DNA of 64,000 nucleotides. Source: a bacterium (GTDB lineage: Bacteria; Orphanbacterota; Orphanbacteria; Orphanbacterales; Orphanbacteraceae). The stretch lies in contig JALGYY010000035.1 in assembly GCA_025782575.1 (NCBI GenBank), forward strand, positions 208,670-272,669. Reading direction: 5' to 3'. A program made the position numbers and the translations under genes. Below the pieces are notes generated by a model that was given only the letters and a program-made list of their open reading frames with translations, was not told the origin of the DNA and made no database searches. Positions within the stretch are counted from its first letter, which is position 1, and the number at the start of each line of letters is the position of its first letter. This document shows, one piece after another, positions 1 to 64,000 of the stretch.

Positions 1-1
1 G

Positions 2-373
2 CTCGCCGCACCCCATCTCAGCTATCGATCGGCGCTCGAGGCGCTCACGTCGGCCGGGCTTCTGAAAGGCGCGGCCCATATTACCGGAGGAGGTCTGGTC
101 GAAAACATTCCACGGATTCTGCCGGGAGGGACGGGAGTGGTGATCGACAGAACCCGGTGGAAAGTCCCGCCTATTTTTGACCTGATCGAGGTGAGGGGCG
201 ACATCGAACAGCACGAGATGTTTCGTGTCTTCAATATGGGAATCGGAGTGACGGCGCTGGTCTCCGGTAACAGGACCGACGAAGCCTTCGCACTTCTTAC
301 CGAGTCCGAGTTTACACCGATCTCTATCGGGCAGGTTGTCGAGGGTGAGGGCCGGGTGGAGCTTGGCTGGTGA
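2..373 (+). CDS. purM: Phosphoribosylformylglycinamidine cyclo-ligase (AIR synthetase), C-terminal part
   Basis: This is the last ~123 residues of PurM, cut by the left edge of the window. PurM closes the imidazole ring, turning FGAM plus ATP into AIR, the fifth step of purine synthesis in the cytoplasm. The visible part carries the family's AHITGGGL segment (residues 27-34 of the fragment) followed by ENIPRILP, typical of the C-terminal AIRS domain, and the usual MFRVFNMGIG stretch. The stop codon overlaps the GTG start of cutA (GTGA), so the two are translationally coupled. Nothing looks damaged. The identification is firm; the 5' end is simply outside the window. Confidence 0.93.
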   Translation, partial: LAAPHLSYRSALEALTSAGLLKGAAHITGGGLVENIPRILPGGTGVVIDRTRWKVPPIFDLIEVRGDIEQHEMFRVFNMGIGVTALVSGNRTDEAFALLTESEFTPISIGQVVEGEGRVELGW

Positions 374-711
374 CGAATCCAGAAGGAACTCCCTATGTCG
401 TGGTCCTCGTGACCGTTCCCCTCGGCGATCGAGGGGATGAGATATCACGCGAGCTGATAAGCAGAAAGCTTGCCGCCTGTGTTAACCGGATCGGACCTGT
501 AAGTTCCGTATTTCGATGGAAGGGGGCGATCGAAGAGGAGACTGAGTCTCTTCTTCTGATCAAGACCGAGCGCAGGCTACTTCCGGCCCTGGAGTCGGCC
601 GTAATGGAAATCCACCCATACGAAAATCCCGAATTTCTCGTTCTCACGATCGAATCGGGAGCACCGGCCTATCTGGGCTGGCTCGGCGAGTCACTCTCGC
701 CAGGTGATTGA
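370..711 (+). CDS. cutA: CutA1-type divalent cation tolerance protein
   Basis: A 113-residue protein of the CutA1 family, which forms small, very stable trimers with a PII-like fold in the cytoplasm. The role is loosely tied to copper/divalent metal tolerance and is not settled in most bacteria. Family marks are the VLVTVP opening strand, the KLAACVNRI segment with the conserved Cys, the FRWKG segment and the C-terminal HPYENPEFLVL stretch. Length is normal (about 105-115). The GTG start lies in the GTGA overlap with purM, and the stop overlaps the start of the methyltransferase gene, so the three genes are probably one transcript. The GTG start is forced by this coupling; no better ATG exists upstream. 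Confidence 0.9.
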   Translation: MTNPEGTPYVVVLVTVPLGDRGDEISRELISRKLAACVNRIGPVSSVFRWKGAIEEETESLLLIKTERRLLPALESAVMEIHPYENPEFLVLTIESGAPAYLGWLGESLSPGD

Positions 712-1439
712 TGGGAGACCACTGGTACGAAAGGGCCTTCGGCGAGCTCTATCCCGAACTCTACGCCCACAGGACCACCAGAGAGGCCGAGGCCGGCGTC
801 TCTCTTCTCGAGAGCCAGACGGAATTGCGGGGACGCCGTGTAGTCGATATTGCCTGCGGGACCGGGCGTCATCTTGCGCGGCTTCAGGAAAAAGGTGCCA
901 TCCCCCGGGGGATCGACCTCTCGGATGTGCTCCTCCGCCGGGCGGCGAGTCACGCCCCGGTCATCCGTGGAGACATGCGGTTCCTCCCCTTTTTGGACGG
1001 CTCATTCGACGGGGCACTCAGTATGTTCACTTCGTTCGGCTATTTCGATAGTGCGGATGAAAACAGGGGGGTCCTGCGGGAGATCGGCCGGGTGGTTCGT
1101 GAGGGGGGTTGGTTCTTCATGGACTACCTGAACCGGGACGTGATTCTTCGGAACCTGGTCGAACAGGGCGAGCGGCGTGTCGGCGACCGTGTTGTCCGGG
1201 AAGAACGACACTACGATCCCCGGACGAACAGACTGATCAAGGAAATCCGCATCACAGGTGCGGGGGGAAAGGAGGAGCACCGCTGGGAGGAGAGGCTCAT
1301 GCTCTTTTCGCCTGATGAGATAGAATCCGGAATCGAGGGCGCCGGTTTCCGGATAAAGGCCCGATTCGGCCGCTACGACGGCCGGGGCTTCGACGCAGAC
1401 TCCGATCGCCTGATCCTCTTTTCTACAAGGGGATCCTGA
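711..1439 (+). CDS. Class I SAM-dependent methyltransferase
   Basis: A ~242-residue soluble methyltransferase of unknown substrate. Motif I (VVDIACGTGRHL, near residue 45) binds SAM. GIDLS gives the acidic residue of motif II, GDMRFLPF is the post-II loop, and the VVREGGWFFMDYLN segment is motif IV/V of the Methyltransf_11/25 type. The C-terminal half, with a basic charged strand region, resembles small-molecule or ubiquinone-type methyltransferases but gives no substrate. The ATG at 711 directly follows the cutA stop (709-711), and an in-frame TTG at 708 is an alternative. It is the last gene of the purM-cutA run; the next gene has its own promoter. Confidence 0.82.
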   Translation: MGDHWYERAFGELYPELYAHRTTREAEAGVSLLESQTELRGRRVVDIACGTGRHLARLQEKGAIPRGIDLSDVLLRRAASHAPVIRGDMRFLPFLDGSFDGALSMFTSFGYFDSADENRGVLREIGRVVREGGWFFMDYLNRDVILRNLVEQGERRVGDRVVREERHYDPRTNRLIKEIRITGAGGKEEHRWEERLMLFSPDEIESGIEGAGFRIKARFGRYDGRGFDADSDRLILFSTRGS

Positions 1440-1495
1440 AGAAATCAAGCTCGATCCCGCCGAAATGACTTCATAATTGCCTCCCTATACACATC

Positions 1496-1524
1496 TTGAC
1501 ACAATTGCCGATCCTGAGTAGACT
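1496..1524 (+). promoter_or_regulatory. Sigma-70-type promoter for the small secreted protein gene
   Basis: TTGACA at 1496-1501 and TAGACT at 1519-1524 are separated by 17 bases. The predicted transcription start (about 1531) leaves a ~25-base leader containing the GGGGGA ribosome site (1545-1550) ahead of the ATG at 1556. This is a perfect -35 hexamer in a GC-rich background. Confidence 0.65.
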
Positions 1525-1555
1525 CGTGTTAAGGGACTTTCTTCGGGGGAATTGT

Positions 1556-1792
1556 ATGAAGTTCGTACGCACCCGGCTTATTGCCGTCATGTTACTTCTC
1601 CTGCTTCTCGTTCCCGCTGCGGGCTATTCGGCCGGGGATGGCGACATTCCTGAGATGAGCCCGAATAGTTACAAGACCACGATATCAGACATTATTCCCG
1701 TCATCGATATCGGCCCGTACCAGCACGTCCGGGCATTTTCGTGGTCCTACTTATGGGTGTCGATTCGAATCCTGTTTCCCTTTTTCGCCTAA
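1556..1792 (+). CDS. Small secreted or membrane-attached protein of unknown function
   Basis: A 78-residue protein that I do not recognise. It opens with a clear signal peptide: a basic n-region (MKFVRTR), a Leu/Val-rich core (residues 8-20) and a likely cut after the GYSA at residues 23-26. The mature part is only about 52 residues, with an acidic first half and an aromatic, hydrophobic C-terminus rich in Phe, Trp and Tyr. The ATG at 1556 is chosen because GGGGGA sits 5 bases upstream; an in-frame upstream extension would bury the signal peptide and run into the promoter. It has its own promoter and ends 51 bases before the large TPR-AAA+ regulator. A role as a ligand or target of that regulator is speculation. 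Confidence 0.6.
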   Translation: MKFVRTRLIAVMLLLLLLVPAAGYSAGDGDIPEMSPNSYKTTISDIIPVIDIGPYQHVRAFSWSYLWVSIRILFPFFA

Positions 1793-1843
1793 CACAGGTG
1801 CCTGGGAATACCGACTGCAGCGTGTTTGGGAACGGAAATAGAC

Positions 1844-4800
1844 ATGGCTCGAGACCATAAACCTCACATGGAGCCGCCTCCTGGCCTGAATCGGCCCGGG
1901 GGGGTTACGGGCGCCGGACACAGTCCTCCGGAGGACCGTGTCAACCTTCTGGAGGAGCTTGCCTCCTTCTGCCAGACGGCTGGCGAGTTTCCCACCGCAC
2001 TCGAGTACTACTCCCAGATTCTCGACCTGGCCAAAAGGGCAAGAGAGAACGGCGACCTGATCGGCGAAACCGCCCGCAAAATGGCGCTCTGCTATGAAGG
2101 AACCGGCCAGCTCGACCTCGCCCTCAAAATGCTCGATCTCGCGATCTCCCGAGTGGATCAGGAAAATGCCCCTGATGAAGTCGCCGGTATCCTGATCGAG
2201 AGATCCTACATGCTCTCCCGAAAGGGTGACTACGAAGCGGCATCGGGCAACGCATCGGAAGCTCTCGAAATTCTGCAGAAACGACCTATGTCACTTGACC
2301 TCGGCCGGGCGTTCCGCGCCATCGGGCACATCGCCCTCCGGACAGGACGGATGGGGGAGGCGAGAGACCACTACGAATCAAGTCTCGCAATCTGTCGCGC
2401 TCTCGGCGACCGCGCGGACATGGCGGTCTGCTATAACAATCTGGGCTTGGTATGCAAGAACGTGGGGCATCTCGACGAGGCCACACAGTTTCAGCAGAGA
2501 GCCCTTTCCATCGCGAGAGACCTGGGTCAGAAGCTGCAGATCGGAATTCGCCTGAACAATTTAGGTATAATCGAATTCAAAAGGGGGAACTGGGAGACCG
2601 CCCGCGAATCCTGGGATCAGTCTCTTCGGATCTTCCGCGAGATCGGCAACAAGTGGGAAATCTCGTTCGGCTATCTGAACCTCGCCCACTATTACAGGGC
2701 CGTGCAGGATTGGTCCAAGGCTGAAGAACTCTACACGCTCTCCCTCCAATCGAGCAGGGAGAACGAGGATCGTCGCGGCATCGTGCTTTACCACGAACAC
2801 TTCGGCGAGCTCTGTCTCCGAAGAGGAGAGCACCGCCGGGCAGAGAAAATCCTATCGGAAGGTCTTACACTCGCAGAAGAGATCTCGCCGGGGAGTGAGC
2901 TGACCGCCGAGATTCTGCGCCGCCGTGGGGAGAGCCGCCTCGCCCTCGATGATCTGGACGGGGCGGGTGAAGATGTTTCGAGTGCCATTACCCTCGCTCG
3001 CCAGCTGGGCGATCGATTCGAGGAGGGCGCCGCCCTTCGTATTCGAGGCTTTCTGCGAGCCCGCCAGCCATCGACAGGGAACGGGTTCACGGATTTACGC
3101 CGGTCCATGGAGATCTTTACTGAGATCGGTGCTCGATATGAGCAAGCGCTTTCCCAGACGGCCCTCGCCGAATTAATGCACGGGAGTCCGGTCGAACGTC
3201 GCGAATCAGCCCGGATGCTCGCTTCGGCCGCCGAATCGTTCCGCCGCGTCGGTTCGGAGATGGATGTCGCCCGAGCCCGGATGGCCCGGGCCGCCCTTTT
3301 TGTGGCCGATCACGACGGCGACGCCGCCATCGAGGTTCTCGCCGAGATTCAACCGATCATCGAAGCGCGGGGCTCCGAGGAAGAGCGTGCGAGGCTCCGG
3401 GATCTTCGTCTGCTTTCCGATCACTCTCTCGTCACCGATTCTATTTCTGAATCCAACTCTCTCTCCACTTTTAATGTATTGCTGAAGCGGATCCAATCGA
3501 TCCCCGATCCCGAGGATCGTCTGCAGGAAACCCTCGAGTTTCTCGTGCAGAGAACGGAAGCGGACCGTCTTCTTCTACTCGGACCTCATCCCACACGTGA
3601 TCAGCTCCAGGTCCGTGAGTCGAGGGGAGTACCGCCGCGGGAGTGGCATACCACCGTGGAAGTCGCTCGGATGGCGATCCGGATCGCCATGGATAAGGGA
3701 GGTCACCCGATCTTCTCGACCAATCCGCTCCGGGATTCCCGCATCGATACGACTCTTCCCCAGCTCGACCGTGTCGGGTCGCTCCTCGTCATTCCCGTTC
3801 GGGGCGAACAGGAATACGCCGGCGGGATCTATCTGGAGCGTTCTGTCGGGAAAGGGCCGTTCGGCAAACTGGAACTCGACCTGGCCATTGCTCTCGTCGG
3901 TGTTACGTCCGGCATCCTTGCTGATCTTCACGCGGAGGCCATCCGAAACGAAAACCTGAGACTGAAGCACAAGCTGGGGATCGGCGAAGGGTTTGAAAAA
4001 ATCGTCACGCAAAGCCCTCGGGTTCTCAAGATCATCGAGACGCTCCAGAAGCTCAGACAGTCCGATGCCACAATTCTTCTACAGGGCGAAACGGGCACGG
4101 GTAAAGAGCTGTTTTCGCGGGCCATTCACGATTCATCAAGACGGAAAGACAAGCCGTTCATCACAGTCAATTGCGCCGAGCTCTCCGAGGACGTACTCGA
4201 GAGCGAACTGTTCGGTCACAAGCAGGGTGCGTTTACCGACGCGAAGAGATCGAAACAGGGATTGTTCGAGCGGGCGAGCGGCGGCACCGTCTTCATCGAT
4301 GAGGTGGATAAGGCCAGCAGATATTTCCAGGACACTCTTCTACGTGTGGTCGACAGGAAAGAGGTCAAGCCGGTCGGCGAGACGGATCCCATCCCGGTCG
4401 ATGTCCGGATCATCTGCGCCGCCAATAAGGACCTCCGGACGGAAGTCGAGCAGGAACGATTCCTGAAAGATCTCTACTACAGGCTTCGTGTTGTATCGAT
4501 CCACCTTCCGCCTCTCAGGGAAAGAAAAGAAGATATTTCGATCCTGGCGGAACACTTTCTGAGCACCCAGTCCACTTCGCAGGGAAAGAAATTCACCGGG
4601 ATTGATCCGGATGCCATGCGACTCCTCGTCGACTACGGCTGGCCAGGTAATGTGCGCGATCTCGCCCACGAGATCGAGCGCATCGTGGCGATCTCTCCCG
4701 GAGGCGTGGCGATCGGTCCACAACATCTCTCGCCGGAGATCACGAGCGCCAACGACCTCGGCGCCAAGGGGACGCTATCCGAAGTGGTCGAGCGAATCGA

Positions 4801-4921
4801 GCAACAGATGATTCGGGAAGCGCTCCAGAAATGTAAGGGAAACAAGTCTCGTGCAGCCCGGGAACTCGGGCTCTCACGCCGGGGCTTTTTGAACAAGCTC
4901 CAGCGCTACCGGATCCGCTGA
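1844..4921 (+). CDS. TPR-GAF-AAA+ sigma-54-type transcriptional activator with Fis helix-turn-helix
   Basis: A 1025-residue regulator. Residues ~30-510 are tandem TPR-like helical repeats (recurring NNLG, A.G and Y.SL.. patterns), about 530-690 a GAF-like sensor, about 700-935 the sigma-54-interaction AAA+ domain, and the last ~45 residues a Fis-type helix-turn-helix. Walker A is GETGTGKE, Walker B is VFIDEVDK, and the WPGNVRDL sensor II region is present. The sigma-54-contacting loop reads GAFTDA (nt 4226-4243, residues 795-800) in place of GAFTGA, so productive contact with sigma-54 is uncertain. There is no receiver domain; the TPR array probably senses a protein or peptide. ATG 1844 is preferred over an upstream in-frame TTG at 1826. 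It precedes the cysteine-rich protein and the kinase-regulator operon. Confidence 0.85.
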   Translation: MARDHKPHMEPPPGLNRPGGVTGAGHSPPEDRVNLLEELASFCQTAGEFPTALEYYSQILDLAKRARENGDLIGETARKMALCYEGTGQLDLALKMLDLAISRVDQENAPDEVAGILIERSYMLSRKGDYEAASGNASEALEILQKRPMSLDLGRAFRAIGHIALRTGRMGEARDHYESSLAICRALGDRADMAVCYNNLGLVCKNVGHLDEATQFQQRALSIARDLGQKLQIGIRLNNLGIIEFKRGNWETARESWDQSLRIFREIGNKWEISFGYLNLAHYYRAVQDWSKAEELYTLSLQSSRENEDRRGIVLYHEHFGELCLRRGEHRRAEKILSEGLTLAEEISPGSELTAEILRRRGESRLALDDLDGAGEDVSSAITLARQLGDRFEEGAALRIRGFLRARQPSTGNGFTDLRRSMEIFTEIGARYEQALSQTALAELMHGSPVERRESARMLASAAESFRRVGSEMDVARARMARAALFVADHDGDAAIEVLAEIQPIIEARGSEEERARLRDLRLLSDHSLVTDSISESNSLSTFNVLLKRIQSIPDPEDRLQETLEFLVQRTEADRLLLLGPHPTRDQLQVRESRGVPPREWHTTVEVARMAIRIAMDKGGHPIFSTNPLRDSRIDTTLPQLDRVGSLLVIPVRGEQEYAGGIYLERSVGKGPFGKLELDLAIALVGVTSGILADLHAEAIRNENLRLKHKLGIGEGFEKIVTQSPRVLKIIETLQKLRQSDATILLQGETGTGKELFSRAIHDSSRRKDKPFITVNCAELSEDVLESELFGHKQGAFTDAKRSKQGLFERASGGTVFIDEVDKASRYFQDTLLRVVDRKEVKPVGETDPIPVDVRIICAANKDLRTEVEQERFLKDLYYRLRVVSIHLPPLRERKEDISILAEHFLSTQSTSQGKKFTGIDPDAMRLLVDYGWPGNVRDLAHEIERIVAISPGGVAIGPQHLSPEITSANDLGAKGTLSEVVERIEQQMIREALQKCKGNKSRAARELGLSRRGFLNKLQRYRIR

Positions 4922-5011
4922 TCTTACCACGCCCATTTATCCACCTGTCCCGCAAATCCCTCCAGCTCAACGTTTCCCTGACACGCCCCGCCCCGTCAGA
5001 CCGCCCGGGCA

Positions 5012-5040
5012 TTGACGACCCCTCCAGACTTCGCTAGGAT
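5012..5040 (+). promoter_or_regulatory. Sigma-70-type promoter for the cysteine-rich protein gene
   Basis: TTGACG at 5012-5017 and TAGGAT at 5035-5040, 17-base spacer. A start near 5047 would give a ~20-base leader with a GGGAGAGGG ribosome site before ATG 5068. The same hexamer pair recurs ahead of lpxD (57729), which supports it. Confidence 0.6.
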
Positions 5041-5067
5041 GGTCGAAACTTGGTGGGAGAGGGCACC

Positions 5068-5316
5068 ATGAGCGAAAAGAAGAAAGCGGAACAGCAAGCG
5101 AAGCCGGAAGAGAATCAGGGTTGCGAGTTCTGTCTCTGCTGCTCATGTGAACGGACCTGCATGCGCTGCTCCAATTGCTCCCCCATGAAAAGCGATTATG
5201 TCCCCCTAATCGGCTGCAAGGATTACATCAACATGCGCGGCCTGAAACCTCTCCGATACATCTATTCCGGCGACGCGCTCACGGAATACAAAATTCATAT
5301 CAAGCTCCCTTCCTAG
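5068..5316 (+). CDS. Small cysteine-rich protein of unknown function
   Basis: An 82-residue protein without signal peptide or membrane segment. After a charged, Lys/Glu-rich N-terminus (residues 1-17), eight cysteines are packed into residues 19-37 with the spacing CxxCxCCxCxxxCxxCxxC. A ninth follows as a GCKDY segment, and the last third is ordinary (aromatic and basic). The density suggests zinc or an iron-sulfur cluster, or a metallothionein-like or redox role, but I recognise no family. It has its own promoter, an ATG with GGGAGAGGG just upstream, and lies between the TPR-AAA+ regulator and the sigma-54-controlled kinase operon. Its stop codon begins a 21-base repeat found again after panE. 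Codon use matches its neighbours. Confidence 0.7.
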   Translation: MSEKKKAEQQAKPEENQGCEFCLCCSCERTCMRCSNCSPMKSDYVPLIGCKDYINMRGLKPLRYIYSGDALTEYKIHIKLPS

Positions 5317-5333
5317 CCCGGACTTCTCACCAG
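5313..5333 (+). repeat. 21-base exact repeat, copy 1
   Basis: Begins one base before the TAG stop of the cysteine-rich gene and reads C-TAG-CCCGGAC-TTCTCACC-AG. The identical 21 bases occur at 23990-24010, again starting at the TAG stop of an unrelated gene. It is not an inverted repeat on its own. It may be the end of a dispersed element that has left only its tip. Confidence 0.7.
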
Positions 5334-5491
5334 CCCCCTTTGTTCGATTTCGTACTCCTCTGCCCCGCTTCCTGTACCATTGTGAACGATAATGTACGAT
5401 TCCCAGAGAGGCCTATCGCAACCGGAAGAGCCTCAAGCCTGGAAGTAACTGGTACGAATTAAGATAGTAGGAGATGTATTCCAATGTCCCC

Positions 5492-5507
5492 TGGCATGGG
5501 CTTTGCC
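5492..5507 (+). promoter_or_regulatory. Sigma-54 (-24/-12) promoter of the kinase-regulator operon
   Basis: TGGCATG at 5492-5498, then four bases, then TTGCC (5503-5507). The invariant GG (5493-5494) and GC (5505-5506) are exactly 10 bases apart, as sigma-54 requires, and the -24 box differs from consensus by one base. The predicted start near 5518 sits just before the CGGAGGA ribosome site (5524-5530) and ATG 5536. An imperfect dyad (GTACCATT at 5374-5381, AATGTAC at 5391-5397) lies about 130 bases upstream of the start, where activator sites usually are. Confidence 0.7.
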
Positions 5508-5535
5508 ATCATTAGGGGCATGTCGGAGGATCAGG

Positions 5536-6906
5536 ATGGGGAAGTTGTGGAAATTCTCTTCCGCGCCGAGTAACGAGTTTCGCTTTACGCTCGGTCTCGT
5601 CCTGCTCACTCTGCTGGTAATCAACGCGGGAGGTTGGGTCTTCTACGCCAAAGCCAAAAATTATATGGAACAGCAGAGCCAGAAGCGGCTGATCGCTCTC
5701 GCCAAGGCAGTGGGCGCGCAGATCGATCGGGAGACCGTGCTCGCGTTCCTGCCCGGTGACGAGGAGACCGAACCTTACGCCGTGGAGCGGGATAAATTGG
5801 CGAGGCTTCGTGATGACGCCGACCTGGATCATGTCTATCTTTTCATGCCATGGCAGGGAAATCTGCTTGATGCGCAGCCAGGAATCCCTGTCGGCTGGGA
5901 ACACCCCTTGGCTGATATGACCAGGCCGGACCTCCAACCTCTCTGGGAAGGGACGGCCGTCGGGCTTCCGGTTCACGAGATCGAGGATGAGCGGTTTCAG
6001 AGTGCCTTCGTTCCTCTGCTCGATGAGGGGGAACTCCGGGCAGTGGTTGTCGTGGATGCCAACGCCCGTTTCCTGAGCGACCTCGAGGTTGTTCGCCAGG
6101 GCCTCCTGATAACGGCAGGGCTGAGCCTCGTCCTCGCTACCGGTCTTGGAGTCTATGTATCCCGAAACACCCGGCGGCTCGTAACGCTGCAGGCGGAGGT
6201 CAAGAACAGGGAGAAACTCGCCGCTCTGGGAACCTTGACCGCCGGCCTCGCCCATGAGATCAGAAATCCTCTCTCCATCATTCGAGCCTCGGCCGAGCTC
6301 CTCCAGGAAGAGGAGAAGGGAGATGCCCACAGATCCGGTACCGAGATCGTCGAGGAAGTAGACCGGTTAAGTGACCTGCTTACCCGCTTTCTGGATTTCG
6401 CCCGACCGAAAAACACGGATCGTAAGAAGGAGGACCTTTCACTGCTCGTAATGGAGACAATCAGCCGGGTGGAGTCCGGCTTTCTCGACAGAGGAATCGG
6501 TCTTTCGCATGAAATCGAATTCGAGCCGGCCATAGTTTCCATGGACCGCCGCCAGATCGAGCAGGTGCTGCTTAACCTGATCCTGAACGCCGGGGACGCG
6601 GTCAACGGAGAGGGGGCCGTGGCGATCCGTCTGAAGCGGCGGCGGCGCCCCCACCCGTCGTCCCAGATGGTCGGCGCCACAAGCAGGTACCACCGGTTTG
6701 CCGAAATTACAGTGGAAGATAACGGCTGTGGAATCGGCGTCTCATGTATCCAGCAGATGTTCAACCCGTTCTACACGACCAAAGAAAAAGGAACAGGCCT
6801 CGGCCTTTCCATCGTCCACGGGATCATTCAATCACATGACGGCTACCTGTTCGTCGAGAGCGAGGCCGGCCGGGGAACACGGATCGGATTCGGCCTGCCG
6901 GCATAA
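5536..6906 (+). CDS. Membrane sensor histidine kinase (NtrB/ZraS-like)
   Basis: A 456-residue inner-membrane kinase. TM1 spans residues ~17-37 and TM2 ~189-209, enclosing a ~150-residue periplasmic sensor with no recognised fold. The dimerisation/phosphoacceptor helix has H240 in LAHEIRNPL. The ATPase domain has the N-box (NLILNAGDAV, N351), G1 (EDNGCGIG, ~395-402) and G2 (GTGLGLSIV, ~419-427). No HAMP domain is obvious. A ~17-residue basic insertion (residues 367-383) lies between the N and G1 boxes. ATG 5536 is chosen for its CGGAGGA site and because the sigma-54 promoter ends just upstream. The response regulator follows 11 bases downstream, so the pair is cognate. Confidence 0.9.
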   Translation: MGKLWKFSSAPSNEFRFTLGLVLLTLLVINAGGWVFYAKAKNYMEQQSQKRLIALAKAVGAQIDRETVLAFLPGDEETEPYAVERDKLARLRDDADLDHVYLFMPWQGNLLDAQPGIPVGWEHPLADMTRPDLQPLWEGTAVGLPVHEIEDERFQSAFVPLLDEGELRAVVVVDANARFLSDLEVVRQGLLITAGLSLVLATGLGVYVSRNTRRLVTLQAEVKNREKLAALGTLTAGLAHEIRNPLSIIRASAELLQEEEKGDAHRSGTEIVEEVDRLSDLLTRFLDFARPKNTDRKKEDLSLLVMETISRVESGFLDRGIGLSHEIEFEPAIVSMDRRQIEQVLLNLILNAGDAVNGEGAVAIRLKRRRRPHPSSQMVGATSRYHRFAEITVEDNGCGIGVSCIQQMFNPFYTTKEKGTGLGLSIVHGIIQSHDGYLFVESEAGRGTRIGFGLPA

Positions 6907-6917
6907 AGGAGTGCAAA

Positions 6918-8303
6918 ATGGACATTCTGGTCATCGACGATGAACCGAAGATGAAAGCTCTCATCGCTCGTGCGCTCGCAAAGGACGGGCATGACGTCGA
7001 AACAAGCGGGTCTTGTGAAGAGGCGATCGCCGTCATCGAAAATGCGAGTTTCGATCTCGTGATCACGGATCTCAGGATGGAAAAAAGCGAGTCGGGCCTC
7101 GAGATCCTGCAGCAGATTCGGGACTGTTCCCCTGCGACTGATGTGATTCTCATGACCGGGTACGCCACGATCGAAGTGGGTGCGCGAGCGCTGGAAATGG
7201 GCGCTTACGACTACATGATCAAGCCGATCAAGATCGGGGACCTCCGGAATCGTGTACTCGACATTTCCAGAAAAAAGGATTCTTCCCATTCAGACTCCGT
7301 TTCTCCTCCGTTGGAACGTCCCCTTGTTTTCGATGACATCGTAGTCGGGTCGAACCCCAAAATGCAGAAGGTTTACGAAATGCTGCCCCGAATCGTCGGC
7401 ACTCCTTCAACCGTGTTGGTTCGGGGCGAAAGCGGAACCGGGAAAGAAGTGATCGCCCGGGCGATTCACAAGGGGAGTCCCCGCCGGGATGGGCCTTTTA
7501 TCGAGGTGAATTGCGCGGCACTCGTCGATACCTTGCTCGAAAGCGAACTATTCGGAATTGAAAAGCATGTCGCTACCGGTGTGGATCGCCGTGAAGGGAA
7601 GTTCGAAAGTGCTCACCGCGGTACGCTCTTCCTCGATGAAATCGGCGATATGTCACTCACCACCCAGGCCAAGGTTCTCCGTGTCATGCAGGCCCGGCGG
7701 ATCGAACGGGTGGGAGGCAAGGAGATGATCGACGTCGATGTCCGAATCATTGCGGCTACTAATGTCGACCTGGAACAGGCTGTAACCGACGGCCGGTTTC
7801 GCGAGGATCTATTCTATCGGTTGAACGTGATCAGCATCGACCTCCCGCCGCTCCGTGAACGAACCGAGGACCTCGGCCACTTCATGGATCACTTCATTCA
7901 CCGCTTCAACAAGAAATTCTCTCGAGTAATCGAAGGGGTGGATGGCGCGGCGATGCGCGCCCTTCAGCTCTACTCCTGGCCCGGGAACGTCCGTGAACTG
8001 GAGAATGTTATCGAACGTGCCTTTCTCATGAGCAGGGACAAGCTGATTCGTATCGAGGATCTCCCTGAAAAAATTTCAGGGAAAAGTACATCACTGTCCG
8101 GCGAATTCAGATACATCCTGCCTGATAGCGGGATCAATCTGGAAAAAGTGGAGCGCGATTTTATCGTCCAGGCACTCCAGAAGACCGAGGGAAACAGGAC
8201 GAAAGCAGCCCGGCTCCTCGGACTTACCAGACGAGTGCTCGGCTACAGGATGGAGAAATACGAGATCAAGGGTGAAGAGGATCCCAAGAACGGGACCATG
8301 TAA
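6918..8303 (+). CDS. NtrC-family response regulator lacking the GAFTGA motif
   Basis: A 461-residue regulator. The receiver domain has D7, D8, the phospho-acceptor D51, T80 and K102. The AAA+ domain has Walker A GESGTGKE (170-177) and Walker B TLFLDE (236-241). A C-terminal Fis-type helix-turn-helix lies at about 420-455. Where sigma-54 activators carry GAFTGA it reads HVATGV (217-222) within an otherwise normal ELFG...EGKFE loop. GAFTGA is the contact to sigma-54, so this protein either uses an unusual contact or works without sigma-54. It pairs with the kinase directly upstream, RBS AAGGAG at 6906-6911. The same operon continues with a secreted helical protein, a mini membrane protein, a TPR lipoprotein and a glycosyltransferase. 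Confidence 0.9.
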   Translation: MDILVIDDEPKMKALIARALAKDGHDVETSGSCEEAIAVIENASFDLVITDLRMEKSESGLEILQQIRDCSPATDVILMTGYATIEVGARALEMGAYDYMIKPIKIGDLRNRVLDISRKKDSSHSDSVSPPLERPLVFDDIVVGSNPKMQKVYEMLPRIVGTPSTVLVRGESGTGKEVIARAIHKGSPRRDGPFIEVNCAALVDTLLESELFGIEKHVATGVDRREGKFESAHRGTLFLDEIGDMSLTTQAKVLRVMQARRIERVGGKEMIDVDVRIIAATNVDLEQAVTDGRFREDLFYRLNVISIDLPPLRERTEDLGHFMDHFIHRFNKKFSRVIEGVDGAAMRALQLYSWPGNVRELENVIERAFLMSRDKLIRIEDLPEKISGKSTSLSGEFRYILPDSGINLEKVERDFIVQALQKTEGNRTKAARLLGLTRRVLGYRMEKYEIKGEEDPKNGTM

Positions 8304-8306
8304 CCG

Positions 8307-9134
8307 ATGAAACTGCTACCGACCAGAACCCATATGGTGATCGCATCGAGCATCCTGCTGCTGCTTTTCGGTATGTTCAGCTGCCCGGAGAGACTGCTCG
8401 CCGCGGCACAGACTCCCGATGATGGGGGGCTGTTGGGCGAACTCCCTCTTGACGGCCTGACCGATCGTGAAAAAGAACGTGTCCGCCGAGCCGCCGGGCG
8501 CCTGATTCGCATCCGCGGGACCGTGGGAGATGCGAGCCGTGGGGAGACGTCGCAATACCTGCGAGCCGTCGATGAACTGGCCCGTTTTCTGAAGCGAGGC
8601 ACCGTTGAGGATGCGCGGCAGCTCGGAAATGAAGCCGTTGCGGCGTTCGATCAGGTCGATACACGATGGATCGATCGTGTATTCGCGGCCACTCGGAACG
8701 ATCAGGTAGCCGCCGGCTCCGCGGGACTTGCCCGTCTCCGTGAGCAGGAAGAAGCACTCAAGAGGGTGGGCGGACTGCTGAAGAAAGTACAGGCGATCCC
8801 CGCCCGTCAGAAAAGACTGGAAAGCGCGGTAGAGAGAGGGTATCGCAATCTGATCCGATTGATCGAGGAGGGGGAGCAGACCTGGGAGTCGGTTAATCAC
8901 CAACCGTCGCAGGAAGTGCTCCGGCGGGTGGTGGAAGAGCTGAAGACTACTCTCGACTCCGATATTCGCCCCGCTCACGAGCGTCAGACGAGACTACTCA
9001 AGATCCACGCTCGAGTGATTCATCAGTTGAGTGGCGGGCTGGCTCACCAGGTGATACAGCAGTTCCGCGAGTACTCCTCCAAACTTCGAGTGATTCATCG
9101 CGCCCTCGATCGGCCTTCCGACGAATCGGATTGA
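8307..9134 (+). CDS. Secreted, mostly helical protein of unknown function
   Basis: A 275-residue protein that I do not recognise. An N-terminal hydrophobic segment (residues ~10-33) is a signal peptide or anchor; cleavage after LLAAA is plausible. A Cys at 26 is not in a convincing lipobox. The rest is charged and helix-prone with heptad-like Leu/Val/Arg patterns, suggesting a helical bundle or coiled coil in the periplasm. It starts three bases after the regulator's stop and overlaps the next small gene region, so it belongs to the kinase-regulator operon. It could be an accessory sensor that interacts with the kinase's periplasmic domain; that is inference. Confidence 0.65.
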   Translation: MKLLPTRTHMVIASSILLLLFGMFSCPERLLAAAQTPDDGGLLGELPLDGLTDREKERVRRAAGRLIRIRGTVGDASRGETSQYLRAVDELARFLKRGTVEDARQLGNEAVAAFDQVDTRWIDRVFAATRNDQVAAGSAGLARLREQEEALKRVGGLLKKVQAIPARQKRLESAVERGYRNLIRLIEEGEQTWESVNHQPSQEVLRRVVEELKTTLDSDIRPAHERQTRLLKIHARVIHQLSGGLAHQVIQQFREYSSKLRVIHRALDRPSDESD

Positions 9135-9178
9135 CGGCTCCCGATCTCCTTCTTAACATGGATGCCATAGGAGAAACC

Positions 9179-9352
9179 GTGGCCAGGAAAAAAGAGTCAG
9201 CCGGAAATAAAAGAGACAAGACGACCACCGGGACGGGGAACGGGATTTCGAACAGCGATGCCCGTGATGAGATCGACTTTCCCACTCTCGGCTGGTCACT
9301 GGCACTCCTCGCCGCCCTCGTGGCTATTCACCGGCTGATCTGGGGAGGGTGA
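9179..9352 (+). CDS. Mini membrane protein
   Basis: A ~57-residue protein with a charged, Lys/Thr/Gly/Asn-rich N-terminal tail (residues 1-37) and one C-terminal transmembrane helix (~38-54) ending in WGG, so a tail-anchored topology with the N-terminus in the cytoplasm. GTG 9179 is chosen because AGGAG lies 5 bases upstream; in-frame ATG 9158 and TTG 9131 are possible and would add 7 or 16 residues. Its stop overlaps an in-frame GTG of the next gene. No family is recognised. Position inside the kinase-regulator operon suggests a small partner of one of its membrane proteins. Confidence 0.5.
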   Translation: MARKKESAGNKRDKTTTGTGNGISNSDARDEIDFPTLGWSLALLAALVAIHRLIWGG

Positions 9353-9360
9353 GCAATCCA

Positions 9361-10110
9361 ATGACGACCGAATCCCGCGGTCTCTTCTATGGGATCCTGT
9401 TCCTCGTCGCCATTGTCGCCGCCTGTTCTGGCAATCAGGATTTCGAGACTCGAAAGACGGAAGCCCTTGCGCTCTTCAGGAGTGGTTCACTCGATGAGGC
9501 GGCCGAAGCTCTCCACGCGCTTTCGATCGAGGATAGCCGGGATTTCGATGTCCGATACTACCTCGCCCGCACCGAATTCAACCGGACCAATTATCGTGAG
9601 GCACTCATTGAATGGGAGGCCGTTCTCCTTCTTCGTCCGGCTTTCGCGGAAGGATACTATCGCAAGGGAAACACCCTCGTTACTCTGAAGCGGCCTTCCG
9701 AAGCGATCGACGCGTGGGACGAGGCGCTCCGATACAGGCCGCAGTATCCGGAAGCCAATTTCAATATCGGGAGGGCGCTCGAAGGAGAACAGAACTGGAA
9801 CGATGCGGCACGCTCCTATATGGCCGCTCTCGACGGGGACTCCACTTTTAATCCGGCGCGACTCAATCTGGCCAAGCTCTACATGAACGGCGGCCAGTAT
9901 GAACAGGCCCTGGTTCAATACGAGTATGCCGCGCAGATCAATCCCTCCAATCAAGCTGCCCGAGGCGAAGTGATTCGCTGTCTGGAAAAGCTCGGCCGCC
10001 ATCGGGTGGCGGTTCAGTATATTGATGAATGCCTCGCGACACTCGACCTGAATCAGTCCGTCGCCGACTCGCTCCGCGCCATGCGTGATCGGTTTGCGGC
10101 GGAGCAGTAG
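9361..10110 (+). CDS. TPR-repeat lipoprotein
   Basis: A ~249-residue lipoprotein. The signal peptide has a lipobox VAAC (Cys at ~22 from ATG 9361), followed by about five TPR units covering residues ~30-235, with the usual A..Y/W...L..P.....A spacing (for example LLLRPAFAEGYY and RYRPQYPEANF). TPR lipoproteins of this kind act as scaffolds for envelope or secretion complexes. An upstream GTG at 9349 overlaps the previous stop but has the GGGAGGG site directly against it, so ATG 9361 is preferred, though not decisively. It is followed 29 bases later by the glycosyltransferase. A link to glycan export or modification is inferred from that neighbour only. Confidence 0.78.
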   Translation: MTTESRGLFYGILFLVAIVAACSGNQDFETRKTEALALFRSGSLDEAAEALHALSIEDSRDFDVRYYLARTEFNRTNYREALIEWEAVLLLRPAFAEGYYRKGNTLVTLKRPSEAIDAWDEALRYRPQYPEANFNIGRALEGEQNWNDAARSYMAALDGDSTFNPARLNLAKLYMNGGQYEQALVQYEYAAQINPSNQAARGEVIRCLEKLGRHRVAVQYIDECLATLDLNQSVADSLRAMRDRFAAEQ

Positions 10111-10139
10111 CGGTCCGGTCATCCACCGGGAGAGAGCTT

Positions 10140-11732
10140 ATGGATCGGAAGCTCGGTGCACCGCTCCTGTTTACAGCCATCCTGATTCTGGGCACCCTGC
10201 TTCGGATCGCCCAGCTCGGTCATCATGAGCTGGGTATCGATGAAGCCAATTCGGTCATTATTGCCGCCGGCACACTTCATGAGCTCTTCCAGAGGCTGAT
10301 CGACGACGCCAACGCCCCCATCTACTATCTGCTCCTTCATTTCTGGATGAAAGCGGGCGGCCAGGGAGAAGTCGCGGTTCGCGCACTCTCGCTCATCATG
10401 GGAATGGGGCTCGTCGCCCTTTTGTACGTCGCGGGCCGGAGACTCTTCAATGAGCGCGCTGCGATCGTCGCTTCCCTCTTCGCGGCCGTCGGCCCCATGA
10501 CGATCTACTATTCACAGACCGCAAGAATGTACATGTTGCTTCCGGTGCTCAGCCTGGCAGGTTTTCTCTCCCTCGTTTCCACGATCGAAACCAATCGCGC
10601 CCGATCATGGATCGCCTATGCTCTTCTTATGACGGCCACTCTTTACACCCATAATTACGGGCTCTTTCTTTTTCCGCTCGGATGGGTCGCAATCGCGTGG
10701 CGATCGAGTCGTTCGATGAATAAGAACCGTTCGTTCGATTTCAGATCAGCTGGACGCCTCGGCCGGTCTCTCGCCGCGGCGCAGGCGGGGGCACTCCTGC
10801 TGTACCTGCCCTGGTTCCTGGTTTTTCTTTCGCAGAATGAACTCGAACGATACAACTGGATTTCCCGTTACATGACAGGGATCCATCCCGCCTTCTACGT
10901 TCCCATGTCTCTGGAGGCATTCATTCCGGGAGGCGCACTCCCGGAGTATTTTGATTACCTCGGGTTCGGGACCAACGGATCTGTTCGGATCATTCTGGTA
11001 ATCGCGTGCGCCGTTCTCGCGCTGTCCGCGGCGCGACCTGGACAAAGACCGGGAAGAATGACGGACCGGGCGGGGCTCGCTATTCTCTATCTGCTCGTAC
11101 CACTTGCGGTCGCCTGGTCCGTTTCACTCTTCAAGCCTGTCTATCTGATCGGTCGCTACGACTTCATCGCCTTTCCCGGCTTCGCCCTGGTCATGGGGAT
11201 CGGAGCGTCCAATCTGGTAAGAGTCCCGGGCTTCGACAAAAGAATTCCAGCTCTGGTGTATTCGACCCTCATCCTGCTCTCCTCTCTAACGGTTCTCGTC
11301 CCCTATTACAATGGCGCGCCACGGAGAAAAGCCGAAATCCGCGCGGAGTATCTTTCGCGCTTTGCCGGCGAACGGGACATGGTCATTTTGACCGGTCTCC
11401 GAAGAGCGGCAATCGAATATTATTTGATACAAAAACACTCGTCCCTTCGTCTTTTCTCTTTTCCTCTGAGTACGGAGAGACACCTGGGGATCTTCGACGC
11501 TGAGACGCTGCTCCATCGACCGGAGGAACTCGAACGGGACGGGGCGGCTCTTCTTCAGACGGCAAGGGAAACTCTTCCCGGAGACGGAACGCTCTGGGTC
11601 GTCGACTATCCTGCCCCCGATGTTAATCGCCGCCTGTACCATCATCTTCAGGAGATGAAGCAGTTGATCGACCCCCTCGGTCGGGAAATGGGGATTCTCT
11701 CTTTTCAGTGGGAAGGGGGGGAGGCGAAATAG
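10140..11732 (+). CDS. GT-C glycosyltransferase, PMT/ArnT (family 39) type
   Basis: A 530-residue polytopic protein with about 11-12 membrane helices. The first extracytoplasmic loop has the acidic DEANS motif (residues ~34-38), the family's catalytic Asp/Glu position, followed by the PIYYLLLHFW segment typical of ArnT/PMT-like enzymes. Such enzymes move a sugar from a polyprenyl-phosphate donor to a lipid or protein on the outer face of the inner membrane. The C-terminal ~130 residues form a soluble domain with no recognised fold. It ends the kinase-regulator operon (29-base gap after the TPR lipoprotein), which suggests that its expression is controlled by that pair. The acceptor is unknown. 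Confidence 0.8.
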   Translation: MDRKLGAPLLFTAILILGTLLRIAQLGHHELGIDEANSVIIAAGTLHELFQRLIDDANAPIYYLLLHFWMKAGGQGEVAVRALSLIMGMGLVALLYVAGRRLFNERAAIVASLFAAVGPMTIYYSQTARMYMLLPVLSLAGFLSLVSTIETNRARSWIAYALLMTATLYTHNYGLFLFPLGWVAIAWRSSRSMNKNRSFDFRSAGRLGRSLAAAQAGALLLYLPWFLVFLSQNELERYNWISRYMTGIHPAFYVPMSLEAFIPGGALPEYFDYLGFGTNGSVRIILVIACAVLALSAARPGQRPGRMTDRAGLAILYLLVPLAVAWSVSLFKPVYLIGRYDFIAFPGFALVMGIGASNLVRVPGFDKRIPALVYSTLILLSSLTVLVPYYNGAPRRKAEIRAEYLSRFAGERDMVILTGLRRAAIEYYLIQKHSSLRLFSFPLSTERHLGIFDAETLLHRPEELERDGAALLQTARETLPGDGTLWVVDYPAPDVNRRLYHHLQEMKQLIDPLGREMGILSFQWEGGEAK

Positions 11733-11748
11733 GATGCAGGATTACCGG

Positions 11749-14511
11749 CTAAAACTCCCGGCCGATCTGGAAGAACCCCTTCATTCTTCCGATTCGACCT
11801 GATTCGTTCACTTTCTGGGGGAAGTCCAGCATCAATTGGAAAGGGCCGAAACCGGTCCGCAGCCCCGGCCCGTATGCCATCCGGGTTTTCGATCCTGAAC
11901 CGGCATCGGGGAACCATCCTGCATCGGCGAATAACGTGCCGCGGATCCCCCCGAGACTGATCGCGAAGGGCCATCCAAGCTTGACGAAGTCGAGCAGGGG
12001 AAAGCGCAATTCGAACGATTGGGCGAGATAGCTTCTCTCTTCCCACGAGCTCTCATAGAACCCGCGAATGACGAACCGGGGCGCTACTCGAAAAGCAGGA
12101 ACGTGGTCTCCCGCGAGCCAGCCGGCGAGGGAGCGGCCTGCCACCACAACGCGGTCCGCCGCCTCCCGATAGAACCGGAAGTCACCAAGAAGCCACATAC
12201 CCCACTCTTCAGTCATCAATGGTTCCACGGAGAGTCTGATTCGCTCTCCCTTCCGGGCGCCATAATAGGCCCATCTGACATTGTCCAGTACAGCGGCACC
12301 ATTCAAACCGATAAAGTTAACTGTCTCGGTCGACTCGTACTCATCCGCTTCACCAATTCGGATTCCCCATTCCAGACGACGGAAGCGATCGATCGGCCGG
12401 CGGATGCCGAGGCTCATACCGCGATAGAGAGCCGAGACGCTGCTCCTGCCGTAAATGTCCCTGCCCTCCCGACGAAACTGAAAGGCGGCGATCTCCCACT
12501 CGGTCATCCGGGAAAGATCTTCGTACGAAACATAAAGGTCCGAGCTTCCGAGAGAACCGTAGACTCCGAACATGAGATGAAGCCGGTGATTCCCAAGGAG
12601 ATCCGAGAAGGATATTGCCGAGCCGGAATAGAGGCCCCCTTCGGTTACCGCAGAGCCTCCGGCGCTGGCTTGATCAAGGGAGAGGCCCGGCTTGTACGGT
12701 CGAATGCGATAGGGGGGTACATATCCTCGTGGGTGGAGGACACGGGCCGCCGAGGGAGGGGGAGCCTGTGCGAGTCGATCGAGTTCCTCTGATTCCCGGT
12801 CGACCCCCCTCGGATCGTTCATACTGTGGATCGACCAGGTGCGATTCCGGAAATAAGAAAAATAGAGTTCGCTGCTTTCCCCGCTCCACGTGAGGGAAGG
12901 AGAATCGGGGACCAGGCCGCAGACCCCCCCCTCAAAGGAACTGACGCGCTCCGTCGATCCATAATCGATTTTCCTGAGGTAAATGTCCGGCGCGCCTGCG
13001 CGGTCCGATACGAATGCCACCCATTCGCCCCGGCCGTCCCATGCCGGCGAGTGGTTGTTTCCACCCTGATCGAGAGGGATAAACCAACTGTCACTTGCGA
13101 GGTCCAGGAAACCGAGACGGAGTAATCGGTCTCGCCCCGGCGCCGCGCCCTCAGTCACACGGTCTGTGGCGCACACGATCAATTGGCCGTCGGGAGACCA
13201 GTCGGGATGGATGTATACGAAACGGTCCTCTGTGATCGCGGATAGACTGCCGGACTCCATATCGAGAAGATAGAGATCGCTTCTGCCACCCCGAATCGCA
13301 CTCACGATCACCCGGTCTCCCCCCGGTCCCCATGAGACCCCCCGCACTTCTTCAATGCCGAGGGAAAATGTTCGAATCACGTCTCCCGATTCCATATCCA
13401 TCAGAATGAGTACTGTTTCGCTCCCTTTCTGCGCCGGTATCAGGAGGCGCCTTTCATCCGGCGACCATGCGGCGCGGCCATGAAACGGCCGGAGCGACTC
13501 GGCTCCCGAGACCGCGCCTCCTTCGATCAGCCGCCTGATTTCTCCTCCATTTCGATCACACCTGTAGAGAGAAAATGACCCGGCTCGATCACTCAGGTAG
13601 GCGAGAGTCTCGCCCGAAGGGGAGACGGCCGGGGCGACATGGAGCGCACCGCCACCCGCAACCTGCCGGGCGACTGTCTCCACTCGATCGAGGCCGGCCA
13701 GCTCCTCATAGTGCCCCTTCCGCATCGAGTCCCGCCACTCATCTGAAAGCTCCACGCCATCTTTTCCGAAGACGATGCGAATCGCTTCTTCCGCGTCAGC
13801 TGACCGGGCAAGCTCACGAAGGAAATCCCCCGGCGTTCTGTCGCCATAGACTTCCGCCAGATAGGCCCAGGCCGACTGCCCGAAACGATAGATCCTGACA
13901 TCCCTGTACCGGGCAAGGCTCGTGAATGAGGGAAGGGGCCCATCGAGCAAAGCGTCCCGAATCCAGAGCGTCGTAAACGCCCCTTCACCACCTAGGGAGA
14001 GATACTCCGCCATCCCTTCGATCATCCAGAGGGGGACACGGATCCGACCAAGCTCACGCATCGACCCACTCGGGGCCAGAATATCGATCTGAAAAGCATG
14101 GACGAGTTCATGCTGGAGTACATGGCGATACTCTTCGCGTGAGCCGGGATAGGGGAGGTAGACACGGCGCTTCAGAAATTCAGTGACCCCGCCCGTTCCT
14201 TCATTGATCCAGCCGGTACTGATGTTGGTCCGCTGAAATTCCGGGTGAGAGCTGTAGACGACAAGGGGGATGGGACGGGGGATGTCATGGTCGAGCCGGG
14301 CCGAGAGGTCGGTGTAGATCGCCTCGGCGAGAGAGACTGTTTCGAGGGCGAGTTCCCGCTCGGCGTCATAGAAATGAATGCGGAAGTGGGCTGTTTCGAT
14401 CACTTCCCATTGCAACGCTCGATCGTGGACTTTGTTCTTGCCGAAGTAGGCGGCCGGCGCAGCATCCGCGAAGAGGAGCAATATGACTGTGGTAATCAGA
14501 AATCGAAACAA
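11749..14511 (-). CDS. Envelope protein: peptidase MA-like domain, beta-propeller and outer-membrane barrel in one chain
   Basis: A 920-residue exported protein with three parts. After a signal peptide (residues 1-20), residues ~35-270 are a gluzincin, peptidase MA-like domain with HELVH as zinc motif and a downstream IEGMAEY segment giving the third ligand. Residues ~285-590 hold TolB/PD40-type propeller repeats (SPSGETLAYLSD, SPDERRL, SPDGQLIV and similar). The last ~300 residues are Tyr/Phe/Arg-alternating strands of a surface-antigen (BamA/Omp85-like) barrel ending in an aromatic residue (F920). The fusion would place a protease and propeller on a membrane-anchored barrel. It is convergent with the glycosyltransferase gene, with 16 bases between them, and has its own promoter. 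Confidence 0.82.
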   Translation of the reverse strand: MFRFLITTVILLLFADAAPAAYFGKNKVHDRALQWEVIETAHFRIHFYDAERELALETVSLAEAIYTDLSARLDHDIPRPIPLVVYSSHPEFQRTNISTGWINEGTGGVTEFLKRRVYLPYPGSREEYRHVLQHELVHAFQIDILAPSGSMRELGRIRVPLWMIEGMAEYLSLGGEGAFTTLWIRDALLDGPLPSFTSLARYRDVRIYRFGQSAWAYLAEVYGDRTPGDFLRELARSADAEEAIRIVFGKDGVELSDEWRDSMRKGHYEELAGLDRVETVARQVAGGGALHVAPAVSPSGETLAYLSDRAGSFSLYRCDRNGGEIRRLIEGGAVSGAESLRPFHGRAAWSPDERRLLIPAQKGSETVLILMDMESGDVIRTFSLGIEEVRGVSWGPGGDRVIVSAIRGGRSDLYLLDMESGSLSAITEDRFVYIHPDWSPDGQLIVCATDRVTEGAAPGRDRLLRLGFLDLASDSWFIPLDQGGNNHSPAWDGRGEWVAFVSDRAGAPDIYLRKIDYGSTERVSSFEGGVCGLVPDSPSLTWSGESSELYFSYFRNRTWSIHSMNDPRGVDRESEELDRLAQAPPPSAARVLHPRGYVPPYRIRPYKPGLSLDQASAGGSAVTEGGLYSGSAISFSDLLGNHRLHLMFGVYGSLGSSDLYVSYEDLSRMTEWEIAAFQFRREGRDIYGRSSVSALYRGMSLGIRRPIDRFRRLEWGIRIGEADEYESTETVNFIGLNGAAVLDNVRWAYYGARKGERIRLSVEPLMTEEWGMWLLGDFRFYREAADRVVVAGRSLAGWLAGDHVPAFRVAPRFVIRGFYESSWEERSYLAQSFELRFPLLDFVKLGWPFAISLGGIRGTLFADAGWFPDAGSGSKTRMAYGPGLRTGFGPFQLMLDFPQKVNESGRIGRMKGFFQIGREF

Positions 14512-14562
14512 AACGGCCCGCCATCAGGGATGGGGGCCGATCTCTGCTGACTTGGAGTATGT

Positions 14563-14591
14563 AGTATACCGCACGAATTACCGTATCACAA
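14563..14591 (-). promoter_or_regulatory. Sigma-70-type promoter for the peptidase-propeller-barrel gene
   Basis: Read on the minus strand, TTGTGA (14591-14586) and TATACT (14568-14563) are 17 bases apart. The start near 14556 would give a ~45-base leader before the ATG at 14511. It lies in the divergent gap shared with the AAA+ regulator gene at 14696. Confidence 0.6.
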
Positions 14592-14695
14592 GCCTATTCT
14601 CGCTCAATCGGCCTGCGGAGACGAAATCAGCCTGTGGACATCCCCAGGCCGGGCGGCATGGTTCCTGCGTTACTCCCACCCAGGAGGAGGAGTGC

Positions 14696-15637
14696 ATGCT
14701 GGAAATACCGATCGTGACGGGGAGCCACCTTATGCTTCAGGCATTAAGGGATTCGGATCGGATCGCCCGGACACCTGTCCCCATACTCATCGAAGGGGAG
14801 AGCGGGACCGGAAAAGAACTCCTGGCGAGACGGATTCACTCTCGCAGCCTGGTTGAGCGAAAGCTCTTCGTAGCCGTAAACTGCGCGGCGCTCTGTGAAA
14901 ATCTGGCGGAGAGCGAGCTATTCGGCCATGTGGCCGGGTCGTTTACCGGGGCCACCCGAGACAGGCGGGGACTCTTCGAGGAGGCTGACGGGGGGAGCGT
15001 TTTCCTGGATGAGATCGCCGAGCTCTCGCTCTCGCTACAGGCCAAACTCCTCCGTGTCCTCCAGGAGAGGGAGGTCCGTCGTGTCGGTGAAACCAAGGCC
15101 CGACCGGTCCGTTTTCGACTGATTTCGGCGACAAACCGGGAGCTCCTGAAAGAGAGAATCGAGGGAAGATTCCGAGAGGATCTTTTCTATCGTGTTCATG
15201 TGGTAAAAATCGCCCTTCCGCCACTTCGAGAGAGACCGGACGACGTCACCCTTCTCGTGGAAACTCTGCTCGATCGGATTCGAAGGCGCTTCTGCAAGGA
15301 AATCGCAGGCGTCGGCGAGGATGCGATTCAGCGACTCCGATGTTATCCCTGGCCCGGAAATGTCCGGGAACTGGAGAACGAACTCCGGCGTGCAGCTGCG
15401 TTGGTGGACGAGGGGGAGTGGATCGAGACACGGCACTTCTCCGAGACGGTCAGACTGAACCTCTGCCCCTCGGGCTTCGTACCGTCCACGCTTCATGAGA
15501 AGCTGACCGATCTGGAGAAAAAAGAGATTCTGAAAATCATGGATCGCATGGATGGAAACAAGACCCGAGCCGCGCTGGCATTGGGGCTCTCTCGCCAGGG
15601 GCTCAAGAACAAGCTGAGCCGTTACGGTCTGGCGTGA
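14696..15637 (+). CDS. Stand-alone AAA+ sigma-54 activator with Fis helix-turn-helix
   Basis: A 313-residue activator made only of the AAA+ domain (residues ~1-235) and a C-terminal Fis-type helix-turn-helix (~270-310). There is no receiver or sensory domain, as in PspF-like proteins. Walker A is GESGTGKE (34-41), the sigma-54 loop is GSFTGA (81-86, a conservative variant), Walker B is SVFLDE (101-106), and WPGNVREL is present. ATG 14696 has a very strong site, AGGAGGAGGA at 14682-14691; an in-frame extension upstream runs into the divergent promoter. Without a sensor it must be held by a separate inhibitor, not obvious nearby. It is divergent from the peptidase-propeller-barrel gene, a possible target. 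Confidence 0.88.
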   Translation: MLEIPIVTGSHLMLQALRDSDRIARTPVPILIEGESGTGKELLARRIHSRSLVERKLFVAVNCAALCENLAESELFGHVAGSFTGATRDRRGLFEEADGGSVFLDEIAELSLSLQAKLLRVLQEREVRRVGETKARPVRFRLISATNRELLKERIEGRFREDLFYRVHVVKIALPPLRERPDDVTLLVETLLDRIRRRFCKEIAGVGEDAIQRLRCYPWPGNVRELENELRRAAALVDEGEWIETRHFSETVRLNLCPSGFVPSTLHEKLTDLEKKEILKIMDRMDGNKTRAALALGLSRQGLKNKLSRYGLA

Positions 15638-15953
15638 CCCGGAGAAACGCCTGGCTTGGGAGGAGGGGGCGGCAGCAAAATGGAAGCGAGAGATGGAGGC
15701 AAGAAAAAGCCCCGCTGGAAGCGTATCACCCCACCTGGCCAACCAAGGAGGACTCCAGGAGAAAACCAGTATGCGAAGCGGAACAACGTCAGCAGGGCTA
15801 ACTCATTGTATTTCAGATTATAAGACGACTTTGCTCTCAAGTCAAGCGACCTGTGAAGATGGGGCGAAATTCACGCTCAAACGAGATTCCGGTGTAATAG
15901 TTCGACTCCGGCACTAGCCCGGAAACGATCTTCCGCGTATATTGCTGATTGGA
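15638..15953. other. Intergenic region of 316 bases
   Basis: Between the AAA+ regulator and the PHP-domain protein. It contains a possible 47-codon basic ORF (15680-15823, listed separately), a lower-GC stretch around 15800-15850, and a TATATT box at 15938-15943 just 10 bases before the next start codon with no convincing -35. I see no terminator with a T run, RNA gene or mobile element. Confidence 0.5.
15680..15823 (+). CDS. Possible 47-residue basic peptide
   Basis: ATG at 15680, preceded about 10 bases upstream by a very purine-rich GGGAGGAGGGGG site, opens a 47-codon frame ending in TAA at 15821-15823. The product is strongly basic (about 13 Lys/Arg against 3 acidic residues) with a KKKPRWKR stretch and several Pro and Asn. 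No family is recognised. It could be a nucleic-acid or ribosome-binding micropeptide, or a chance frame; the good ribosome site is the only positive evidence besides the charge. Confidence 0.3.
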   Translation: MEARDGGKKKPRWKRITPPGQPRRTPGENQYAKRNNVSRANSLYFRL

Positions 15954-17873
15954 ATGAAGGACTCCATCTCCATCTTTGCCGGACTCCGCCGGGTGGCGAT
16001 TCCGGTCCTGATCGTTGCCGCGGGGATCGCCCTCCTCCTCTTGATCCTGCCGAGGATCCGAACCAACTCCTCCTATTCACTCCCCCCGGGTCACGGAGAC
16101 GGTGGCGGCCGAGCGTCGATCGAGCCGGCCGATCCGGTTCGAGTCGCCACCAGGGGAACCTGGACCATTCGATTTATTACGGGCCCTGACAGCATCGCTA
16201 CGGGAGGGGGCCTGGTCGTTCAGTATCCTGTCTTCTGGAACTGGTCCAAACCGCAAACCACTGACCCGAGCTACCCGGGATACGTGGAGTGGGCGACATC
16301 AGTCGAAGATGTCGAGCTGACCGGATTCGCTTCTCATCTCGGCTGGGTTCGCATCGTCGTAGATGAGGGGATCCTCGTCCCGGGTGACACGGTCATCATC
16401 GTGTACGGAGGGGGAGCAGGCGGCGGCCAGGCAGTAGCCGATCCTTACGCCGAAAGGGGACAGGAGTTTTTGATCAAGGTCGACGGCGACGGCGATGACG
16501 TGTTTGCCGAAATAGATCGATCCCCCAAAATTGACCTGACCGCCGGGTCCACGGCTCAACTCCGACTCTTCGGCCGGGGAGAAGTGCGGGATGGTGAAAA
16601 AACAGAGCTGGTGGTCTCGGCTCTCGATCGCTTCGGCAATCGGGCTCCTGACTACCGGGGCACCGTTCGGTTCTCCTACCGATGGACCGTCTCCGGCCTG
16701 CCTGATCACTATACTTTCACAGAAGAAGACCGGGGGGCCCATGCGTTCCCGGTCACCTGGTTCAACGCCGGAACAGGCCGGATCCGTGTGGTGGAGGAAG
16801 GGGGGGTGCTCGAGGCATGGTCCAATCCGATTCGCGTCATCCCACGAAACCGGCCGGAACCGTATCGACTCCTCTGGGCGGATCTTCATCAGCATTCCAA
16901 TTTTTCCGACGGGACCGGGCTTCCCGAAGATCTCCACTCATATGCCAGGGATGTGGAGTATCTGGATGTATTTGCGCTCACTGACCATGATCATCATGGC
17001 CTTCGGCCGCTGAACGAAGAGATGTGGAACCGTCTTCAGGCCGTAACCGACAGCTTCTATCAGCCGGACACTTTCGTGACTCTCCATGCCTATGAATGGA
17101 CGAACTGGGTGTATGGCCACAGAAACGTCTACTACTTCGGCGACCTGCGTGAAGTCTTTTCCACCGCCGATTCCGCGACCAATTCTCCCGCTGAATTGTG
17201 GCGCGCTCTTCCTGACGGTCAGTCCCTTACCATCGCCCATCATACCGGCGGCGGCCCCGTTCCGATCGACTGGTCGATTCCTCCGGATCCGGCGTATGAA
17301 TGGCTTGTCGAAATCGCATCGGTTCACGGAAGCTCAGAGTGTAAGGGCTGTCCCAAAGAGATCTACAATCCCATAGAGGGGAGTTTCGTTCGCGACGCAC
17401 TCGCACTCGGCTACCGGCTCGGATTCATCGCTGCCGGCGACGGCCATATAGGCCACCCGGGGGAGACCTATGGAGCGTCCGGCGGGCTGGCGGGAATCTA
17501 TGCAGGATCGAGGACGCGGGAAGCGATCTGGGAAGCGCTGAGCGCCCGTCGTACTTACGCCACTTCCGGTGAGCGGATCATCCTCCGTGTCGATCTCAAT
17601 GGCCACTGGATGGGTTCTGTCATCCCTCTCGCCGAACTACCCGATCAACTGGCAATCGAAGTGAGCGCCTGGGGTACCGCCCCCATGGATCGGGCCGATC
17701 TCATCTCCGACGGGGTGGAAATCGCCACCGAATATGGGTCAGAAGAGGAGTTCTCCTGCCGTTTCCTGGTCCCCCGGCCGGAATCGGAGACTTACTACTA
17801 CGTCAGATTAACCCAGATGGATGGTGCACTCGCCTGGTCGAGCCCGATCTGGATCACTCCCTCTGCTCCCTGA
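15954..17873 (+). CDS. Membrane-anchored PHP-domain protein (DUF3604-like)
   Basis: A 639-residue protein with one N-terminal hydrophobic helix (residues ~12-33), then ~280 residues of beta-rich, Ig-like modules, then a PHP metal-dependent hydrolase-like domain from ~300. WADLHQHSNFSDG gives the HxH pair, ALTDHDHH the second metal motif, TIAHHTGGG a third and GDGHIGHPG a fourth, in the order seen in DUF3604 proteins. A small beta domain closes the chain. PHP proteins are phosphoesterases or related hydrolases; the substrate here is unknown and the location is outside the inner membrane. ATG 15954 is chosen over TTG 15942. It stands alone between intergenic gaps. Confidence 0.75.
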   Translation: MKDSISIFAGLRRVAIPVLIVAAGIALLLLILPRIRTNSSYSLPPGHGDGGGRASIEPADPVRVATRGTWTIRFITGPDSIATGGGLVVQYPVFWNWSKPQTTDPSYPGYVEWATSVEDVELTGFASHLGWVRIVVDEGILVPGDTVIIVYGGGAGGGQAVADPYAERGQEFLIKVDGDGDDVFAEIDRSPKIDLTAGSTAQLRLFGRGEVRDGEKTELVVSALDRFGNRAPDYRGTVRFSYRWTVSGLPDHYTFTEEDRGAHAFPVTWFNAGTGRIRVVEEGGVLEAWSNPIRVIPRNRPEPYRLLWADLHQHSNFSDGTGLPEDLHSYARDVEYLDVFALTDHDHHGLRPLNEEMWNRLQAVTDSFYQPDTFVTLHAYEWTNWVYGHRNVYYFGDLREVFSTADSATNSPAELWRALPDGQSLTIAHHTGGGPVPIDWSIPPDPAYEWLVEIASVHGSSECKGCPKEIYNPIEGSFVRDALALGYRLGFIAAGDGHIGHPGETYGASGGLAGIYAGSRTREAIWEALSARRTYATSGERIILRVDLNGHWMGSVIPLAELPDQLAIEVSAWGTAPMDRADLISDGVEIATEYGSEEEFSCRFLVPRPESETYYYVRLTQMDGALAWSSPIWITPSAP

Positions 17874-18033
17874 TACCCAATTTTCGCTAAACTCACCGAT
17901 TCCACGTTCCGATCATTAGAAATAGTCCGCCACCACCCGCTGTTCTCAGTGGGAATCGTCGAGAAGGCTGAAAAGAGTGTAGCCAGACGATACCGGGACC
18001 AGGAACTGTGTGATCGCCAAAGGAGGAATCCCC

Positions 18034-19209
18034 TTGTCCCTCTATGCAGCCGAGAATAGTGACCGAACGGGCCGTGAGGAGGTCCTCCTCTCCAGACTGT
18101 TCGGTACGCTGTTCATGGTGAACCGTGAGGGCTATCTTGGTGCCCTCTTCGATCGGGCGGGGATCAACGTCGCGCCAGGCGACTACCGAGCCTTCCAGAT
18201 CCAGTTCTGGCCGGAACTGGGAGCCTACAGCCCGGATCTGATTGTCGAAGGGGATTCGCTGCTCCTGTTTGTTGTCAGCCGTCCCCGCAAGAGTCTGGAT
18301 CCGGAAAAACTACGGTTGCTCGCGGAAAGCGGGTGGAAACTCTCTCCCCGATTCCGATTACTCGTGATTACCGATGGATCAACACCCCCCCCGGCGATGG
18401 CCGCTCTCGAGGATCGTCTTCCCAAGAACCGGCGGCCGGCGTTGGGCTGGATGAGCTGGAACGATGTCTTCATGACTCTATACGGAACTCTGCGGAAAAG
18501 AGATGAAAACGCGACGACTAAAGAACTGATCGAGGCGTTTCTCGGTCTCCTGACTTCCGAGGGCCTGGCCCCTTTCGTCGGCTTCGATGGGGAGGATCTG
18601 AAAAGTTATCGAGAATCTCTTCCCGCGCTTGACCGCGTCTACTCGACTGCAAAGCGTTTGATTGCCGATATCGAATCTATATTGACTACTGAAGGAATCC
18701 GCCGGATTTCTCTGCATGGCCCGGTTGAAGGGACTCTTCCGATCCGCGCGCCGCGATCCCTTCTCGTCCAGTACACCGATGAAGCGTGGGACCCGGGCGT
18801 GCTTGCGTGCGGCAGTCTCATCCTCCGAACTGATTACGTAGTGGGGGAAGTGCATGTCGGCTTCAGAAGTATTGCGGCCGACTCACGAGCGCGGGCGCTC
18901 CTCGTCGAGGGTCGGAATCACATTTCGAAATTGTTTGAGAAGCGAGAGAATCTGCGACTCCGCCTGATCGGAAGCAGGGGAGGGAGCGAGCCGACTCGCG
19001 AAACGTCCCTGATTGCGCAGCTCGAGACTCAGGAGGGGAAAGGGATCACGTCGGTCGAGTTCATCAGCGTTCACGATGGTGAGCGGGACGATCTGCTTCC
19101 CGCCCTCGCCGAGGAGCTGATCTCCCTTCGAGATTTTGTTACTGATGTGCCCCTGCTCCCACTGCACAGAACGCCGGGTGAGAGCCCGTTCGTCGTAGCC
19201 GGTACTTGA
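18034..19209 (+). CDS. Hypothetical protein with a degenerate PD-(D/E)XK nuclease-like core
   Basis: A ~391-residue soluble protein that I do not recognise by family. Residues ~45-95 read like the core of PD-(D/E)XK nucleases: a Pro-Glu-Leu approach, SPDLIVEGD with the PD pair, then a hydrophobic strand LLLFVVSR where ExK would be expected; the acidic residue and Lys are replaced by Val/Ser-Arg. If it is the same fold it should be catalytically dead. The rest is mixed helix/strand without motifs. TTG 18034 is chosen because AAAGGAGGA (18019-18027) sits 6 bases upstream; GTG 18010 would add 8 residues and leave that site inside the gene. It converges on the flippase gene with an 8-base gap. 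Confidence 0.6.
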   Translation: MSLYAAENSDRTGREEVLLSRLFGTLFMVNREGYLGALFDRAGINVAPGDYRAFQIQFWPELGAYSPDLIVEGDSLLLFVVSRPRKSLDPEKLRLLAESGWKLSPRFRLLVITDGSTPPPAMAALEDRLPKNRRPALGWMSWNDVFMTLYGTLRKRDENATTKELIEAFLGLLTSEGLAPFVGFDGEDLKSYRESLPALDRVYSTAKRLIADIESILTTEGIRRISLHGPVEGTLPIRAPRSLLVQYTDEAWDPGVLACGSLILRTDYVVGEVHVGFRSIAADSRARALLVEGRNHISKLFEKRENLRLRLIGSRGGSEPTRETSLIAQLETQEGKGITSVEFISVHDGERDDLLPALAEELISLRDFVTDVPLLPLHRTPGESPFVVAGT

Positions 19210-19242
19210 GTCGGTTCCTATCTTCGGGGCACCAGCCGACTC
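19208..19242. terminator. Possible bidirectional terminator (weak)
   Basis: GAGTCGG (19208-19214) and CCGACTC (19236-19242) form a perfect 7-base stem with a 21-base loop across the ends of two convergent genes. There is no T run on either strand, so it may only be a transcript-end hairpin. Confidence 0.3.
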
Positions 19243-20693
19243 CATAGACGCCTCACCAGATTCCTATCCTGATCCGAGAGAGGACCGTAGCGCCAGAGCA
19301 GTATGGCCATCGGTGTGAAGTAGAGAACGCCTGCCGTCAGTAGCCGGACGAGAGCCCCCCCGGGAAGAATGGGGAGGAGCGCCAGAAGAGACGCCGGTAG
19401 TATGGCGAGGCCGAAGAGGCGGAGGATTCCGCTCCAGGGAAAGATTCCGCCCAGCGGGAGTGCGAGGATCGCCCCGGCCCTCCAGAGATAGAATGCCGCC
19501 TGGCCGTAGGTGGTGACCACCGTAGCGATGGCCGGACCGAAGTAACCGAATCGGGGGATGAGCAGGAGGGAGAGGCCCAGATTGACGAGGAGGTCGAGCA
19601 GCGCACCAACCGCCACGAGCTTCGACCGGCCGAGCGCCAACAGGATGGGCGTGTAAGTGGCACAGCGAAGGGGAAGCAATACGAGATAGACCCGGAACGG
19701 GCCGGCGCTCGCACGATACGTCTCTGAAAACAAAACCATCATCAGGTCTGTCGCGACCGCCAGTAGAAAGACGAAGAGTGGGATCAGGATCGCCCCGGTT
19801 TTCAGGATCGCCCTGTGCCAGACCTCGACCAGCCGCTTCCGATCACCTCCCTCGGAAAGACGGGAGAACTCGGGGATCACCACCGCGGAAATCGCTCCCG
19901 CAAATACGCCGACGAACGGAATTTCGATCGCGCCGTTCGCGTAAATCGCAAATGTCTCCGGAGTAAAAACGGCCGATACGATATTCTTGTCGAGCCAGCG
20001 GGAAAGCACCCGAAGTAAATCATTCACTCCTACAGGAATTGAATAGGCGAGAAACGGCCGGAGAAGACCTTTCGGTTCAGCCTGGCTCACGCCCCTGACG
20101 GAATGGGCGGCGGCGCCACCGAGTAAGGCGCTCTTGATCAGCCCGTAGCCGACCACACACCAGAGCACGGCAGAGAGGGAAAGCCCCAGGGACGAGGGGA
20201 GAATCACGGCGGTCACGAGAAGTACGGAGTGCAGGATTGTCAGTATACCGAGATGGCCGTGCCGGTTCTTGGCGATCAGAAATGAATCGAGCGGCAGGCC
20301 GGGAAGGACAAGAATCGCGTAGAAAGAGAAGATACGAAGGGTCTGCTCGAGAGCGGGATTCCCGAAAAACGATGCCAGCAGTGGGGCGGCGCTATAGAGG
20401 GCGGCTCCGACAATCGCCCCGACGCACGCCAGTGATAGCATGAGCCTGATCAGAAACCCCTTCGCCTCCGGGCGGCTCAGTTTCGGCAGGAAGTATAAAA
20501 TGCCGATCGGAGTGCCGAGCAGGCCGATCTCGAGGATCATGTGGGTGAAAAACCAGGTCTGCTGAAATGTTCCGTACTCCGCCTGTCCAAGATGGCGGGA
20601 GAGAAACATGCTGACTACGAGAAGATTGAGGGAAGTGGCGACGATTCGGGTGGCCCCGATGATGCCGACCTTTTTTGTGAGGCTATCGCTCAA
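19218..20693 (-). CDS. Polysaccharide flippase (Wzx/MOP family)
   Basis: A 491-residue protein with 12-14 hydrophobic helices spread over its full length, and the N-terminal pattern of MOP-superfamily flippases (a Thr-Arg-hydrophobic first helix, then the SRHLGQAEYGTFQQ loop). Such proteins turn undecaprenyl-linked oligosaccharide units across the inner membrane. Its start overlaps the stop of the acyltransferase gene by four bases, and the deacetylase gene lies 12 bases before that, so the three form one glycan operon on the minus strand. No polymerase or glycosyltransferase is next to it, so the operon is probably only a fragment of the pathway. Confidence 0.85.
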   Translation of the reverse strand: MSDSLTKKVGIIGATRIVATSLNLLVVSMFLSRHLGQAEYGTFQQTWFFTHMILEIGLLGTPIGILYFLPKLSRPEAKGFLIRLMLSLACVGAIVGAALYSAAPLLASFFGNPALEQTLRIFSFYAILVLPGLPLDSFLIAKNRHGHLGILTILHSVLLVTAVILPSSLGLSLSAVLWCVVGYGLIKSALLGGAAAHSVRGVSQAEPKGLLRPFLAYSIPVGVNDLLRVLSRWLDKNIVSAVFTPETFAIYANGAIEIPFVGVFAGAISAVVIPEFSRLSEGGDRKRLVEVWHRAILKTGAILIPLFVFLLAVATDLMMVLFSETYRASAGPFRVYLVLLPLRCATYTPILLALGRSKLVAVGALLDLLVNLGLSLLLIPRFGYFGPAIATVVTTYGQAAFYLWRAGAILALPLGGIFPWSGILRLFGLAILPASLLALLPILPGGALVRLLTAGVLYFTPMAILLWRYGPLSDQDRNLVRRLWSRLVPRR

Positions 20694-21223
20694 ACGGACG
20701 GCTCGGCGTTGCCGCCCGACCCGGGGCGCGGGAGCTCCCGGATTACCTTCGCCGGATTGCCGGCGATAATGCAGTAACCGGGAAAGCTTTTCGTCACCAC
20801 GGAACCGGCTCCGACGATCACGTAGTCACCTAGTTCCACGCCGGGAAGCACGACGGAGTTCATCCCGATCCAGCAGTGATCCCCGATTTTAATGGGTGGG
20901 CTGGGAAGGTGCTTATCGTTATCGAGCGGATCGTGCCCCGCCGAAACGAGACCGACGTTCGGTGCCAGATTGACGTAGTCTCCGAGCTCGATTCCGTTGT
21001 ACGCCTGAATATAATTACCGGGGGAGTCTCCGGGACAGGGCCCCTTGCCAAAACGAATTCGATCCGGGTGAACAAGGGTCGACGTCATATGGACCGGCCA
21101 CGAAACATCAGCGTTGATTCGCAGGATCTTTTTCGAATAGAAGTTCATCCACCAGAAAGAGAGTGAAATTCCCTCCGGAATTCGAAAGAGGGCTACAAGA
21201 AACTTGCGAAGAGCCGATTTCAT
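20690..21223 (-). CDS. Left-handed beta-helix (hexapeptide repeat) acyltransferase
   Basis: A 177-residue member of the CysE/WcaF-type acetyltransferases. Hexapeptide repeats run from about residue 65 to 150 (for example IGDHCWIGMNSVVLPGVELGD and VIVGAGSVVTKSFPG in overlapping turns). The GHDP segment has the catalytic-type His, and the end NPAKVIRE is characteristic. It likely O- or N-acylates a sugar of the exported glycan in the cytoplasm. It is the middle gene of the minus-strand operon: 12 bases after the deacetylase gene and a four-base overlap with the flippase. The N-terminal ~40 residues are basic and may hold it at the membrane. Confidence 0.85.
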   Translation of the reverse strand: MKSALRKFLVALFRIPEGISLSFWWMNFYSKKILRINADVSWPVHMTSTLVHPDRIRFGKGPCPGDSPGNYIQAYNGIELGDYVNLAPNVGLVSAGHDPLDNDKHLPSPPIKIGDHCWIGMNSVVLPGVELGDYVIVGAGSVVTKSFPGYCIIAGNPAKVIRELPRPGSGGNAEPSV

Positions 21224-21235
21224 TTCATTCCCTTA

Positions 21236-22927
21236 TCATGGACGAGGGTCGATGGATACCACGATTTCCGCGCCCGCCTCGATCTCCCCGAGACGAACAC
21301 CCCTCTCCCGTCCCGCACCCGCCGGACCCGCGATCGCGCCTTTCACCGATTCGATCCTAATATCGGAAGATCGAGGTTCCGGGAGGAGGGTCAACTGCGG
21401 AATCCGTACGGTACTGCGATAGCGTATTCTCGTACGATCTGCCCCGCGGCTCACATTTACAACCGTGAAGAACCTTCTTGCGTTCCACCAGTCGCTGATT
21501 TCATCCATAGTGGCGACCCACGCCCGGCTCGACTCTTCCCCGATCCAGTTCAGCAGGGATCGAATCGCCGGCTGCCGTTCAGGGCCGAGATCGGGATCGG
21601 TATAGTACGGGTGCCAGAGAATGTCGAGTAACCCGCCCACCTGGCGAACAGGCTGGCTCCACTCTTCCCAGCCCGCCTGGTTAGCGATACCCGACGCGAC
21701 CAATGCGCGGTCCATCCCGTTGAGCGGCAGTACGAGCATCTCATCGACATCCCGCGGTCGGAAGGGGAAAGAGGTCCCCCCCCGGTAGCCCGGCTCATCC
21801 GGGTAGCCGAGCGACGCGTCATAAGAGAACCCGGCTTCACGCTGGGCGAGCCAGGTTTCAGGAAGATTTAACCTCAAGTAATGCTGGCGAACGCCGCGCA
21901 CCTCCATCCCGAGCCGCCGGGCGAGTTCATCGCGTTCCGCCCTAAGAATCGAGCGGTCCTTGTAGGAACCGAGGCTACCGTGCAGCCCGACAGCGAATCC
22001 ACGATCCACAAGATCGGCAAGGAGCCTGGTGAACGGACGGGAACCGATATCGTAGCGGGGACCGAATTGATCCTTTTTTATGGTGAGAAAGAAGAACGTC
22101 GATCGAATTCCTGCATCTATACATTGATCGATCAACCGTTCGCTCAGGATTGTCGGACGAACCGGCCCTTCGCGAACATCCCGACCGATCATTCTGATCG
22201 CACCCGACCGGCCGCGGGGACCGCCCCGGAATATGTCGAGAGAATGGCGCGCCAGTCGGCGCTCCCACCGAACGGATTGATCCTGATCGTGGGTCAATGA
22301 AATGGCGTAGTCTTGTCCTCCCGGCCAGGCCGCTTTAGTGGCGAGACCATATCCGGCAGCGGTAGCGGCCGCCCCGATCGCCTCCCCGATCAGTCGGGCC
22401 CAATCATCGATGACCGGCCTGTCTAGAAACCCGGACCGGACGAGCCACGAAGCTCCCGGCCGATACCGGTCGAGGTCATCCCTGGCGCCCCGTGATTCCT
22501 CGGACCGGGAAAGGATCGCATACGCGGGGGCGACCGGGTCAAAGCCGAAGTGGATCAGGGAGGGCCGTTCGCCATCGGCGGCGACGACCGTATCACCGTT
22601 TACCGCTCTTGCGATCACAGCGCCATGGTCAGCGGGAAGGGAGGGGGGGAAGGCGATGCCCGGGCGCCCGCCGGAGTCGTCGAGTTCGATCGCTTCGCCC
22701 GGTTCGTAGGCGTCCGGCATGCCGGTGCCCGAGAACGGGATATGAACTACGGGGTCATTCGGGCGAAGATCGTCGGGGAGAGTACCGTAATGAAGAACGA
22801 CGCAGGGATCACGATCGGGCCTGTTCTCAGTCACATCGAACCCGAGCATCCCGAGCATTTCCCCGAGCACCCAACGGGCCCGGTCCTTCCAGATATCATC
22901 GGTCTCAATGGAGAGCAGGATTCTCAT
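21236..22927 (-). CDS. Polysaccharide deacetylase-family protein of exopolysaccharide clusters
   Basis: A 563-residue protein. Residues ~1-190 are an N-terminal domain typical of the longer deacetylases in exopolysaccharide loci. Then a NodB-like barrel has a SLTHDQDQ motif (the family often has LTHDVD) supplying the base and a metal ligand, a FFFLTI strand, GLHGSLGSY with the second His, and an LWHPYYTD segment late in the domain. The last ~75 residues look like a small beta-sandwich. No signal peptide is seen, so it acts on cytoplasmic, lipid-linked or sugar-nucleotide substrates, or the export signal is unusual. First gene of the operon with an acyltransferase and a flippase. Confidence 0.8.
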   Translation of the reverse strand: MRILLSIETDDIWKDRARWVLGEMLGMLGFDVTENRPDRDPCVVLHYGTLPDDLRPNDPVVHIPFSGTGMPDAYEPGEAIELDDSGGRPGIAFPPSLPADHGAVIARAVNGDTVVAADGERPSLIHFGFDPVAPAYAILSRSEESRGARDDLDRYRPGASWLVRSGFLDRPVIDDWARLIGEAIGAAATAAGYGLATKAAWPGGQDYAISLTHDQDQSVRWERRLARHSLDIFRGGPRGRSGAIRMIGRDVREGPVRPTILSERLIDQCIDAGIRSTFFFLTIKKDQFGPRYDIGSRPFTRLLADLVDRGFAVGLHGSLGSYKDRSILRAERDELARRLGMEVRGVRQHYLRLNLPETWLAQREAGFSYDASLGYPDEPGYRGGTSFPFRPRDVDEMLVLPLNGMDRALVASGIANQAGWEEWSQPVRQVGGLLDILWHPYYTDPDLGPERQPAIRSLLNWIGEESSRAWVATMDEISDWWNARRFFTVVNVSRGADRTRIRYRSTVRIPQLTLLPEPRSSDIRIESVKGAIAGPAGAGRERGVRLGEIEAGAEIVVSIDPRP

Positions 22928-22992
22928 ATCGTGGCGGCAGGTTACTCTGTTGGAGGATTGGTGTCAATCTCGCGTCTACCCCAGGGGACCTC

Positions 22993-23002
22993 ATGACGTC
23001 AT
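22993..23002. promoter_or_regulatory. Perfect 10-base palindrome in the divergent gap
   Basis: ATGACGTCAT lies between the divergent starts of the deacetylase gene (22927, minus) and the PanE-like gene (23085, plus). It could be an operator. A 10-base palindrome can also occur by chance, so support is weak. Confidence 0.25.
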
Positions 23003-23033
23003 AGGGCCGAGCCCGAAGGATTCATGCGCATGG

Positions 23034-23063
23034 TTGACCAATCCCGCCGGTCACCCCTACGAT
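23034..23063 (+). promoter_or_regulatory. Sigma-70-type promoter for the PanE-like gene
   Basis: TTGACC at 23034-23039 and TACGAT at 23058-23063, 18-base spacer. The start near 23070 leaves a very short leader that begins at the AAGGGGAG ribosome site (23070-23077) before ATG 23085. Confidence 0.5.
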
Positions 23064-23084
23064 CCGCTAAAGGGGAGAAACATC

Positions 23085-23993
23085 ATGCGGATCATGGTTT
23101 ATGGAGCTGGTGCGGTCGGTTCTCTCTTCGGGGGAATGCTCGCCCGCACATGCGAAGTCCATCTGGTCGGCCGAGAGGCGCATGTACGGGCCGTTCAATC
23201 GAACGGCCTCCGGATTCGCACCCAATCCGATGATCTCATCTCTCACCCCTCCGCTTCGACTTCCGTGCCCCGGAACGCCCGGTTCGATATCGCGGCGATC
23301 GCTGTAAAGACCTACGATCTTGAAGAGGCCTGCCGGGCACTCACCCGGCTCGATCGATTGCCTGATGTCATTCTCTCCCTGCAGAACGGGCTCGGGAACG
23401 AAGAGGTGATGGTTGAGTTCTTTCCCCGCGACAGAATCGCACGAGCGATCATCTACGAGGGGGTGACCCTCCGCCGACCCGGTCTTGTGGAACGGTTCGG
23501 AACCGGGCTCACCTATCTCGGCCGCCCGTTCACCCCGGAAAGCAACCAATCGTCTCTCGATTCAATGGCCGATCAATTGAATTCCAATCAATTACCATGC
23601 AAAGTTTCAAATCACATACGAAAAGAGATCTGGCGGAAGCTCATCGTCAATGCTGCGATCAATCCACTCGGTGCCGTCGCCGCTGTTCCGAACGGCGCCC
23701 TCATATGGTCGCCGTCGCTTCGCCGCGCGCTTCACACGCTCGTTCATGAGTGCGAACAGGTTGCGAAAGGCGCAGCGGACTATGAGTTCGACCTCGTGAA
23801 CCAGGCGGAGACAATCGCGCGCAACACATCAGACAATCGGAATTCCATGCTTCTCGATCTTGCATCGGGCAGGCGAACGGAGATCGACTTCCTGAACGGC
23901 CGCATAGTCGAGCTCGCTCGGAAATATCAGATCGAAGTCCCCTTGAATCAACACCTGGTAGATAGGATCCGACGGCTCGAGATGACCGGCTAG
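23085..23993 (+). CDS. panE: 2-dehydropantoate 2-reductase (ketopantoate reductase)
   Basis: A 302-residue NADPH-dependent reductase of the ApbA/PanE family, which makes pantoate for coenzyme A. The nucleotide-binding loop GAGAVGSLFGG (residues 7-17) is intact. SLQNGLGN supplies the conserved Asn, KLIVNAAINPLGAV carries the catalytic-type Lys, and the C-terminal NRNSMLLDLASGRRTEIDFLNG pattern (read in two parts) is diagnostic, with the substrate Ser and Asp/Glu. ATG 23085 has AAGGGGAG upstream. It stands alone, divergent from the glycan operon and convergent with the outer-membrane barrel gene. Related family members reduce other 2-oxoacids, so the pantothenate role is likely but not certain. 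Confidence 0.88.
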   Translation: MRIMVYGAGAVGSLFGGMLARTCEVHLVGREAHVRAVQSNGLRIRTQSDDLISHPSASTSVPRNARFDIAAIAVKTYDLEEACRALTRLDRLPDVILSLQNGLGNEEVMVEFFPRDRIARAIIYEGVTLRRPGLVERFGTGLTYLGRPFTPESNQSSLDSMADQLNSNQLPCKVSNHIRKEIWRKLIVNAAINPLGAVAAVPNGALIWSPSLRRALHTLVHECEQVAKGAADYEFDLVNQAETIARNTSDNRNSMLLDLASGRRTEIDFLNGRIVELARKYQIEVPLNQHLVDRIRRLEMTG

Positions 23994-24010
23994 CCCGGAC
24001 TTCTCACCAG
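23990..24010 (+). repeat. 21-base exact repeat, copy 2
   Basis: Identical to 5313-5333 and again placed so that its TAG is the stop codon of the gene (23991-23993). The bases beyond the 21 are different in the two copies. Beyond a remnant of a mobile repeat or a shared 3'-end signal, I cannot say what it is. Confidence 0.7.
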
Positions 24011-24032
24011 GATTGGTCGCGAGGGTTCGAAG

Positions 24033-24058
24033 CCGGGGCTAGAACCGATAAGCCCCGG
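24033..24058. terminator. Stem-loop at the convergent gene ends
   Basis: CCGGGGCT (24033-24040), a 10-base loop and AGCCCCGG (24051-24058) make a perfect 8-base, GC-rich stem that includes the stop codon of the minus-strand barrel gene. It lies 39 bases after the end of panE, so it could end transcription from both sides. No T run follows on either strand. Confidence 0.45.
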
Positions 24059-25373
24059 TGGCGATAAACCGGTCGGTCGATCGCTTCTCACTGTACAGGG
24101 ACGGATCCAGAGAGTGTGTACGCTCATACGATCCTGTCTCGAATGCGAGATCCAGCGCGAAAGCACTTCCGAACAGATAGCCCGCGCCTACGGAATACCG
24201 ATTGCGATCCTTGTCCAGTTCCACATCTACCTCGGCCGGATCACGACCGGTATCGAGACAATCATCGAACGGGCAATAGGTCAGTGTGAACGGCACCGGG
24301 TCATAGCCGTACCCGGCTCGGACACGGAGAGGGAATGCGGGGAAGAGGTACTCACCACCAATGCTGAACGAGAGTTTTTCATCGTAATAGGGCTTCAGGA
24401 AGAACTCTGTATCGCCCACCTTGTCCTCGATCGCCTGCCAATCGCTATACCGGACATCGGCGGCGAGCATGAACCCTCTTTTGGCGAACGACACACCGAA
24501 TCCGGCCCACCATGGAAACGTTATCTCCTCGTCAGCCAAACCGCCGAAATCAGACTCAATAATTTCCGACCCATCATCGTACCTCGTACTGAAACGAATC
24601 TGCTCCACTCGCTCGAAATCGAGCACGCGAGGGGTTCCGAGGACGCCGCCGAACCGGATCTGGGGGGATGCCTGATAAAGAAATCCGGCCATGGCGGAGT
24701 ATCCGCTCAGATCCATATCGAGCAGGAAGTAGTCATCCAGGTAGAGCGTGTCGGTGGCATCATCCGCGTCTTCCGTGCGGAAAGACTGCTCATCAAGAAT
24801 CGAACCGGTCAGGATCTGCACGGTACCACCGACCGATAGCCTCGGTGTCACATCCCAGGCGACCGCGCCCGATACGGCGGTCAGCTTCCCTTCCCGCTGG
24901 TGGCGATCCGTCAGGAGGCCGGGCCGGCCACCCCAGATCGAGACATCGCTGTCGAGCCCCGAACGTATGTAATCGAGATCGTAGTTCCGAAGCCTGTCGA
25001 TGCCGAACCCGAGGACGAGGGATCCCCGGTACGTCGGAAACGGATAAATGAAGTGAAGGCCGCCGATCTGGGCGTCCGATGAAGAACCATCCGCGCCGTT
25101 TCCGAACCAGGTCGTTTCGATTTCCTGATCGTCTGATGAGATCGACGTCGATAGCTCGACGCGCTTCACATGAACCAGTCCGGCCGGGTTCCATGTAATG
25201 GCGGAAGCGTCTTCCGCCACGGCAATATGGGCGCGTCCCATACCGACCGCACGGGCGTGGGTGCCGACGAGATCAGGAAGCGGGATTTCAAGTTCAGTGA
25301 ACGGGTGGCCGGCCGCAGCCGCCGACCCTGCGGCAAACAGCGCCGCCGCGAGTGGTACGAGGCATCGGTTCAT
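24039..25373 (-). CDS. Outer-membrane beta-barrel protein, FadL/PorV-like
   Basis: A 444-residue protein with a signal peptide (residues 1-20, Ala-rich, cut after AAAA). The start of the mature part, ARAVGMGRAHIAVAEDASAITWNPAGL, read in pieces, is the signature of the OmpP1/FadL and PorV/UPF0164 barrels: an N-terminal region with a D.SA...NPAG motif that plugs the barrel. The remainder alternates polar and aromatic residues in strands and ends in an aromatic residue (F444), as outer-membrane proteins do. Such proteins carry hydrophobic molecules or attach to secretion systems. It is the second gene of an operon with the CxxCH lipoprotein, 12 bases upstream. Confidence 0.78.
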   Translation of the reverse strand: MNRCLVPLAAALFAAGSAAAAGHPFTELEIPLPDLVGTHARAVGMGRAHIAVAEDASAITWNPAGLVHVKRVELSTSISSDDQEIETTWFGNGADGSSSDAQIGGLHFIYPFPTYRGSLVLGFGIDRLRNYDLDYIRSGLDSDVSIWGGRPGLLTDRHQREGKLTAVSGAVAWDVTPRLSVGGTVQILTGSILDEQSFRTEDADDATDTLYLDDYFLLDMDLSGYSAMAGFLYQASPQIRFGGVLGTPRVLDFERVEQIRFSTRYDDGSEIIESDFGGLADEEITFPWWAGFGVSFAKRGFMLAADVRYSDWQAIEDKVGDTEFFLKPYYDEKLSFSIGGEYLFPAFPLRVRAGYGYDPVPFTLTYCPFDDCLDTGRDPAEVDVELDKDRNRYSVGAGYLFGSAFALDLAFETGSYERTHSLDPSLYSEKRSTDRFIATGAYRF

Positions 25374-25385
25374 GAGGAATCCCTT

Positions 25386-25928
25386 TTATCTGGGGTTTCT
25401 TTTTTTCTTTTCAAAGGAAGATCGGTTCGTGTCGCGGGCTGGTTTATCGTCCTCATTCGAATTGGCTGCCCCGGATGCCCCCGAGGACTGGATATTCCCT
25501 CCGTTCGATCCGGCGCGGGTGGCGGGAACCTCGACCGCGGCCCTGGAACCGGTCGGTTCCTCCCCGCGACGAAGTTTTCGTTTGGACCAGCTCGACGGTC
25601 CACCGGTCAGTCCGTCAGCGCCACCGTCCTCGTAGTACCAGTAGTCATCGTACCACCATGGACGCTGGTAATAGTCATACCACCAGTCATAGGCGTAGTA
25701 GCCGGATGAACCGTAGACAAGAGGATGATCGAAGAGGCCGAGCCACTCACTTTCATAATGGCAGTCGGCGCACGCCGCGTCGCCGACGGAACCGCCGGCG
25801 CTCCCGGGGAGTGCCACAGGCTCAGCCGTGGGATGGCGGACAACGGTATAGCAGCCGACCGCGGTAAATGCGAGAACGACAATGAGAGAGATGAGGAACG
25901 GACGATTGGTACGGCTCGATTCAGTCAT
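25386..25928 (-). CDS. Lipoprotein with one CxxCH motif and a Tyr/Trp-rich segment
   Basis: A 180-residue lipoprotein with lipobox AVGC (Cys 26). The mature part has a single CADCH (residues ~54-58), the covalent haem attachment motif of c-type cytochromes, with a further His about 11 residues on. There follows an extraordinary Tyr/Trp/Asp-rich run (residues ~73-101, about half aromatic), then a Gly/Ser/Asn-rich, basic tail to the end. I know no family. A mono-haem lipoprotein or a metal-binding one are both possible; one CxxCH can also be zinc or chance. It heads the operon with the outer-membrane barrel, so both products should meet at the outer membrane. Confidence 0.68.
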   Translation of the reverse strand: MTESSRTNRPFLISLIVVLAFTAVGCYTVVRHPTAEPVALPGSAGGSVGDAACADCHYESEWLGLFDHPLVYGSSGYYAYDWWYDYYQRPWWYDDYWYYEDGGADGLTGGPSSWSKRKLRRGEEPTGSRAAVEVPATRAGSNGGNIQSSGASGAANSNEDDKPARDTNRSSFEKKKRNPR

Positions 25929-25962
25929 TACTCTTCGTTCCTCTGATAGGGGATCGTTTCCA

Positions 25963-25974
25963 GTACAAATGTAC
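25963..25974. promoter_or_regulatory. Inverted repeat in the divergent gap
   Basis: GTACA-AA-TGTAC, a perfect 5+5 base inverted repeat, 35 bases from the start of the CxxCH lipoprotein gene (minus) and 94 from the TPR gene (plus). It shares AATGTAC with the imperfect dyad at 5374-5397. A regulator site is possible. Confidence 0.3.
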
Positions 25975-26003
25975 CTCAGTGCACACCCCCCGTCAATCGG
26001 CCG

Positions 26004-26029
26004 GGTTGCGCCGGTTGCGCAGCTGCAAC
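26004..26029. repeat. Tandem 9-base repeat overlapping a dyad, upstream of the TPR gene
   Basis: GGTTGCGCC (26004-26012) is followed at once by GGTTGCGCA (26013-26021). The second copy also forms a dyad with GCAAC at 26025-26029. The pair sits 40-60 bases before the TPR gene start, where an operator would act. Confidence 0.35.
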
Positions 26030-26067
26030 GGCTGGGTTACGGTTGATAGGAGAGAGGAACCCGTACC

Positions 26068-27780
26068 ATGCGAGCTGGAACAATAATCTTATCTCTGCTG
26101 ATCGGCACCCTGGCAGCATCATTCAGCTCGGCCCAGGTCGAATGGGAGGACCCTTCGCAGACACAGATTGAAGAGACTACACCCTTCTCCCCTGATGAAT
26201 CGATCTTCTCCCTCTATCTGAGAGCCAGGCAGCACGAACAGCGGAAAGAAATCGATCAAGCGATTCTGGCCTTCCAGCAGATCCTCGAGCTGAAGCCGGC
26301 CGAGGTCGAAGCCCACTCCAATCTGGCGCGCCTCTTTCTGGACAAAGGAGATGCCGACTCCGCCATCATCCACGCCGAAGCTGCAATCGCTATCGACCCG
26401 GACAACAAAACCGTACTGACCCTCCTCGCCCGATCATACAAAGCAGCCGGCCGGGGCCGGGATGCGATTCAAAAGCTCGAGTCATTGGTTGCGAACGGCG
26501 AGGGAGGCGGCCAAGCATACAACCTTCTCGCAATCCTCTACAAAGCGGAGAAGAAACCGAAAAAGGCGGGCGAAGCTCTGGAGAAGGCTGTCGAGGCTTC
26601 CCCGGAGAACGGCCTCTTCCACTATCGACTCGGTCAGAAATACTGGAGCGAAGGGCGTCTCGAGGAGGCTGAAACTGAACTACTGAAAGCTTTACACCTG
26701 ACGGATGGAGAAAACGAGATTCTTCTCGGACTCGCCCGCCTCTCGGTAATCACCGAGGACTGGGATACCGCAGCGGAGCGATGGGAAGAGGTCGCCATGC
26801 TCGGGTTCCGCCCCAGGGAAGCGCAGCAGAAGCTGGCAGTGATTTATATGAGTCTCGGCAGGGAAGAGGAAGCGCTCACTCATGCTGAAGCGCTGAAGGA
26901 ACTGGACCCGACCGATCTCAGTACCCGCCGCGAGCTTGCCGACCTTTACGAAAGACTCGGAATGCAGCAGGAAGCGCGCCAGGAACTGGGCGTTCTCTGG
27001 AAAGCGAACCCGGAAGACTGGCGCATCCCCTATCGAATGGTCTCTCTCAGTCTGGACGCCGGGACCTATCGTCAGGCGATCGCCACGCTCAGAAAGATTC
27101 TCGCTCTCAACAGGAATGACCTCTGGGCATGGACGAGACTCGCCTACGCGTTTTACGAACTGAATGAGGGGGAGAAATCCGAGATGGCCGTTCAGGCCGC
27201 TGTCCGGCTCGACCCGAACAACCGGGACGCCTACACACTCCTCGGTGATGCCTTTGCTCTTGGGAAGGCCGATGAGAAGGCGCTCGTTTTTCTCGGGAAA
27301 GCCTTCGATCTCGGAGTACGGTCCGACACGTTTTTGTTTCGCAAAGGAATTGTCGAAGAAAGAAACGATCGGATCGATGATGCTACGCAAACCTTGAAAG
27401 AATTGATCCGAATCAATCCGACTCATGCCGCCGGGTTGAATTTTCTGGGCTACATGCTCGCCGATCATGGTCGATCGCTCGTCGAAGCCGAGGATCTGAT
27501 CAACCGTGCTCTGCAAATCGAACCGGATAATCCCTTTTTCGTCGATTCGCTCGGCTGGCTCCATTTCCGAAAGGGCCGATTCGAATCCGCCGTCAAAGAA
27601 CTGGAGAGGGCGGCCGCCCTCTTGTCGAACGATGTGGTCGTCGGCGAGCACCTCGGGGATGCTTATCTGGCTGCCGGTAGAATCGAAGACGCCCAGCGGA
27701 TCTACTCCGAAGTTCTGGCCGATCACCCGACGAACACCACCATCTCCGACAAACTCGAAGCGCTCGATCATGCACGATGA
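26068..27780 (+). CDS. Exported TPR-repeat protein
   Basis: A 570-residue protein with a signal peptide (residues ~1-23, cut after FSSA) and then about 14 TPR units in unbroken succession (ILELKPAEVEAHSNLA, AIDPDNKTVLTLLA and so on), so a long superhelical scaffold in the periplasm or at the outer membrane. Family-length TPR proteins just upstream of a LolB-like lipoprotein are common in delta-type and FCB genomes, but no specific function is known. ATG 26068 has GGAGAGAGGAA upstream. Its 3' end overlaps the next gene by 11 bases, so the two are co-translated. Confidence 0.8.
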   Translation: MRAGTIILSLLIGTLAASFSSAQVEWEDPSQTQIEETTPFSPDESIFSLYLRARQHEQRKEIDQAILAFQQILELKPAEVEAHSNLARLFLDKGDADSAIIHAEAAIAIDPDNKTVLTLLARSYKAAGRGRDAIQKLESLVANGEGGGQAYNLLAILYKAEKKPKKAGEALEKAVEASPENGLFHYRLGQKYWSEGRLEEAETELLKALHLTDGENEILLGLARLSVITEDWDTAAERWEEVAMLGFRPREAQQKLAVIYMSLGREEEALTHAEALKELDPTDLSTRRELADLYERLGMQQEARQELGVLWKANPEDWRIPYRMVSLSLDAGTYRQAIATLRKILALNRNDLWAWTRLAYAFYELNEGEKSEMAVQAAVRLDPNNRDAYTLLGDAFALGKADEKALVFLGKAFDLGVRSDTFLFRKGIVEERNDRIDDATQTLKELIRINPTHAAGLNFLGYMLADHGRSLVEAEDLINRALQIEPDNPFFVDSLGWLHFRKGRFESAVKELERAAALLSNDVVVGEHLGDAYLAAGRIEDAQRIYSEVLADHPTNTTISDKLEALDHAR

Positions 27781-28627
27781 TCCTGCTCTGAATAAGACGG
27801 CTCGGCCCGGATCACAATGGGGGGGAGGGGGCTTCCTGGTTCTCGGCACAGTCGTGATGGTGCTGGCGTTCGGTATATCCCTGCTTCCCGGCTGTTCCTC
27901 CACCCGGCCGCCGACCGCCATGCAGGCCCGGACTGACGGCCTTCAGAGCCAGGTGCTCGAAATCCTCGCAGATCGAACGCACGCGATGCGGAGCCTCACC
28001 TGCGCCGGAACACTTTTAATCAAATGGGAAACGGAAAGACACTTCGTTCATTTTGAAGCCGCCTATCTCGGGCCGGACATGCTGAGACTTGATCTGGAAC
28101 TGAGCGGACCCCTCGGTCTCGGGGCGGGCGATCTCCACTACGTGGAACGGGGCGATTCGGCGGAAGTTCTTCTTCCGGGCGAGTCATTTCCCCGCAGGGG
28201 GCGGACGGGAGGGCCGGAATTCGATTTTCTGCAGACGAAAGGTTTTCCGACCAGGGACGCCACATTCCTTGTCGCCCCCTATGCCGGTTCTCCAGAGCTT
28301 TTTGCCGCTGAAAACGTGATCCATATGGGCCCCGATACCCGATCGGGGCGAATCCGCCTCGTCCTCGTCCGCCCCGACCGGCTGAGAGAAGTCCTTCTCC
28401 TGGAACCTCCCGGCTTTTCGTTGGTGGAACGGAGAGTGACGAGACCGGGCGGGGAGGTACTCCTCGTTTCCCGCTACGATTATGGCGACGATCCCGCGTC
28501 TCTCACCGCCGAAAAGGTGGACAATGAAATCCCGGGGGAAAGTTCGATCCAGGTTCGATTCCGGGAATTGGTTTCTAACGCACCGATTGACGAAGGGCGG
28601 TTCGCATGGTTCAACGGAACACGCTGA
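27770..28627 (+). CDS. LolB/DUF4292-like outer-membrane lipoprotein
   Basis: A 285-residue lipoprotein. The N-terminal hydrophobic segment (residues ~27-45) ends in LPGC, a usable lipobox. The mature part reads as strands in the order of LolB-like folds: a LTCAGTLLIKWE segment, then FEAAYLGPDMLRLDLELSGPLG in two strands, then regular beta repeats to a C-terminal IQVRFRELV. LolB receives lipoproteins from LolA and inserts them in the outer membrane; DUF4292 relatives are less well known. It overlaps the TPR gene by 11 bases. LolC and LolD homologues are elsewhere in the window (48590-50541). Its C-terminal end overlaps the upstream extension of the sigma-factor frame. Confidence 0.6.
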   Translation: MHDDPALNKTARPGSQWGGGGFLVLGTVVMVLAFGISLLPGCSSTRPPTAMQARTDGLQSQVLEILADRTHAMRSLTCAGTLLIKWETERHFVHFEAAYLGPDMLRLDLELSGPLGLGAGDLHYVERGDSAEVLLPGESFPRRGRTGGPEFDFLQTKGFPTRDATFLVAPYAGSPELFAAENVIHMGPDTRSGRIRLVLVRPDRLREVLLLEPPGFSLVERRVTRPGGEVLLVSRYDYGDDPASLTAEKVDNEIPGESSIQVRFRELVSNAPIDEGRFAWFNGTR

Positions 28628-28752
28628 GAAGCATCGGAGAAACGCTTGCTCCCCATGCGCCCGGAACGGTAGGATTCGGCCTGCGCTCTCAGTCCGGCTC
28701 CCGAATCAGGGAATCCGGCTACCTGCCGAGCGAAGGGGTCGCCTGCAAACCG

Positions 28753-29364
28753 ATGGCAGTGGACAAAGACAAGCCGAATCCGCGAGATGCCATGGACGAG
28801 CAGCTCATGGCCCGCTATCAGGAGGGGGAGGAAGCAGCCTTCACCGAACTCGTGCGTCGCTATAAATCCCGCCTGGTACACACCGCCTATCGTGTTGTCG
28901 GTGACTCGGACAAAGCGGAGGATGTTGCCCAGGAGACTTTTCTCCGCGTACACCGGAACGCTCATCGTTATCGGAACATCGCGAAATTCTCAACCTGGAT
29001 CTACACCATTGCGTTGAATGTGGCCCGAAATGAACTTCGGAACACCAAGAGAAAAAGGCTGGTCTCACTGGACGCTTTCGGTTCGAGTCAGGATTCAGAC
29101 TCCGAGCGGACCACTTTCGACATTCCGGACGAGTCAGCCAGGCCCGATCTGGACATGGAAAACAGCGAGCTGAGAGAGATTTTTCAGCGTGCCATCGCCG
29201 AGCTCCCCGTGCGGTACCGGACCGTTTTTGTCCTTCGGGATATACAAGGTCTCTCGTATGAGGAGATCGCGACTATCATGAGAATGCCCAAAGGGACAGT
29301 AAAGTCCCGGATGAACCGGGCAAGACAAAGATTCCGGGAACTGATCACACCAATTGTGGGTTAA
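28753..29364 (+). CDS. ECF-family RNA polymerase sigma factor
   Basis: A 203-residue RpoE-like sigma factor. The region 2 segment begins DEQLMARYQEGEEAAFTELV (~15-34), with AEDVAQETFLRVHR as the -10 recognition part. Region 4 holds LPVRYRTVFVLRD and the LSYEEIATIM...GTVKSRMNRAR helix-turn-helix. The same frame is open back to an ATG at 28606, overlapping the LolB-like gene, but that extension has no sigma-factor character; ATG 28753 and 28792 are the sensible starts and the choice is not firm. The zinc-finger anti-sigma gene follows after 45 bases, the usual pairing. The regulon is likely envelope stress, by neighbourhood. Confidence 0.88.
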   Translation: MAVDKDKPNPRDAMDEQLMARYQEGEEAAFTELVRRYKSRLVHTAYRVVGDSDKAEDVAQETFLRVHRNAHRYRNIAKFSTWIYTIALNVARNELRNTKRKRLVSLDAFGSSQDSDSERTTFDIPDESARPDLDMENSELREIFQRAIAELPVRYRTVFVLRDIQGLSYEEIATIMRMPKGTVKSRMNRARQRFRELITPIVG

Positions 29365-29409
29365 CTATTTGTGAGTCCCCTGTTTTGAGGATGAGGGTAA
29401 TTAAGAGCA

Positions 29410-30063
29410 ATGAACTGTAACCGCGCACGTAAACTCTTTTCAGACTGCCTGGACGAGGAACTCTCGGGGAGCAGGGAACAGGGTTTCAAGGAACATCTGC
29501 AATGCTGCCCGGAATGCCGGTCAGCCTGGGCATCCTACGAGACAACCTTCCTGGCGGTTCGATCCCTTCCACCTCTCGTCGTCTCCGATTCGTTCGAGAC
29601 GAGGCTACGGGCCCGGATCCGGGAGAAAGAGGGGGCCCCACTCGGGAAGACAAGTTGGTGGTCCGATTTCGCCCGAATTCCGCTTCCCGTACCGATCGGC
29701 GCCGCCGGCCTCCTCTTCGTCGCCATCTTTGCCTACAACCAGTTCGGCGCAGTCTCCCCTTCGGAGGGGACAGCTTCGATTGCGGCTTCTCCGGAACGCT
29801 CAGCTCCGTCGATCGTGGAGAATACCAGACCGAGCTTCGCACCCAATCTATTGATGCCGGGTAACTTCGGCCAGGTGGTTGACTACGGGATCTACGGCCC
29901 GCCACGGCGGGAAGTCTATCAGCAGCCGAGAAGCCCTCACCACTATCTGAGGGACCGGAACGGCGCCCCTCTCCATGGACCGACCAGGCCCTATGTCAGG
30001 AGCCAGGGTCGATCGAACATCGGAAGCCAAACCCATCCGGTTGACACTCTGCAAACCCGATAG
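29410..30063 (+). CDS. Zinc-finger (ZAS/HC2) anti-sigma factor
   Basis: A 217-residue membrane anti-sigma factor. The N-terminal cytoplasmic domain has the HxxxCxxC zinc motif (H29, C33, C36) of the zf-HC2 family, which wraps its sigma factor. One transmembrane helix lies near residues 94-112, followed by a ~100-residue periplasmic part that is Pro/Arg/His/Tyr-rich, low in complexity and without a known fold. Release of the sigma factor would follow cleavage or a zinc/thiol change. It pairs with the ECF sigma factor directly upstream. A possible ribosome site is GAGG about 20 bases before the ATG, so translation is probably modest. Confidence 0.85.
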   Translation: MNCNRARKLFSDCLDEELSGSREQGFKEHLQCCPECRSAWASYETTFLAVRSLPPLVVSDSFETRLRARIREKEGAPLGKTSWWSDFARIPLPVPIGAAGLLFVAIFAYNQFGAVSPSEGTASIAASPERSAPSIVENTRPSFAPNLLMPGNFGQVVDYGIYGPPRREVYQQPRSPHHYLRDRNGAPLHGPTRPYVRSQGRSNIGSQTHPVDTLQTR

Positions 30064-30110
30064 TACGGTCGCGGCAAACGCCTGATCCGTCTCGACGGAA
30101 AGGAAGCGCC

Positions 30111-31187
30111 GTGACGTTCTCTCGATTCGCCCGATTCGCCCGGACCTTACCGGGCGTTCTCTCTTTAGGGCCTTCGATTCTTATTGTAGTTCTCGCTCTC
30201 CCCGCTCTTCACTGCAGCGGCGTGAGTGACCCCGCACTCGGATCCTACGAATCGATCCGAGTCATATATCAGAGTACTCCGCCTCCCGACCTGATGAGTT
30301 CGGTAGAAGACGCCCTCGCCATTCCATTCGTAACGTTCCAGGAAGAGACGCTCTTTTATCTTTACCCCCACCCGGTCCGCCAGTTGGAAGATTTCCAGAA
30401 TCTCAAGAACCTGTTATTCCTGGTAGACCTCTCCGAGAGGGGCCAGTTGACGGACATCGCAAACGAACTGCTTGGTGCGGCGAAACTGAACGAAGTAGTC
30501 CGAGGAGGAACCTCGACGCTTCTCTTCCTCGACAATGTGTGGGCCAGGGGACAGACGGCGGCTTTTCTTCTCGCTGCTGATCACGCGGAGCTCCAGACGG
30601 GACTTCAAACGGAGGGGGATCGGATCCGGAGCGGCTTCCTGAACTCCAATCGCAAACGGATTCTCAAATACCTTCTCTACCGAGGGGAAAACAAGACGCT
30701 CTCCAGACAGATATTCGAAGATCATGGCTGGTTTATCAGGATGCCCGCCCCATTCGTCGAAGATCCCCGGCATACGGGCGAGGGATTCTTCACGATGAAG
30801 ATGGGCAGGCCGGGCCGGCTCCTGTTCGTCTACTGGATGGACGGGTTCAACAGCCTGCCGGAGGGTGACGAAATCATCGCCCTCAGAAATGATCTCGGTT
30901 TTCGCTACTATGACGAAGACGAAATCGAACCGACCTTGACCGGTTATTCGAAAGCCCTGTTCAAAGGATGGGATGCGATCCGCCTCGAAGGGGTCTGGCA
31001 GAACGATAAATACGTCATAGGGGGGCCGTTCCGATCCGTCGCGTTTCTGCAGCCTCAAACTGACCGTCTGTTTCTGATCGATTACTGCGTCTATGCCCCG
31101 GACTTCCCGAAGAAGTACTACCTCTGGGAGCTGGAGTCCGTACTTGAAACATTTACGTTTGAAGGTCCTCCGGAAGAATCATCATGA
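30111..31187 (+). CDS. DUF4837-family envelope protein
   Basis: A 358-residue exported protein of the DUF4837 family, known mostly from Bacteroidota and relatives. The N-terminal hydrophobic stretch (residues ~12-35) is followed by ALHC; His at -1 is unusual for a lipobox, so lipidation is uncertain. The mature part shows typical blocks: IPFVTFQEETLFYLYPH, an HGWFIRMPAPF core, VYWMDGFN, and the closing FVYW/LRNDLGFRYY region. The role is unknown. The GTG start has a GGAAGG site. It follows the anti-sigma gene by 47 bases and overlaps aroB by four (ATGA), so it belongs to the same run. Confidence 0.72.
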   Translation: MTFSRFARFARTLPGVLSLGPSILIVVLALPALHCSGVSDPALGSYESIRVIYQSTPPPDLMSSVEDALAIPFVTFQEETLFYLYPHPVRQLEDFQNLKNLLFLVDLSERGQLTDIANELLGAAKLNEVVRGGTSTLLFLDNVWARGQTAAFLLAADHAELQTGLQTEGDRIRSGFLNSNRKRILKYLLYRGENKTLSRQIFEDHGWFIRMPAPFVEDPRHTGEGFFTMKMGRPGRLLFVYWMDGFNSLPEGDEIIALRNDLGFRYYDEDEIEPTLTGYSKALFKGWDAIRLEGVWQNDKYVIGGPFRSVAFLQPQTDRLFLIDYCVYAPDFPKKYYLWELESVLETFTFEGPPEESS

Positions 31188-32281
31188 AACGCATACGGGT
31201 TCCGCTCGGAAAAAGGGGCTACTCGATCGAAGTCGAGGACGGCCTGATCGACAAGGCGGGCGAACGGATCGCCCGCGTCGCCCCCGGTGGGAAGGTCTTT
31301 CTCATCACGGACCGAAACGTAGCGCGCCGTTATGCGGCACGGGTGGAGCGATCGCTCAGGAAAAGCGGTTTTCACGTCTGTCGGGCAGTCCTGCCTGCCG
31401 GAGAAACGCAGAAATCACTCGCCACCATGACCCGTCTCTGGAACTCACTGGCACGACACGGAATTGATCGATCCGATATGATAGTCGCTCTCGGCGGCGG
31501 GGTGGTCGGCGACGCAGCCGGGTTCGCGGCGGCAGGTTGGCAGCGTGGAATCGATCTGATCCAGGTCCCGACAACCGTGGTCGCACAGGTCGACTCTTCG
31601 GTGGGGGGGAAGACCGGGATTAATCTGGAAGCGGGCAAGAACCTGGTGGGCGCCTTCCATCAGCCACGGCTCGTTCTCATCGACCCCCTGACACTCCGGA
31701 CACTTCCCCGCCGGGAGTTCTGCTCCGGCCTTGGGGAAGTCGTCAAGTACGGTATGATACGAGACCCCCGGTTCTTCGCGTGGCTCGAAAAGAATGCCGG
31801 CTTCATCATGAATGGTGAGCCAGAGACGATGGCCCGGATCGCCGCCCGTTGTTGCCGCCTGAAATCGGAATACGTCGCTGCCGATGAGAGGGACATGACC
31901 GGACGCCGCGCCCACCTGAATTACGGACATACTTTCGGACACGCCGTGGAGACGGCGACGGGATATGGGACGTATCTGCATGGCGAAGCGGTGGCGCTCG
32001 GGATGGTCGCCGCGAGCAGGCTGTCTGTTGACAGAGGGTGGATGACCGATGAGGAGCGGCGGCGACTACTCGACCTTCTGAAAAGGTTCAAGCTCCCGCT
32101 TACCGGCGTCGAGCAGACCTGGCAGGCACTCGTTTCGCTCGTATCCCGGGACAAAAAGAGAGAGGGGGGGCGGGCTCGAATCGTATTGACTCGGGGAATC
32201 GGCACTGCTAGCCTCGTTACCCCAGTAGGGAGGCCCTTGCTACGCAGGGGATTTCAGGAGATCTGTTCTCCTCGGAGGTGA
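31184..32281 (+). CDS. aroB: 3-dehydroquinate synthase
   Basis: A 365-residue cytoplasmic enzyme that makes 3-dehydroquinate from DAHP, the second step of the shikimate pathway. The NAD-binding GGGVVGDAAGF (residues ~103-113), DSSVGGKTGIN (~135-145) and the zinc-site NYGHTFGHAVE (~249-259) are all present with the normal spacing. Length is standard (about 360). It overlaps the DUF4837 gene by four bases. aroQ lies two genes downstream, so two consecutive-pathway enzymes are in the same run, separated by a small TPR protein. Confidence 0.95.
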   Translation: MKRIRVPLGKRGYSIEVEDGLIDKAGERIARVAPGGKVFLITDRNVARRYAARVERSLRKSGFHVCRAVLPAGETQKSLATMTRLWNSLARHGIDRSDMIVALGGGVVGDAAGFAAAGWQRGIDLIQVPTTVVAQVDSSVGGKTGINLEAGKNLVGAFHQPRLVLIDPLTLRTLPRREFCSGLGEVVKYGMIRDPRFFAWLEKNAGFIMNGEPETMARIAARCCRLKSEYVAADERDMTGRRAHLNYGHTFGHAVETATGYGTYLHGEAVALGMVAASRLSVDRGWMTDEERRRLLDLLKRFKLPLTGVEQTWQALVSLVSRDKKREGGRARIVLTRGIGTASLVTPVGRPLLRRGFQEICSPRR

Positions 32282-32284
32282 ATC

Positions 32285-32842
32285 GTGGATGAACAACCGA
32301 TCACCATGACCGTTGCACCGACCGAGCGGCTGGAACAATCGCTCGATCGCGATCCGGCGTCGCTCGCCTTTATTGCACTGGCTCATGTTCGATTGAAAGA
32401 AGGAGCAGCTGAAGAGGCCCTCACACTCTGTCGGAGCGGCCTTCTGCACCACCCTCATCACTCGACGGGGCACCTGCTTTGCGGACTGGCGTTCGCGGCA
32501 AGCGGGCAGGAGGAAGAAGCGACCCGTGAATTCCAGGAGGTCATTCACCTTGACCCCGGTAATCGGATCGCCGTACTCCATCTCGGCGAAGCGTATCGCA
32601 AGGCAACCGAAGATAAACCAGGAGATCAACCACCGGTTCGGCTTGATCACAACGTCGAAGAAGAGCCCGATTTCGAAGAGGAGGTCGCGTTTTTCACCTT
32701 CTCCATGGCCGAAGTCTACGAAAGCCAGGGCTTCTTCGAAAAGGCGATGGCAATCTATGAGAGAGTGCTGACGATTCAATCGGATCGTGAGGACGTGCGA
32801 AAACGGATCACCAGACTTCGCCGAAAGATGGGGGCTGCCTGA
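32285..32842 (+). CDS. Small TPR-repeat protein
   Basis: A 185-residue soluble protein with about four TPR-like units (FIALAHVRLKEG, GLAFAASGQ, VIHLDPGN, FTFSMAEVYESQGF), an acidic linker and no signal peptide. The GTG start at 32285 has GGAGGTG just upstream and begins three bases after aroB. It sits between aroB and aroQ, an arrangement that does not suggest a known function; it may simply be a passenger in the operon. Confidence 0.72.
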   Translation: MDEQPITMTVAPTERLEQSLDRDPASLAFIALAHVRLKEGAAEEALTLCRSGLLHHPHHSTGHLLCGLAFAASGQEEEATREFQEVIHLDPGNRIAVLHLGEAYRKATEDKPGDQPPVRLDHNVEEEPDFEEEVAFFTFSMAEVYESQGFFEKAMAIYERVLTIQSDREDVRKRITRLRRKMGAA

Positions 32843-32885
32843 CCCATCTCCCAAGGGGGATGGGGCCGGTTACCGGGAGGCGAAG

Positions 32886-33353
32886 ATGAGTGAGCGGAAG
32901 AAGGGGACGATCGCGGTTCTTCACGGTCCGAACCTTGACCGCCTGGGCAGCAGGGATCCCCGCTGGTACGGTACCGCCACACTTGCTACAATCAATGAGG
33001 AAATTCGCGACCTCGCCACGAGTCTCGGATACGGTACGGAAATCCACCAGACCAATATTGAAAGAGAAATGATCGACCGCATCCACGCGGCGGGAAATGC
33101 CTCAGTCGGGATCATCATGAACGCCGGTGCGTGGACACACACCAGCCACGCCATCCGGGATGCCGTCTCCCAGGTAACCTGTCCGGTTATCGAGGTTCAC
33201 CTCTCGAACGTTTACGCTCGGGAGAAGTTCCGCCATGTTTCCGTGCTTGAAGATCTCGTGGCCGGTAAGATTCTCGGCTTCGGGAAGGAGAGTTACCTGT
33301 TAGGGATTCGGGCGATCAGCAGTCTTCATGAAGGGAGAGAGCAAACAAAATGA
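32886..33353 (+). CDS. aroQ: 3-dehydroquinate dehydratase, type II
   Basis: A 155-residue type II enzyme that dehydrates 3-dehydroquinate to 3-dehydroshikimate. The opening HGPNLDRLGSRDPRWYG holds the active-site Arg and Tyr. IIMNAGAWTHTS supplies the Asn and the Thr/Ser substrate contacts, and IEVHLSNVYAREKFRHVS carries the catalytic His and the lid residues. Length matches the family (about 145-160). It ends in a four-base overlap (ATGA) with efp, a neighbour pairing common in many phyla. It is separated from aroB only by a small TPR gene. Confidence 0.93.
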   Translation: MSERKKGTIAVLHGPNLDRLGSRDPRWYGTATLATINEEIRDLATSLGYGTEIHQTNIEREMIDRIHAAGNASVGIIMNAGAWTHTSHAIRDAVSQVTCPVIEVHLSNVYAREKFRHVSVLEDLVAGKILGFGKESYLLGIRAISSLHEGREQTK

Positions 33354-33910
33354 TCCGGGCGACTGAAGTTAAACCCGGGATGGTACTTCTTCTCGAGAAA
33401 AAACTGTTCTCGGTTACAGAGTATCAGCACGTCAAGCCGGGCAAGGGAGGCGCGTTTATTCGCCTCAAACTGAAATCAGTGGAAACCGGAGCCGTTCTCG
33501 ACCGGACTTACCGGGCAGGCGAGAAGTTCGAGGACGTACGGGTGGAGCGGACCCCCATGCAGTTTCTCTACTCTTCCGGTGACGAATACCACTTCATGAA
33601 CGGTGAAACTTACGAGCAGCTGCAGCTGGAGAAGAGCTTCCTCGGCGATTCCGTGGACTTTCTTAAAGAGGAAATGTATATTGACATCCTCATGTACGAC
33701 GGTAGGGCGGTAACGTTCGAGATGCCGAATTTCGTGACTCTCAAAGTGACCCGGACCGATCCGGGCGTCAAAGGGGACACGGCGTCCGGCGGTACGAAAC
33801 CGGCTACCCTCGAATCAGGTGCCGTTGTTCAGGTGCCCCTCTTTCTGGAAGAAGGCACTATCATTAAGGTCGATACTCGAAGCCGCTCCTACGTAGAGCG
33901 GGCCTCCTGA
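33350..33910 (+). CDS. efp: Translation elongation factor P
   Basis: A 186-residue factor that helps the ribosome form Pro-Pro bonds. The modification loop reads PGKGGA with the Lys at position 32, so a lysine-type (EpmA-like) or other Lys modification, not the Arg-rhamnose kind, is expected. All three beta-barrel domains are represented and the closing IKVDTRSRSYVERAS is typical. ATG 33350 overlaps the aroQ stop. accB follows after 12 bases; aroQ-efp-accB-accC is a widespread order. Confidence 0.95.
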   Translation: MIRATEVKPGMVLLLEKKLFSVTEYQHVKPGKGGAFIRLKLKSVETGAVLDRTYRAGEKFEDVRVERTPMQFLYSSGDEYHFMNGETYEQLQLEKSFLGDSVDFLKEEMYIDILMYDGRAVTFEMPNFVTLKVTRTDPGVKGDTASGGTKPATLESGAVVQVPLFLEEGTIIKVDTRSRSYVERAS

Positions 33911-33922
33911 GGAGTCAGCAAA

Positions 33923-34387
33923 ATGCATCAGGATGAAATCCGGGATCTGATTCGCCTCGTAGAAGAGAGCGATATCGAGGAACTCGAGATTTCCCATTGG
34001 GGCAAGAAAATACGAATCGCGAAGAGAATTACCCGCGAATCGGCCTCCACAGTGGCCCTACCCGCCTTCGCTCAGCCCCCGGCTCCTCCGACCGATAAGA
34101 GGGAGGAGACCGAACACGCGCCGGAAGAGGATGTGGACATCACGGATCTTCTTCCGGTCAAGTCCCCCATGGTCGGAACGTTCTACGCCGCACCGGCACC
34201 GGACGCCGATCCGTTTATCAAACTCGGGGACAACATCTCGTCCGGAACGATCGTCTGCATCATCGAAGCGATGAAACTGATGAATGAAATCCGAAGCGAG
34301 AACGACGGGCGTGTCGTCAAAATTCTGGTGGAGAACGGGGAGCCGGTCGAGTTTGGCCAGACCCTCTTTCTTCTTACACCCTCCTAG
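33923..34387 (+). CDS. accB: Biotin carboxyl carrier protein of acetyl-CoA carboxylase
   Basis: A 154-residue carrier. The N-terminal ~40 residues are the family's conserved helix-forming stretch, then a Pro/Ala/Glu linker (about 45-75), then the biotinyl domain with IIEAMKLMN, in which Lys (about 118) is biotinylated. The [12 protein letters not shown] segment is the usual thumb region. It carries CO2 between biotin carboxylase and carboxyltransferase in the first step of fatty-acid synthesis. Its usual partner accC is not adjacent; pilT lies between. A perfect 10-base palindrome (34381-34390) spans the stop codon. Confidence 0.94.
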
Positions 34388-34392
34388 GAGCT

Positions 34393-34427
34393 TCCCGCGG
34401 AATCTCCCGGGGGAGACTGCCACGGGA
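34393..34427 (+). promoter_or_regulatory. Two-layer hairpin over the pilT ribosome site
   Basis: The inner stem is TCTCCC (34403-34408) with GGGAGA (34411-34416). The outer stem is TCCCG (34393-34397) with CGGGA (34423-34427), which takes in the start of the GGGAGG ribosome site (34424-34429) of pilT. This could damp translation or transcription between accB and pilT. Confidence 0.4.
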
Positions 34428-34435
34428 GGTTCCGG

Positions 34436-35584
34436 TTGATCAATCTGCAAGCGCTTCTCAAAGAGATGGTGAACCTTCGGGCGTCCGATCTTCACCTCAA
34501 AGTCCAAGGCCCGCCTGTATTCCGAATCGACGGAGACCTTCGGCGGTCCGACCTGCCGGATCTGGGCAAAGAGGATTTGAAGGACCTGGCTGAACAGGCA
34601 CTCAGCCCCGTTCAAATGGAAACTCTCGAACGGGATCTGGGAATCGACTTCGCACTCATGGTGCCGGGGGTCGCCCGTTTTCGCGGGAACATCCACACCC
34701 AGCGTGGCACATATGCGATGACCTATCGCTGCGTCCCCATGCTCATCCCTACCCTCGATGAGATCAACATGCCGGCCATCCTGGAGGAGATCGCGCTCAA
34801 ACCGCGGGGACTTGTTCTCGTAACGGGTACGGTCGGCAGTGGGAAATCGACGACTCTTGCGGCGATGATAAACAAGATTAACGAGTCGAAGTCCTCGAAA
34901 GTGATCACGATCGAGGACCCGATCGAATATCTCCATGCCGATAAGCGGGGCTTTATCGTCCAGCGGGAGGTCGGTGAAGATACTCCCGACTACGCTGCCG
35001 CCCTCAAGCATGTCCTGAGACAGGATCCCAACGTGATCCTGATCGGCGAGATTCGGGATCAGGAGACGATGCACATCGCTCTTACGGCGGCCAATACCGG
35101 CCACCTGGTTTTTTCCACACTGCACACGATCGACGCGATGCAGACAATGAACCGGGTAATTTCGTTCTACCCCCCCCACCAGCACAAAGAGATCCGATTC
35201 CTGCTTGCTGCTTCGCTTCAGGCAGTGGTCTCCCAGCGCCTCGTCAAGCTTGCCGCTTCGGCGGGCCGGACTCCCGCCGCGGAAATCCTTGTTTGCAACG
35301 CTGCGGTAAGAGACTATATAGTTGATGCTGAGAAGACGGCGCTCATCCGTACCGCGATCCAGGAAGGATTCACGGAGTACGGGATGCAGACGTTCGACCA
35401 GTCTCTCATGCGCCTGTACAAGGCAGAGAAGATCTCGTTCGAAGAAGCGCTGTCCAGTGCGTCGAACCCGAGCGAATTCGATCTGCGGGCGCGGGGGATC
35501 GAGGCGACGTCCGATACGAGCTGGGAAATCTTCGAGGGAAAGGGAACGCCCTCCTTGATCGACGGGGGGGACGGATCCAGCTAA
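34436..35584 (+). CDS. pilT: PilT-type retraction ATPase of type IV pili
   Basis: A 382-residue secretion-superfamily ATPase. The N-terminal PAS-like part has RASDLHLKV, the core has Walker A GTVGSGKSTT (residues ~137-146), an Asp box (TIEDPIEY), Walker B (VILIGEIRD) and His box (HLVFSTLHT), and the C-terminal part has the AAEILVCNAAVRDYI segment seen in PilT. PilT depolymerises pili from the cytoplasmic side of the inner membrane. The TTG start is preceded by GGGAGG. No other pilus gene is in the window. It is lodged between accB and accC, which normally touch, so its transcription may follow fatty-acid synthesis. Confidence 0.88.
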   Translation: MINLQALLKEMVNLRASDLHLKVQGPPVFRIDGDLRRSDLPDLGKEDLKDLAEQALSPVQMETLERDLGIDFALMVPGVARFRGNIHTQRGTYAMTYRCVPMLIPTLDEINMPAILEEIALKPRGLVLVTGTVGSGKSTTLAAMINKINESKSSKVITIEDPIEYLHADKRGFIVQREVGEDTPDYAAALKHVLRQDPNVILIGEIRDQETMHIALTAANTGHLVFSTLHTIDAMQTMNRVISFYPPHQHKEIRFLLAASLQAVVSQRLVKLAASAGRTPAAEILVCNAAVRDYIVDAEKTALIRTAIQEGFTEYGMQTFDQSLMRLYKAEKISFEEALSSASNPSEFDLRARGIEATSDTSWEIFEGKGTPSLIDGGDGSS

Positions 35585-35613
35585 TACGCTAAATAGCAGA
35601 AGGATACGCCCTC

Positions 35614-36990
35614 TTGTTCAAGAAAATACTCATCGCCAATCGAGGCGAGATCGCACTCCGGATCATCCGAGCTTGCAAAGAGCTCGGTATCAGCACCGTT
35701 GCCGTTTATTCCGAGGCGGATCGGGACTCACTCCACGTCCGATTCGCCGATGAGGACGTCTGTATCGGTCCACCGGCCAGTACGGACAGCTATCTGAATA
35801 TCCCCCGTATCATCGCGGCGGCGGAAATAACCGACGCCGATGCCATTCATCCCGGCTACGGCTTCCTCGCTGAAAACGCCAAATTCTCTGAAATCTGCGA
35901 ATCCTGCGATATTGCGTTCATCGGGCCGCCCGCTGAGGTGATCCGCCGGATGGGCCACAAAGCAGCAGCGCGGCGCACAATGATCGAGGCGGGTGTTCCG
36001 GTCATCCCGGGCACGGAAGGCCTTGTAGAGTCCGATACGGACGCCGTGCGGGCTGCCAGGGAGATCGGGTACCCGGTGATGATCAAAGCCGCCTCCGGCG
36101 GTGGGGGGAAGGGGATGCGGATCGCCTACGATGACGGATCCCTTCGAGCCGGCGTTCAGTCAGCCCGGGCCGAGGCCCAGGCGGCATTCGGCGATCCGGG
36201 ACTCTATCTGGAACGGCTGATCCAGAACGGGCGCCACGTGGAATTCCAGATCATGGCCGACAACTACGGGAATGTGGTTCATCTCGGCGAGAGGGACTGC
36301 TCAGTCCAGCGCCGCCACCAGAAGCTCATCGAAGAGTCCCCTTCACCGGCGATCGACGAGAAGACACGTCAGGCCATGGGGGAATCAGCGGTCCTCGGGG
36401 CGGCCGGTGTCGACTATCGAGGCGCGGGAACGGTTGAATTTCTGCTCGATCAATCAGGCGAGTTCTTCTTCATGGAGATGAACACTCGAATTCAGGTGGA
36501 ACATCCGGTGACTGAAATGGTAACCGGCCGCGATCTCCTGAAGACTCAGATCCTCGTGGCAGGCGGGGAGAAGCTCCCCTACACGCAGGAGGAAATCACC
36601 CTCACGGGACACGCGATCGAGTGCCGCATCAATGCGGAAAACCCGGCGCAGGAATTCATGCCTTCTCCCGGAACGGTCGAGAGCTTCCATCTGCCTGGCG
36701 GGCCTGGAATCCGCGTCGATACGCACGTCCACGAAGGCTTCGTCGTACCCCCTTACTACGATTCCCTGCTCGGCAAGGTAATCGCACACGGCAGGACCAG
36801 GGATGAAGCGATCGTCCGGATGAAACGTGCCCTCGGCGAATTCATAGTCGAGGGGGTCTACACGACGATCCCGTTCCATCTCGAAGTACTTGATCATCCC
36901 CGATTCATGAGTGGCGACATCAATGTCGGCTTCGTGGATGAGATGCGGGCGATTGATGAAGAAGGGGCGAGGGAGAGCCAGGCCTCCTGA
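35614..36990 (+). CDS. accC: Biotin carboxylase subunit of acetyl-CoA carboxylase
   Basis: A 458-residue enzyme that uses ATP and bicarbonate to carboxylate biotin on AccB. The ATP-grasp fold is clear: the [12 protein letters not shown] opening, the [11 protein letters not shown] lid loop, [16 protein letters not shown], and [17 protein letters not shown] with the metal-binding Glu residues. Length is close to the E. coli subunit (449). The TTG start at 35614 follows AGAAGGA. It is separated from accB by pilT. accA and accD are not in the window. Confidence 0.95.
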
Positions 36991-36995
36991 CCGAC

Positions 36996-37685
36996 ATGAT
37001 CGATTTCACCCTCTATGGAATCCTCGATCCCCGGGTTGTCCCGGAATCCTCTCTGGAACATAAAGTTACCGCAGCCGCCCGAGGGGGCGTTACCGTGGTC
37101 CAGCTTCGCGCAAAAACGCTTGCGACGGAAGATGGGATACGCTACGGTCGCGAAACTCGAAGGGTGACCGCGCTGCTGGGACTGCCTCTCATTGTAAATG
37201 ACAGGGTGGATCTGGCGCTTCTGCTCGGCGCCGAGGGCCTGCACGTCGGCGATCAGGATATCCCGGTCCCCGACGCACGCCGCCTGCTTCCGCCGCCGGC
37301 GGTTATCGGCGCGACGTCTCGAACCGCGGAAGCGGCCCGGGCGAGAGAGCGGGAAGGTGCTGACTATCTCGGCATCGGTCCGTTTTTTGCCAGCCCGACT
37401 AAGAGGGAGCTGGTCGTTCTCGAGCGAGAGGCGATCCTGGAAATACGATCGGCCACAGATCTGCCGCTGGTCGCGATCGGCGGTATCGACCCGATCGGCG
37501 CCATCCAGATCGGTGCGGCCGGCTATGACGGGATTGCGGTCATCAGCGCGCTCTGGCGAGACGATCCGGAGCAATCGGCCCTTCAGCTCGCGGAGGGATT
37601 CAAGGAGGGGAGGAGGCAGTGGCGCGCAGCAAGGGAGCCAAACGGCAAAGCGGAGGGGGGGTCGATCGAGAGCGACGGGTCCTAG
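36996..37685 (+). CDS. thiE: Thiamine-phosphate synthase
   Basis: A 229-residue TIM-barrel enzyme that joins the thiazole and pyrimidine halves of thiamine phosphate. The VQLRAKT strand, LIVNDRVDLAL, GLHVGDQD and YLGIGPFF, then LVAIGGID, follow the family in order. Length is slightly above the usual 210 because the C-terminal ~23 residues form a Gly/Lys/Glu-rich tail that overlaps the start of ftsK by 67 bases. It is five bases downstream of accC. No thiamine riboswitch is visible upstream. Confidence 0.85.
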   Translation: MIDFTLYGILDPRVVPESSLEHKVTAAARGGVTVVQLRAKTLATEDGIRYGRETRRVTALLGLPLIVNDRVDLALLLGAEGLHVGDQDIPVPDARRLLPPPAVIGATSRTAEAARAREREGADYLGIGPFFASPTKRELVVLEREAILEIRSATDLPLVAIGGIDPIGAIQIGAAGYDGIAVISALWRDDPEQSALQLAEGFKEGRRQWRAAREPNGKAEGGSIESDGS

Positions 37686-39952
37686 GGGTCCTGCTCATCT
37701 CTCTCAGCCTTCTTGTAGCCCTCGGCCTCTTCCAGAGTCGTCTGGGTGAGCTGAGCGACGTCGATGTCCGCCGGGTCAATCGTGCCGTCTCCCATTTCCT
37801 GACCGGCCTGCTCGGTTTAAGCGCCTGGATAGTCCCGATTCTCCTCGTACAGATGGGCTGGAACCGCATTTCCGGTTCCGATTTCCGAGCATCAGGCCGG
37901 GCGCTCCTGCTCGCCGTCACCCTGGTCATTACCGTCTCGGTACTCTGCTACTCCACCGGTATGATTCCACTCGACCACCAGGGCGAGTTCGGCGGGAGTC
38001 TCGGTAAAGCTCTCTATTCTCTGGCTGATCAGAGCTTCGGTGCCCTCGGCACGACTCTGATTGCGCTCACTTTTCTGCTGGTAGTTCTTATCTGGCTCTA
38101 TGATCTGGCTCTCCCTCGTCTGGAAACGGTCGGTCTCCGGGACCGGGCCAGACAGATCCCGGGTTATTTCCGTTCTTTCGCCGTGACTCTTCGCGAAAAG
38201 CTCCTTCTGTCTTACGAAACGGCGGTCGAGTGGATCGTGAATCGCCGTGGCGATCCGGCCCTGATTGAAGAAGAGGAAGAGTACGAAGACGCGATCGAGG
38301 TAGTCGATGAGGATGAGGAAGACAAGACCGCCGGGCTGAGTGGGGCGCCTCCCCAGATCGTGAAACCGGTAAAGGCGATAAAGGCAAAACCATCCAAGCT
38401 GATCCGACGCCCCCTCGGGCCGATGGGGGACAAAGAGTATCTCTTCCCGCCGATTGATCTGCTCGCGGACGATGAGAATGAAGAGCCGAACGTTCAGGAG
38501 GATTACCTGCTCGAGCAGTCCCGCCGCCTGGAGGACAGGCTTGCCGATTTCGGTGTGAAGGCCCGAGTGATCGAGGTTCATCCGGGCCCGGTGATCACAC
38601 GGTTCGAGCTGGAACCTGCGCCGGGCGTAAAGGTACAGCAGATCGCCAACCTCGCCGATGACCTCGCGCTTGTCATGCGGGCCAAACGGATTCGTATTGT
38701 CGCGCCGATTCCAGGGAAGGGGGCGGTAGGGGTCGAAATACCGAATCTCGAACCCCGGACGGTCTTCCTGAAGGAGATTCTCACATCAGCCGCATTCGCC
38801 AGGGGAACAAGCAAACTGACGATCGCCATGGGCAAGGACATTTCAGGCCAGCCGTTCTATTCCACCTTGGAGGAAATGCCTCACCTGCTCATTGCAGGCG
38901 CCACAGGATCGGGAAAGAGCGTCTGTATCCATTCGATTCTGGCGAGCATTCTCTACGGCGCTTCTCCCGAAGAAGTTCACCTCATCCTGATCGATCCCAA
39001 AATGCTCGAGATGACCATGTACAACGGCATCCCCCATCTGCTGGCGCCTGTGGTGACTGACGCGAAAGAGGCGTCTCAGATTTTGCGGTGGGCGGTTTTC
39101 GAAATGCAGCGGCGCTACAAACTTCTCGCCCGCGTCGGTGTGAGAGGGATCAACGATTACAACAAGAACCTTTCCAAACTCCAGGCCAGTCAGGAGATCA
39201 TCGATGAAGGTCTCGAACTGGAAGCGCTTCCCTATCTCGTCATCGTGATCGACGAATTCGCCGATCTCATTCTCACCGCGCCGAACGAAATCGAAGACTC
39301 TGTCGCCCGGCTCGCCCAGATGGCTCGCGCCGTCGGGATCCATCTCGTCCTTGCCACGCAGCGTCCCTCGGTTAACGTGATCACCGGTGTGATCAAAGCG
39401 AACTTTCCTTCGCGGATCGCGTTCCAGGTGGCGTCCAAGATCGATTCGCGGACGATTATCGACGGGAACGGCGCTGAAAAACTGCTTGGAAAAGGTGACA
39501 TGCTGTTCGTCTTCGCCGGCCGTCCCGAAATCAATCGGATTCACGGCGCGTTTATAACCACCGAAGAGACGAATGAGCTGGTCATGTTCCTGAAGGAGCA
39601 GGGCTATGAAGCGAAGAACAAGCGGACTGTGATTCTGGATGACGGCGTAGCCAGTGAAGGGGGGAGCGAAGGGGGGCTCTCGCCCCACGAGGACGAGCTC
39701 TTCGATGAAGCGGCGCGGATCGTCATTCGATCGGGCCAGGGGTCGGTCTCGCTGCTTCAGAGAAGACTCCGGGTGGGATACTCACGCGCAGCCCGGCTGG
39801 TCGATCTTCTGGAGCAGGCGGGCATTGTCGGTCCGTTCGAAGGATCGAAAGCGCGTGACGTGCTCGTCGATGAAGAGTGGCTCCGCCAGAAAGAGGAGGA
39901 GGATGGAGATGAGAACGAGGATGAGGACGGGGAGAATCTTCCGCTTAACTGA
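37619..39952 (+). CDS. ftsK: DNA translocase FtsK
   Basis: A 777-residue septal DNA pump. Four membrane helices lie in residues ~20-160, followed by an acidic linker. The motor domain follows, with Walker A GATGSGKSV (about 423-431) and the VIVIDEFADLIL Walker B, and a C-terminal winged-helix gamma domain (RVGYSRAARLVDLLEQAGIVGP) that reads the KOPS sequences orienting translocation toward dif. It co-ordinates chromosome dimer resolution with division. The GTG start at 37619 has a strong site (AGGGGAGGAGG at 37606-37616) inside thiE, so the two genes overlap by 67 bases; no later start would keep helix 1. Confidence 0.93.
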   Translation: MARSKGAKRQSGGGVDRERRVLGVLLISLSLLVALGLFQSRLGELSDVDVRRVNRAVSHFLTGLLGLSAWIVPILLVQMGWNRISGSDFRASGRALLLAVTLVITVSVLCYSTGMIPLDHQGEFGGSLGKALYSLADQSFGALGTTLIALTFLLVVLIWLYDLALPRLETVGLRDRARQIPGYFRSFAVTLREKLLLSYETAVEWIVNRRGDPALIEEEEEYEDAIEVVDEDEEDKTAGLSGAPPQIVKPVKAIKAKPSKLIRRPLGPMGDKEYLFPPIDLLADDENEEPNVQEDYLLEQSRRLEDRLADFGVKARVIEVHPGPVITRFELEPAPGVKVQQIANLADDLALVMRAKRIRIVAPIPGKGAVGVEIPNLEPRTVFLKEILTSAAFARGTSKLTIAMGKDISGQPFYSTLEEMPHLLIAGATGSGKSVCIHSILASILYGASPEEVHLILIDPKMLEMTMYNGIPHLLAPVVTDAKEASQILRWAVFEMQRRYKLLARVGVRGINDYNKNLSKLQASQEIIDEGLELEALPYLVIVIDEFADLILTAPNEIEDSVARLAQMARAVGIHLVLATQRPSVNVITGVIKANFPSRIAFQVASKIDSRTIIDGNGAEKLLGKGDMLFVFAGRPEINRIHGAFITTEETNELVMFLKEQGYEAKNKRTVILDDGVASEGGSEGGLSPHEDELFDEAARIVIRSGQGSVSLLQRRLRVGYSRAARLVDLLEQAGIVGPFEGSKARDVLVDEEWLRQKEEEDGDENEDEDGENLPLN

Positions 39953-39976
39953 TTGCACGACCCACCTACCTTATCG

Positions 39977-40741
39977 ATGAAAGCTTCCGGAATTCTCTTT
40001 GATATCGATGGCGTGCTTGCCCACGGCGGGAGCCCGATCGATGGGGCTGTCGATGTTCTTGCCTGGCTCACCAGGCGCAGGATCCCCTACAGACTCGTCA
40101 CGAACACCACAAGAAAGAGTCGCCGTCTCGTTGTCGACTCACTTGCGGCCTCCGGTCTTTCTGTTCCACCAGAACAGATCATGACGCCTATCATCGCCGC
40201 CGCAGGAATTCTGAAAGAACGCAAATGGAGAGCCACCTACCTGGTCGATGAGAGAGCACTCGAAGATCTCCCTTCGGAAGCGGCGCGGAATCAGGCGGAC
40301 GCCGTGCTCATTGGTGACCTCGGCGAGAAATTCAATTATGACGTTCTGAACCGAGCGTTCCAGTCACTGAAACAGGGGGCGGTCCTTCTCGCCGCTCACA
40401 AGAACCGTTTCTGGATGAAGGATACCGAACCGCTGCTTGACGCCGGACCGTTCGTCGCCGCCCTCGAATACGGCGCCGAAATCAAAGCCGAACTGATCGG
40501 TAAGCCGGCACGCCCATTCTTCGAGGCGGCCGTTCGAAGTCTTTACGAAGGCCGTGCGCAACTCGGGCCGACAGTCATGATCGGTGACCGCTGGGATGCC
40601 GATGTTGAGGGGGCGCGCGCTGCCGGATTATTGGGCTTGCTTGTGCGAACAGGTACATACGAAGAGGGTGACGATCAGAAGGGGAGCCCGGACGGGGTGC
40701 TTGATTCCGTGGCCGATCTCCCTCGGTGGCTGGCAGGGTGA
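39977..40741 (+). CDS. HAD-superfamily phosphatase, class IIA (LHPP/NagD-like)
   Basis: A 254-residue hydrolase. FDIDGVL at the N-terminus gives the nucleophile and acid Asp. VTNTTRKS is motif II, and ELIGKPARPFF with VMIGDRWDADVEGARAAG are motifs III and IV. Cap type IIA resembles the LHPP/TIGR01458 group, which removes phosphate from phospholysine or phosphohistidine, or is a general sugar-phosphate phosphatase; the substrate here is unknown. ATG 39977 is preferred; an in-frame TTG lies at 39953. It ends the long run that starts at 26068 and is followed by a 470-base gap. Confidence 0.8.
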   Translation: MKASGILFDIDGVLAHGGSPIDGAVDVLAWLTRRRIPYRLVTNTTRKSRRLVVDSLAASGLSVPPEQIMTPIIAAAGILKERKWRATYLVDERALEDLPSEAARNQADAVLIGDLGEKFNYDVLNRAFQSLKQGAVLLAAHKNRFWMKDTEPLLDAGPFVAALEYGAEIKAELIGKPARPFFEAAVRSLYEGRAQLGPTVMIGDRWDADVEGARAAGLLGLLVRTGTYEEGDDQKGSPDGVLDSVADLPRWLAG

Positions 40742-40828
40742 GGGGGGGACCAGGCGATGGGTGCGATGTGACCCCGTCACCGACGAACAAGCCCATCTTT
40801 TATCTTTCAACCATATCGATCAGTTTCC

Positions 40829-40847
40829 GACCGCCGAAATGGCGGTC
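40829..40847 (+). terminator. Possible terminator hairpin after the HAD phosphatase gene
   Basis: Perfect 7-base stem GACCGCC/GGCGGTC with the five-base loop GAAAT, 88 bases after the stop codon. No run of T follows, so it is a weak candidate. Confidence 0.3.
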
Positions 40848-41052
40848 AGGAAGCAACCACCCCTCGCAAGATGCAGCGGTCTATTGATAACGCTAGTGCG
40901 GCAATGGTCGAACGGTCGCTGGAGATCATGAATAGTAGCCCGGGTTCAGAGTTGGTTGCAGCAGGTGCTGCAGTCGCCCCGTGGCACATCCTGGTTGTAC
41001 TTGATCGGTCAAATCCATTGAACTGCCTGGTGACTTCACAGGAAGGGAGCTC

Positions 41053-41163
41053 ATGTCCGAGTTCCTCCAGCGACACGACCCGGCGAAGAGGCAGGAGCGC
41101 AGAGGAAAACGAAAGGAGCGGGAAGTGAGAAGAGCGGGGCTTGGGACGGATCAAGGGACGTAG
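41053..41163 (+). CDS. Possible 36-residue basic peptide
   Basis: ATG at 41053 follows a GGAAGGGAG ribosome-site-like string (41041-41049, three bases from the ATG) and ends with TAG at 41161-41163. The product is highly charged (about 12 Arg/Lys and 6 acidic residues in 36). No family is recognised, and chance is fully possible in a 470-base gap. Confidence 0.25.
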   Translation: MSEFLQRHDPAKRQERRGKRKEREVRRAGLGTDQGT

Positions 41164-41211
41164 ATCGCTCAGGCTCTGTCCCCCGGGCGGCCCTCGTGTT
41201 AGGCTCCAGCC

Positions 41212-42606
41212 ATGAATCCGAAAGATACCAAAGCCGAAGGAGCCCCTGACCCTGGAAGCAGGGTCTGGATCCACACGCTCGGATGCCCGAAGAACGAGGT
41301 GGACAGCGAGATGATGGCCGGCCGCCTGATGCAGCAAGGGATGCAGATCGTAACCGATCTGGATGACGCGGACCTGCTGCTCATCAACACCTGTGCATTC
41401 ATTGATGAAGCGAAAGAGGAATCGGTAGAAGCGATCCTGGAAGCGGGTCTCGCCAAGGGGAACCGAAAGCTCCTCGTGACCGGCTGTCTTGCGGAGCGAT
41501 ATGGTGACGAACTGCTGAGGGAAGTTCCAGAAATCGACGGCCTCGTCGGGGTGCGGTCGATGGAGAGCGTGCCGGGCGTCGCCAGGGATCTCATGAGGGG
41601 GAGTCCGGTCTGTGACCGGGAGACTAAGTGGGAGACCGCCGTTCACGATTCGATGGCCGAAGACCGGATTACCATCGGGACCGCTCATACGGCCTATATC
41701 AAGATCGCCGAAGGCTGTGACAGGCCATGCGCCTTCTGTTCGATCCCGTCCTTTCGTGGAAAGCTCTCCAGCCGAACATTGGAATCGATCGATCGTGAAG
41801 CTCACGGCCTTGCCGTCCGAGGCGCACGCGAAGTTGTGCTCATCGGTCAGGAGACGACGGCCTACGGCAATGACTTTTCCCGCGGGGCCGGTCAGAAAAA
41901 CGGATATGAATTTCTGCCCGACCTATTCGATCGTCTGGCGAAGATTGAGGAGATCCGATGGGTACGCCTCATGTACGCCTATCCCTCTGGTGTCACGGAT
42001 GAGCTGATCAGTCGGCTCGGAAAAGCGAACGCCTGCAGCTATATCGACATGCCGGTTCAGCACATCAGCACGTCGGTCCTTCGCCTCATGCGGCGGGGCA
42101 TATCCGGCGACGGAGTCCGAAATACCATCGACCGATTGCGGGCGGGCGTGTCCGGGCTCACACTTCGATCGACGATTCTCGTCGGCTTTCCGGGGGAGAC
42201 GGATGACGACTTTCAGCAGCTCGTGAAGTTTGTCGGAGAAACCGAGTTCGACCATCTCGGCGTCTTTTCCTTCTCCCCTCAAGAAAACACGGCCGCCTGG
42301 GCTCTCGAGGATCGTGTCCCCCAGGATGTAGTGCGGGAGCGACAACAGGAGATTCTGGACCTCCAGGCATCGATCATGGAGCACAAGACAAAAGGACGAA
42401 TCGGATCACAGATGAGAGTCCTGGTCGACGAAACAGAAGAAGGAAACACCCTCTGCAGGAGCGAGGGGGATGCCCCCGAAGTAGACGGAGTCGTCATCCT
42501 TCCCGGTATCCACGGCAAGCCGGGCGACTTTCTGGAAGTGGAGATCGTCGACGGTCATGAGGCGACACTCTGGGGCCGTCCGGTAGGAGGCGGGGAGGAG
42601 CGGTGA
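41212..42606 (+). CDS. rimO: Ribosomal protein S12 methylthiotransferase
   Basis: A 464-residue radical-SAM enzyme. The N-terminal UPF0004 domain carries GCPKNEVDSE and NTCAFIDEAKEES with the three auxiliary-cluster cysteines, and the radical-SAM motif is CDRPCAFC. The C-terminal TRAM domain binds the substrate. RimO adds a methylthio group to the conserved Asp of ribosomal protein S12. The order of motifs and NEVDSE favour RimO over MiaB. Its stop overlaps the polA GTG start (42603) by four bases, coupling the two. Confidence 0.9.
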   Translation: MNPKDTKAEGAPDPGSRVWIHTLGCPKNEVDSEMMAGRLMQQGMQIVTDLDDADLLLINTCAFIDEAKEESVEAILEAGLAKGNRKLLVTGCLAERYGDELLREVPEIDGLVGVRSMESVPGVARDLMRGSPVCDRETKWETAVHDSMAEDRITIGTAHTAYIKIAEGCDRPCAFCSIPSFRGKLSSRTLESIDREAHGLAVRGAREVVLIGQETTAYGNDFSRGAGQKNGYEFLPDLFDRLAKIEEIRWVRLMYAYPSGVTDELISRLGKANACSYIDMPVQHISTSVLRLMRRGISGDGVRNTIDRLRAGVSGLTLRSTILVGFPGETDDDFQQLVKFVGETEFDHLGVFSFSPQENTAAWALEDRVPQDVVRERQQEILDLQASIMEHKTKGRIGSQMRVLVDETEEGNTLCRSEGDAPEVDGVVILPGIHGKPGDFLEVEIVDGHEATLWGRPVGGGEER

Positions 42607-45296
42607 TTAGCAAAACGCTTCTCCTGGTCGATGGGTCGGCGCTTATTTTTCGATCGTTTTTCGCGTTTATCAGAAACCCGCTGATTAACTCGAAGGGGGA
42701 GGAGACGAGCGCCGTTTACGGCACCACATCGAGCATGATTCGTCTTCTTCGCGAGATGAAACCCGATCTCGTCGCATTCGTTCTCGATACGGGCAAACCG
42801 ACATTTCGCCATGATATGTACGACAAGTACAAAGCGCACCGGCCGGAAACGCCGCCCAGTCTCCGTGAGCAGTTTCCGAGGGTGGAAGAGGTAATCAAGA
42901 CGCTCAGCGTGCCGATTCTGAAACTCGACGGCTATGAAGCGGACGACCTGATGGGAACACTCGCCATCCGGGCTGCCGCCGAGGGGATCGAAACTACGAT
43001 CTACTCCGGCGACAAGGATATGCTCCAGCTCGTCCAGCCCCATGTTCGCGTGGTGTCTCCCGGGCGGGACGGAGACAAGGTGATCGATTCGGATGTCGGG
43101 GTGGAGGAACGGCTCGGTGTGCCGGCCGATCGTGTGATCGACCTCTTCGCGCTCATGGGAGACGCGAGTGACAATGTGCCCGGCGTCAAAGGAGTCGGCC
43201 CCAAGACAGCGGTCAAACTGTTGAAAGAGAACGGGAATCTCGAGGGAGTCTACGAGAATATTGAAAGCTTCAAGGGCAAACTGAAAGAGCGACTGGTACA
43301 GGATCGGGACAACGCGTTTCTTTCGCGAAAACTCGTCACCCTCGATACGGACGTTCCGCTCGACGTGAAATGGATCGATCTCAATCGGGTATCGATCGAT
43401 CCTGTGCGGGTCGCCCCTCTCTTCCGTGACCTCGAGTTCCATCGCCTACTCGATGAAGTGGGCGATCCTCCGGAAGAGATGGACGTGGATTATACGCTCG
43501 TAAGTGATGACCGGGGACTTTCCGCGCTCGCCGAAGAGCTGACGAAGAGCGGCCGATTCGCGTTCGACACGGAAACCACATCGGTCGATCCGATGCGCGC
43601 TGATCTCGTCGGTATTTCCGTCTCGACCGAGCCTGGAAGAGCCTGGTACGTGCCCATTCGACATGACGGGGATCCCAATGTCTCTCTCGAGTCGGCCAGG
43701 CGGATATTGGGTCCTCCATTTGCGGATCCCCGGATCGAGAAGATCGCCCAACATGCGAAATACGATCTCCTGATTCTTGAAAACGAAGGCTTTGATATCC
43801 AGGGAGTCCGTTTCGATCCGATGATCGCCTCTTACATTCTTGATCCGGGGCAGAGGACCCACAAACTCGATCATCTCGCGCTGGTTCACTTGAACCACAA
43901 GATGATTCCGATCTCAAACCTCCTCGGCACGGGCAGGAACCAGAAAACCATGGACGAGTTGAACGCCGACGAGGTCTATGAATACGCCTGTGAAGATGCG
44001 GATTTCACACTGCGACTCGCTGATGAACTCGCGCCACGCCTGAAAGAAGTTGCGGGGGACGAGCTCTTCCGGGACTTGGAGATCCCGCTTCTGCAGGTTC
44101 TTAAACGAATGGAGCGGAACGGCGTCTCTCTGGATGTTCCGTTCCTGGAGAAGATGTCTGGAGAACTCCGGACCATAATCGACGGCATGGCGAAGAAGAT
44201 CCATGAGCTCGCCGGGAGCGAATTCAATCTGAATTCCCCCAAACAGCTCCAGGTCATTCTGTTCGAGAACCTCGGCATGAAGCCGCGCAAGAAAACCAAA
44301 ACCGGTTACTCCACTGACAATGACGTTCTTCAGGAACTGGCAAGAGAGCATCCCCTCCCCGCGCTCATTCTGGAGTACCGGCAGATCGAAAAACTTCGGG
44401 GGACTTATGTCGACGCGCTGCCGAAGCTCATCAATCCACGGACCGGTCGGATTCACACTTCGTTCAATCAGACGGTGGCGGCCACAGGACGTCTCTCTTC
44501 GTCCGACCCGGGACTTCAGAACATACCGATTCGGACGGAGCTCGGCCGGAAGATCAGAAAAGCGTTTCTCCCGTCCGCCGAAGATCGCGCCATACTTTCG
44601 CTCGACTACTCGCAGGTTGAGCTCCGCCTGCTCGCCCACTTGTCGGAAGACGAGGCGATGATCGCCGACTTCCAGGCCGGTACGGACATTCACAAGAGAA
44701 CCGCATCCACACTTTTCGGTGTCGAAGAAAACGATGTGTCGGGGGAGATGCGGTCCCGCGCGAAAGCGGTTAACTTCGGCATCGTGTACGGCATGGGGGC
44801 GTTCGGTCTTGCCAGCCGGCTCGACCTTACCCGGAAGGAAGCGCAGAGTTTTATCGACGGATATTTCCAGGCCTATCCCGGAGTCAAAGCGTTCATGGAA
44901 CGAACGGTGGAAGAGGGCCGGTCGAAGGGTTACGTGGAGACCATGCTCAAACGCCGGCGCTACCTGCCGGATCTGAACAGCACGAACGGAAGGATGCGAT
45001 CGTTCGCCGAGCGTACTGCGGTGAACACTCCGATTCAGGGATCGGCTGCCGATCTCATCAAGCTCGCCATGATCGCGATCGACGAAGCTCTTCTCGAGCG
45101 AAAGCTCGGTACCAAGATGATCCTGCAGGTGCATGATGAACTGGTGTTCGATGCACCGCTGACCGAGCTCGATGAGATTACCGAGCTCGCGACGAGACTG
45201 ATGGAAGACCGCATGGAGCTCCGGGTACCTCTGGTAGTCGACTCGGGCCAGGGGGGCAACTGGCTGGAAGCGCACGGCCTGGATGGTGGGGCATGA
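42603..45296 (+). CDS. polA: DNA polymerase I
   Basis: An 897-residue polymerase with all three activities. Residues ~1-290 are the 5' nuclease (LVDGSALIFRSFFAF, SGDKDMLQL, GDASDNVPGVKGVGPKTA). About 310-490 is the 3'-5' proofreading domain with DTE, the second Asp in HAKYDLLIL, and YEYACEDAD, so proofreading looks intact. The C-terminal ~590 residues are the polymerase: LDYSQVELRLLAH, KAVNFGIVYGMG and the QVHDELVF palm motif. It fills gaps in repair and Okazaki processing. GTG 42603 overlaps rimO, and the stop overlaps coaE by four bases. Confidence 0.95.
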   Translation: MISKTLLLVDGSALIFRSFFAFIRNPLINSKGEETSAVYGTTSSMIRLLREMKPDLVAFVLDTGKPTFRHDMYDKYKAHRPETPPSLREQFPRVEEVIKTLSVPILKLDGYEADDLMGTLAIRAAAEGIETTIYSGDKDMLQLVQPHVRVVSPGRDGDKVIDSDVGVEERLGVPADRVIDLFALMGDASDNVPGVKGVGPKTAVKLLKENGNLEGVYENIESFKGKLKERLVQDRDNAFLSRKLVTLDTDVPLDVKWIDLNRVSIDPVRVAPLFRDLEFHRLLDEVGDPPEEMDVDYTLVSDDRGLSALAEELTKSGRFAFDTETTSVDPMRADLVGISVSTEPGRAWYVPIRHDGDPNVSLESARRILGPPFADPRIEKIAQHAKYDLLILENEGFDIQGVRFDPMIASYILDPGQRTHKLDHLALVHLNHKMIPISNLLGTGRNQKTMDELNADEVYEYACEDADFTLRLADELAPRLKEVAGDELFRDLEIPLLQVLKRMERNGVSLDVPFLEKMSGELRTIIDGMAKKIHELAGSEFNLNSPKQLQVILFENLGMKPRKKTKTGYSTDNDVLQELAREHPLPALILEYRQIEKLRGTYVDALPKLINPRTGRIHTSFNQTVAATGRLSSSDPGLQNIPIRTELGRKIRKAFLPSAEDRAILSLDYSQVELRLLAHLSEDEAMIADFQAGTDIHKRTASTLFGVEENDVSGEMRSRAKAVNFGIVYGMGAFGLASRLDLTRKEAQSFIDGYFQAYPGVKAFMERTVEEGRSKGYVETMLKRRRYLPDLNSTNGRMRSFAERTAVNTPIQGSAADLIKLAMIAIDEALLERKLGTKMILQVHDELVFDAPLTELDEITELATRLMEDRMELRVPLVVDSGQGGNWLEAHGLDGGA

Positions 45297-45904
45297 TTGT
45301 AGCGGTGACCGGGAATACCGGTGCCGGCAAGACGATCGTGGCGGGACTTTTCGCCGAGTGGGGCGCGGAAACGATAGACGCCGACTCCATCGGCCGCGAT
45401 GTCTGGCAGTCCGATCGAGCGATACAGCGGCAGATCGCCGTCACCCTCGGGGAAGAAGTACTCGGCGCGAACGGGGGAGTGAATCGAAGGTCCCTCGGCC
45501 GCGTGGTGTTTTCAGATCTCGCAAAACTGGAGGCGTTCGACCGAATCGTCCAACCTGCGCTCCGCGCTCGGATCGCGTCCATTCTGAAAGAGGCGCGGGC
45601 ATCGGCCGGCAAGATCCACGTGCTCGACGCCGCGCTCCTCTTCGAGTGGGGCCTTGAAAAGAGAGTGGATCTCGTGGTCGCGGTCGTCGCGGACCCCTCC
45701 GTACGAGCGGAGAGGATCGCCCGCCGGGATGGCCGGCCCCCGAATGAAGCTGTCGATCGCGTGAAAAGTCAAACGGACGAAGCGGCCGGAGCGGCACGGG
45801 CCGATGTGATCATAGAAAATAACGGAACGCGGAACGACCTGGAACGGAAGGCACGGCAGGTCTGGAACGATCTGATCCGCAAAGAGGAGAAGGGACATGC
45901 TTGA
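45293..45904 (+). CDS. coaE: Dephospho-CoA kinase
   Basis: A 203-residue kinase that makes coenzyme A from dephospho-CoA and ATP, the last step of CoA synthesis. P-loop GNTGAGKT (residues 7-14), IDADSIGRDVW for substrate and metal binding, VLDAALLFEWG and the ARRDGR lid arginines are present. Length is standard. The ATG at 45293 overlaps the polA stop. Its own stop lies inside the first codons of prfB (ATG 45897), so four genes from rimO to prfB are overlapping and coupled. Confidence 0.92.
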   Translation: MIVAVTGNTGAGKTIVAGLFAEWGAETIDADSIGRDVWQSDRAIQRQIAVTLGEEVLGANGGVNRRSLGRVVFSDLAKLEAFDRIVQPALRARIASILKEARASAGKIHVLDAALLFEWGLEKRVDLVVAVVADPSVRAERIARRDGRPPNEAVDRVKSQTDEAAGAARADVIIENNGTRNDLERKARQVWNDLIRKEEKGHA

Positions 45905-46998
45905 CCCCAAAGAACTGAGCGCCACGCTGACGAACTGTCGGAAGCGGATCGACGAACTCGAAGGGTATCTTTGACATCGGGGCACGTACGGAAAAGATCG
46001 GTGCCCTGGAAGAGAAGATGGCTGCCCCCGATTTCTGGGATGATCGCGCCGCGGCCCAGGAGACGACCCGCGCGCTTTCGATGGAAAAGCGCGTAGTCGA
46101 TGAATTCGGCCGCATAAAAACCTCCGCGGAAGAAGCGGCGCTCCTTCATGAAATGCTGCTCGAGGAAGGGGAGGACGCTTCGATAGAGGAAGAGCTTCAG
46201 AGCGATGTGGTCACGCTCGCGAAGCTCGTCGAGGAGCTGGAGGTCAAGAGCCTGCTGAGCGATCCGGAAGATTCCGGAGACGCTATCCTGACCATTCATC
46301 CGGGAGCGGGGGGTACGGAATCACAGGACTGGGCCCAGATGCTGATGCGCCTCTATCAGCGCTGGGGGGAACGTCACGGCTACAAGCAGAGCGTGCTCGA
46401 CATGCAGGCAGGTGAAGAGGCGGGGATCAAGAGCGTCACGCTCGAGATGAAGGGGGATTTTGCCTACGGTTTTCTCAAATGTGAGATGGGCGTTCACCGG
46501 CTCGTTCGTATTTCACCCTTTGATGCCGCTCACAGGCGTCACACCTCATTTGCATCTGTCTACGCCTATCCTGAATCTGAGGAGATCGAGGATGTGGAAG
46601 TGTCGGACAGCGATCTGCGGGTGGACACTTTCCGCTCGAGCGGCGCCGGCGGCCAGCATGTGAACAAGACCGACTCGGCTGTTCGGATTACCCACTTGCC
46701 GACCGGAATCGCCGTTACGTGCCAGAGCGAGCGATCCCAGCATCGAAATCGGGCGAACGCCATGAAGGTACTGAAGGCGCGGCTTCTTGCCCTCTACATC
46801 GAAGAAGAAAAGAAGAAATTCGACGAAAAGGAAGGGGAGAAGAAGGAGATCGCCTGGGGGAGTCAGATTCGATCTTACGTCTTCCATCCCTACACGATGG
46901 TGAAGGACCATCGGACCAAGCACGAGGTGGGCAATGTGCAGGCTGTGATGGACGGCGATATCGATTCATTCATCGACGCGTTCCTGCGCAAGAAGTAA
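45897..46998 (+). CDS. prfB: Peptide chain release factor 2, made by programmed +1 frameshift
   Basis: A 366-residue RF2 encoded in two frames. Codons 1-25 run from ATG 45897 to CTT 45969-45971, then an in-frame TGA (45972-45974) as codon 26; reading on requires skipping base 45972 and continuing with GAC at 45973. This is the same codon position and almost the same site as in E. coli. The second frame carries the SPF anticodon-like motif (RISPFDAAHRR), giving UGA/UAA specificity, and GGQ (SGAGGQHVNKTD) for peptide release. RF2 thus limits its own synthesis: scarcity lets the ribosome pause at TGA and slip. Ending at 46998, it closes the rimO-polA-coaE-prfB run. Confidence 0.93.
45960..45975 (+). 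promoter_or_regulatory. prfB programmed frameshift site
   Basis: GAA GGG TAT CTT TGA C: a Shine-Dalgarno-like GAAGGG three bases before CTT, the slippery CTT codon and a TGA followed by C, the poorly read context. This matches the canonical RF2 autoregulation signal, in which the internal site is usually AGGGGG. Confidence 0.93.
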
Positions 46999-47027
46999 CC
47001 GTACGGTTTCCGGCGGCGGCACCTCCC

Positions 47028-47056
47028 TTGACCATCGTTCGGAGCGCTCTTATATT
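47028..47056 (+). promoter_or_regulatory. Sigma-70-type promoter for lysS
   Basis: TTGACC at 47028-47033 and TATATT at 47051-47056, 17-base spacer, 49 bases before ATG 47106. A 12-base palindrome (AACCGTACGGTT, 46997-47008) between prfB and the promoter could end the previous transcript or bind a regulator. Confidence 0.7.
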
Positions 47057-47105
47057 CTGGTCATCTTGACCGGGACCAACAATCCAACCCAACGGGACCG
47101 AAAGA

Positions 47106-48593
47106 ATGGCTGACGAAAAAGAACTGTTTCGCGTCCGGCTCGACAAGCGGCACTCTCTGGAAGAGGCGGGCGTCGATCCCTATCCGACCCGGTTTGATCG
47201 TGATACGACCGCAAGCGAGGTACACGATCAATTCGACGAGCTTGTCGCCGAGGAGCGTTCGGTCTCCATCGCCGGACGGCTCATGACGATCCGACGCATG
47301 GGCAAGGCCTCGTTTGCCAACGTCAAGGACCGATCCGGAGTCATCCAGATCTACATGAAGCTGGATTTTGTAGGCGAGGAAGCCTACAAGATCTGGAAGA
47401 AGATCGAAGCGGGCGATCTGATCGGTGTGCGAGGCACGCCGTTCCGGACGAGGGCGGGAGAGATTTCACTTCAGGTGTCCGGTTTCGAACTGCTTGCCAA
47501 GTCTCTCCGGCCGCTCCCCGAAAAGTGGCACGGTTTGCGTGACAAAGAAACGCGCTATCGCCAGCGCTATGTAGACCTCATCGTCAATCCGGAAGTACTT
47601 CAAGTATTTGAGCGACGCGCCAGACTGGTCACTACAATCAGGAAGTATCTCGACGACCGCGGATTTCTGGAAGTCGAGACTCCGGTACTGCAACCACTTT
47701 ACGGCGGCGCCTCCGCGAGACCGTTCACAACGCACCATAATGCGCTCAATATGAAACTCTATCTTCGCATTGCGGATGAACTCTATTTGAAGCGACTTAT
47801 CGCCGGCGGGTGCGAACGGGTCTACGAAATTTCTAAAGACTTCAGGAACGAAGGAATCGACAAGACCCATAACCCCGAATTCACCCAGATGGAACTATAC
47901 GAGGCCTTCAGTGATTACAATGACATGATGCGGATCGTAGAGGAAATGATGCGAGAGATCGCGCTCGAACTGCACGGCACCACCAGCATCACCTTTGCAG
48001 GAAGAACGAACGACCTCGCCGAGCCATGGAAGAGGTTGTCTTTTGTCGATGCCCTCAGTGAGTCGATCGGCCGCGATGTCATGGAGATGACAAACAAGGA
48101 ACTCCGCGCCGAGTGTGATCAGAGAAACATCGACTTACCTGACCATTCATCGAACGGGATGATACTGGCGGAACTCTTCGATCATCTGGTGGAACCGGGG
48201 ATACTCGATCCCACGTTTGTCATCGATTTCCCAAAAGAGATTTCGCCGCTCGCGAAAGAACGGCGCGACCGCCCTGGTGTGGTCGAACGATTCGAACCTT
48301 ACCTTTGCGGGATGGAGATCGGAAACGCCTTCTCCGAGCTGAACGATCCCATCGAGCAGAGAAAGCGCTTCGAGGCTCAGGTAGCCCTTCGGGGTCCTGA
48401 AGGCGAGGAGGCTCAGCAGCTCGACGAGGACTACATCCGGGCTCTTGAGTACGGCATGCCCCCCACAGGCGGGCTGGGCATCGGAATCGACAGGATCAGC
48501 ATGGTCTTTACGGATCAGCAGTCCATTCGTGACGTCATTCTGTTTCCGCTGCTCCGCCCCGAGCAGGCCTCCCCGGGGGGTTCCGAGGAATGA
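47106..48593 (+). CDS. lysS: Lysyl-tRNA synthetase, class II
   Basis: A 495-residue class II synthetase. The N-terminal OB-fold anticodon-binding domain (residues ~55-150, with FANVKDRSGVIQIY) is followed by the catalytic core: motif 1 near VETPVLQPLYGGA, motif 2 FRNEGIDKTHNPEFTQME and motif 3 GLGIGIDRISM. It charges tRNA-Lys. Length is typical (about 490-505). It has its own promoter and ends in a four-base overlap with lolC. Neighbours differ from the usual prfB-lysS pair only in the promoter break. Confidence 0.95.
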   Translation: MADEKELFRVRLDKRHSLEEAGVDPYPTRFDRDTTASEVHDQFDELVAEERSVSIAGRLMTIRRMGKASFANVKDRSGVIQIYMKLDFVGEEAYKIWKKIEAGDLIGVRGTPFRTRAGEISLQVSGFELLAKSLRPLPEKWHGLRDKETRYRQRYVDLIVNPEVLQVFERRARLVTTIRKYLDDRGFLEVETPVLQPLYGGASARPFTTHHNALNMKLYLRIADELYLKRLIAGGCERVYEISKDFRNEGIDKTHNPEFTQMELYEAFSDYNDMMRIVEEMMREIALELHGTTSITFAGRTNDLAEPWKRLSFVDALSESIGRDVMEMTNKELRAECDQRNIDLPDHSSNGMILAELFDHLVEPGILDPTFVIDFPKEISPLAKERRDRPGVVERFEPYLCGMEIGNAFSELNDPIEQRKRFEAQVALRGPEGEEAQQLDEDYIRALEYGMPPTGGLGIGIDRISMVFTDQQSIRDVILFPLLRPEQASPGGSEE

Positions 48594-49822
48594 GTTTCGA
48601 GACTTTCGTCGCCAGACGCCATCTCGGATCCAGACATCAATTCGGGTTCGTCCCGATCATCACGCTCATTTCGATAATCGGCATTTTCGTCGGCGTGGCT
48701 TCGCTGATCATCGTCCTCGCTGTCATGAACGGATTCGAGCAAGAGGTAAAATCACGCATCATCGGCACTCACGCTCACGTAATCCTGCTGAAGTACGGAA
48801 GCGACCCGGTTGACCCCGACCCCGCTCTGATCGAGAAGATCAACGCTACCGAAGGGGTAGTGGCATCTTCGCCGTTCGTTTACGCCAAGGCAATGATTCA
48901 GGTCGACAGCGAGCAGGACGGAATCGTAGTCAAAGGGATCGATCCTGCTTCGGAGCCGGCCGTGTCAGAGCTTCTGGCCCGGACAGCGCCGGCCGATGTT
49001 GAACTCGTGTGGGAGAAGGGAGCCCCGCCTCCGGTACTGCTCGGCCGCGATCTCGCCCTCGACCTCGGCGCAGTACTCGGACAGACCGTCGTGCTCGCTT
49101 CGTTCAAGAGCACGGCTCGAAACCCGTTTGGCGCAGTGCCGAAAATGCGCCGATACAAGTTCATCGGCACTTTCGACTCAGGGATGTACGAGTACAATTC
49201 ATCGCTCGCTCTGGTTCCGCTGGAGGCGGCACAGGACCTACTCGGAATGGGCGATGCCGTCACTGGAATCGCTGTCCGGGTAGATGACGCTTACAAGGCG
49301 CCGGAGATCGGCGACCGCATCGTGCAACGTGTGGGATCACCGCCGTATCGCGCAAACAACTGGATCTATCTGAACCGCACTCTCTTCTCGTGGATGGAGA
49401 TCGAGAAGAGAGTGATGTTTCTGATTGTCGCGCTTGTCATTCAGGTTGCGGCATTCAATATAGCAAGCACTCTCATCATGATGGTGATGGAAAAGACGAG
49501 GGAAATCGGTGTATTGAAATCGATGGGGGCATCCATCCGAAGTGTGGTGACGATCTTCGTGATGGAAGGGATGCTGATCGGCGGCCTCGGCACTCTTCTC
49601 GGGTGCGCGGGTGGGGTATTCGCATGCTGGCTGATGGATCGATATGACTTCATCCCCCTGCCGGCGGACATCTACTTCATCGATTCTCTCCCGGTAGACG
49701 TACAGCTGATCGACGTTTCCCAGGTAGCGGGAGCCGCAATCGTAATCAGCCTGCTGGCCACACTTTATCCCGCCTGGATCGCGTCCCGCCTGGAACCGGT
49801 CCAGGCGATACGGTACGAGTAG
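48590..49822 (+). CDS. lolC: Lipoprotein-releasing ABC transporter permease
   Basis: A 410-residue permease of the LolC/LolE type. One N-terminal transmembrane helix (~22-45), a ~220-residue periplasmic MacB-like domain (VAVMNGFEQEVKSRIIG and GTHAHVILLK are family marks), and three helices at the C-terminus. It extracts mature lipoproteins from the inner membrane and gives them to LolA. Only one permease gene is present, so the complex is probably a homodimer. ATG 48590 overlaps the lysS stop; lolD follows after two bases. Confidence 0.88.
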   Translation: MSFETFVARRHLGSRHQFGFVPIITLISIIGIFVGVASLIIVLAVMNGFEQEVKSRIIGTHAHVILLKYGSDPVDPDPALIEKINATEGVVASSPFVYAKAMIQVDSEQDGIVVKGIDPASEPAVSELLARTAPADVELVWEKGAPPPVLLGRDLALDLGAVLGQTVVLASFKSTARNPFGAVPKMRRYKFIGTFDSGMYEYNSSLALVPLEAAQDLLGMGDAVTGIAVRVDDAYKAPEIGDRIVQRVGSPPYRANNWIYLNRTLFSWMEIEKRVMFLIVALVIQVAAFNIASTLIMMVMEKTREIGVLKSMGASIRSVVTIFVMEGMLIGGLGTLLGCAGGVFACWLMDRYDFIPLPADIYFIDSLPVDVQLIDVSQVAGAAIVISLLATLYPAWIASRLEPVQAIRYE

Positions 49823-49824
49823 AG

Positions 49825-50541
49825 ATGAAACAGGAGCCTGTACTCTCTGCAAAGAGTCTCGGGAAGTGGTTCCCGTCAGGGAACGAGCGCCTGGTGGTGC
49901 TTGACAATCTCGATCTGGAGATCGAGAGGGGAGAGATCCTTTCCATCGTCGGCCAGTCCGGCGCGGGAAAGAGCACGCTCCTCCATCTGCTCGGGACGCT
50001 CCTCCGGCCTGACAGCGGCCATGTGACGATCGGCGGCGAAGATGTATTCCGGCTCTCTGATCACCGCCTCTCCCGTTTCCGCAATCGCCGAATCGGGTTT
50101 GTGTTTCAATTCCATCATCTTCTGCCGGCGTTTACGGTTGAGGAGAACGTGGCACTTCCGCTCATGATCGGAGGGGCTTCACTGGAAAAGGGGCGAGCGA
50201 AAGCGCGGGATCTGCTGGACGCCGTAGCTCTGGGGGACAGGCTGAGTCACTATCCGAATCAAATCTCCGGAGGGGAACAGCAACGCGTGGCCGTCGCGCG
50301 TGCCGTTGCGACGGAACCCGAAGTCGTCCTGGCCGACGAACCGTCGGGCAATCTTGATGATGCCACGAGCGATTCGCTCCATGAGCTTATCTGGGATCTG
50401 CGGGACCGTCTCGGTCAGGCGTTCGTCATCGTCACCCATGATGAGAAGCTCGCCAACCAGGCGGATCGAAAGCTCCGACTGGTCGACCGGGCCCTGGTCG
50501 ACGTGACCGCCCGTTCGCAGGGAGAGAGAGTCAAGACATGA
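49825..50541 (+). CDS. lolD: Lipoprotein-releasing ABC transporter ATPase
   Basis: A 238-residue ABC ATPase that powers LolC. Walker [10 protein letters not shown] (residues ~46-54), Q-loop [13 protein letters not shown] with the LolD-type HHLLPAF, signature [14 protein letters not shown], Walker [13 protein letters not shown] and H-loop VTHDE are all intact. It begins two bases after lolC and overlaps mcsA by four bases. Its neighbours would couple lipoprotein sorting and protein quality control. Confidence 0.92.
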
Positions 50542-51041
50542 AGTGCCAGATTTGCGGCAAGCAGCCGGCCAAAGTGCACTACACGGAAATGAAGGATGAC
50601 GAAGTCATCCAGCTTCGTCTCTGCGAACAGTGCGCCCAGGAAAAAGGCTTCACCAAAATCGAGGCTCAGACCGACTTTTCGTTTTCCGGGATACTCGGCG
50701 GGATGACGGACGAGGCGATGCCGGGCGAAGAGGAGGAAGACTCGCCTGTCGGTTGTACTCAGTGCGGGTTGACCTACAGGCAGTTCAAATCGAGCGGCCG
50801 ACTCGGTTGCGGGGGGTGCTACCAGACTTTTGCGATCCCCCTTCGGCCGCTGCTGAAGAGAATCCACAAGAGCGATCGACATATAGGAAAAACAGTGGGT
50901 GAACCGAAAATCGCCCAGAGCCGTAGAGAGATTCGTGAGCTGAAGAAATCGTTGAACGAATGTATCGATCGAGAGGATTTTGAGGAGGCAGCCACCCTCC
51001 GCGACCGTATTCGGGAATTGGGGAAACGTGATGAGTCTTGA
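50538..51041 (+). CDS. mcsA: McsA-type zinc-finger activator with UVR motif
   Basis: A 167-residue protein with an N-terminal zinc finger (CQICGKQP...CEQCAQEKGF), a second CxxC pair (CTQCGLTYRQFKSSGRLGCGGC, read in parts) and a C-terminal UVR/coiled region (LNECIDREDFEEAATLRDRIREL). This is the layout of McsA, which activates the arginine kinase McsB. It overlaps lolD by four bases and mcsB by 11. In Firmicutes ctsR precedes it; here lolD does. UvrB-motif proteins of other roles exist, but the next gene settles the call. Confidence 0.85.
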   Translation: MKCQICGKQPAKVHYTEMKDDEVIQLRLCEQCAQEKGFTKIEAQTDFSFSGILGGMTDEAMPGEEEEDSPVGCTQCGLTYRQFKSSGRLGCGGCYQTFAIPLRPLLKRIHKSDRHIGKTVGEPKIAQSRREIRELKKSLNECIDREDFEEAATLRDRIRELGKRDES

Positions 51042-52113
51042 TCAATTCCAGTCGGAGCCGGACTGGCTCGACGCCAGCGGGCCGGAAGCCAGTATCATTT
51101 TATCGAGTCGGATCCGACTGGCGAGGAACCTGCGGGATCACCCGTTCTCACACAGGGCGAGCCCCGATCAAAAGGCTGAAATCTACGAGATTGTCCGAGA
51201 GGCGGCCCGGGAGGCACCGTCACTCGTTTCCCCGAATTTCGTCCGAATGGACCGCATTTCCGCCCTGGACCGGCAGATTCTCCTGGAACGCCGCCTGATC
51301 TCACCGGACCTTGCGAAGGGGAGCGGGCCCCGAGGAGTGGCGGTCGGTAAGGGGGAATCCCTGAGCGTTCTGATAATTGAAGAAGATCATATGCGGATCC
51401 AGGGAGTCTTCTCCGGGTTTGAACTCATGGAAGCCTGGAGGACCGTCGATAGGTTGGACGAGGAGCTTTCTCAGAAAATCGACATCGCATTCTCCCCGGA
51501 ATGGGGTTTTCTGACCGCCTGCCCGACGAACACGGGCACCGGACTTCGAGCCTCCGTGCTGATCCATTTGCCGGCGCTTGCGCTGACAAAACAGATCAGC
51601 AAGGTGCTTCGAGGGATTTCGCAGGTAGGCCTCGCCGTACGGGGATTGTTCGGGGAAGGGAGCGAGGCGATGGGGAATTTCTATCAGATTTCGAATCAGA
51701 CCACGCTTGGTCTCAGCGAAACTGAAGTGATCGATAACCTGACGAGAGTAACCAGACAGGTGATCGACCACGAGAAGAGCGCTTCCGATGTGTTACTCAA
51801 AAGCGCTCGGCTCCAGGTGGAAGACAAAGTATACCGTGCGTACGGGATATTGAAACATTGCCGAGTGATCTCCTCCCAGGAGGTGATCAGTCTCGTTTCC
51901 GCTCTCCGGTTCGGGCATTCGCTCGGATTGTGCGATCGGATGAGTGCGCACCAGTTGAACCGGCTCATGCTCTCTACCCTGCCGGGACACGTGCAGCGTG
52001 ACGCGGGGAGCAAGCTGGATCAGGAGGAAAGGGACTACCGGAGGGCTCTGATGGTTCGCAGCCTCCTCCGTTCGGGCGGGTGTGATGACCCGCCTCCGAC
52101 CAGTTCGGCATGA
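51031..52113 (+). CDS. mcsB: Protein arginine kinase McsB
   Basis: A 360-residue phosphagen-kinase-fold enzyme that phosphorylates arginine side chains and marks proteins for ClpC. SSRIRLARNL (25-34), EEDHMRIQ (117-124) and LTACPTNTGTGLRAS (161-175, with C164) form the ATP/guanidino site. GEGSEAMGNFYQISNQ (209-223) is present. Near the end RDYRRA (334-339) fits the RDXXRA phospho-arginine pocket described for B. subtilis McsB. ATG 51031 lies 11 bases inside mcsA and is followed by a standard N-terminus. clpC follows behind its own promoter. Confidence 0.93.
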   Translation: MSLDQFQSEPDWLDASGPEASIILSSRIRLARNLRDHPFSHRASPDQKAEIYEIVREAAREAPSLVSPNFVRMDRISALDRQILLERRLISPDLAKGSGPRGVAVGKGESLSVLIIEEDHMRIQGVFSGFELMEAWRTVDRLDEELSQKIDIAFSPEWGFLTACPTNTGTGLRASVLIHLPALALTKQISKVLRGISQVGLAVRGLFGEGSEAMGNFYQISNQTTLGLSETEVIDNLTRVTRQVIDHEKSASDVLLKSARLQVEDKVYRAYGILKHCRVISSQEVISLVSALRFGHSLGLCDRMSAHQLNRLMLSTLPGHVQRDAGSKLDQEERDYRRALMVRSLLRSGGCDDPPPTSSA

Positions 52114-52115
52114 TC

Positions 52116-52144
52116 TTGTTCCGTTCACGCGGTGTGGGTATATT
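52116..52144 (+). promoter_or_regulatory. Sigma-70-type promoter for clpC
   Basis: TTGTTC at 52116-52121 and TATATT at 52139-52144, 17-base spacer, 38 bases before ATG 52182. No CtsR-type heptad repeats (as in Firmicutes) and no CIRCE element are seen around it. Confidence 0.6.
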
Positions 52145-52181
52145 ATTGAAGGAACAGCACGGTTAGCAGCCGGGGAGATTC

Positions 52182-54683
52182 ATGATGCACGATCGATTCA
52201 CTGAGCGGGTTCGGAAGGTCATGTACCTGGCCCGCGAAGAAGCGGGAAGGCTCCAGCACGACTACATCGGTACGGAACATCTCCTGCTAGGGATTGTGCG
52301 GGAAGGTGAGGGGATTGCGGCGACCGTCCTCCATAATCTGGGGCTCGATCTCGATCAGATCCGCCAGGCGGTGGAGAATATGGTATCCGGTAGCGGCGGA
52401 ACGCTGACGATCGGTGAGATTCCGTTCACACCGCGTGCCAAGCGTGTCCTGGAGCTCGCCGTCGAAGAGGCGAGGCTGCTCGGCCACAATTACGTCGGTA
52501 CCGAACATCTGCTCCTCGGCCTCATCCGTGAGGGTGAAGGTGTCGCCGCGCGCGTGCTGATCGACCTGGGCGCGGATAAGAAGAAGGTCCGCGAGGAAAC
52601 ATTGAAACTGCTCGGCGGCCATCCGGTAGGAAATAATCCTTCCCAACCGCCACAGAAAAGCGAAACACCCGCACTCGATCAATTCGGCAGGGATCTCACC
52701 ACGCTCGCCACCGAAGGGAAACTCGATCCCGTAATCGGCAGGAGCAAAGAAATCGAACGGGTCATTCAGATTCTCTGCCGGCGGAAGAAGAATAATCCCG
52801 CACTGATCGGAGAGCCGGGAGTCGGTAAGACCGCTATCGCCGAAGGACTAGCGGATCGAATCGCGAATAATCGCGTGCCCCATCTTCTGATGAGCAAGCG
52901 CCTCGTCACACTCGATCTCGCGTCGATCGTCGCCGGCACCAAGTACCGCGGCCAGTTCGAAGAACGGCTGAAGGCGGTAATGAACGAAATCCGAGACGCG
53001 GATAATGTGATCATCTTTATTGATGAACTTCACACGATCGTGGGAGCGGGCGGAGCTGAAGGGGCGATCGATGCCTCCAACATGCTGAAACCGGCGCTCG
53101 CCCGCGGCGAACTGCAATGTATCGGCGCGACCACTCTTGATGAGTACCGCAAACACATCGAGAAAGATGGCGCCCTTGAGCGGCGTTTTCAGCCGATCAC
53201 GATCAACCCGCCCTCCCAGGAGGAGACGATCCAGATCATCTACGGTCTGCGGGACAAATATGAGGCCCATCACAGGGCGGAGATCACCGACGAGGCGATC
53301 ATCGCGGCTGTCAAGCTTTCCGACCGGTTCATCAACGACCGTTTTCTTCCTGACAAGGCAATCGACATAATTGACGAGGCGGGTTCGCGCGCGCGGCTCT
53401 CAGTCAGCGAAATACCGAAGGATCTGTCTGACATCGAAATGAAGCTCGGTAGTGTCACTCAGGAGAAAGAAGCCGCCATCTGCGCTCAGGAGTTTGAGAA
53501 AGCGGCCAAACTCCGGGATCAGGAAAAGGAGCTCCGTAATCAGCTTCTGAATTTCCAGAAGGATTGGGACGTCCAGAAAAAAGAAGACCGCGCTGTGGTG
53601 GATGTCGATGACGTGGCTCAGGTGATCTCGGCGATCACGGGGATTCCCGTTCAGAGACTGGAAAAGACTGAATCGCAGAAACTGCTCAATATGGAGGATG
53701 CTCTCAGCGAGAAGATTATCGGCCAGGAGCCGGCGGTTACGGCGATTTCCAAAGCGATTCGACGGAATCGCGCCGGCCTCCAGAACCCGAACCGTCCGAT
53801 CGGTTCATTCATCTTCCTCGGTCCGACCGGCGTCGGGAAAACGGAGCTCGCCCGGGTAATGTCCGAGTTCATGTTTGACGACAGGGATTCGCTCATCCGG
53901 ATCGATATGTCCGAATACATGGAGAAGTTCGCTGTCTCGAGGCTGATCGGTGCACCTCCCGGATACGTGGGATACGAGGAAGGGGGCCAGCTCACGGAGA
54001 AGGTACGTCGGAAACCGTATTCCATTATTCTCCTCGACGAGATCGAGAAGGCCCACCCGGATGTCTTCAATATCCTGCTCCAGGTCCTGGAGGATGGCCA
54101 GTTGACGGACAGCTTCGGCAGGCGCATCAACTTTCGGAACGCGGTGATTATCATGACGTCGAACCTCGGCGCCAAGAAGATCAAGCAGGGTGGCACCCTC
54201 GGCTTCCAGAAAGCCGGGAAGGGAACGTCCGAAGAGCTGATGAGCAACAAGTTCAGCGAAGAACTGAAGAACACGTTTAATCCGGAGTTCCTGAATCGCG
54301 TGGATGAGACAATCATCTTTCGGTCGCTGGACAAAGATGATATGGCTAAGATCGTTAATATTCTGTTTGCCGAGGTCCAGGACAGGCTGAAGGAGCACGA
54401 GTACACATTGACCATGTCGGAGGCTTCAAGGGAATTGATTCTCGACAAGGGCTTCGACCCGGCATACGGCGCCCGTCCTCTGCGGAAGACCATTCGCCAG
54501 CTGATTGAGGACCCGCTCTCCGAGGAGATTCTGGCTGATCGATTCAAGCCGGGCGATTCCATCAAGATCGAGCGAAAGGACGAACGGCTGATCTTCAAGA
54601 AGGGAAAAGCGCCGAAGGCGCCGCCCAAAAAAGTAGCCGCCATCCCCGCGCCCAAGGCTGAGGCCGAGCCCGATGATAGCTAG
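52182..54683 (+). CDS. clpC: AAA+ unfoldase ClpC
   Basis: An 833-residue class I Clp ATPase. The N-domain has two repeats ([18 protein letters not shown], read in parts, and [18 protein letters not shown]), which in ClpC bind phospho-arginine. D1 has GEPGVGKT and the D2 ring [10 protein letters not shown]. Between them is the ClpC-type UVR middle domain (about 430-470; [20 protein letters not shown]), which binds adaptors. An acidic/Pro-Lys tail ends the chain. It unfolds proteins for ClpP, which is not in the window. It follows mcsB with its own promoter, giving an mcsA-mcsB-clpC unit. Confidence 0.94.
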
Positions 54684-54733
54684 CCCGACAGTCGCGGCCC
54701 CATAGACGAGAGGATGCTAGAAAAGCGATCTTG

Positions 54734-57016
54734 ATGAATAGAGCCAATCGTAAACGGCCATTGCCCGTTCCGGGGGGGAGGCGCTTTCTTCCCCCCGTAT
54801 TGTTTGTTCTGCTTATCCTCTTCGCTACCAGTGCCTGGGGCGAGACAGTGCGGAAGATTCGCGTCGAAGGGAGCAGCCGAATCGCGGCCGCTTCCGTCGT
54901 CAAGACTCTCGGGATCGAACAGGGAGATATTCTCTCTGTTGACGCGATCGCGGAAGGGATCAAGAACCTCTACGGCACCAGGCAGTTCGACCGGATCGAT
55001 GTCGAGAAGGAAATCGTCCCCGGGACTGGTGAGATTGATCTCGTCGTCATAATCGTAGAGCGGGCCCTGCTGGGCACCTATGAGATTCTCGGAAACGACA
55101 AGATCAAGGACGATGACATCTTCGAAGAGACGCTCCTCAAGAAAGGCCTCGTCCTATCACGCCGGACACTCTTCCGAGAGTCGAGGCGAATTCACGCTCT
55201 CTACAAGGAAAAAGGCTACAGGAACGCCTCGATCTCCTGGGAACCTGCCGACGACGACAGCGTGGGACGCGCCAATGTCCGCTTTCGTGTCGAAGAGGGC
55301 AAGAAAGTAAAGGTCAAGCGTGTGGTCGTGCTCGGCGCCGGTCAGATTGATGAGGGCCGGGTCCGGAAGGAAATGAAGACCAAGCCGGACTCCTGGATTC
55401 GGAGCGGCGACTTCAAAGAAGAGACGTTCGAAGAGGACAAGGAAAAGATAGAGGCTTTCTACAAGAAGCGCGGGTTTCTGGATGCCCGCATCGAATCAAC
55501 GTCCGTTACCGCAGACGAGAACGGCAAAGACCTTACCGTAACGATCTGGGTCAAGGAAGGTCAGAAGTACTACGCCGGATCGTTCTCGTTCGACGGAAAC
55601 GAAGAGTTCAACGACGAAGTCCTGCAGTCGGCGATTCGTCTCAAGGATGGAGATGTTTTCAATCAGCAGAAATATGAAGAATCGGTAGGGAACCTCTACT
55701 CGATATATTCGGAACGTGGCTTCATTTTCTCCAACATTGTTCCCGAGAGAAGAGTGGTCGACAATCGAATCAACATCGCCTTCCACATAAACGAGGGGAA
55801 CCCCGCGAGAATCAATCGGGTCCAGGTGGCCGGCAATACGCGGACAAAAGAGAGGACGATCCGCCGGGAACTCGTGATCGCGCCGGGGGATTTGTTCAAA
55901 CGGTCCCGCATCATTCGATCCCAGCGGGAGCTTCTCCAGCTCGGCTTTTTCCAGGATATCCGTTTCGACTATTCGCCCGTCCAGGGGACCGACAAGATCG
56001 ATATCACGTTCGACGTCATCGAACGCCAGACCGGCGAGGCGAGTGCCGGCGCCGGTTTCAGTTCCATTAACGGCGCCACGGGATTCGTGAGGCTCGGCCA
56101 GTCCAACCTGTTCGGCGGAGGGGAGCGCCTGAATCTTACATGGGAATTCGGTGACTTCCAGCAGATCGAACTCTCCTACACGGAGCCATGGCTCTTCGAC
56201 ACACCCACAACCGCCGGCTTCGATATCGCCAAAATCCGCCGCAACTGGGATTCGTTTTTCGAGAAACGGCTGGGTGGCGGTGTTCGACTCGGACGGAGGC
56301 TCCCCTGGCTCGACTATTCACGCGCCGATTTTGCCTATCGCCTGGAAGAGAGGGAGATCGAGCCCCGATCGAACGCGAGCCAGGCGGTGATCGATGCCGC
56401 AGGCAAGTCGACTCTTTCGAGTACCAGGTTGACGTTCACACGAAACTCCACCGACAGATTGTTTCATCCCACAAGCGGATCAGTCGCGATACTCGTAGGA
56501 GAGTGGGCGGGAGGCCCCATCGGGGGGACCACCGAATATCAGCAGTATGAGGTCGAGAATCGCTGGTACTACCCGTCATTCTGGAAATTCTTCCTGGGAC
56601 TTCGCGCACGAATGGGTGTAGTTGACGGCCTCGAAAACGCTTCGACGGTGCCGCTCTATAAGCGTTACCGCCTGGGTGGAACGGGCATCTGGGGCCTGCG
56701 CGGATATGACGATCGGAGCATCGTTCCCGAGGGGAATTCATTCGATTTCGGCGGCCGGACCATGCTGGTCCTCTCGGCAGAATACAAGTTCCCCATCGCC
56801 GAAAACCAGATCTGGGGATTGTTCTTCTTCGACGCCGGGAACACCTGGAACAGCTTCCGCGACGTCAGACCGAATGACCTCAATCGGGGCGCCGGCCTCG
56901 GAATCCGGTTCCAGATCCCCATGCTCGGCCAACTCGGCTTTGATTTCGCCTACGGCCTCGACCGTGAGGAGGGAGCGGGCTGGCAACCTCACTTCCAGCT
57001 CGGATCACTCTTCTGA
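54734..57016 (+). CDS. bamA: Outer-membrane protein assembly factor BamA
   Basis: A 760-residue outer-membrane protein. The signal peptide (residues ~17-37, cut after SAWG) is followed by five POTRA repeats (~40-410: KIRVEGSSRI, YEILGNDKI, KRVVVLGAG, YAGSFSFDGNE, INRVQVAGNT) and the Omp85 barrel, with the RGYDDRSI loop motif (VRGF/Y-like) near residue 650 and a C-terminal F. It folds and inserts barrel proteins. ATG 54734 is used; a TTG at 54731 is directly in front. The ribosome site is weak. It starts the outer-membrane block and is 51 bases after clpC. ompH and lpx genes follow. Confidence 0.93.
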   Translation: MNRANRKRPLPVPGGRRFLPPVLFVLLILFATSAWGETVRKIRVEGSSRIAAASVVKTLGIEQGDILSVDAIAEGIKNLYGTRQFDRIDVEKEIVPGTGEIDLVVIIVERALLGTYEILGNDKIKDDDIFEETLLKKGLVLSRRTLFRESRRIHALYKEKGYRNASISWEPADDDSVGRANVRFRVEEGKKVKVKRVVVLGAGQIDEGRVRKEMKTKPDSWIRSGDFKEETFEEDKEKIEAFYKKRGFLDARIESTSVTADENGKDLTVTIWVKEGQKYYAGSFSFDGNEEFNDEVLQSAIRLKDGDVFNQQKYEESVGNLYSIYSERGFIFSNIVPERRVVDNRINIAFHINEGNPARINRVQVAGNTRTKERTIRRELVIAPGDLFKRSRIIRSQRELLQLGFFQDIRFDYSPVQGTDKIDITFDVIERQTGEASAGAGFSSINGATGFVRLGQSNLFGGGERLNLTWEFGDFQQIELSYTEPWLFDTPTTAGFDIAKIRRNWDSFFEKRLGGGVRLGRRLPWLDYSRADFAYRLEEREIEPRSNASQAVIDAAGKSTLSSTRLTFTRNSTDRLFHPTSGSVAILVGEWAGGPIGGTTEYQQYEVENRWYYPSFWKFFLGLRARMGVVDGLENASTVPLYKRYRLGGTGIWGLRGYDDRSIVPEGNSFDFGGRTMLVLSAEYKFPIAENQIWGLFFFDAGNTWNSFRDVRPNDLNRGAGLGIRFQIPMLGQLGFDFAYGLDREEGAGWQPHFQLGSLF

Positions 57017-57119
57017 GCATCCCAAAATTCTCTGCGATTCCTCCCCGGAAGCGCTTGATTCCAGGGCGTCCCCTTGTCAGAATGAATCGATTATCTTGGG
57101 CCACAATTAGGAGATTGAA

Positions 57120-57647
57120 ATGATACGAAAAATAGCGGGAGTCGCAGTATTCGCTCTTCTGACATGGACAGCGGCGGCAACGGCCGCGGACATCAAGATC
57201 GGATTCATCGATTCGGCCCGGATCCTCGCCGGATATCAGGGCCGGGAGGACGCCGAGCGGGAGCTGAGCGTGGAGTACAAGAACTGGGAGACTCAGGCGG
57301 AGGCGCTCAAGATCGGCCTCGACTCCCTGGATAAGGAGCTCCAGCGACAGATCGTGGTTCTCTCCGACACGAAGAAAAGGGAGCGCCAGCAGGAAATCCT
57401 TCAAAAAAAGCAGGAATACGAGACCTTCGTCCAGTCGGTCTTCGGTCCGCAGGGGAAACTGGTGGAGAGGGAGGCGGAGTTCTTTCAGGTGGTCGCCGAA
57501 AAGATCAACGTGATACTCAACCGAATCGCCGAAGAAGATAGCTACGACTTCGTTTTTGACAGTTCAGTCAATGCCATCGTCTATGCCCCGGCCGCCGATG
57601 ATCTCACCGATCGGATTCTGGAGGAGCTGAACCAAGGCACTCAGTAG
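57120..57647 (+). CDS. ompH: OmpH/Skp-family periplasmic chaperone
   Basis: A 175-residue periplasmic protein. Signal peptide (residues ~1-22), then IGFIDSARILAGYQG, the usual OmpH opening, then a long charged coiled-coil arm (~45-120, Glu/Lys/Gln heptads) and a short beta end. Skp-like trimers grip unfolded outer-membrane proteins before BamA. RBS TAGGAG at 57108-57113. It lies between bamA and lpxD, the classic order. A weak TTGATT-N17-CAGAAT pair (57055-57083) may be a local promoter. Confidence 0.85.
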   Translation: MIRKIAGVAVFALLTWTAAATAADIKIGFIDSARILAGYQGREDAERELSVEYKNWETQAEALKIGLDSLDKELQRQIVVLSDTKKRERQQEILQKKQEYETFVQSVFGPQGKLVEREAEFFQVVAEKINVILNRIAEEDSYDFVFDSSVNAIVYAPAADDLTDRILEELNQGTQ

Positions 57648-57728
57648 TCGGCCTGGGTCCCCCCGGAAACTCATCTGGCTAAACCAATAAACAACAATAT
57701 GTTACGGAATAGTTCGCCAAGAAATTGC

Positions 57729-57758
57729 TTGACGCCGGACAGGCTCCGTCAATAGGAT
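57729..57758 (+). promoter_or_regulatory. Sigma-70-type promoter for the lpx operon
   Basis: TTGACG at 57729-57734 and TAGGAT at 57753-57758, 18-base spacer. The same hexamers occur at 5012. The predicted start (about 57765) is only 3-5 bases before ATG 57769, so the transcript is nearly leaderless, and the TAGGATAGG string would serve as both -10 box and ribosome site. Confidence 0.6.
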
Positions 57759-57768
57759 AGGTGCCATT

Positions 57769-58821
57769 ATGAAACTGAGAGAAATTGCAGCCCGGATCGG
57801 CGGCGAGCTTCATGGCGACGGCTCGATCGAGATCACGGGAGTCGCCGGAATACGAGAAGCGGAAGAGGGGGAGATCACGTTCTTCGCCAATACCCGCTAT
57901 GAGGGTTACCTTTGTTCTACACGGGCATCGGCGATCATCCTGGCCGAGAACGGCAAGTCGGATTACGAGGGAAAAACCCTTCTCGTCAATTCAAATCCGT
58001 ATCTGGCATTTCTTAAGACGATCGAAATCTTTCGTAAGCGCGATTACGATGAGCCCCGCGGTGTTCATGAGACCGCCATTATCGGCAACCGCGTAAAAAT
58101 GGGTACTTGTATTACGGTGGGCGCCCACGTGATCATCGAAGATGGCTGCACGATCGGCCGCGGAACTCGCATTCTTCCCGGGTCGTATCTGGGATTCCGT
58201 AGTCGAGTCGGAGAAGATTGCCTCGTCTATCCCAATGTCACGATTCGCGAAGACACGGTCCTGGGCGATCGCGTGATCGTTCACGCCGGCACAGTGATCG
58301 GCTCCGACGGCTTCGGTTTCACCAAGTCGGGCGAGCAGGTGGGTGAGCGAAATTCCAAGATACACCAGATCGGTTATGTCCTTATAGAAGATGATGTGGA
58401 GATCGGATCGAATGTCACGATCGATCGAGCCACCGTGGGGATCACCCACATCAAGAAGGGGACCAAGATCGACAACCTCGTTCAGATCGCCCACAACGTC
58501 GTGATCGGTGAAGATTCATTGATCGTCGCCCAGGTGGGTATTTCGGGAAGCACGGAAGTCGGCCGGAACGTGACCCTTGCCGGTCAGGTGGGCATCGTGG
58601 GCCATATCAAAGTAGGTGACAACGTGGAGGTCGGGGCTCAATCCGGCGTGACAAAGAGCGTGCCGGCCGATACGCGTGTTTCCGGCTACCCCGCACGGGA
58701 ACATCGCATGGCCAAGCGGATTCTGAGCGCCATGAAGCGCCTCCCGGAAATTGTCCGCAAAGTGAGCCGTATCGAAAAACGGCTGGAAATGCTCGAACAG
58801 CACCACGAGCAAGAGGGCTGA
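57769..58821 (+). CDS. lpxD: UDP-3-O-acylglucosamine N-acyltransferase
   Basis: A 350-residue enzyme that adds the second (N-linked) hydroxyacyl chain to the lipid A precursor. The N-terminal uridine-binding domain (~1-100, MKLREIAARIGGEL) is followed by a long left-handed beta-helix of hexapeptides. The catalytic His falls in the IAHNVVIGEDS region, and a C-terminal coil ends the chain. Length is typical (about 340-350). The start fits the family. Next gene after three bases: lpxC-fabZ. All lpx steps from LpxD to LpxB lie in one run here. Confidence 0.94.
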   Translation: MKLREIAARIGGELHGDGSIEITGVAGIREAEEGEITFFANTRYEGYLCSTRASAIILAENGKSDYEGKTLLVNSNPYLAFLKTIEIFRKRDYDEPRGVHETAIIGNRVKMGTCITVGAHVIIEDGCTIGRGTRILPGSYLGFRSRVGEDCLVYPNVTIREDTVLGDRVIVHAGTVIGSDGFGFTKSGEQVGERNSKIHQIGYVLIEDDVEIGSNVTIDRATVGITHIKKGTKIDNLVQIAHNVVIGEDSLIVAQVGISGSTEVGRNVTLAGQVGIVGHIKVGDNVEVGAQSGVTKSVPADTRVSGYPAREHRMAKRILSAMKRLPEIVRKVSRIEKRLEMLEQHHEQEG

Positions 58822-58824
58822 TCC

Positions 58825-60162
58825 ATGGCCATGGCCGTCGCCGATAAGCAACGTACGATCGGGAAAGAAGTCGCCCTCTCCGGAGTGGGGCTCCACACCG
58901 GCAATAACGTCACTGTCCGGTTCAAGCCGGCCCCGCCGAATACTGGTGTGACGTTCCTGAGGGTCGACCGGGAGGGTGGTCCGGTTGAGATCATCGCCGA
59001 CATCAGCAATGCCCCCGATCTGGAAGGGAGTATCCGCCGGACGATTCTGGAAAACGGTTCGACCCGGATCTGCACGATCGAACATGTGCTCGCCTCGCTT
59101 GTGGGGCTCGGAATCGACAATCTCATCATCGAACTCGATTCTGAAGAACCGGCCGAGCCGGACGGGAGCGCGTTGCCTTATGTAAATCTGCTTCTGGAAG
59201 CGGGTACGGTCGAGCAGGACGCCAAGCGTGTCTACCTGAAGATCACCAAGCCGATCTCCTATCAGGAAAACGGAATTGAGCTCATCGCGCTGCCCCATGA
59301 CGGCCTGCGGATCAGCTTCACCCTTCAATATGACAATCCTCTCATCGGCACCCAGTACATGGTAGTGGATATCGATGAGAAGACGTTTGTCGATCAGATC
59401 GCCCCGGCCCGCACGTTCGCACTGGGCGAAGAGGTGGATGCCCTTCGCGAGATGGGGCTGATCAAGGGAGGCAGCTACGCCAATGCCATCGTTATCAATG
59501 ATGACGGAATCAAGAGCGATGACCCGCTCCGATTCGATGACGAGTTCGTGCGCCACAAGATCCTTGATCTCCTTGGTGATCTCTTCCTGGTCGGTATGCC
59601 GATTAGGGGACACATTATCGCCCACCGTTCCGGCCATTCCAGCAACGTCAAACTTGCTCGTCTGCTTCGTGAATACGCCGAGTCGGAGCACGGCCCTACA
59701 CTGAAATTGAGGCACCAAACCACCATGACTTCTGCTATTGACATCAACGCGATCATGAAGATCCTGCCCCACCGCTATCCGCTCCTCCTTGTCGACCGGA
59801 TCATCTCAATCGAAAAAGATCGGGTGGTTGGAATCAAAAACGTAACGATTAACGAGCCGTTCTTCGTGGGGCATTTTCCCGGTCACCCGATCATGCCCGC
59901 GGTGTTGATCGTCGAAGCCATGGCACAGACGGGAGGGATCCTGCTTCTCAGCATGGTAGAGAACGCATCGGAAAAACTCGTCTATTTCATGGGAATCGAC
60001 AAGGCGAAGTTTCGTAAGCCCGTTCTTCCGGGAGATACTCTTCGATTTGAGCTGGAGATTCTCAAGCTGAAGCGAAGAATCTGCAAAATGCGCGGAAAGG
60101 CGTTCGTGGGTGAGGATCTGGTCGCAGAGGCCGATCTCCTTTCCACGATCGTAGACAAGTGA
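58825..60162 (+). CDS. lpxC-fabZ: Fused UDP-3-O-acyl-GlcNAc deacetylase / 3-hydroxyacyl-ACP dehydratase
   Basis: A 445-residue fusion. Residues ~8-300 are LpxC, the committed zinc deacetylase of lipid A synthesis: IEHVLASL (E86, H87), FVRHKILDLLGD (H244, D248) and HRSGHSSN (H271) keep the zinc ligands and base. Residues ~303-445 are FabZ, with LPHRYPLLLVDR, GHFPGHP (H350) and EAMAQTGG (E364), which dehydrates 3-hydroxyacyl-ACP for fatty-acid elongation. The two enzymes compete for the same 3-hydroxyacyl-ACP pool, so fusion can balance them. It is typical of Bacteroidota and close relatives. Start ATG 58825 (a second ATG at 58831). lpxA follows. Confidence 0.94.
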   Translation: MAMAVADKQRTIGKEVALSGVGLHTGNNVTVRFKPAPPNTGVTFLRVDREGGPVEIIADISNAPDLEGSIRRTILENGSTRICTIEHVLASLVGLGIDNLIIELDSEEPAEPDGSALPYVNLLLEAGTVEQDAKRVYLKITKPISYQENGIELIALPHDGLRISFTLQYDNPLIGTQYMVVDIDEKTFVDQIAPARTFALGEEVDALREMGLIKGGSYANAIVINDDGIKSDDPLRFDDEFVRHKILDLLGDLFLVGMPIRGHIIAHRSGHSSNVKLARLLREYAESEHGPTLKLRHQTTMTSAIDINAIMKILPHRYPLLLVDRIISIEKDRVVGIKNVTINEPFFVGHFPGHPIMPAVLIVEAMAQTGGILLLSMVENASEKLVYFMGIDKAKFRKPVLPGDTLRFELEILKLKRRICKMRGKAFVGEDLVAEADLLSTIVDK

Positions 60163-60166
60163 TCTG

Positions 60167-60961
60167 ATGAATCCTGAACCGAAACTAGCCGGCGTTCTCG
60201 TACATCCGACGGCAGTCATCGAGGCGGGTGCCCAGCTCGGCAGAGAAGTCCGGATCGGGCCGCACAGCTGGATTCGCGAAAACGTGATCATTGGCGACGG
60301 GACGACGATCGGAGCGAGTGTAGTACTTGACGGATGGACCACCATCGGTTCGGGCTGCACGATTCTGCATTCATCCTCGGTAGGCGCCCCCCCCCAGGAC
60401 CTGAAATTCCGCGGGGAAAAGAGCTATCTGGAAATCGGTGACCGGAATACCATCCGGGAGTTCGTCACGATCAACAGGGCCACGGTGCCCGGAGGAAAGA
60501 CGGTCATAGGAGACGGCAATCTGCTGATGGCCTACGTGCATGTCGCTCATGAATGCATCATCGGGAGCAATACGATTCTTGCCAATGCCGTCAACATAGC
60601 CGGCCATGTGACGATCGAGGACTACGCCGCTATCGGTGGTGTCACCGCCATCCATCAATTCGTGCGCATCGGTTCGCACTCCTTCGTCGGAGGGGGATCG
60701 CGAATCCCTAAAGATGTGCCGCCCTATTTGCTCGGTGCCGGCAACCCGATGCGCATGACCGGAATCAACACGGTCGGACTCACCCGGCGGGGATTCTCAG
60801 CCGACGCCAGGCGCCAGATCCTCAGGGCGTACAAGATTCTTTACCGGTCCAATAAAAACGTTTCCCAGGCAGTCGCCGCGATTCGTACGGAGTTACCCCT
60901 GATTCCTGAAATCAGCCATCTCATCCGGTTCATCGAGGAATCGGAGAGGGGGATCGTTTAG
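60167..60961 (+). CDS. lpxA: UDP-N-acetylglucosamine acyltransferase
   Basis: A 264-residue trimeric beta-helix enzyme that adds the first hydroxyacyl chain in lipid A synthesis. Hexapeptide turns run through most of the chain. The catalytic His lies in MAYVHVAHECIIG, FVTINRATVPGG is the substrate turn, and the C-terminal NTVGLTRRGFS segment is diagnostic for LpxA against LpxD. Length is normal (about 260). It starts four bases after lpxC-fabZ. A Gfo/Idh gene follows, which may make its sugar substrate the 3-amino form. Confidence 0.94.
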   Translation: MNPEPKLAGVLVHPTAVIEAGAQLGREVRIGPHSWIRENVIIGDGTTIGASVVLDGWTTIGSGCTILHSSSVGAPPQDLKFRGEKSYLEIGDRNTIREFVTINRATVPGGKTVIGDGNLLMAYVHVAHECIIGSNTILANAVNIAGHVTIEDYAAIGGVTAIHQFVRIGSHSFVGGGSRIPKDVPPYLLGAGNPMRMTGINTVGLTRRGFSADARRQILRAYKILYRSNKNVSQAVAAIRTELPLIPEISHLIRFIEESERGIV

Positions 60962-61006
60962 GCGGACACAGGCTATTGGCGAATTCTCCACGGGGAAAGC
61001 ACTGAA

Positions 61007-61972
61007 ATGGAATCGGTACGGGTCGGCCTGATCGGCGTCGGCACATGGGGCAGGAATCACGCCCGCGTGCTCGCATCTCTCCCAGATACCAAGCTTGTCG
61101 GATTCTTCGACTCCGATTCTAACTGCTCGAATGAGGCGGCCGACGAGTGGGGCGGAAGCTCTTTCCCCAGCATGGACAAGCTGATCGGCGAATGTGAAGC
61201 GGTGATCGTGGCTGTTCCCACAGTTTTCCACGCCGATGCGACTGTGGCCGCCCTCGAGGGGGGGGCGGACGTGCTCGTCGAGAAGCCGATCGCTTCCACT
61301 CTTCAGGAAGCGGATCGTATGCTCGACGCGGCGGACCGTGCCGGGAAAATCCTCGTCGTAGGTCATCTTGAACGATTCAACCCGGCTGTCGAGGCGCTTC
61401 TCGACGCGTCACGCACCCCTCGTTTTGCCGAAGTACACAGGCTTTCCGCATTCCACCTGCGAGGACTCGATGTTTCCGTCGTCCTCGATCTGATGATTCA
61501 TGATCTGGATATTCTGCTCCGGCTGGCCGGATCGCCTCTTCTCGAAGTGCGTGCCGTTGGTGTTCCCGTACTCTCCCCGACCATCGATATCGCGAACGCG
61601 CGCCTCCAGTTCGAGAATGGAATGGTCGCTAATCTGACAGCTTCCCGAATTTCTCTCACCAAGACGCGGAAGATCCGCGTTTTTGAACAAGACACCTATC
61701 TCTCCGTGGACTTCACCACACAAGAGATCGCCTGCTATCGCCGGACCGGACCACCGCCGCCGCCGGAAGCGCTCACGCCGGAGGCTTTTCAACAGTACGT
61801 TCGCAAGGAAGATCTTGGTGTGGTAAAAGAAGAACCGCTCCGCCGGGAGGTGGAGCGATTTCTCGCCGCCTCCCGAGGAGATTCCGTCAGCAACGTGACA
61901 GGACAGGAGGGGAGGGAGGCGCTCCAACTCGCCATTCGAATCCTCGACGAGATCGACGGAGCCCGTGGTTGA
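61007..61972 (+). CDS. Gfo/Idh/MocA-family sugar dehydrogenase, possibly GnnA-like
   Basis: A 321-residue NAD(P)-dependent oxidoreductase. The Rossmann loop GVGTWGRNHARV (about 9-20), the VEKPIA loop (95-100) with the conserved Lys-Pro and the HLERFNPAVEAL segment are family marks; DLMIHDLDILL supplies the His-Asp catalytic-type pair. In some bacteria a Gfo/Idh enzyme, GnnA, with aminotransferase GnnB converts UDP-GlcNAc to its 3-amino form for LpxA. Placement right after lpxA suggests that role, but no GnnB is in the window, so it is only inference. Confidence 0.75.
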   Translation: MESVRVGLIGVGTWGRNHARVLASLPDTKLVGFFDSDSNCSNEAADEWGGSSFPSMDKLIGECEAVIVAVPTVFHADATVAALEGGADVLVEKPIASTLQEADRMLDAADRAGKILVVGHLERFNPAVEALLDASRTPRFAEVHRLSAFHLRGLDVSVVLDLMIHDLDILLRLAGSPLLEVRAVGVPVLSPTIDIANARLQFENGMVANLTASRISLTKTRKIRVFEQDTYLSVDFTTQEIACYRRTGPPPPPEALTPEAFQQYVRKEDLGVVKEEPLRREVERFLAASRGDSVSNVTGQEGREALQLAIRILDEIDGARG

Positions 61973-62588
61973 GCGGGACGAGGCGGGCCCTGCCCCGTCC
62001 ATACTCAGTTCCATCGGCCGATTCCTCTTCCGGCACCGAAGCTACACCCCTTTGCCGCTGATCGTCCTGCTGCTGCTCTTTGCCCGACCGTCAATACTAT
62101 CGTCGCTGGCCGCGCTCCCCCTGGTCGCAACGGGAGTAGTGATCCGGCTCCGGGCGCTCCAATATATCGGGGGAAAATCGAGATCAACCCAGGTCGGGGG
62201 CGATCGGCTTATCAGGGACGGCCCCTTCGGGGTGATCAGAAATCCACTTTATGCCGGAAATTTATTCCTTACCGGCGGGATCAGTTTCTTTGCCGGTCTC
62301 CCGGCATTTTTGCTCGTTCCGCTTGTGCTGTTTCCTATCCAGTATTTTCCGATCATCGCAGCGGAAGAAGAGGAGCTCTGTCAGCGTTTCGGTGGCGCCT
62401 ACGCCAGCTACATGGCTTCGGTACCGCGCCTCTTTCCACGTTCACTCCGATTGTCCTCTGCTCGAACCGGGGGGGGTGGGCCACGCCATTCCCTTCTTGA
62501 AGCGATTCGGGCCGACCGGCGGGTCTACTCGACGTTACTTCTTCTCGCTGTCATCCTGCCGATCGTATCTGCGGCGCGGGGGGCCTGA
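61965..62588 (+). CDS. Isoprenylcysteine-methyltransferase-family membrane protein
   Basis: A 207-residue membrane protein with about five helices. GPFGVIRNPLYAGN (about 85-98) is the SAM-binding loop of the ICMT/phospholipid methyltransferase family, and EEEELCQRFGGAYASYM is the usual acidic C-terminal motif. It likely methylates a lipid or other small molecule at the inner membrane; the substrate is unknown. GTG 61965 overlaps the dehydrogenase gene by eight bases. It lies between lipid A genes, so a lipid A or envelope-lipid target is plausible but unproven. The last 30 residues form another helix. Confidence 0.72.
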   Translation: MVERDEAGPAPSILSSIGRFLFRHRSYTPLPLIVLLLLFARPSILSSLAALPLVATGVVIRLRALQYIGGKSRSTQVGGDRLIRDGPFGVIRNPLYAGNLFLTGGISFFAGLPAFLLVPLVLFPIQYFPIIAAEEEELCQRFGGAYASYMASVPRLFPRSLRLSSARTGGGGPRHSLLEAIRADRRVYSTLLLLAVILPIVSAARGA

Positions 62589-62591
62589 CCG

Positions 62592-63725
62592 ATGAGAAGT
62601 GTACTCATCGTTGCAGGAGAAGCATCCGGAGATCTCTACGGTGCCGAATTGGCACGTGAGTTGAAGAAAATCGAACCGGGGATTCAATTGTGGGGTTGCG
62701 GAGGTGAAAAGATGGCAGCAGAAGGGGTCGAACTGATCTATTCAACCAAAGAGTTCGCGGTGCTCGGATTCACCGAGGTCTTCTCCCGTCTTCCCTTCTT
62801 CTTTCGGGCGTTCAATCGAATGAAGAATCTGGTAAACGAACGCAGGCCGTCCGTGGTCGTGCCGATCGACTATCCCGGATTCAATCTACGGCTCGCGGAT
62901 CACTGTGCCCGGTCCGGCCTGCCGGTCGCGTATTATGTTTCACCTCAAGTCTGGGCATGGGGCAGACGGCGTGTGAAAAAAATCAGACGGATCGTCAGCC
63001 GGATGATCGTCACTTTTCCATTCGAAGAGGGCTTTTATGAAAGGGAAAACGTCCCGGTCCGATTCGCCGGCCACCCACTGATCGATCTGGCACACTCGAA
63101 GAATTCGCCTCCGGAATTTCGGGCCGCTCACAGGATTTCGGAACAGTCATCGATCATCAGCCTGTTTCCGGGCAGCCGGGAACATGAGGTTGAATCGCTA
63201 CTCCCCGCCATGATCGAGGCGGTGGGCTCCCTCAGGGAGGAGGGACGGTCGATCACCACAATCCTCGGTGCGGCCCCCACTTTGAGCGACGATTTCTACC
63301 GGTCTCGGGTCGGTGACGCGCCGATCCAGGTTGTCCGGGGGGAGACCTACGAGATCTTGAACGCATCGCTCTTCTCTTTCGTCGCTTCCGGGACGATGAC
63401 CGTCGAGGCTGCCTGTCTTGAAACGCCGATGGCGATTGTCTACAAAGTATCTCCTCTCTCGTGGATCATCGGGCGGTTCCTGGTTCGGGTGGATCATGTG
63501 GGCATGGCCAACCTGCTCGCCGACGAAAGAGTGGTCCCCGAGTTCCTTCAGGGTGAGGCCAACGCGGAGAACCTGGCACGCCAGGCGAGAGAATGGCTGG
63601 ACGAGCCCTCCCTTCTGGAGCCGATTCGACGCAAACTCGCTGCCGTCAGGCGGGGCCTCGGGGAAGGGGGCGCCTCACGGCGTGCGGCCGAAGCGGTTCT
63701 CGAAGTGGCGGAGGAGGCACGGTGA
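62592..63725 (+). CDS. lpxB: Lipid-A-disaccharide synthase
   Basis: A 377-residue peripheral-membrane GT-B enzyme that joins UDP-2,3-diacylglucosamine and lipid X into the beta-1,6 disaccharide. VAGEASGDLYGAEL is the conserved opening, YYVSPQVWAWGRRR and FAGHPLID are family blocks, SLFPGSREHEV is the donor-binding region and GTMTVEAACLETPMAIVYK closes the active site. Length is normal (about 380). It overlaps the next gene's GTG start at 63722 by four bases. Confidence 0.95.
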   Translation: MRSVLIVAGEASGDLYGAELARELKKIEPGIQLWGCGGEKMAAEGVELIYSTKEFAVLGFTEVFSRLPFFFRAFNRMKNLVNERRPSVVVPIDYPGFNLRLADHCARSGLPVAYYVSPQVWAWGRRRVKKIRRIVSRMIVTFPFEEGFYERENVPVRFAGHPLIDLAHSKNSPPEFRAAHRISEQSSIISLFPGSREHEVESLLPAMIEAVGSLREEGRSITTILGAAPTLSDDFYRSRVGDAPIQVVRGETYEILNASLFSFVASGTMTVEAACLETPMAIVYKVSPLSWIIGRFLVRVDHVGMANLLADERVVPEFLQGEANAENLARQAREWLDEPSLLEPIRRKLAAVRRGLGEGGASRRAAEAVLEVAEEAR

Positions 63726-64000
63726 AGGAGCGCTGGCGCCGGTTTCTCTTTCACGTGGGAGTCGCTCTCGGTCCAACGGTGATCCAACTGCTCGGACTCA
63801 CCTGGAGGGTTCGATGGATCGGATTGGAACATCAGGAATCGGCCAAAGCGGGTGGCCGACCTGTCATGTACACTCTCTGGCACGGCCAGCTCCTCCCACT
63901 GACGTTCATTCATCGCCACCGGTCGATCCAGATCCTGATCAGCCGCAACAGAGACGGCGAGATTCTACGGCGGGTGACCGCCCGGCTCGGCTGCGGCTCC
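63722..64000 (+). CDS. DUF374 lysophospholipid-acyltransferase-like protein (5' part)
   Basis: The first 93 residues of a protein cut by the right edge. A basic start and a hydrophobic segment (~7-28) lead to YTLWHGQLLPL (the His of the LPLAT acyltransferase motif) and ISRNRDGEIL, the family's S-x-x-x-DGE pattern. DUF374 proteins often sit beside kdtA and lpx genes and are thought to acylate lipid A or its precursors. GTG 63722 overlaps the lpxB stop by four bases, so it continues the operon. The rest and any waaA gene lie outside the window. Confidence 0.8.
   Translation, partial: MKERWRRFLFHVGVALGPTVIQLLGLTWRVRWIGLEHQESAKAGGRPVMYTLWHGQLLPLTFIHRHRSIQILISRNRDGEILRRVTARLGCGS

Follow-up and report, generated by a model that had tools for sequence, protein, structure and literature searches.

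The window, by which the whole 64,000-nucleotide stretch of DNA analysed here is meant, contains on its reverse strand a gene (positions 11749 to 14511, with the stop codon at 11749–11751) that encodes a protein of 920 amino acids from a predicted TTG start. The reading frame is uninterrupted, 924 codons being open, and this TTG is the sole listed start codon preceding a putative signal peptide; the start assignment is provisional. Full-length relatives match the whole span of the protein at 54–58% identity, and the base composition at third codon positions was 0.65 in this gene, compared with 0.64–0.66 in four adjacent genes. On one side the gene is neighboured by a gene for a TPR protein and on the other by a divergently transcribed gene for a sigma-54 activator, which is adjoined by a gene for a CehA/McbA-type metallohydrolase (15942–17873). 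This gene order is kept in two relatives within the phylum of the window, L038 and L039. A gene for a PMT-type glycosyltransferase (10140–11732), located between the TPR gene and the gene described here, is absent from this place in both relatives and therefore looks like a local insertion. Further along the window, the ordinary BamA of the genome is encoded at 54731–57016, with four POTRA matches, and is followed by a gene for an OmpH/Skp-like chaperone (57120–57647). The same genome contains TamB elsewhere, three M48-type matches, and two further copies of the gene described here, whose open frames span 1075 and 1206 amino acids, giving three copies in total.

According to a preliminary description of the sequence, an HELVH motif, TolB-like repeats, an outer-membrane barrel and a terminal phenylalanine follow one another in a single polypeptide, and this order was borne out by the reading frame, the alignment, the profiles and the predicted structure, with HELVH at residues 134–138, TolB/PD40 repeats at approximately 284–566, the barrel at approximately 611–917 and Phe920 as the last residue. 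The putative signal peptide (residues 1–21, MFRFLITTVILLLFADAAPAA; 14449–14511, reverse strand, as for all features of this protein given below) was recognised by eye as a hydrophobic stretch followed by small residues. Directly after it, the alignment of 38 family members revealed a YFGKNK box (residues 22–27; 14431–14448), in which F23 and G24 are invariant in all 38 rows and N26 and K27 are conserved in at least 90%. The terminal Phe920 (11752–11754) was read from the translation, and F or W is also the last residue of most full-length relatives. The AlphaFold model of the whole protein had a pLDDT of 85 and a pTM of 0.87, the latter suggesting a defined arrangement of the three parts. The presence of peptidase, propeller and barrel in one chain is well supported by sequence and structure prediction. 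A fusion created by a frameshift or by misassembly was excluded because the same full-length chain is found in independent genomes and phyla, and a phage origin was dropped because there was no PHROGs match.

Residues 22–283 (13663–14448) are predicted by AlphaFold2 modelling and by fold and profile comparison to form a gluzincin-type zinc peptidase domain. Propellers and barrels crowded the fold matches obtained with the complete model, so a separate model of the domain was made (pLDDT 87.8). The best fold match of this model was the Grimontia collagenase 8jt1_A (Z 18.0, rmsd 3.1 over 227 residues), and all 50 of the matches listed were gluzincin-type zinc peptidases, which we assign to families M9, M30 and M1. 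The peptidase profile also matched the Grimontia/Vibrio collagenase 7wss_A (1.5e-5), and in the profile alignment HExxH, W..EG and the Y of YR.G coincide with the collagenase residues. The preliminary description had likened the HELVH site to those of gluzincins, and in the predicted structure the motif indeed lies on a helix of this gluzincin-type domain.

The predicted zinc site HELVH (14098–14112) is present in 133 of 143 Bacteroidota copies. Downstream of it, WMIEG (residues 162–166; 14014–14028) is aligned with the collagenase W..EG and includes E165, the probable third zinc ligand, and Y208 (13888–13890) is aligned with the tyrosine of the collagenase YRWG and is probably the transition-state tyrosine. 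In the 38-member alignment H134, E135, H138, E165 and Y208 are all invariant, as are W162 and G166. By their roles in M1 and M9 enzymes, we take H134 and H138 to be the zinc histidines, E135 the catalytic glutamate, E165 the third ligand and Y208 the tyrosine. A chance HExxH match was excluded, the motif and its partner residues being invariant across phyla. The combination of HExxH, a downstream glutamate ligand and a clan MA fold, as read from the sequence and the model, places the domain among the predicted gluzincins. Fold and active-site order are common to the domain and the M9 collagenases, yet it is not filed here as a collagenase. When this sequence alone was compared with Pfam, the BSP peptidase family (PF04450; 5.9e-5, 23.4 bits) and Peptidase_MA_2 (4.8e-4, 20.4 bits) scored under their cut-offs of 23.8 and 32.4 bits, respectively; each of the two families was matched by 29 of the 38 members at E ≤ 0.01, and PF13485 was matched by other family members down to 2.1e-13. 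The Pfam scan of this protein gave no match to PF01435 (M48). Conservation is highest in the peptidase, with a mean majority-residue share of 0.55, followed by the propeller (0.51) and the barrel (0.47).

The peptidase is followed by a six-bladed TolB-like beta-propeller (residues 284–566; 12814–13662), identified by PD40, by TIGR02800 and by fold comparison. The Pfam match to PD40 was 1.4e-13. The propeller model was similar to Escherichia coli TolB 1crz (Z 27.4, rmsd 2.2 over 243 residues), and Pizza6 proteins, which are six-bladed by design, matched it with Z up to 24.6. The NCBIfam TolB model TIGR02800 matched at 9e-30, with 103.9 bits, which is under its equivalog cut-off of 343.15; the propeller thus has the predicted six-bladed fold of TolB and does not score as TolB of the Tol-Pal system itself. 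Between propeller and barrel, residues 567–610 comprise a low-confidence linker (residues 573–605; 12697–12795), most of which has low pLDDT, and otherwise no more than a short helix and a single short strand, leaving no room for a POTRA domain. The region corresponding to residues 566–606 varies from 34 to 144 residues in 38 relatives, and neither a POTRA nor any other fourth domain was found in the linker by Pfam, by the model or by this length comparison. The protein therefore falls outside the POTRA-bearing Omp85 proteins such as BamA, TamA and PlpD.

For the C-terminal part, which the preliminary description had called a barrel, the strand list of the model, the fold comparison and the profile agree in predicting a 16-stranded Omp85-type outer-membrane barrel (residues 611–917; 11761–12681). 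The barrel model was similar to TamA 8us3 (Z 24.1, rmsd 3.3 over 285 residues), to the Deinococcus radiodurans BamA 8xnb (Z 23.5) and to the yeast Sam50 7btw (Z 21.8), and the barrel profile matched BamA sequences (1.7e-12) as well as the genome's own BamA in the window (3.3e-11). Pfam Omp85 was matched by this sequence alone at 0.011, with 15.7 bits, which is under the cut-off of 24, a limit set for detection and not a feature of the structure; two near relatives reached the cut-off, and 13 of the 38 members matched at E ≤ 0.01. Alignment and model located an RGF tip motif (residues 816–818; 12058–12066) in loop 6, between strands 11 and 12, and FADAG (residues 861–865; 11917–11931), of which D863 is invariant in all 38 members, in strand 13. 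We take these to be the RG(F/Y) and FxDxG signature positions of Omp85 proteins. With both motifs and a predicted 16-stranded barrel of BamA fold, the protein is assigned to the Omp85 superfamily on the strength of sequence and model. Five relatives (L016, L017, L018, L020 and L109) carry extra residues immediately before the RG motif in the aligned loop-6 region.

A profile search of 148 Bacteroidota genomes, sampled as the phylum of a Mucilaginibacter genome, found a family match at E 1e-60 or better in at least 98, a lower bound because at most five candidates were scored per genome; with this cut-off and scoring, more diverged copies of the pseudo-peptidase type described below may be missed. 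Up to three copies occurred per Bacteroidota genome. The alignments of 143 of the 144 listed rows begin at or before model position 27, indicating that the peptidase part is a regular feature of the family. By record titles, the family is also found in Eisenbacteria, Gemmatimonadota (Gemmatimonadetes), Zixibacteria and Acidobacteriota. On plasmid pSR116 of Salinibacter ruber (L158:3935–5836), a 633-residue form with peptidase and propeller ends after the propeller, which suggests that the soluble parts can exist without the barrel. NCBI names this form 'basic secretory protein-like protein' (PF04450-type). The possibility that its barrel is encoded by the next gene was excluded, since the next open reading frame had no barrel-profile match.

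A census of the active-site residues was carried out on 143 of the 144 rows of the profile search, G102:C39 being left out as it has no N-terminal part; the first 40 census rows were hand-picked and included the ten lowest-scoring rows. All five residues (H134, E135, H138, E165 and Y208) are kept in 133 copies. None of the remaining ten (L118–L127, with wider stretches L262–L271) has H134, E135, H138 or Y208, and there are no intermediate cases; a glutamate at position 165 is kept in four of the ten. These ten copies still score between 1e-34 and 3e-42 against the peptidase profile, though without HExxH, and keep P160, W162, G166, G211 and G24 throughout, along with F23 of the YFGKNK box in nine. 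A C-terminal barrel-profile match was found in eight of them; L122 and L123 had none, yet their ends carry the same terminal motif. In a tree of 83 rows the ten fall on one side of a single branch with an SH-aLRT of 100; the tree was built with a quick method and midpoint-rooted for drawing, from 83 of 84 rows, one having too short a peptidase match, and L083 had been left out beforehand. Nine of the ten genomes yielded no active copy of full length at a threshold of 1e-20, every candidate having been scored. One clade of Bacteroidota has thus dropped the catalytic residues and retained the fold, the direction of the change, a loss, being inferred from how widely the active form is distributed. 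The all-or-none pattern suggests that selection maintains catalysis in the active branch and that there is a second use for the fold.

The surroundings of the pseudo-peptidase genes were also compared. In nine of the ten loci a gene of one shared family lies divergently adjacent or one gene off, and the two of these that were scanned encode metallo-beta-lactamase-fold hydrolases. Four loci (L262, L263, L265 and L269) have nearby a large gene of another common family, and the L263 copy, the one scanned, encodes the type IX sortase PorU.

Among 80 fetched loci of the family, 60 have a gene for PBP1A, with transglycosylase and transpeptidase domains, directly upstream on the same strand; where the organism was named, these loci were mostly from Sphingobacteriaceae, so that the link may represent one shared ancestral arrangement. 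MlaD is encoded downstream on the opposite strand in six of the 80 loci, and TamB lies 4 bases upstream in one. At L095:1–7976 TamB directly precedes the family member and is itself preceded by a BamA-like fragment. The 80 loci were found with patterns that included WMIEGMAE, and the presence of HExxH in all 80 is consequently biased towards active copies.

Tentatively, and at somewhat under an even chance, we favour a function in outer-membrane assembly or quality control, as a protease that is anchored by the barrel and faces the periplasm, a proposal that draws on the neighbouring genes (PBP1A, TamB and MlaD) and on analogy. The signal peptide would direct export of the protein, a step that the sequence supports, and the predicted three-part fold would bring intact predicted zinc and catalytic residues together with an Omp85-type barrel. 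If the topology follows that of Omp85 proteins and of PlpD, both barrel ends would point towards the periplasm and the peptidase and propeller would be located beneath the outer membrane. Envelope clients in an unfolded or loosely folded state might then be kept near the barrel by the propeller, which is a guess, as is the 'substrate platform' role that the preliminary description gave to the propeller. The peptidase may cut stalled clients or trim a pro-part, the kind of client being likewise guessed. Such a protein would functionally resemble BamA, BamB and the assembly protease BepA joined in one chain.

The occurrence of all five residues in 133 of the 143 copies, with the other ten lacking H134, E135, H138 and Y208, points to catalysis under selection, and the envelope neighbours in the fetched loci favour a role in assembly or quality control. 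Against this reading, the neighbours within the window (the sigma-54 regulator, the TPR protein and the glycosyltransferase) say nothing of outer-membrane protein assembly; the genome, having BamA, TamB and three M48-type matches, offers no vacancy for the protein to fill; and the collagenases and aminopeptidases to which the peptidase fold is related fit nutrient or matrix digestion equally well. The barrel-less form of Salinibacter is a further point against it. No experiment on any family member was found in the literature searched. A doubtful but more specific version of the assembly role is triage within one chain, in which propeller and peptidase fold would receive clients under an Omp85 gate and the active form would destroy or trim failures, while the sister clade, having lost the zinc-ligand histidines, the HExxH glutamate and the tyrosine together, would serve as a pure binding or assembly subunit. 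In that case the clade would have given up catalysis and kept only binding or assembly, and the two forms would make a natural protease/pseudoprotease pair on an Omp85 barrel.

Digestion of nutrients or matrix, with the barrel as a mere anchor and the collagenase-like domain degrading peptides in the periplasm or, if exported, in the surroundings, is rather unlikely. The M9 collagenases are the best fold matches (Z 18.0), the barrel-less form of Salinibacter exists, and Bacteroidota genomes contain as many as three copies, the genome of the window likewise three, all of which would suit such a protease; however, the barrel keeps the loop-6 and strand-13 motifs of Omp85 proteins, beyond what an anchor needs, many loci have envelope-building neighbours, and one clade keeps the protein without its catalytic residues. 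The similarity of the propeller to TolB, its closest relative in both sequence and fold, and the adjoining gene for PBP1A, a wall synthase, in 60 of 80 loci could instead indicate a factor linked to Tol-Pal, whose propeller binds Pal or a TolB partner, whose barrel is tied to wall remodelling at division and whose peptidase trims a wall-linked protein. We regard this as improbable, because the TolB score of 103.9 is far under the equivalog cut-off of 343 and PD40 propellers of this appearance are common and bind many things.

The order of passenger and barrel is that of type Vd secretion, as first proposed for PlpD, and the survey of 2014 (PMC4104836), in the part available, raised surface delivery for enzyme-bearing Omp85 groups. 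A self-exporting protease, the Omp85 barrel of which moves its own N-terminal passenger to the surface, is nevertheless quite improbable, as the domain of PlpD itself was later placed in the periplasm in the accessible portion of PMC11116518, and the propeller directly before the barrel would need to pass folded or to unfold.

The bacterial outer membrane is assembled by Omp85 proteins, among which several branches that bear enzymes have, to our knowledge, no known function. The interest of the protein described here lies in the joined protease, in the breadth of the family and in the clade without an active site. Being common in Bacteroidota (at least 98 of 148 genomes), it is no peculiarity of a single organism. 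Should the peptidase face the periplasm, the cell would possess a protease stationed permanently at an Omp85 barrel, which would provide a direct handle on the removal of failed outer-membrane proteins in poorly studied phyla, and the clade without catalytic residues would be a natural control to separate binding from cutting.

With regard to known systems, the preliminary description of a protease tethered to a barrel, with a propeller in between, is a fair one by the predicted structures. No peptidase-propeller-Omp85 protein was described in the titles and abstract openings of the literature searched, which lay mostly outside subscription journals, and the preliminary statement that the architecture has no known biochemical role was right within that literature. 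The architecture itself is not new: the POTRA-less WD40-Omp85 subfamily was named by Heinz and Lithgow in 2014 and likened to a BamA-BamB fusion, and its members, as in the protein described here, have a propeller most like TolB before an Omp85 barrel and no POTRA domain (PMC4104836, available sections). On its WD40/PD40 propeller, Omp85 barrel and absence of POTRA, the protein is placed in that subfamily by architecture, and chains with all three parts are common in Bacteroidota. The available sections of PMC4104836 mention no peptidase domain in the WD40-Omp85 subfamily, and the 'Metallo' group described there is defined by PF00149, a different domain from the peptidase here. In the excerpt available of a 2024 paper the WD40-like branch is still among the Omp85 branches that are not well characterised, and the available text of a 2025 paper on the BAM complex of Bacteroidota (PMC12611786) does not mention 'propeller', 'peptidase' or 'TolB'. 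What is new here is the Bacteroidota clade without catalytic residues in the census of 143 copies.

The barrel has in common with those of BamA and TamA the 16 strands, the RG(F/Y) of loop 6 and the D.G of strand 13 (Z 22–24), whereas BamA and TamA carry POTRA domains in place of propeller and peptidase. PlpD also has an enzyme before an Omp85 barrel, but this enzyme is a phospholipase, which is accompanied by one POTRA domain and no propeller and stays in the periplasm (PMC11116518, accessible portion). The catalytic domains of M9 collagenases and M1 aminopeptidases have the same fold, with HExxH, the downstream glutamate and the tyrosine in the same order; identity to the best match was only 16% over the aligned residues, and the domain here is joined to a propeller and a barrel. 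The Salinibacter relative named 'basic secretory protein-like protein' is linked to the present protein through PF04450, which here scored just under its cut-off, but it ends after the propeller and has no barrel. The M48 peptidase BepA has TPR repeats where the present protein has a propeller. BepA is a periplasmic zinc peptidase that acts on assembling outer-membrane barrels at BAM (PMC8423444, as far as available) and so gives a precedent for the role proposed here, and the likeness to it is one of functional analogy only, BepA belonging to a different peptidase family and having no barrel of its own.

Follow-up and report, generated by a model that had tools for sequence, protein, structure and literature searches.

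The window, i.e., the whole 64,000-nucleotide stretch of DNA that was analysed, encodes a short putative lipoprotein (P0001) whose ORF reads from 25928 to 25386; the plus-strand frame of the same coordinates contains a stop. The ORF of an outer-membrane barrel begins 12 bases downstream on the same strand, as the first-pass annotation had pointed out, and this barrel belongs to the FadL family (Table 1). P0001 contains two His-Pro dipeptides (residues 32–33 and 68–69) and exactly one CxxCH, in a CADCH pentapeptide that had already been described together with an approximately half-aromatic stretch around residues 73–101. Both features were recovered, and 15 of the 29 residues of the stretch are Tyr or Trp (10 Tyr and 5 Trp). 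The densest 29-residue span of the mature protein holds 16 aromatic residues, a value reached in none of 20,000 shuffles of the mature sequence, while CxxCH arose by chance in 0.065% of the shuffled mature sequences. P0001 thus carries the sequence mark of a c-type cytochrome, namely a CxxCH in an exported protein.

No family in Pfam or NCBIfam covers P0001. Searches against PHROGs returned weak matches alone (E 0.05–0.07), and a PDB profile search gave chance-level matches, of which the best had an E of 0.014 and one, to a region of NrfA, an E of 0.015. The AlphaFold model of P0001 (pLDDT 56, pTM 0.23) was too poor for fold comparison or interpretation. Surface lipoproteins of Bacteroidota carry acidic residues directly after the lipid-bearing Cys as an export signal; such a signal is absent after the lipid Cys of P0001, where CYTVVRHP contains no acidic residues, and the surface location suggested in the first-pass annotation is unsupported.

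Table 1. Features of the P0001 locus, with coordinates in the window
Feature	Coordinates	Strand	Basis or remark
Lipoprotein P0001	25386..25928	-	180 aa; CYT...HP...CxxCH...PWW family; ORF and family alignments
Signal peptide and lipobox, to lipid-accepting Cys26	25851..25928	-	Sequence; lipobox AVGC-YT
His32 (Cys+6), proposed distal haem ligand	25833..25835	-	Tracks CxxCH across 57 loci
CADCH, residues 53–57, proposed haem c attachment site	25758..25772	-	Sequence and family conservation
Tyr/Trp-rich segment, residues 73–101	25626..25712	-	Contains RPWWYDDYW; alignments and shuffling
FadL-family outer-membrane barrel, presumed partner	24039..25373	-	444 aa; Pfam, AlphaFold, Foldseek, neighbour counts
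TPR protein, divergently transcribed	26068..27780	+	Recurs in 9/24 loci
ECF sigma factor	28606..29364	+	Pfam; recurs in 8/24 loci
zf-HC2 anti-sigma-like protein	29410..30063	+	Pfam PF13490; recurs in 8/24 loci
DUF4837 protein, the next gene after anti-sigma	30111-31187		Cluster recurs in 7/24 loci

Profile searches found the P0001 family as a single-copy gene in several phyla: in all seven genomes searched of the window's own phylum, in 4/4 genomes of the phylum of G142 and in 18 of the 20 genomes of the phylum of G075, with more members elsewhere, and three Candidatus Eisenbacteria MAGs also carry relatives. A literature search by title returned no description of it, and the CYT-lipoprotein beside a FadL-type barrel is an undescribed family in many bacterial lineages. 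After the removal of duplicates and rejected matches, 56 loci plus the window (57 in total) were compared; L041 was retained as a doubtful member. The rejected matches were L012 (a glycine-rich lipoprotein), L038 (missed by a wider profile) and L042 (a multi-haem cytochrome). The proposed pairing with a barrel held among the relatives, since 53 of the 57 loci have a barrel neighbour on the same strand; the exceptions are L022, at a contig end, L029, with a barrel three genes upstream, and L032 and L041, with none recognised. The Cys-Tyr-Thr at the lipidation site shows no variation in any of three alignments (9, 20 and 26 sequences), Pro90-Trp91-Trp92 is nearly invariant, and its Trp pair is unchanged throughout the 20-sequence alignment, CxxCH-less members included. 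An unnamed single-copy pair kept across several phyla, and near-universal in some of them, points to a basic, undescribed outer-membrane function.

The barrel matched Toluene_X (PF03349) at 9.1e-15, with 54.5 bits against a gathering cut-off of 29.7, and its AlphaFold model was confident (pLDDT 86, pTM 0.82). A Foldseek search with this model ranked Flavobacterium johnsoniae BamG first (E 8.8e-18) with Escherichia coli FadL nearly equal (3e-17); the highest TM-scores belonged to Bacteroides thetaiotaomicron BamG, and the folds of TodX and CymD were matched too. Unlike the FadL/TodX family in general, barrels of the window's type have a consistent CYT-lipoprotein partner. In the Bacteroidota BAM, BamH docks on BamG through its lipidated N-terminus, and BamG2 and BamH2 of B. 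thetaiotaomicron lie in a putative operon (PMC12578637, PMC12611786). BamG/BamH (NF053685; PDB 9n2d, 9hiv, 9hjm), likewise a FadL-fold barrel with an outer-membrane lipoprotein and the closest solved fold, is the nearest barrel–lipoprotein arrangement to the pair described here. The latter could accordingly be an accessory or alternative BAM-type unit, with a second BamG-like barrel and a short lipoprotein standing in for BamH, aiding outer-membrane protein assembly, and with the CxxCH incidental. The structural matches and a weak match to the BamG profile fit such a unit, yet FadL scores almost as well as BamG, and the profile score of the barrel (65.4 bits) is far below the BamG cut-off of 250. 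The same genome also encodes a better BamG candidate (L043, G000:C2:761742-762872; 134.5 bits, itself below the cut-off) beside another lipoprotein gene, so that we consider a BAM-type unit unlikely. P0001 differs in being short and in carrying a CxxCH, and shares with BamH its pairing with a FadL-fold barrel. The comparison nevertheless bears on the reach of the newly described BamG-type barrel and lipoprotein arrangement beyond Bacteroidota. The lipoprotein gene adjoining L043 encodes 398 aa and may be a candidate BamH.

The CxxCH is present in 7/7 genomes of the window's phylum and in 40 of the 57 loci, a degree of conservation compatible with the first-pass annotation. Its presence closely follows that of a His six residues after the lipid Cys (Cys+6; His32 in P0001): 39 loci have both, 17 have neither, one has CxxCH alone and none has the His alone. 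The two are therefore concordant in 56/57 loci, with the His found in 39/40 CxxCH loci vs 0/17 CxxCH-less loci (Fisher p 1.5e-11 on 48 tree rows, relatedness ignored), while the offset from the His to the first Cys of the motif ranges from 15 to 30 residues across the family. The first-pass annotation had singled out a His downstream of the motif; this residue, His68, is not invariant, and the one tracking CxxCH is the upstream His32, which had been overlooked. On the barrel tree, CxxCH changed state at least four times and PF01578 (the cytochrome-c assembly family) at least twice; the independent pairs were too few for tree-based tests of joint loss to reach significance, with one pair per test on well-supported branches. 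Across the 57 loci, His32 and CxxCH come and go like parts of a single cofactor site, as expected for haem, perhaps with bis-His ligation. The sole member with CxxCH but without the His at Cys+6 is L097. L093, L095, L096, L098 and L100, from G009 and its relatives, keep a CxxC with neither the following His nor the His at Cys+6 (variants include CRWCSPW and CYWCSSW), and their genomes have no PF01578 match.

Of the tested genomes, all 35 that carry the CxxCH form gave a PF01578 match; among the 17 with the CxxCH-less form, 11 gave none. These 11 genomes represent two lineages, comprising four genomes of the phylum of G142, and G009 with its relatives; in the other six, PF01578 is present although the family member lacks CxxCH. 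An eighteenth tested CxxCH-less genome, G061, also has PF01578 and was left out, as it carried the rejected match L038. The window's own genome has five PF01578 matches and ResB (PF05140), i.e., the cytochrome c maturation genes that a haem protein would call for. The association of PF01578 with CxxCH is suggestive support for haem, and correlative because the independent changes are few. On the other hand, the Cys pair and His residues could form a structural zinc or iron site, or the two Cys a disulphide, with no haem at all. The CxxC of G009's relatives indeed indicates that a Cys pair can persist without haem. Neither a metal site nor a disulphide would need cytochrome-c assembly genes, yet these accompany CxxCH in every tested genome, and none of the 11 genomes without PF01578 keeps CxxCH, which, with two lineages, is not decisive. 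We regard a haem-free site as improbable. The co-conservation of His and CxxCH, combined with the PF01578 pattern, favours one c-type haem in P0001 over zinc or a disulphide, and the mono-haem reading of the first-pass annotation gains correlative support from both.

Lineages without CxxCH retain the CYT, the aromatic run and the barrel neighbour. The Tyr/Trp run is, on the alignments, apparently tied to the barrel pair and not to haem, because it persists where CxxCH is gone. Retention of these three features in haem-less lineages makes the conserved core look like lipoprotein–barrel docking, and the loss of the haem site from a pair that is itself kept suggests that the haem is an optional component of the outer-membrane complex. 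Our proposal, which we hold to be about evenly poised between right and wrong, is a two-gene outer-membrane module of a barrel and a docked lipoprotein core with an optional c-type haem. The FadL-family identity of the barrel and the retention of the lipoprotein gene beside it across many lineages are established. The lipidated Cys-Tyr-Thr N-terminus and the Tyr/Trp segment ending in PWW would hold the lipoprotein to the barrel and, between these two parts, most lineages, including that of the window, would carry a mini c-type haem site. The haem would be covalently attached to CxxCH, with His57 as the proximal and His32 probably as the distal ligand, and would be an optional addition to the conserved core, with a redox or a structural role. 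If the haem is confirmed, a c-type cytochrome would form part of a FadL-type barrel complex, and the loss of CxxCH in several lineages would provide natural comparisons with and without it.

The pairing of one CxxCH with an outer-membrane barrel also recalls Cyc2, a mono-haem cytochrome fused to a 16-strand porin and bearing an AXPXFAR motif (PMC8406198). As a split analogue of Cyc2, the haem lipoprotein and barrel could move electrons across the outer membrane, with the aromatic residues possibly relaying charge. In contrast to Cyc2, the two proteins here are separate, the barrel is of the FadL type instead of a 16-strand OprO/P-like porin, and AXPXFAR is absent from P0001. The porin–cytochrome (Pcc/Mtr) conduits likewise join an outer-membrane barrel to a CxxCH protein, but use multi-haem cytochromes (PMC4245776), whereas P0001 has one CxxCH. 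Moreover, the pair outlives the loss of CxxCH, and the recurrent neighbours in 24 loci included no electron-transfer genes. An electron conduit is thus very improbable.

The neighbours bear on what the module may do. An HtrA-like protease gene, not present in the window, occurs in 4/24 loci. Because genes for ECF sigma, anti-sigma and TPR proteins recur nearby, joined by HtrA-like ones in some lineages, the core may speculatively take part in outer-membrane maintenance or stress, to which haem could add electron transfer or redox sensing. A more specific version is improbable: a barrel–lipoprotein complex whose mono-haem cytochrome serves envelope maintenance as a redox sensor or switch, is tied to the adjacent ECF sigma/anti-sigma pair and discards its haem where cytochrome-c assembly is lost. 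Neighbourhood cluster c6, encoded opposite the barrel and overlapping it, was taken as antisense and set aside. Another small protein predicted to be in the outer membrane (cluster c2) occurs in 10/24 loci; it lies upstream of the lipoprotein at L047, L048, L054–L057, L059, L060, L063 and L064 and has weak YjbH/OMP_b-brl similarity.
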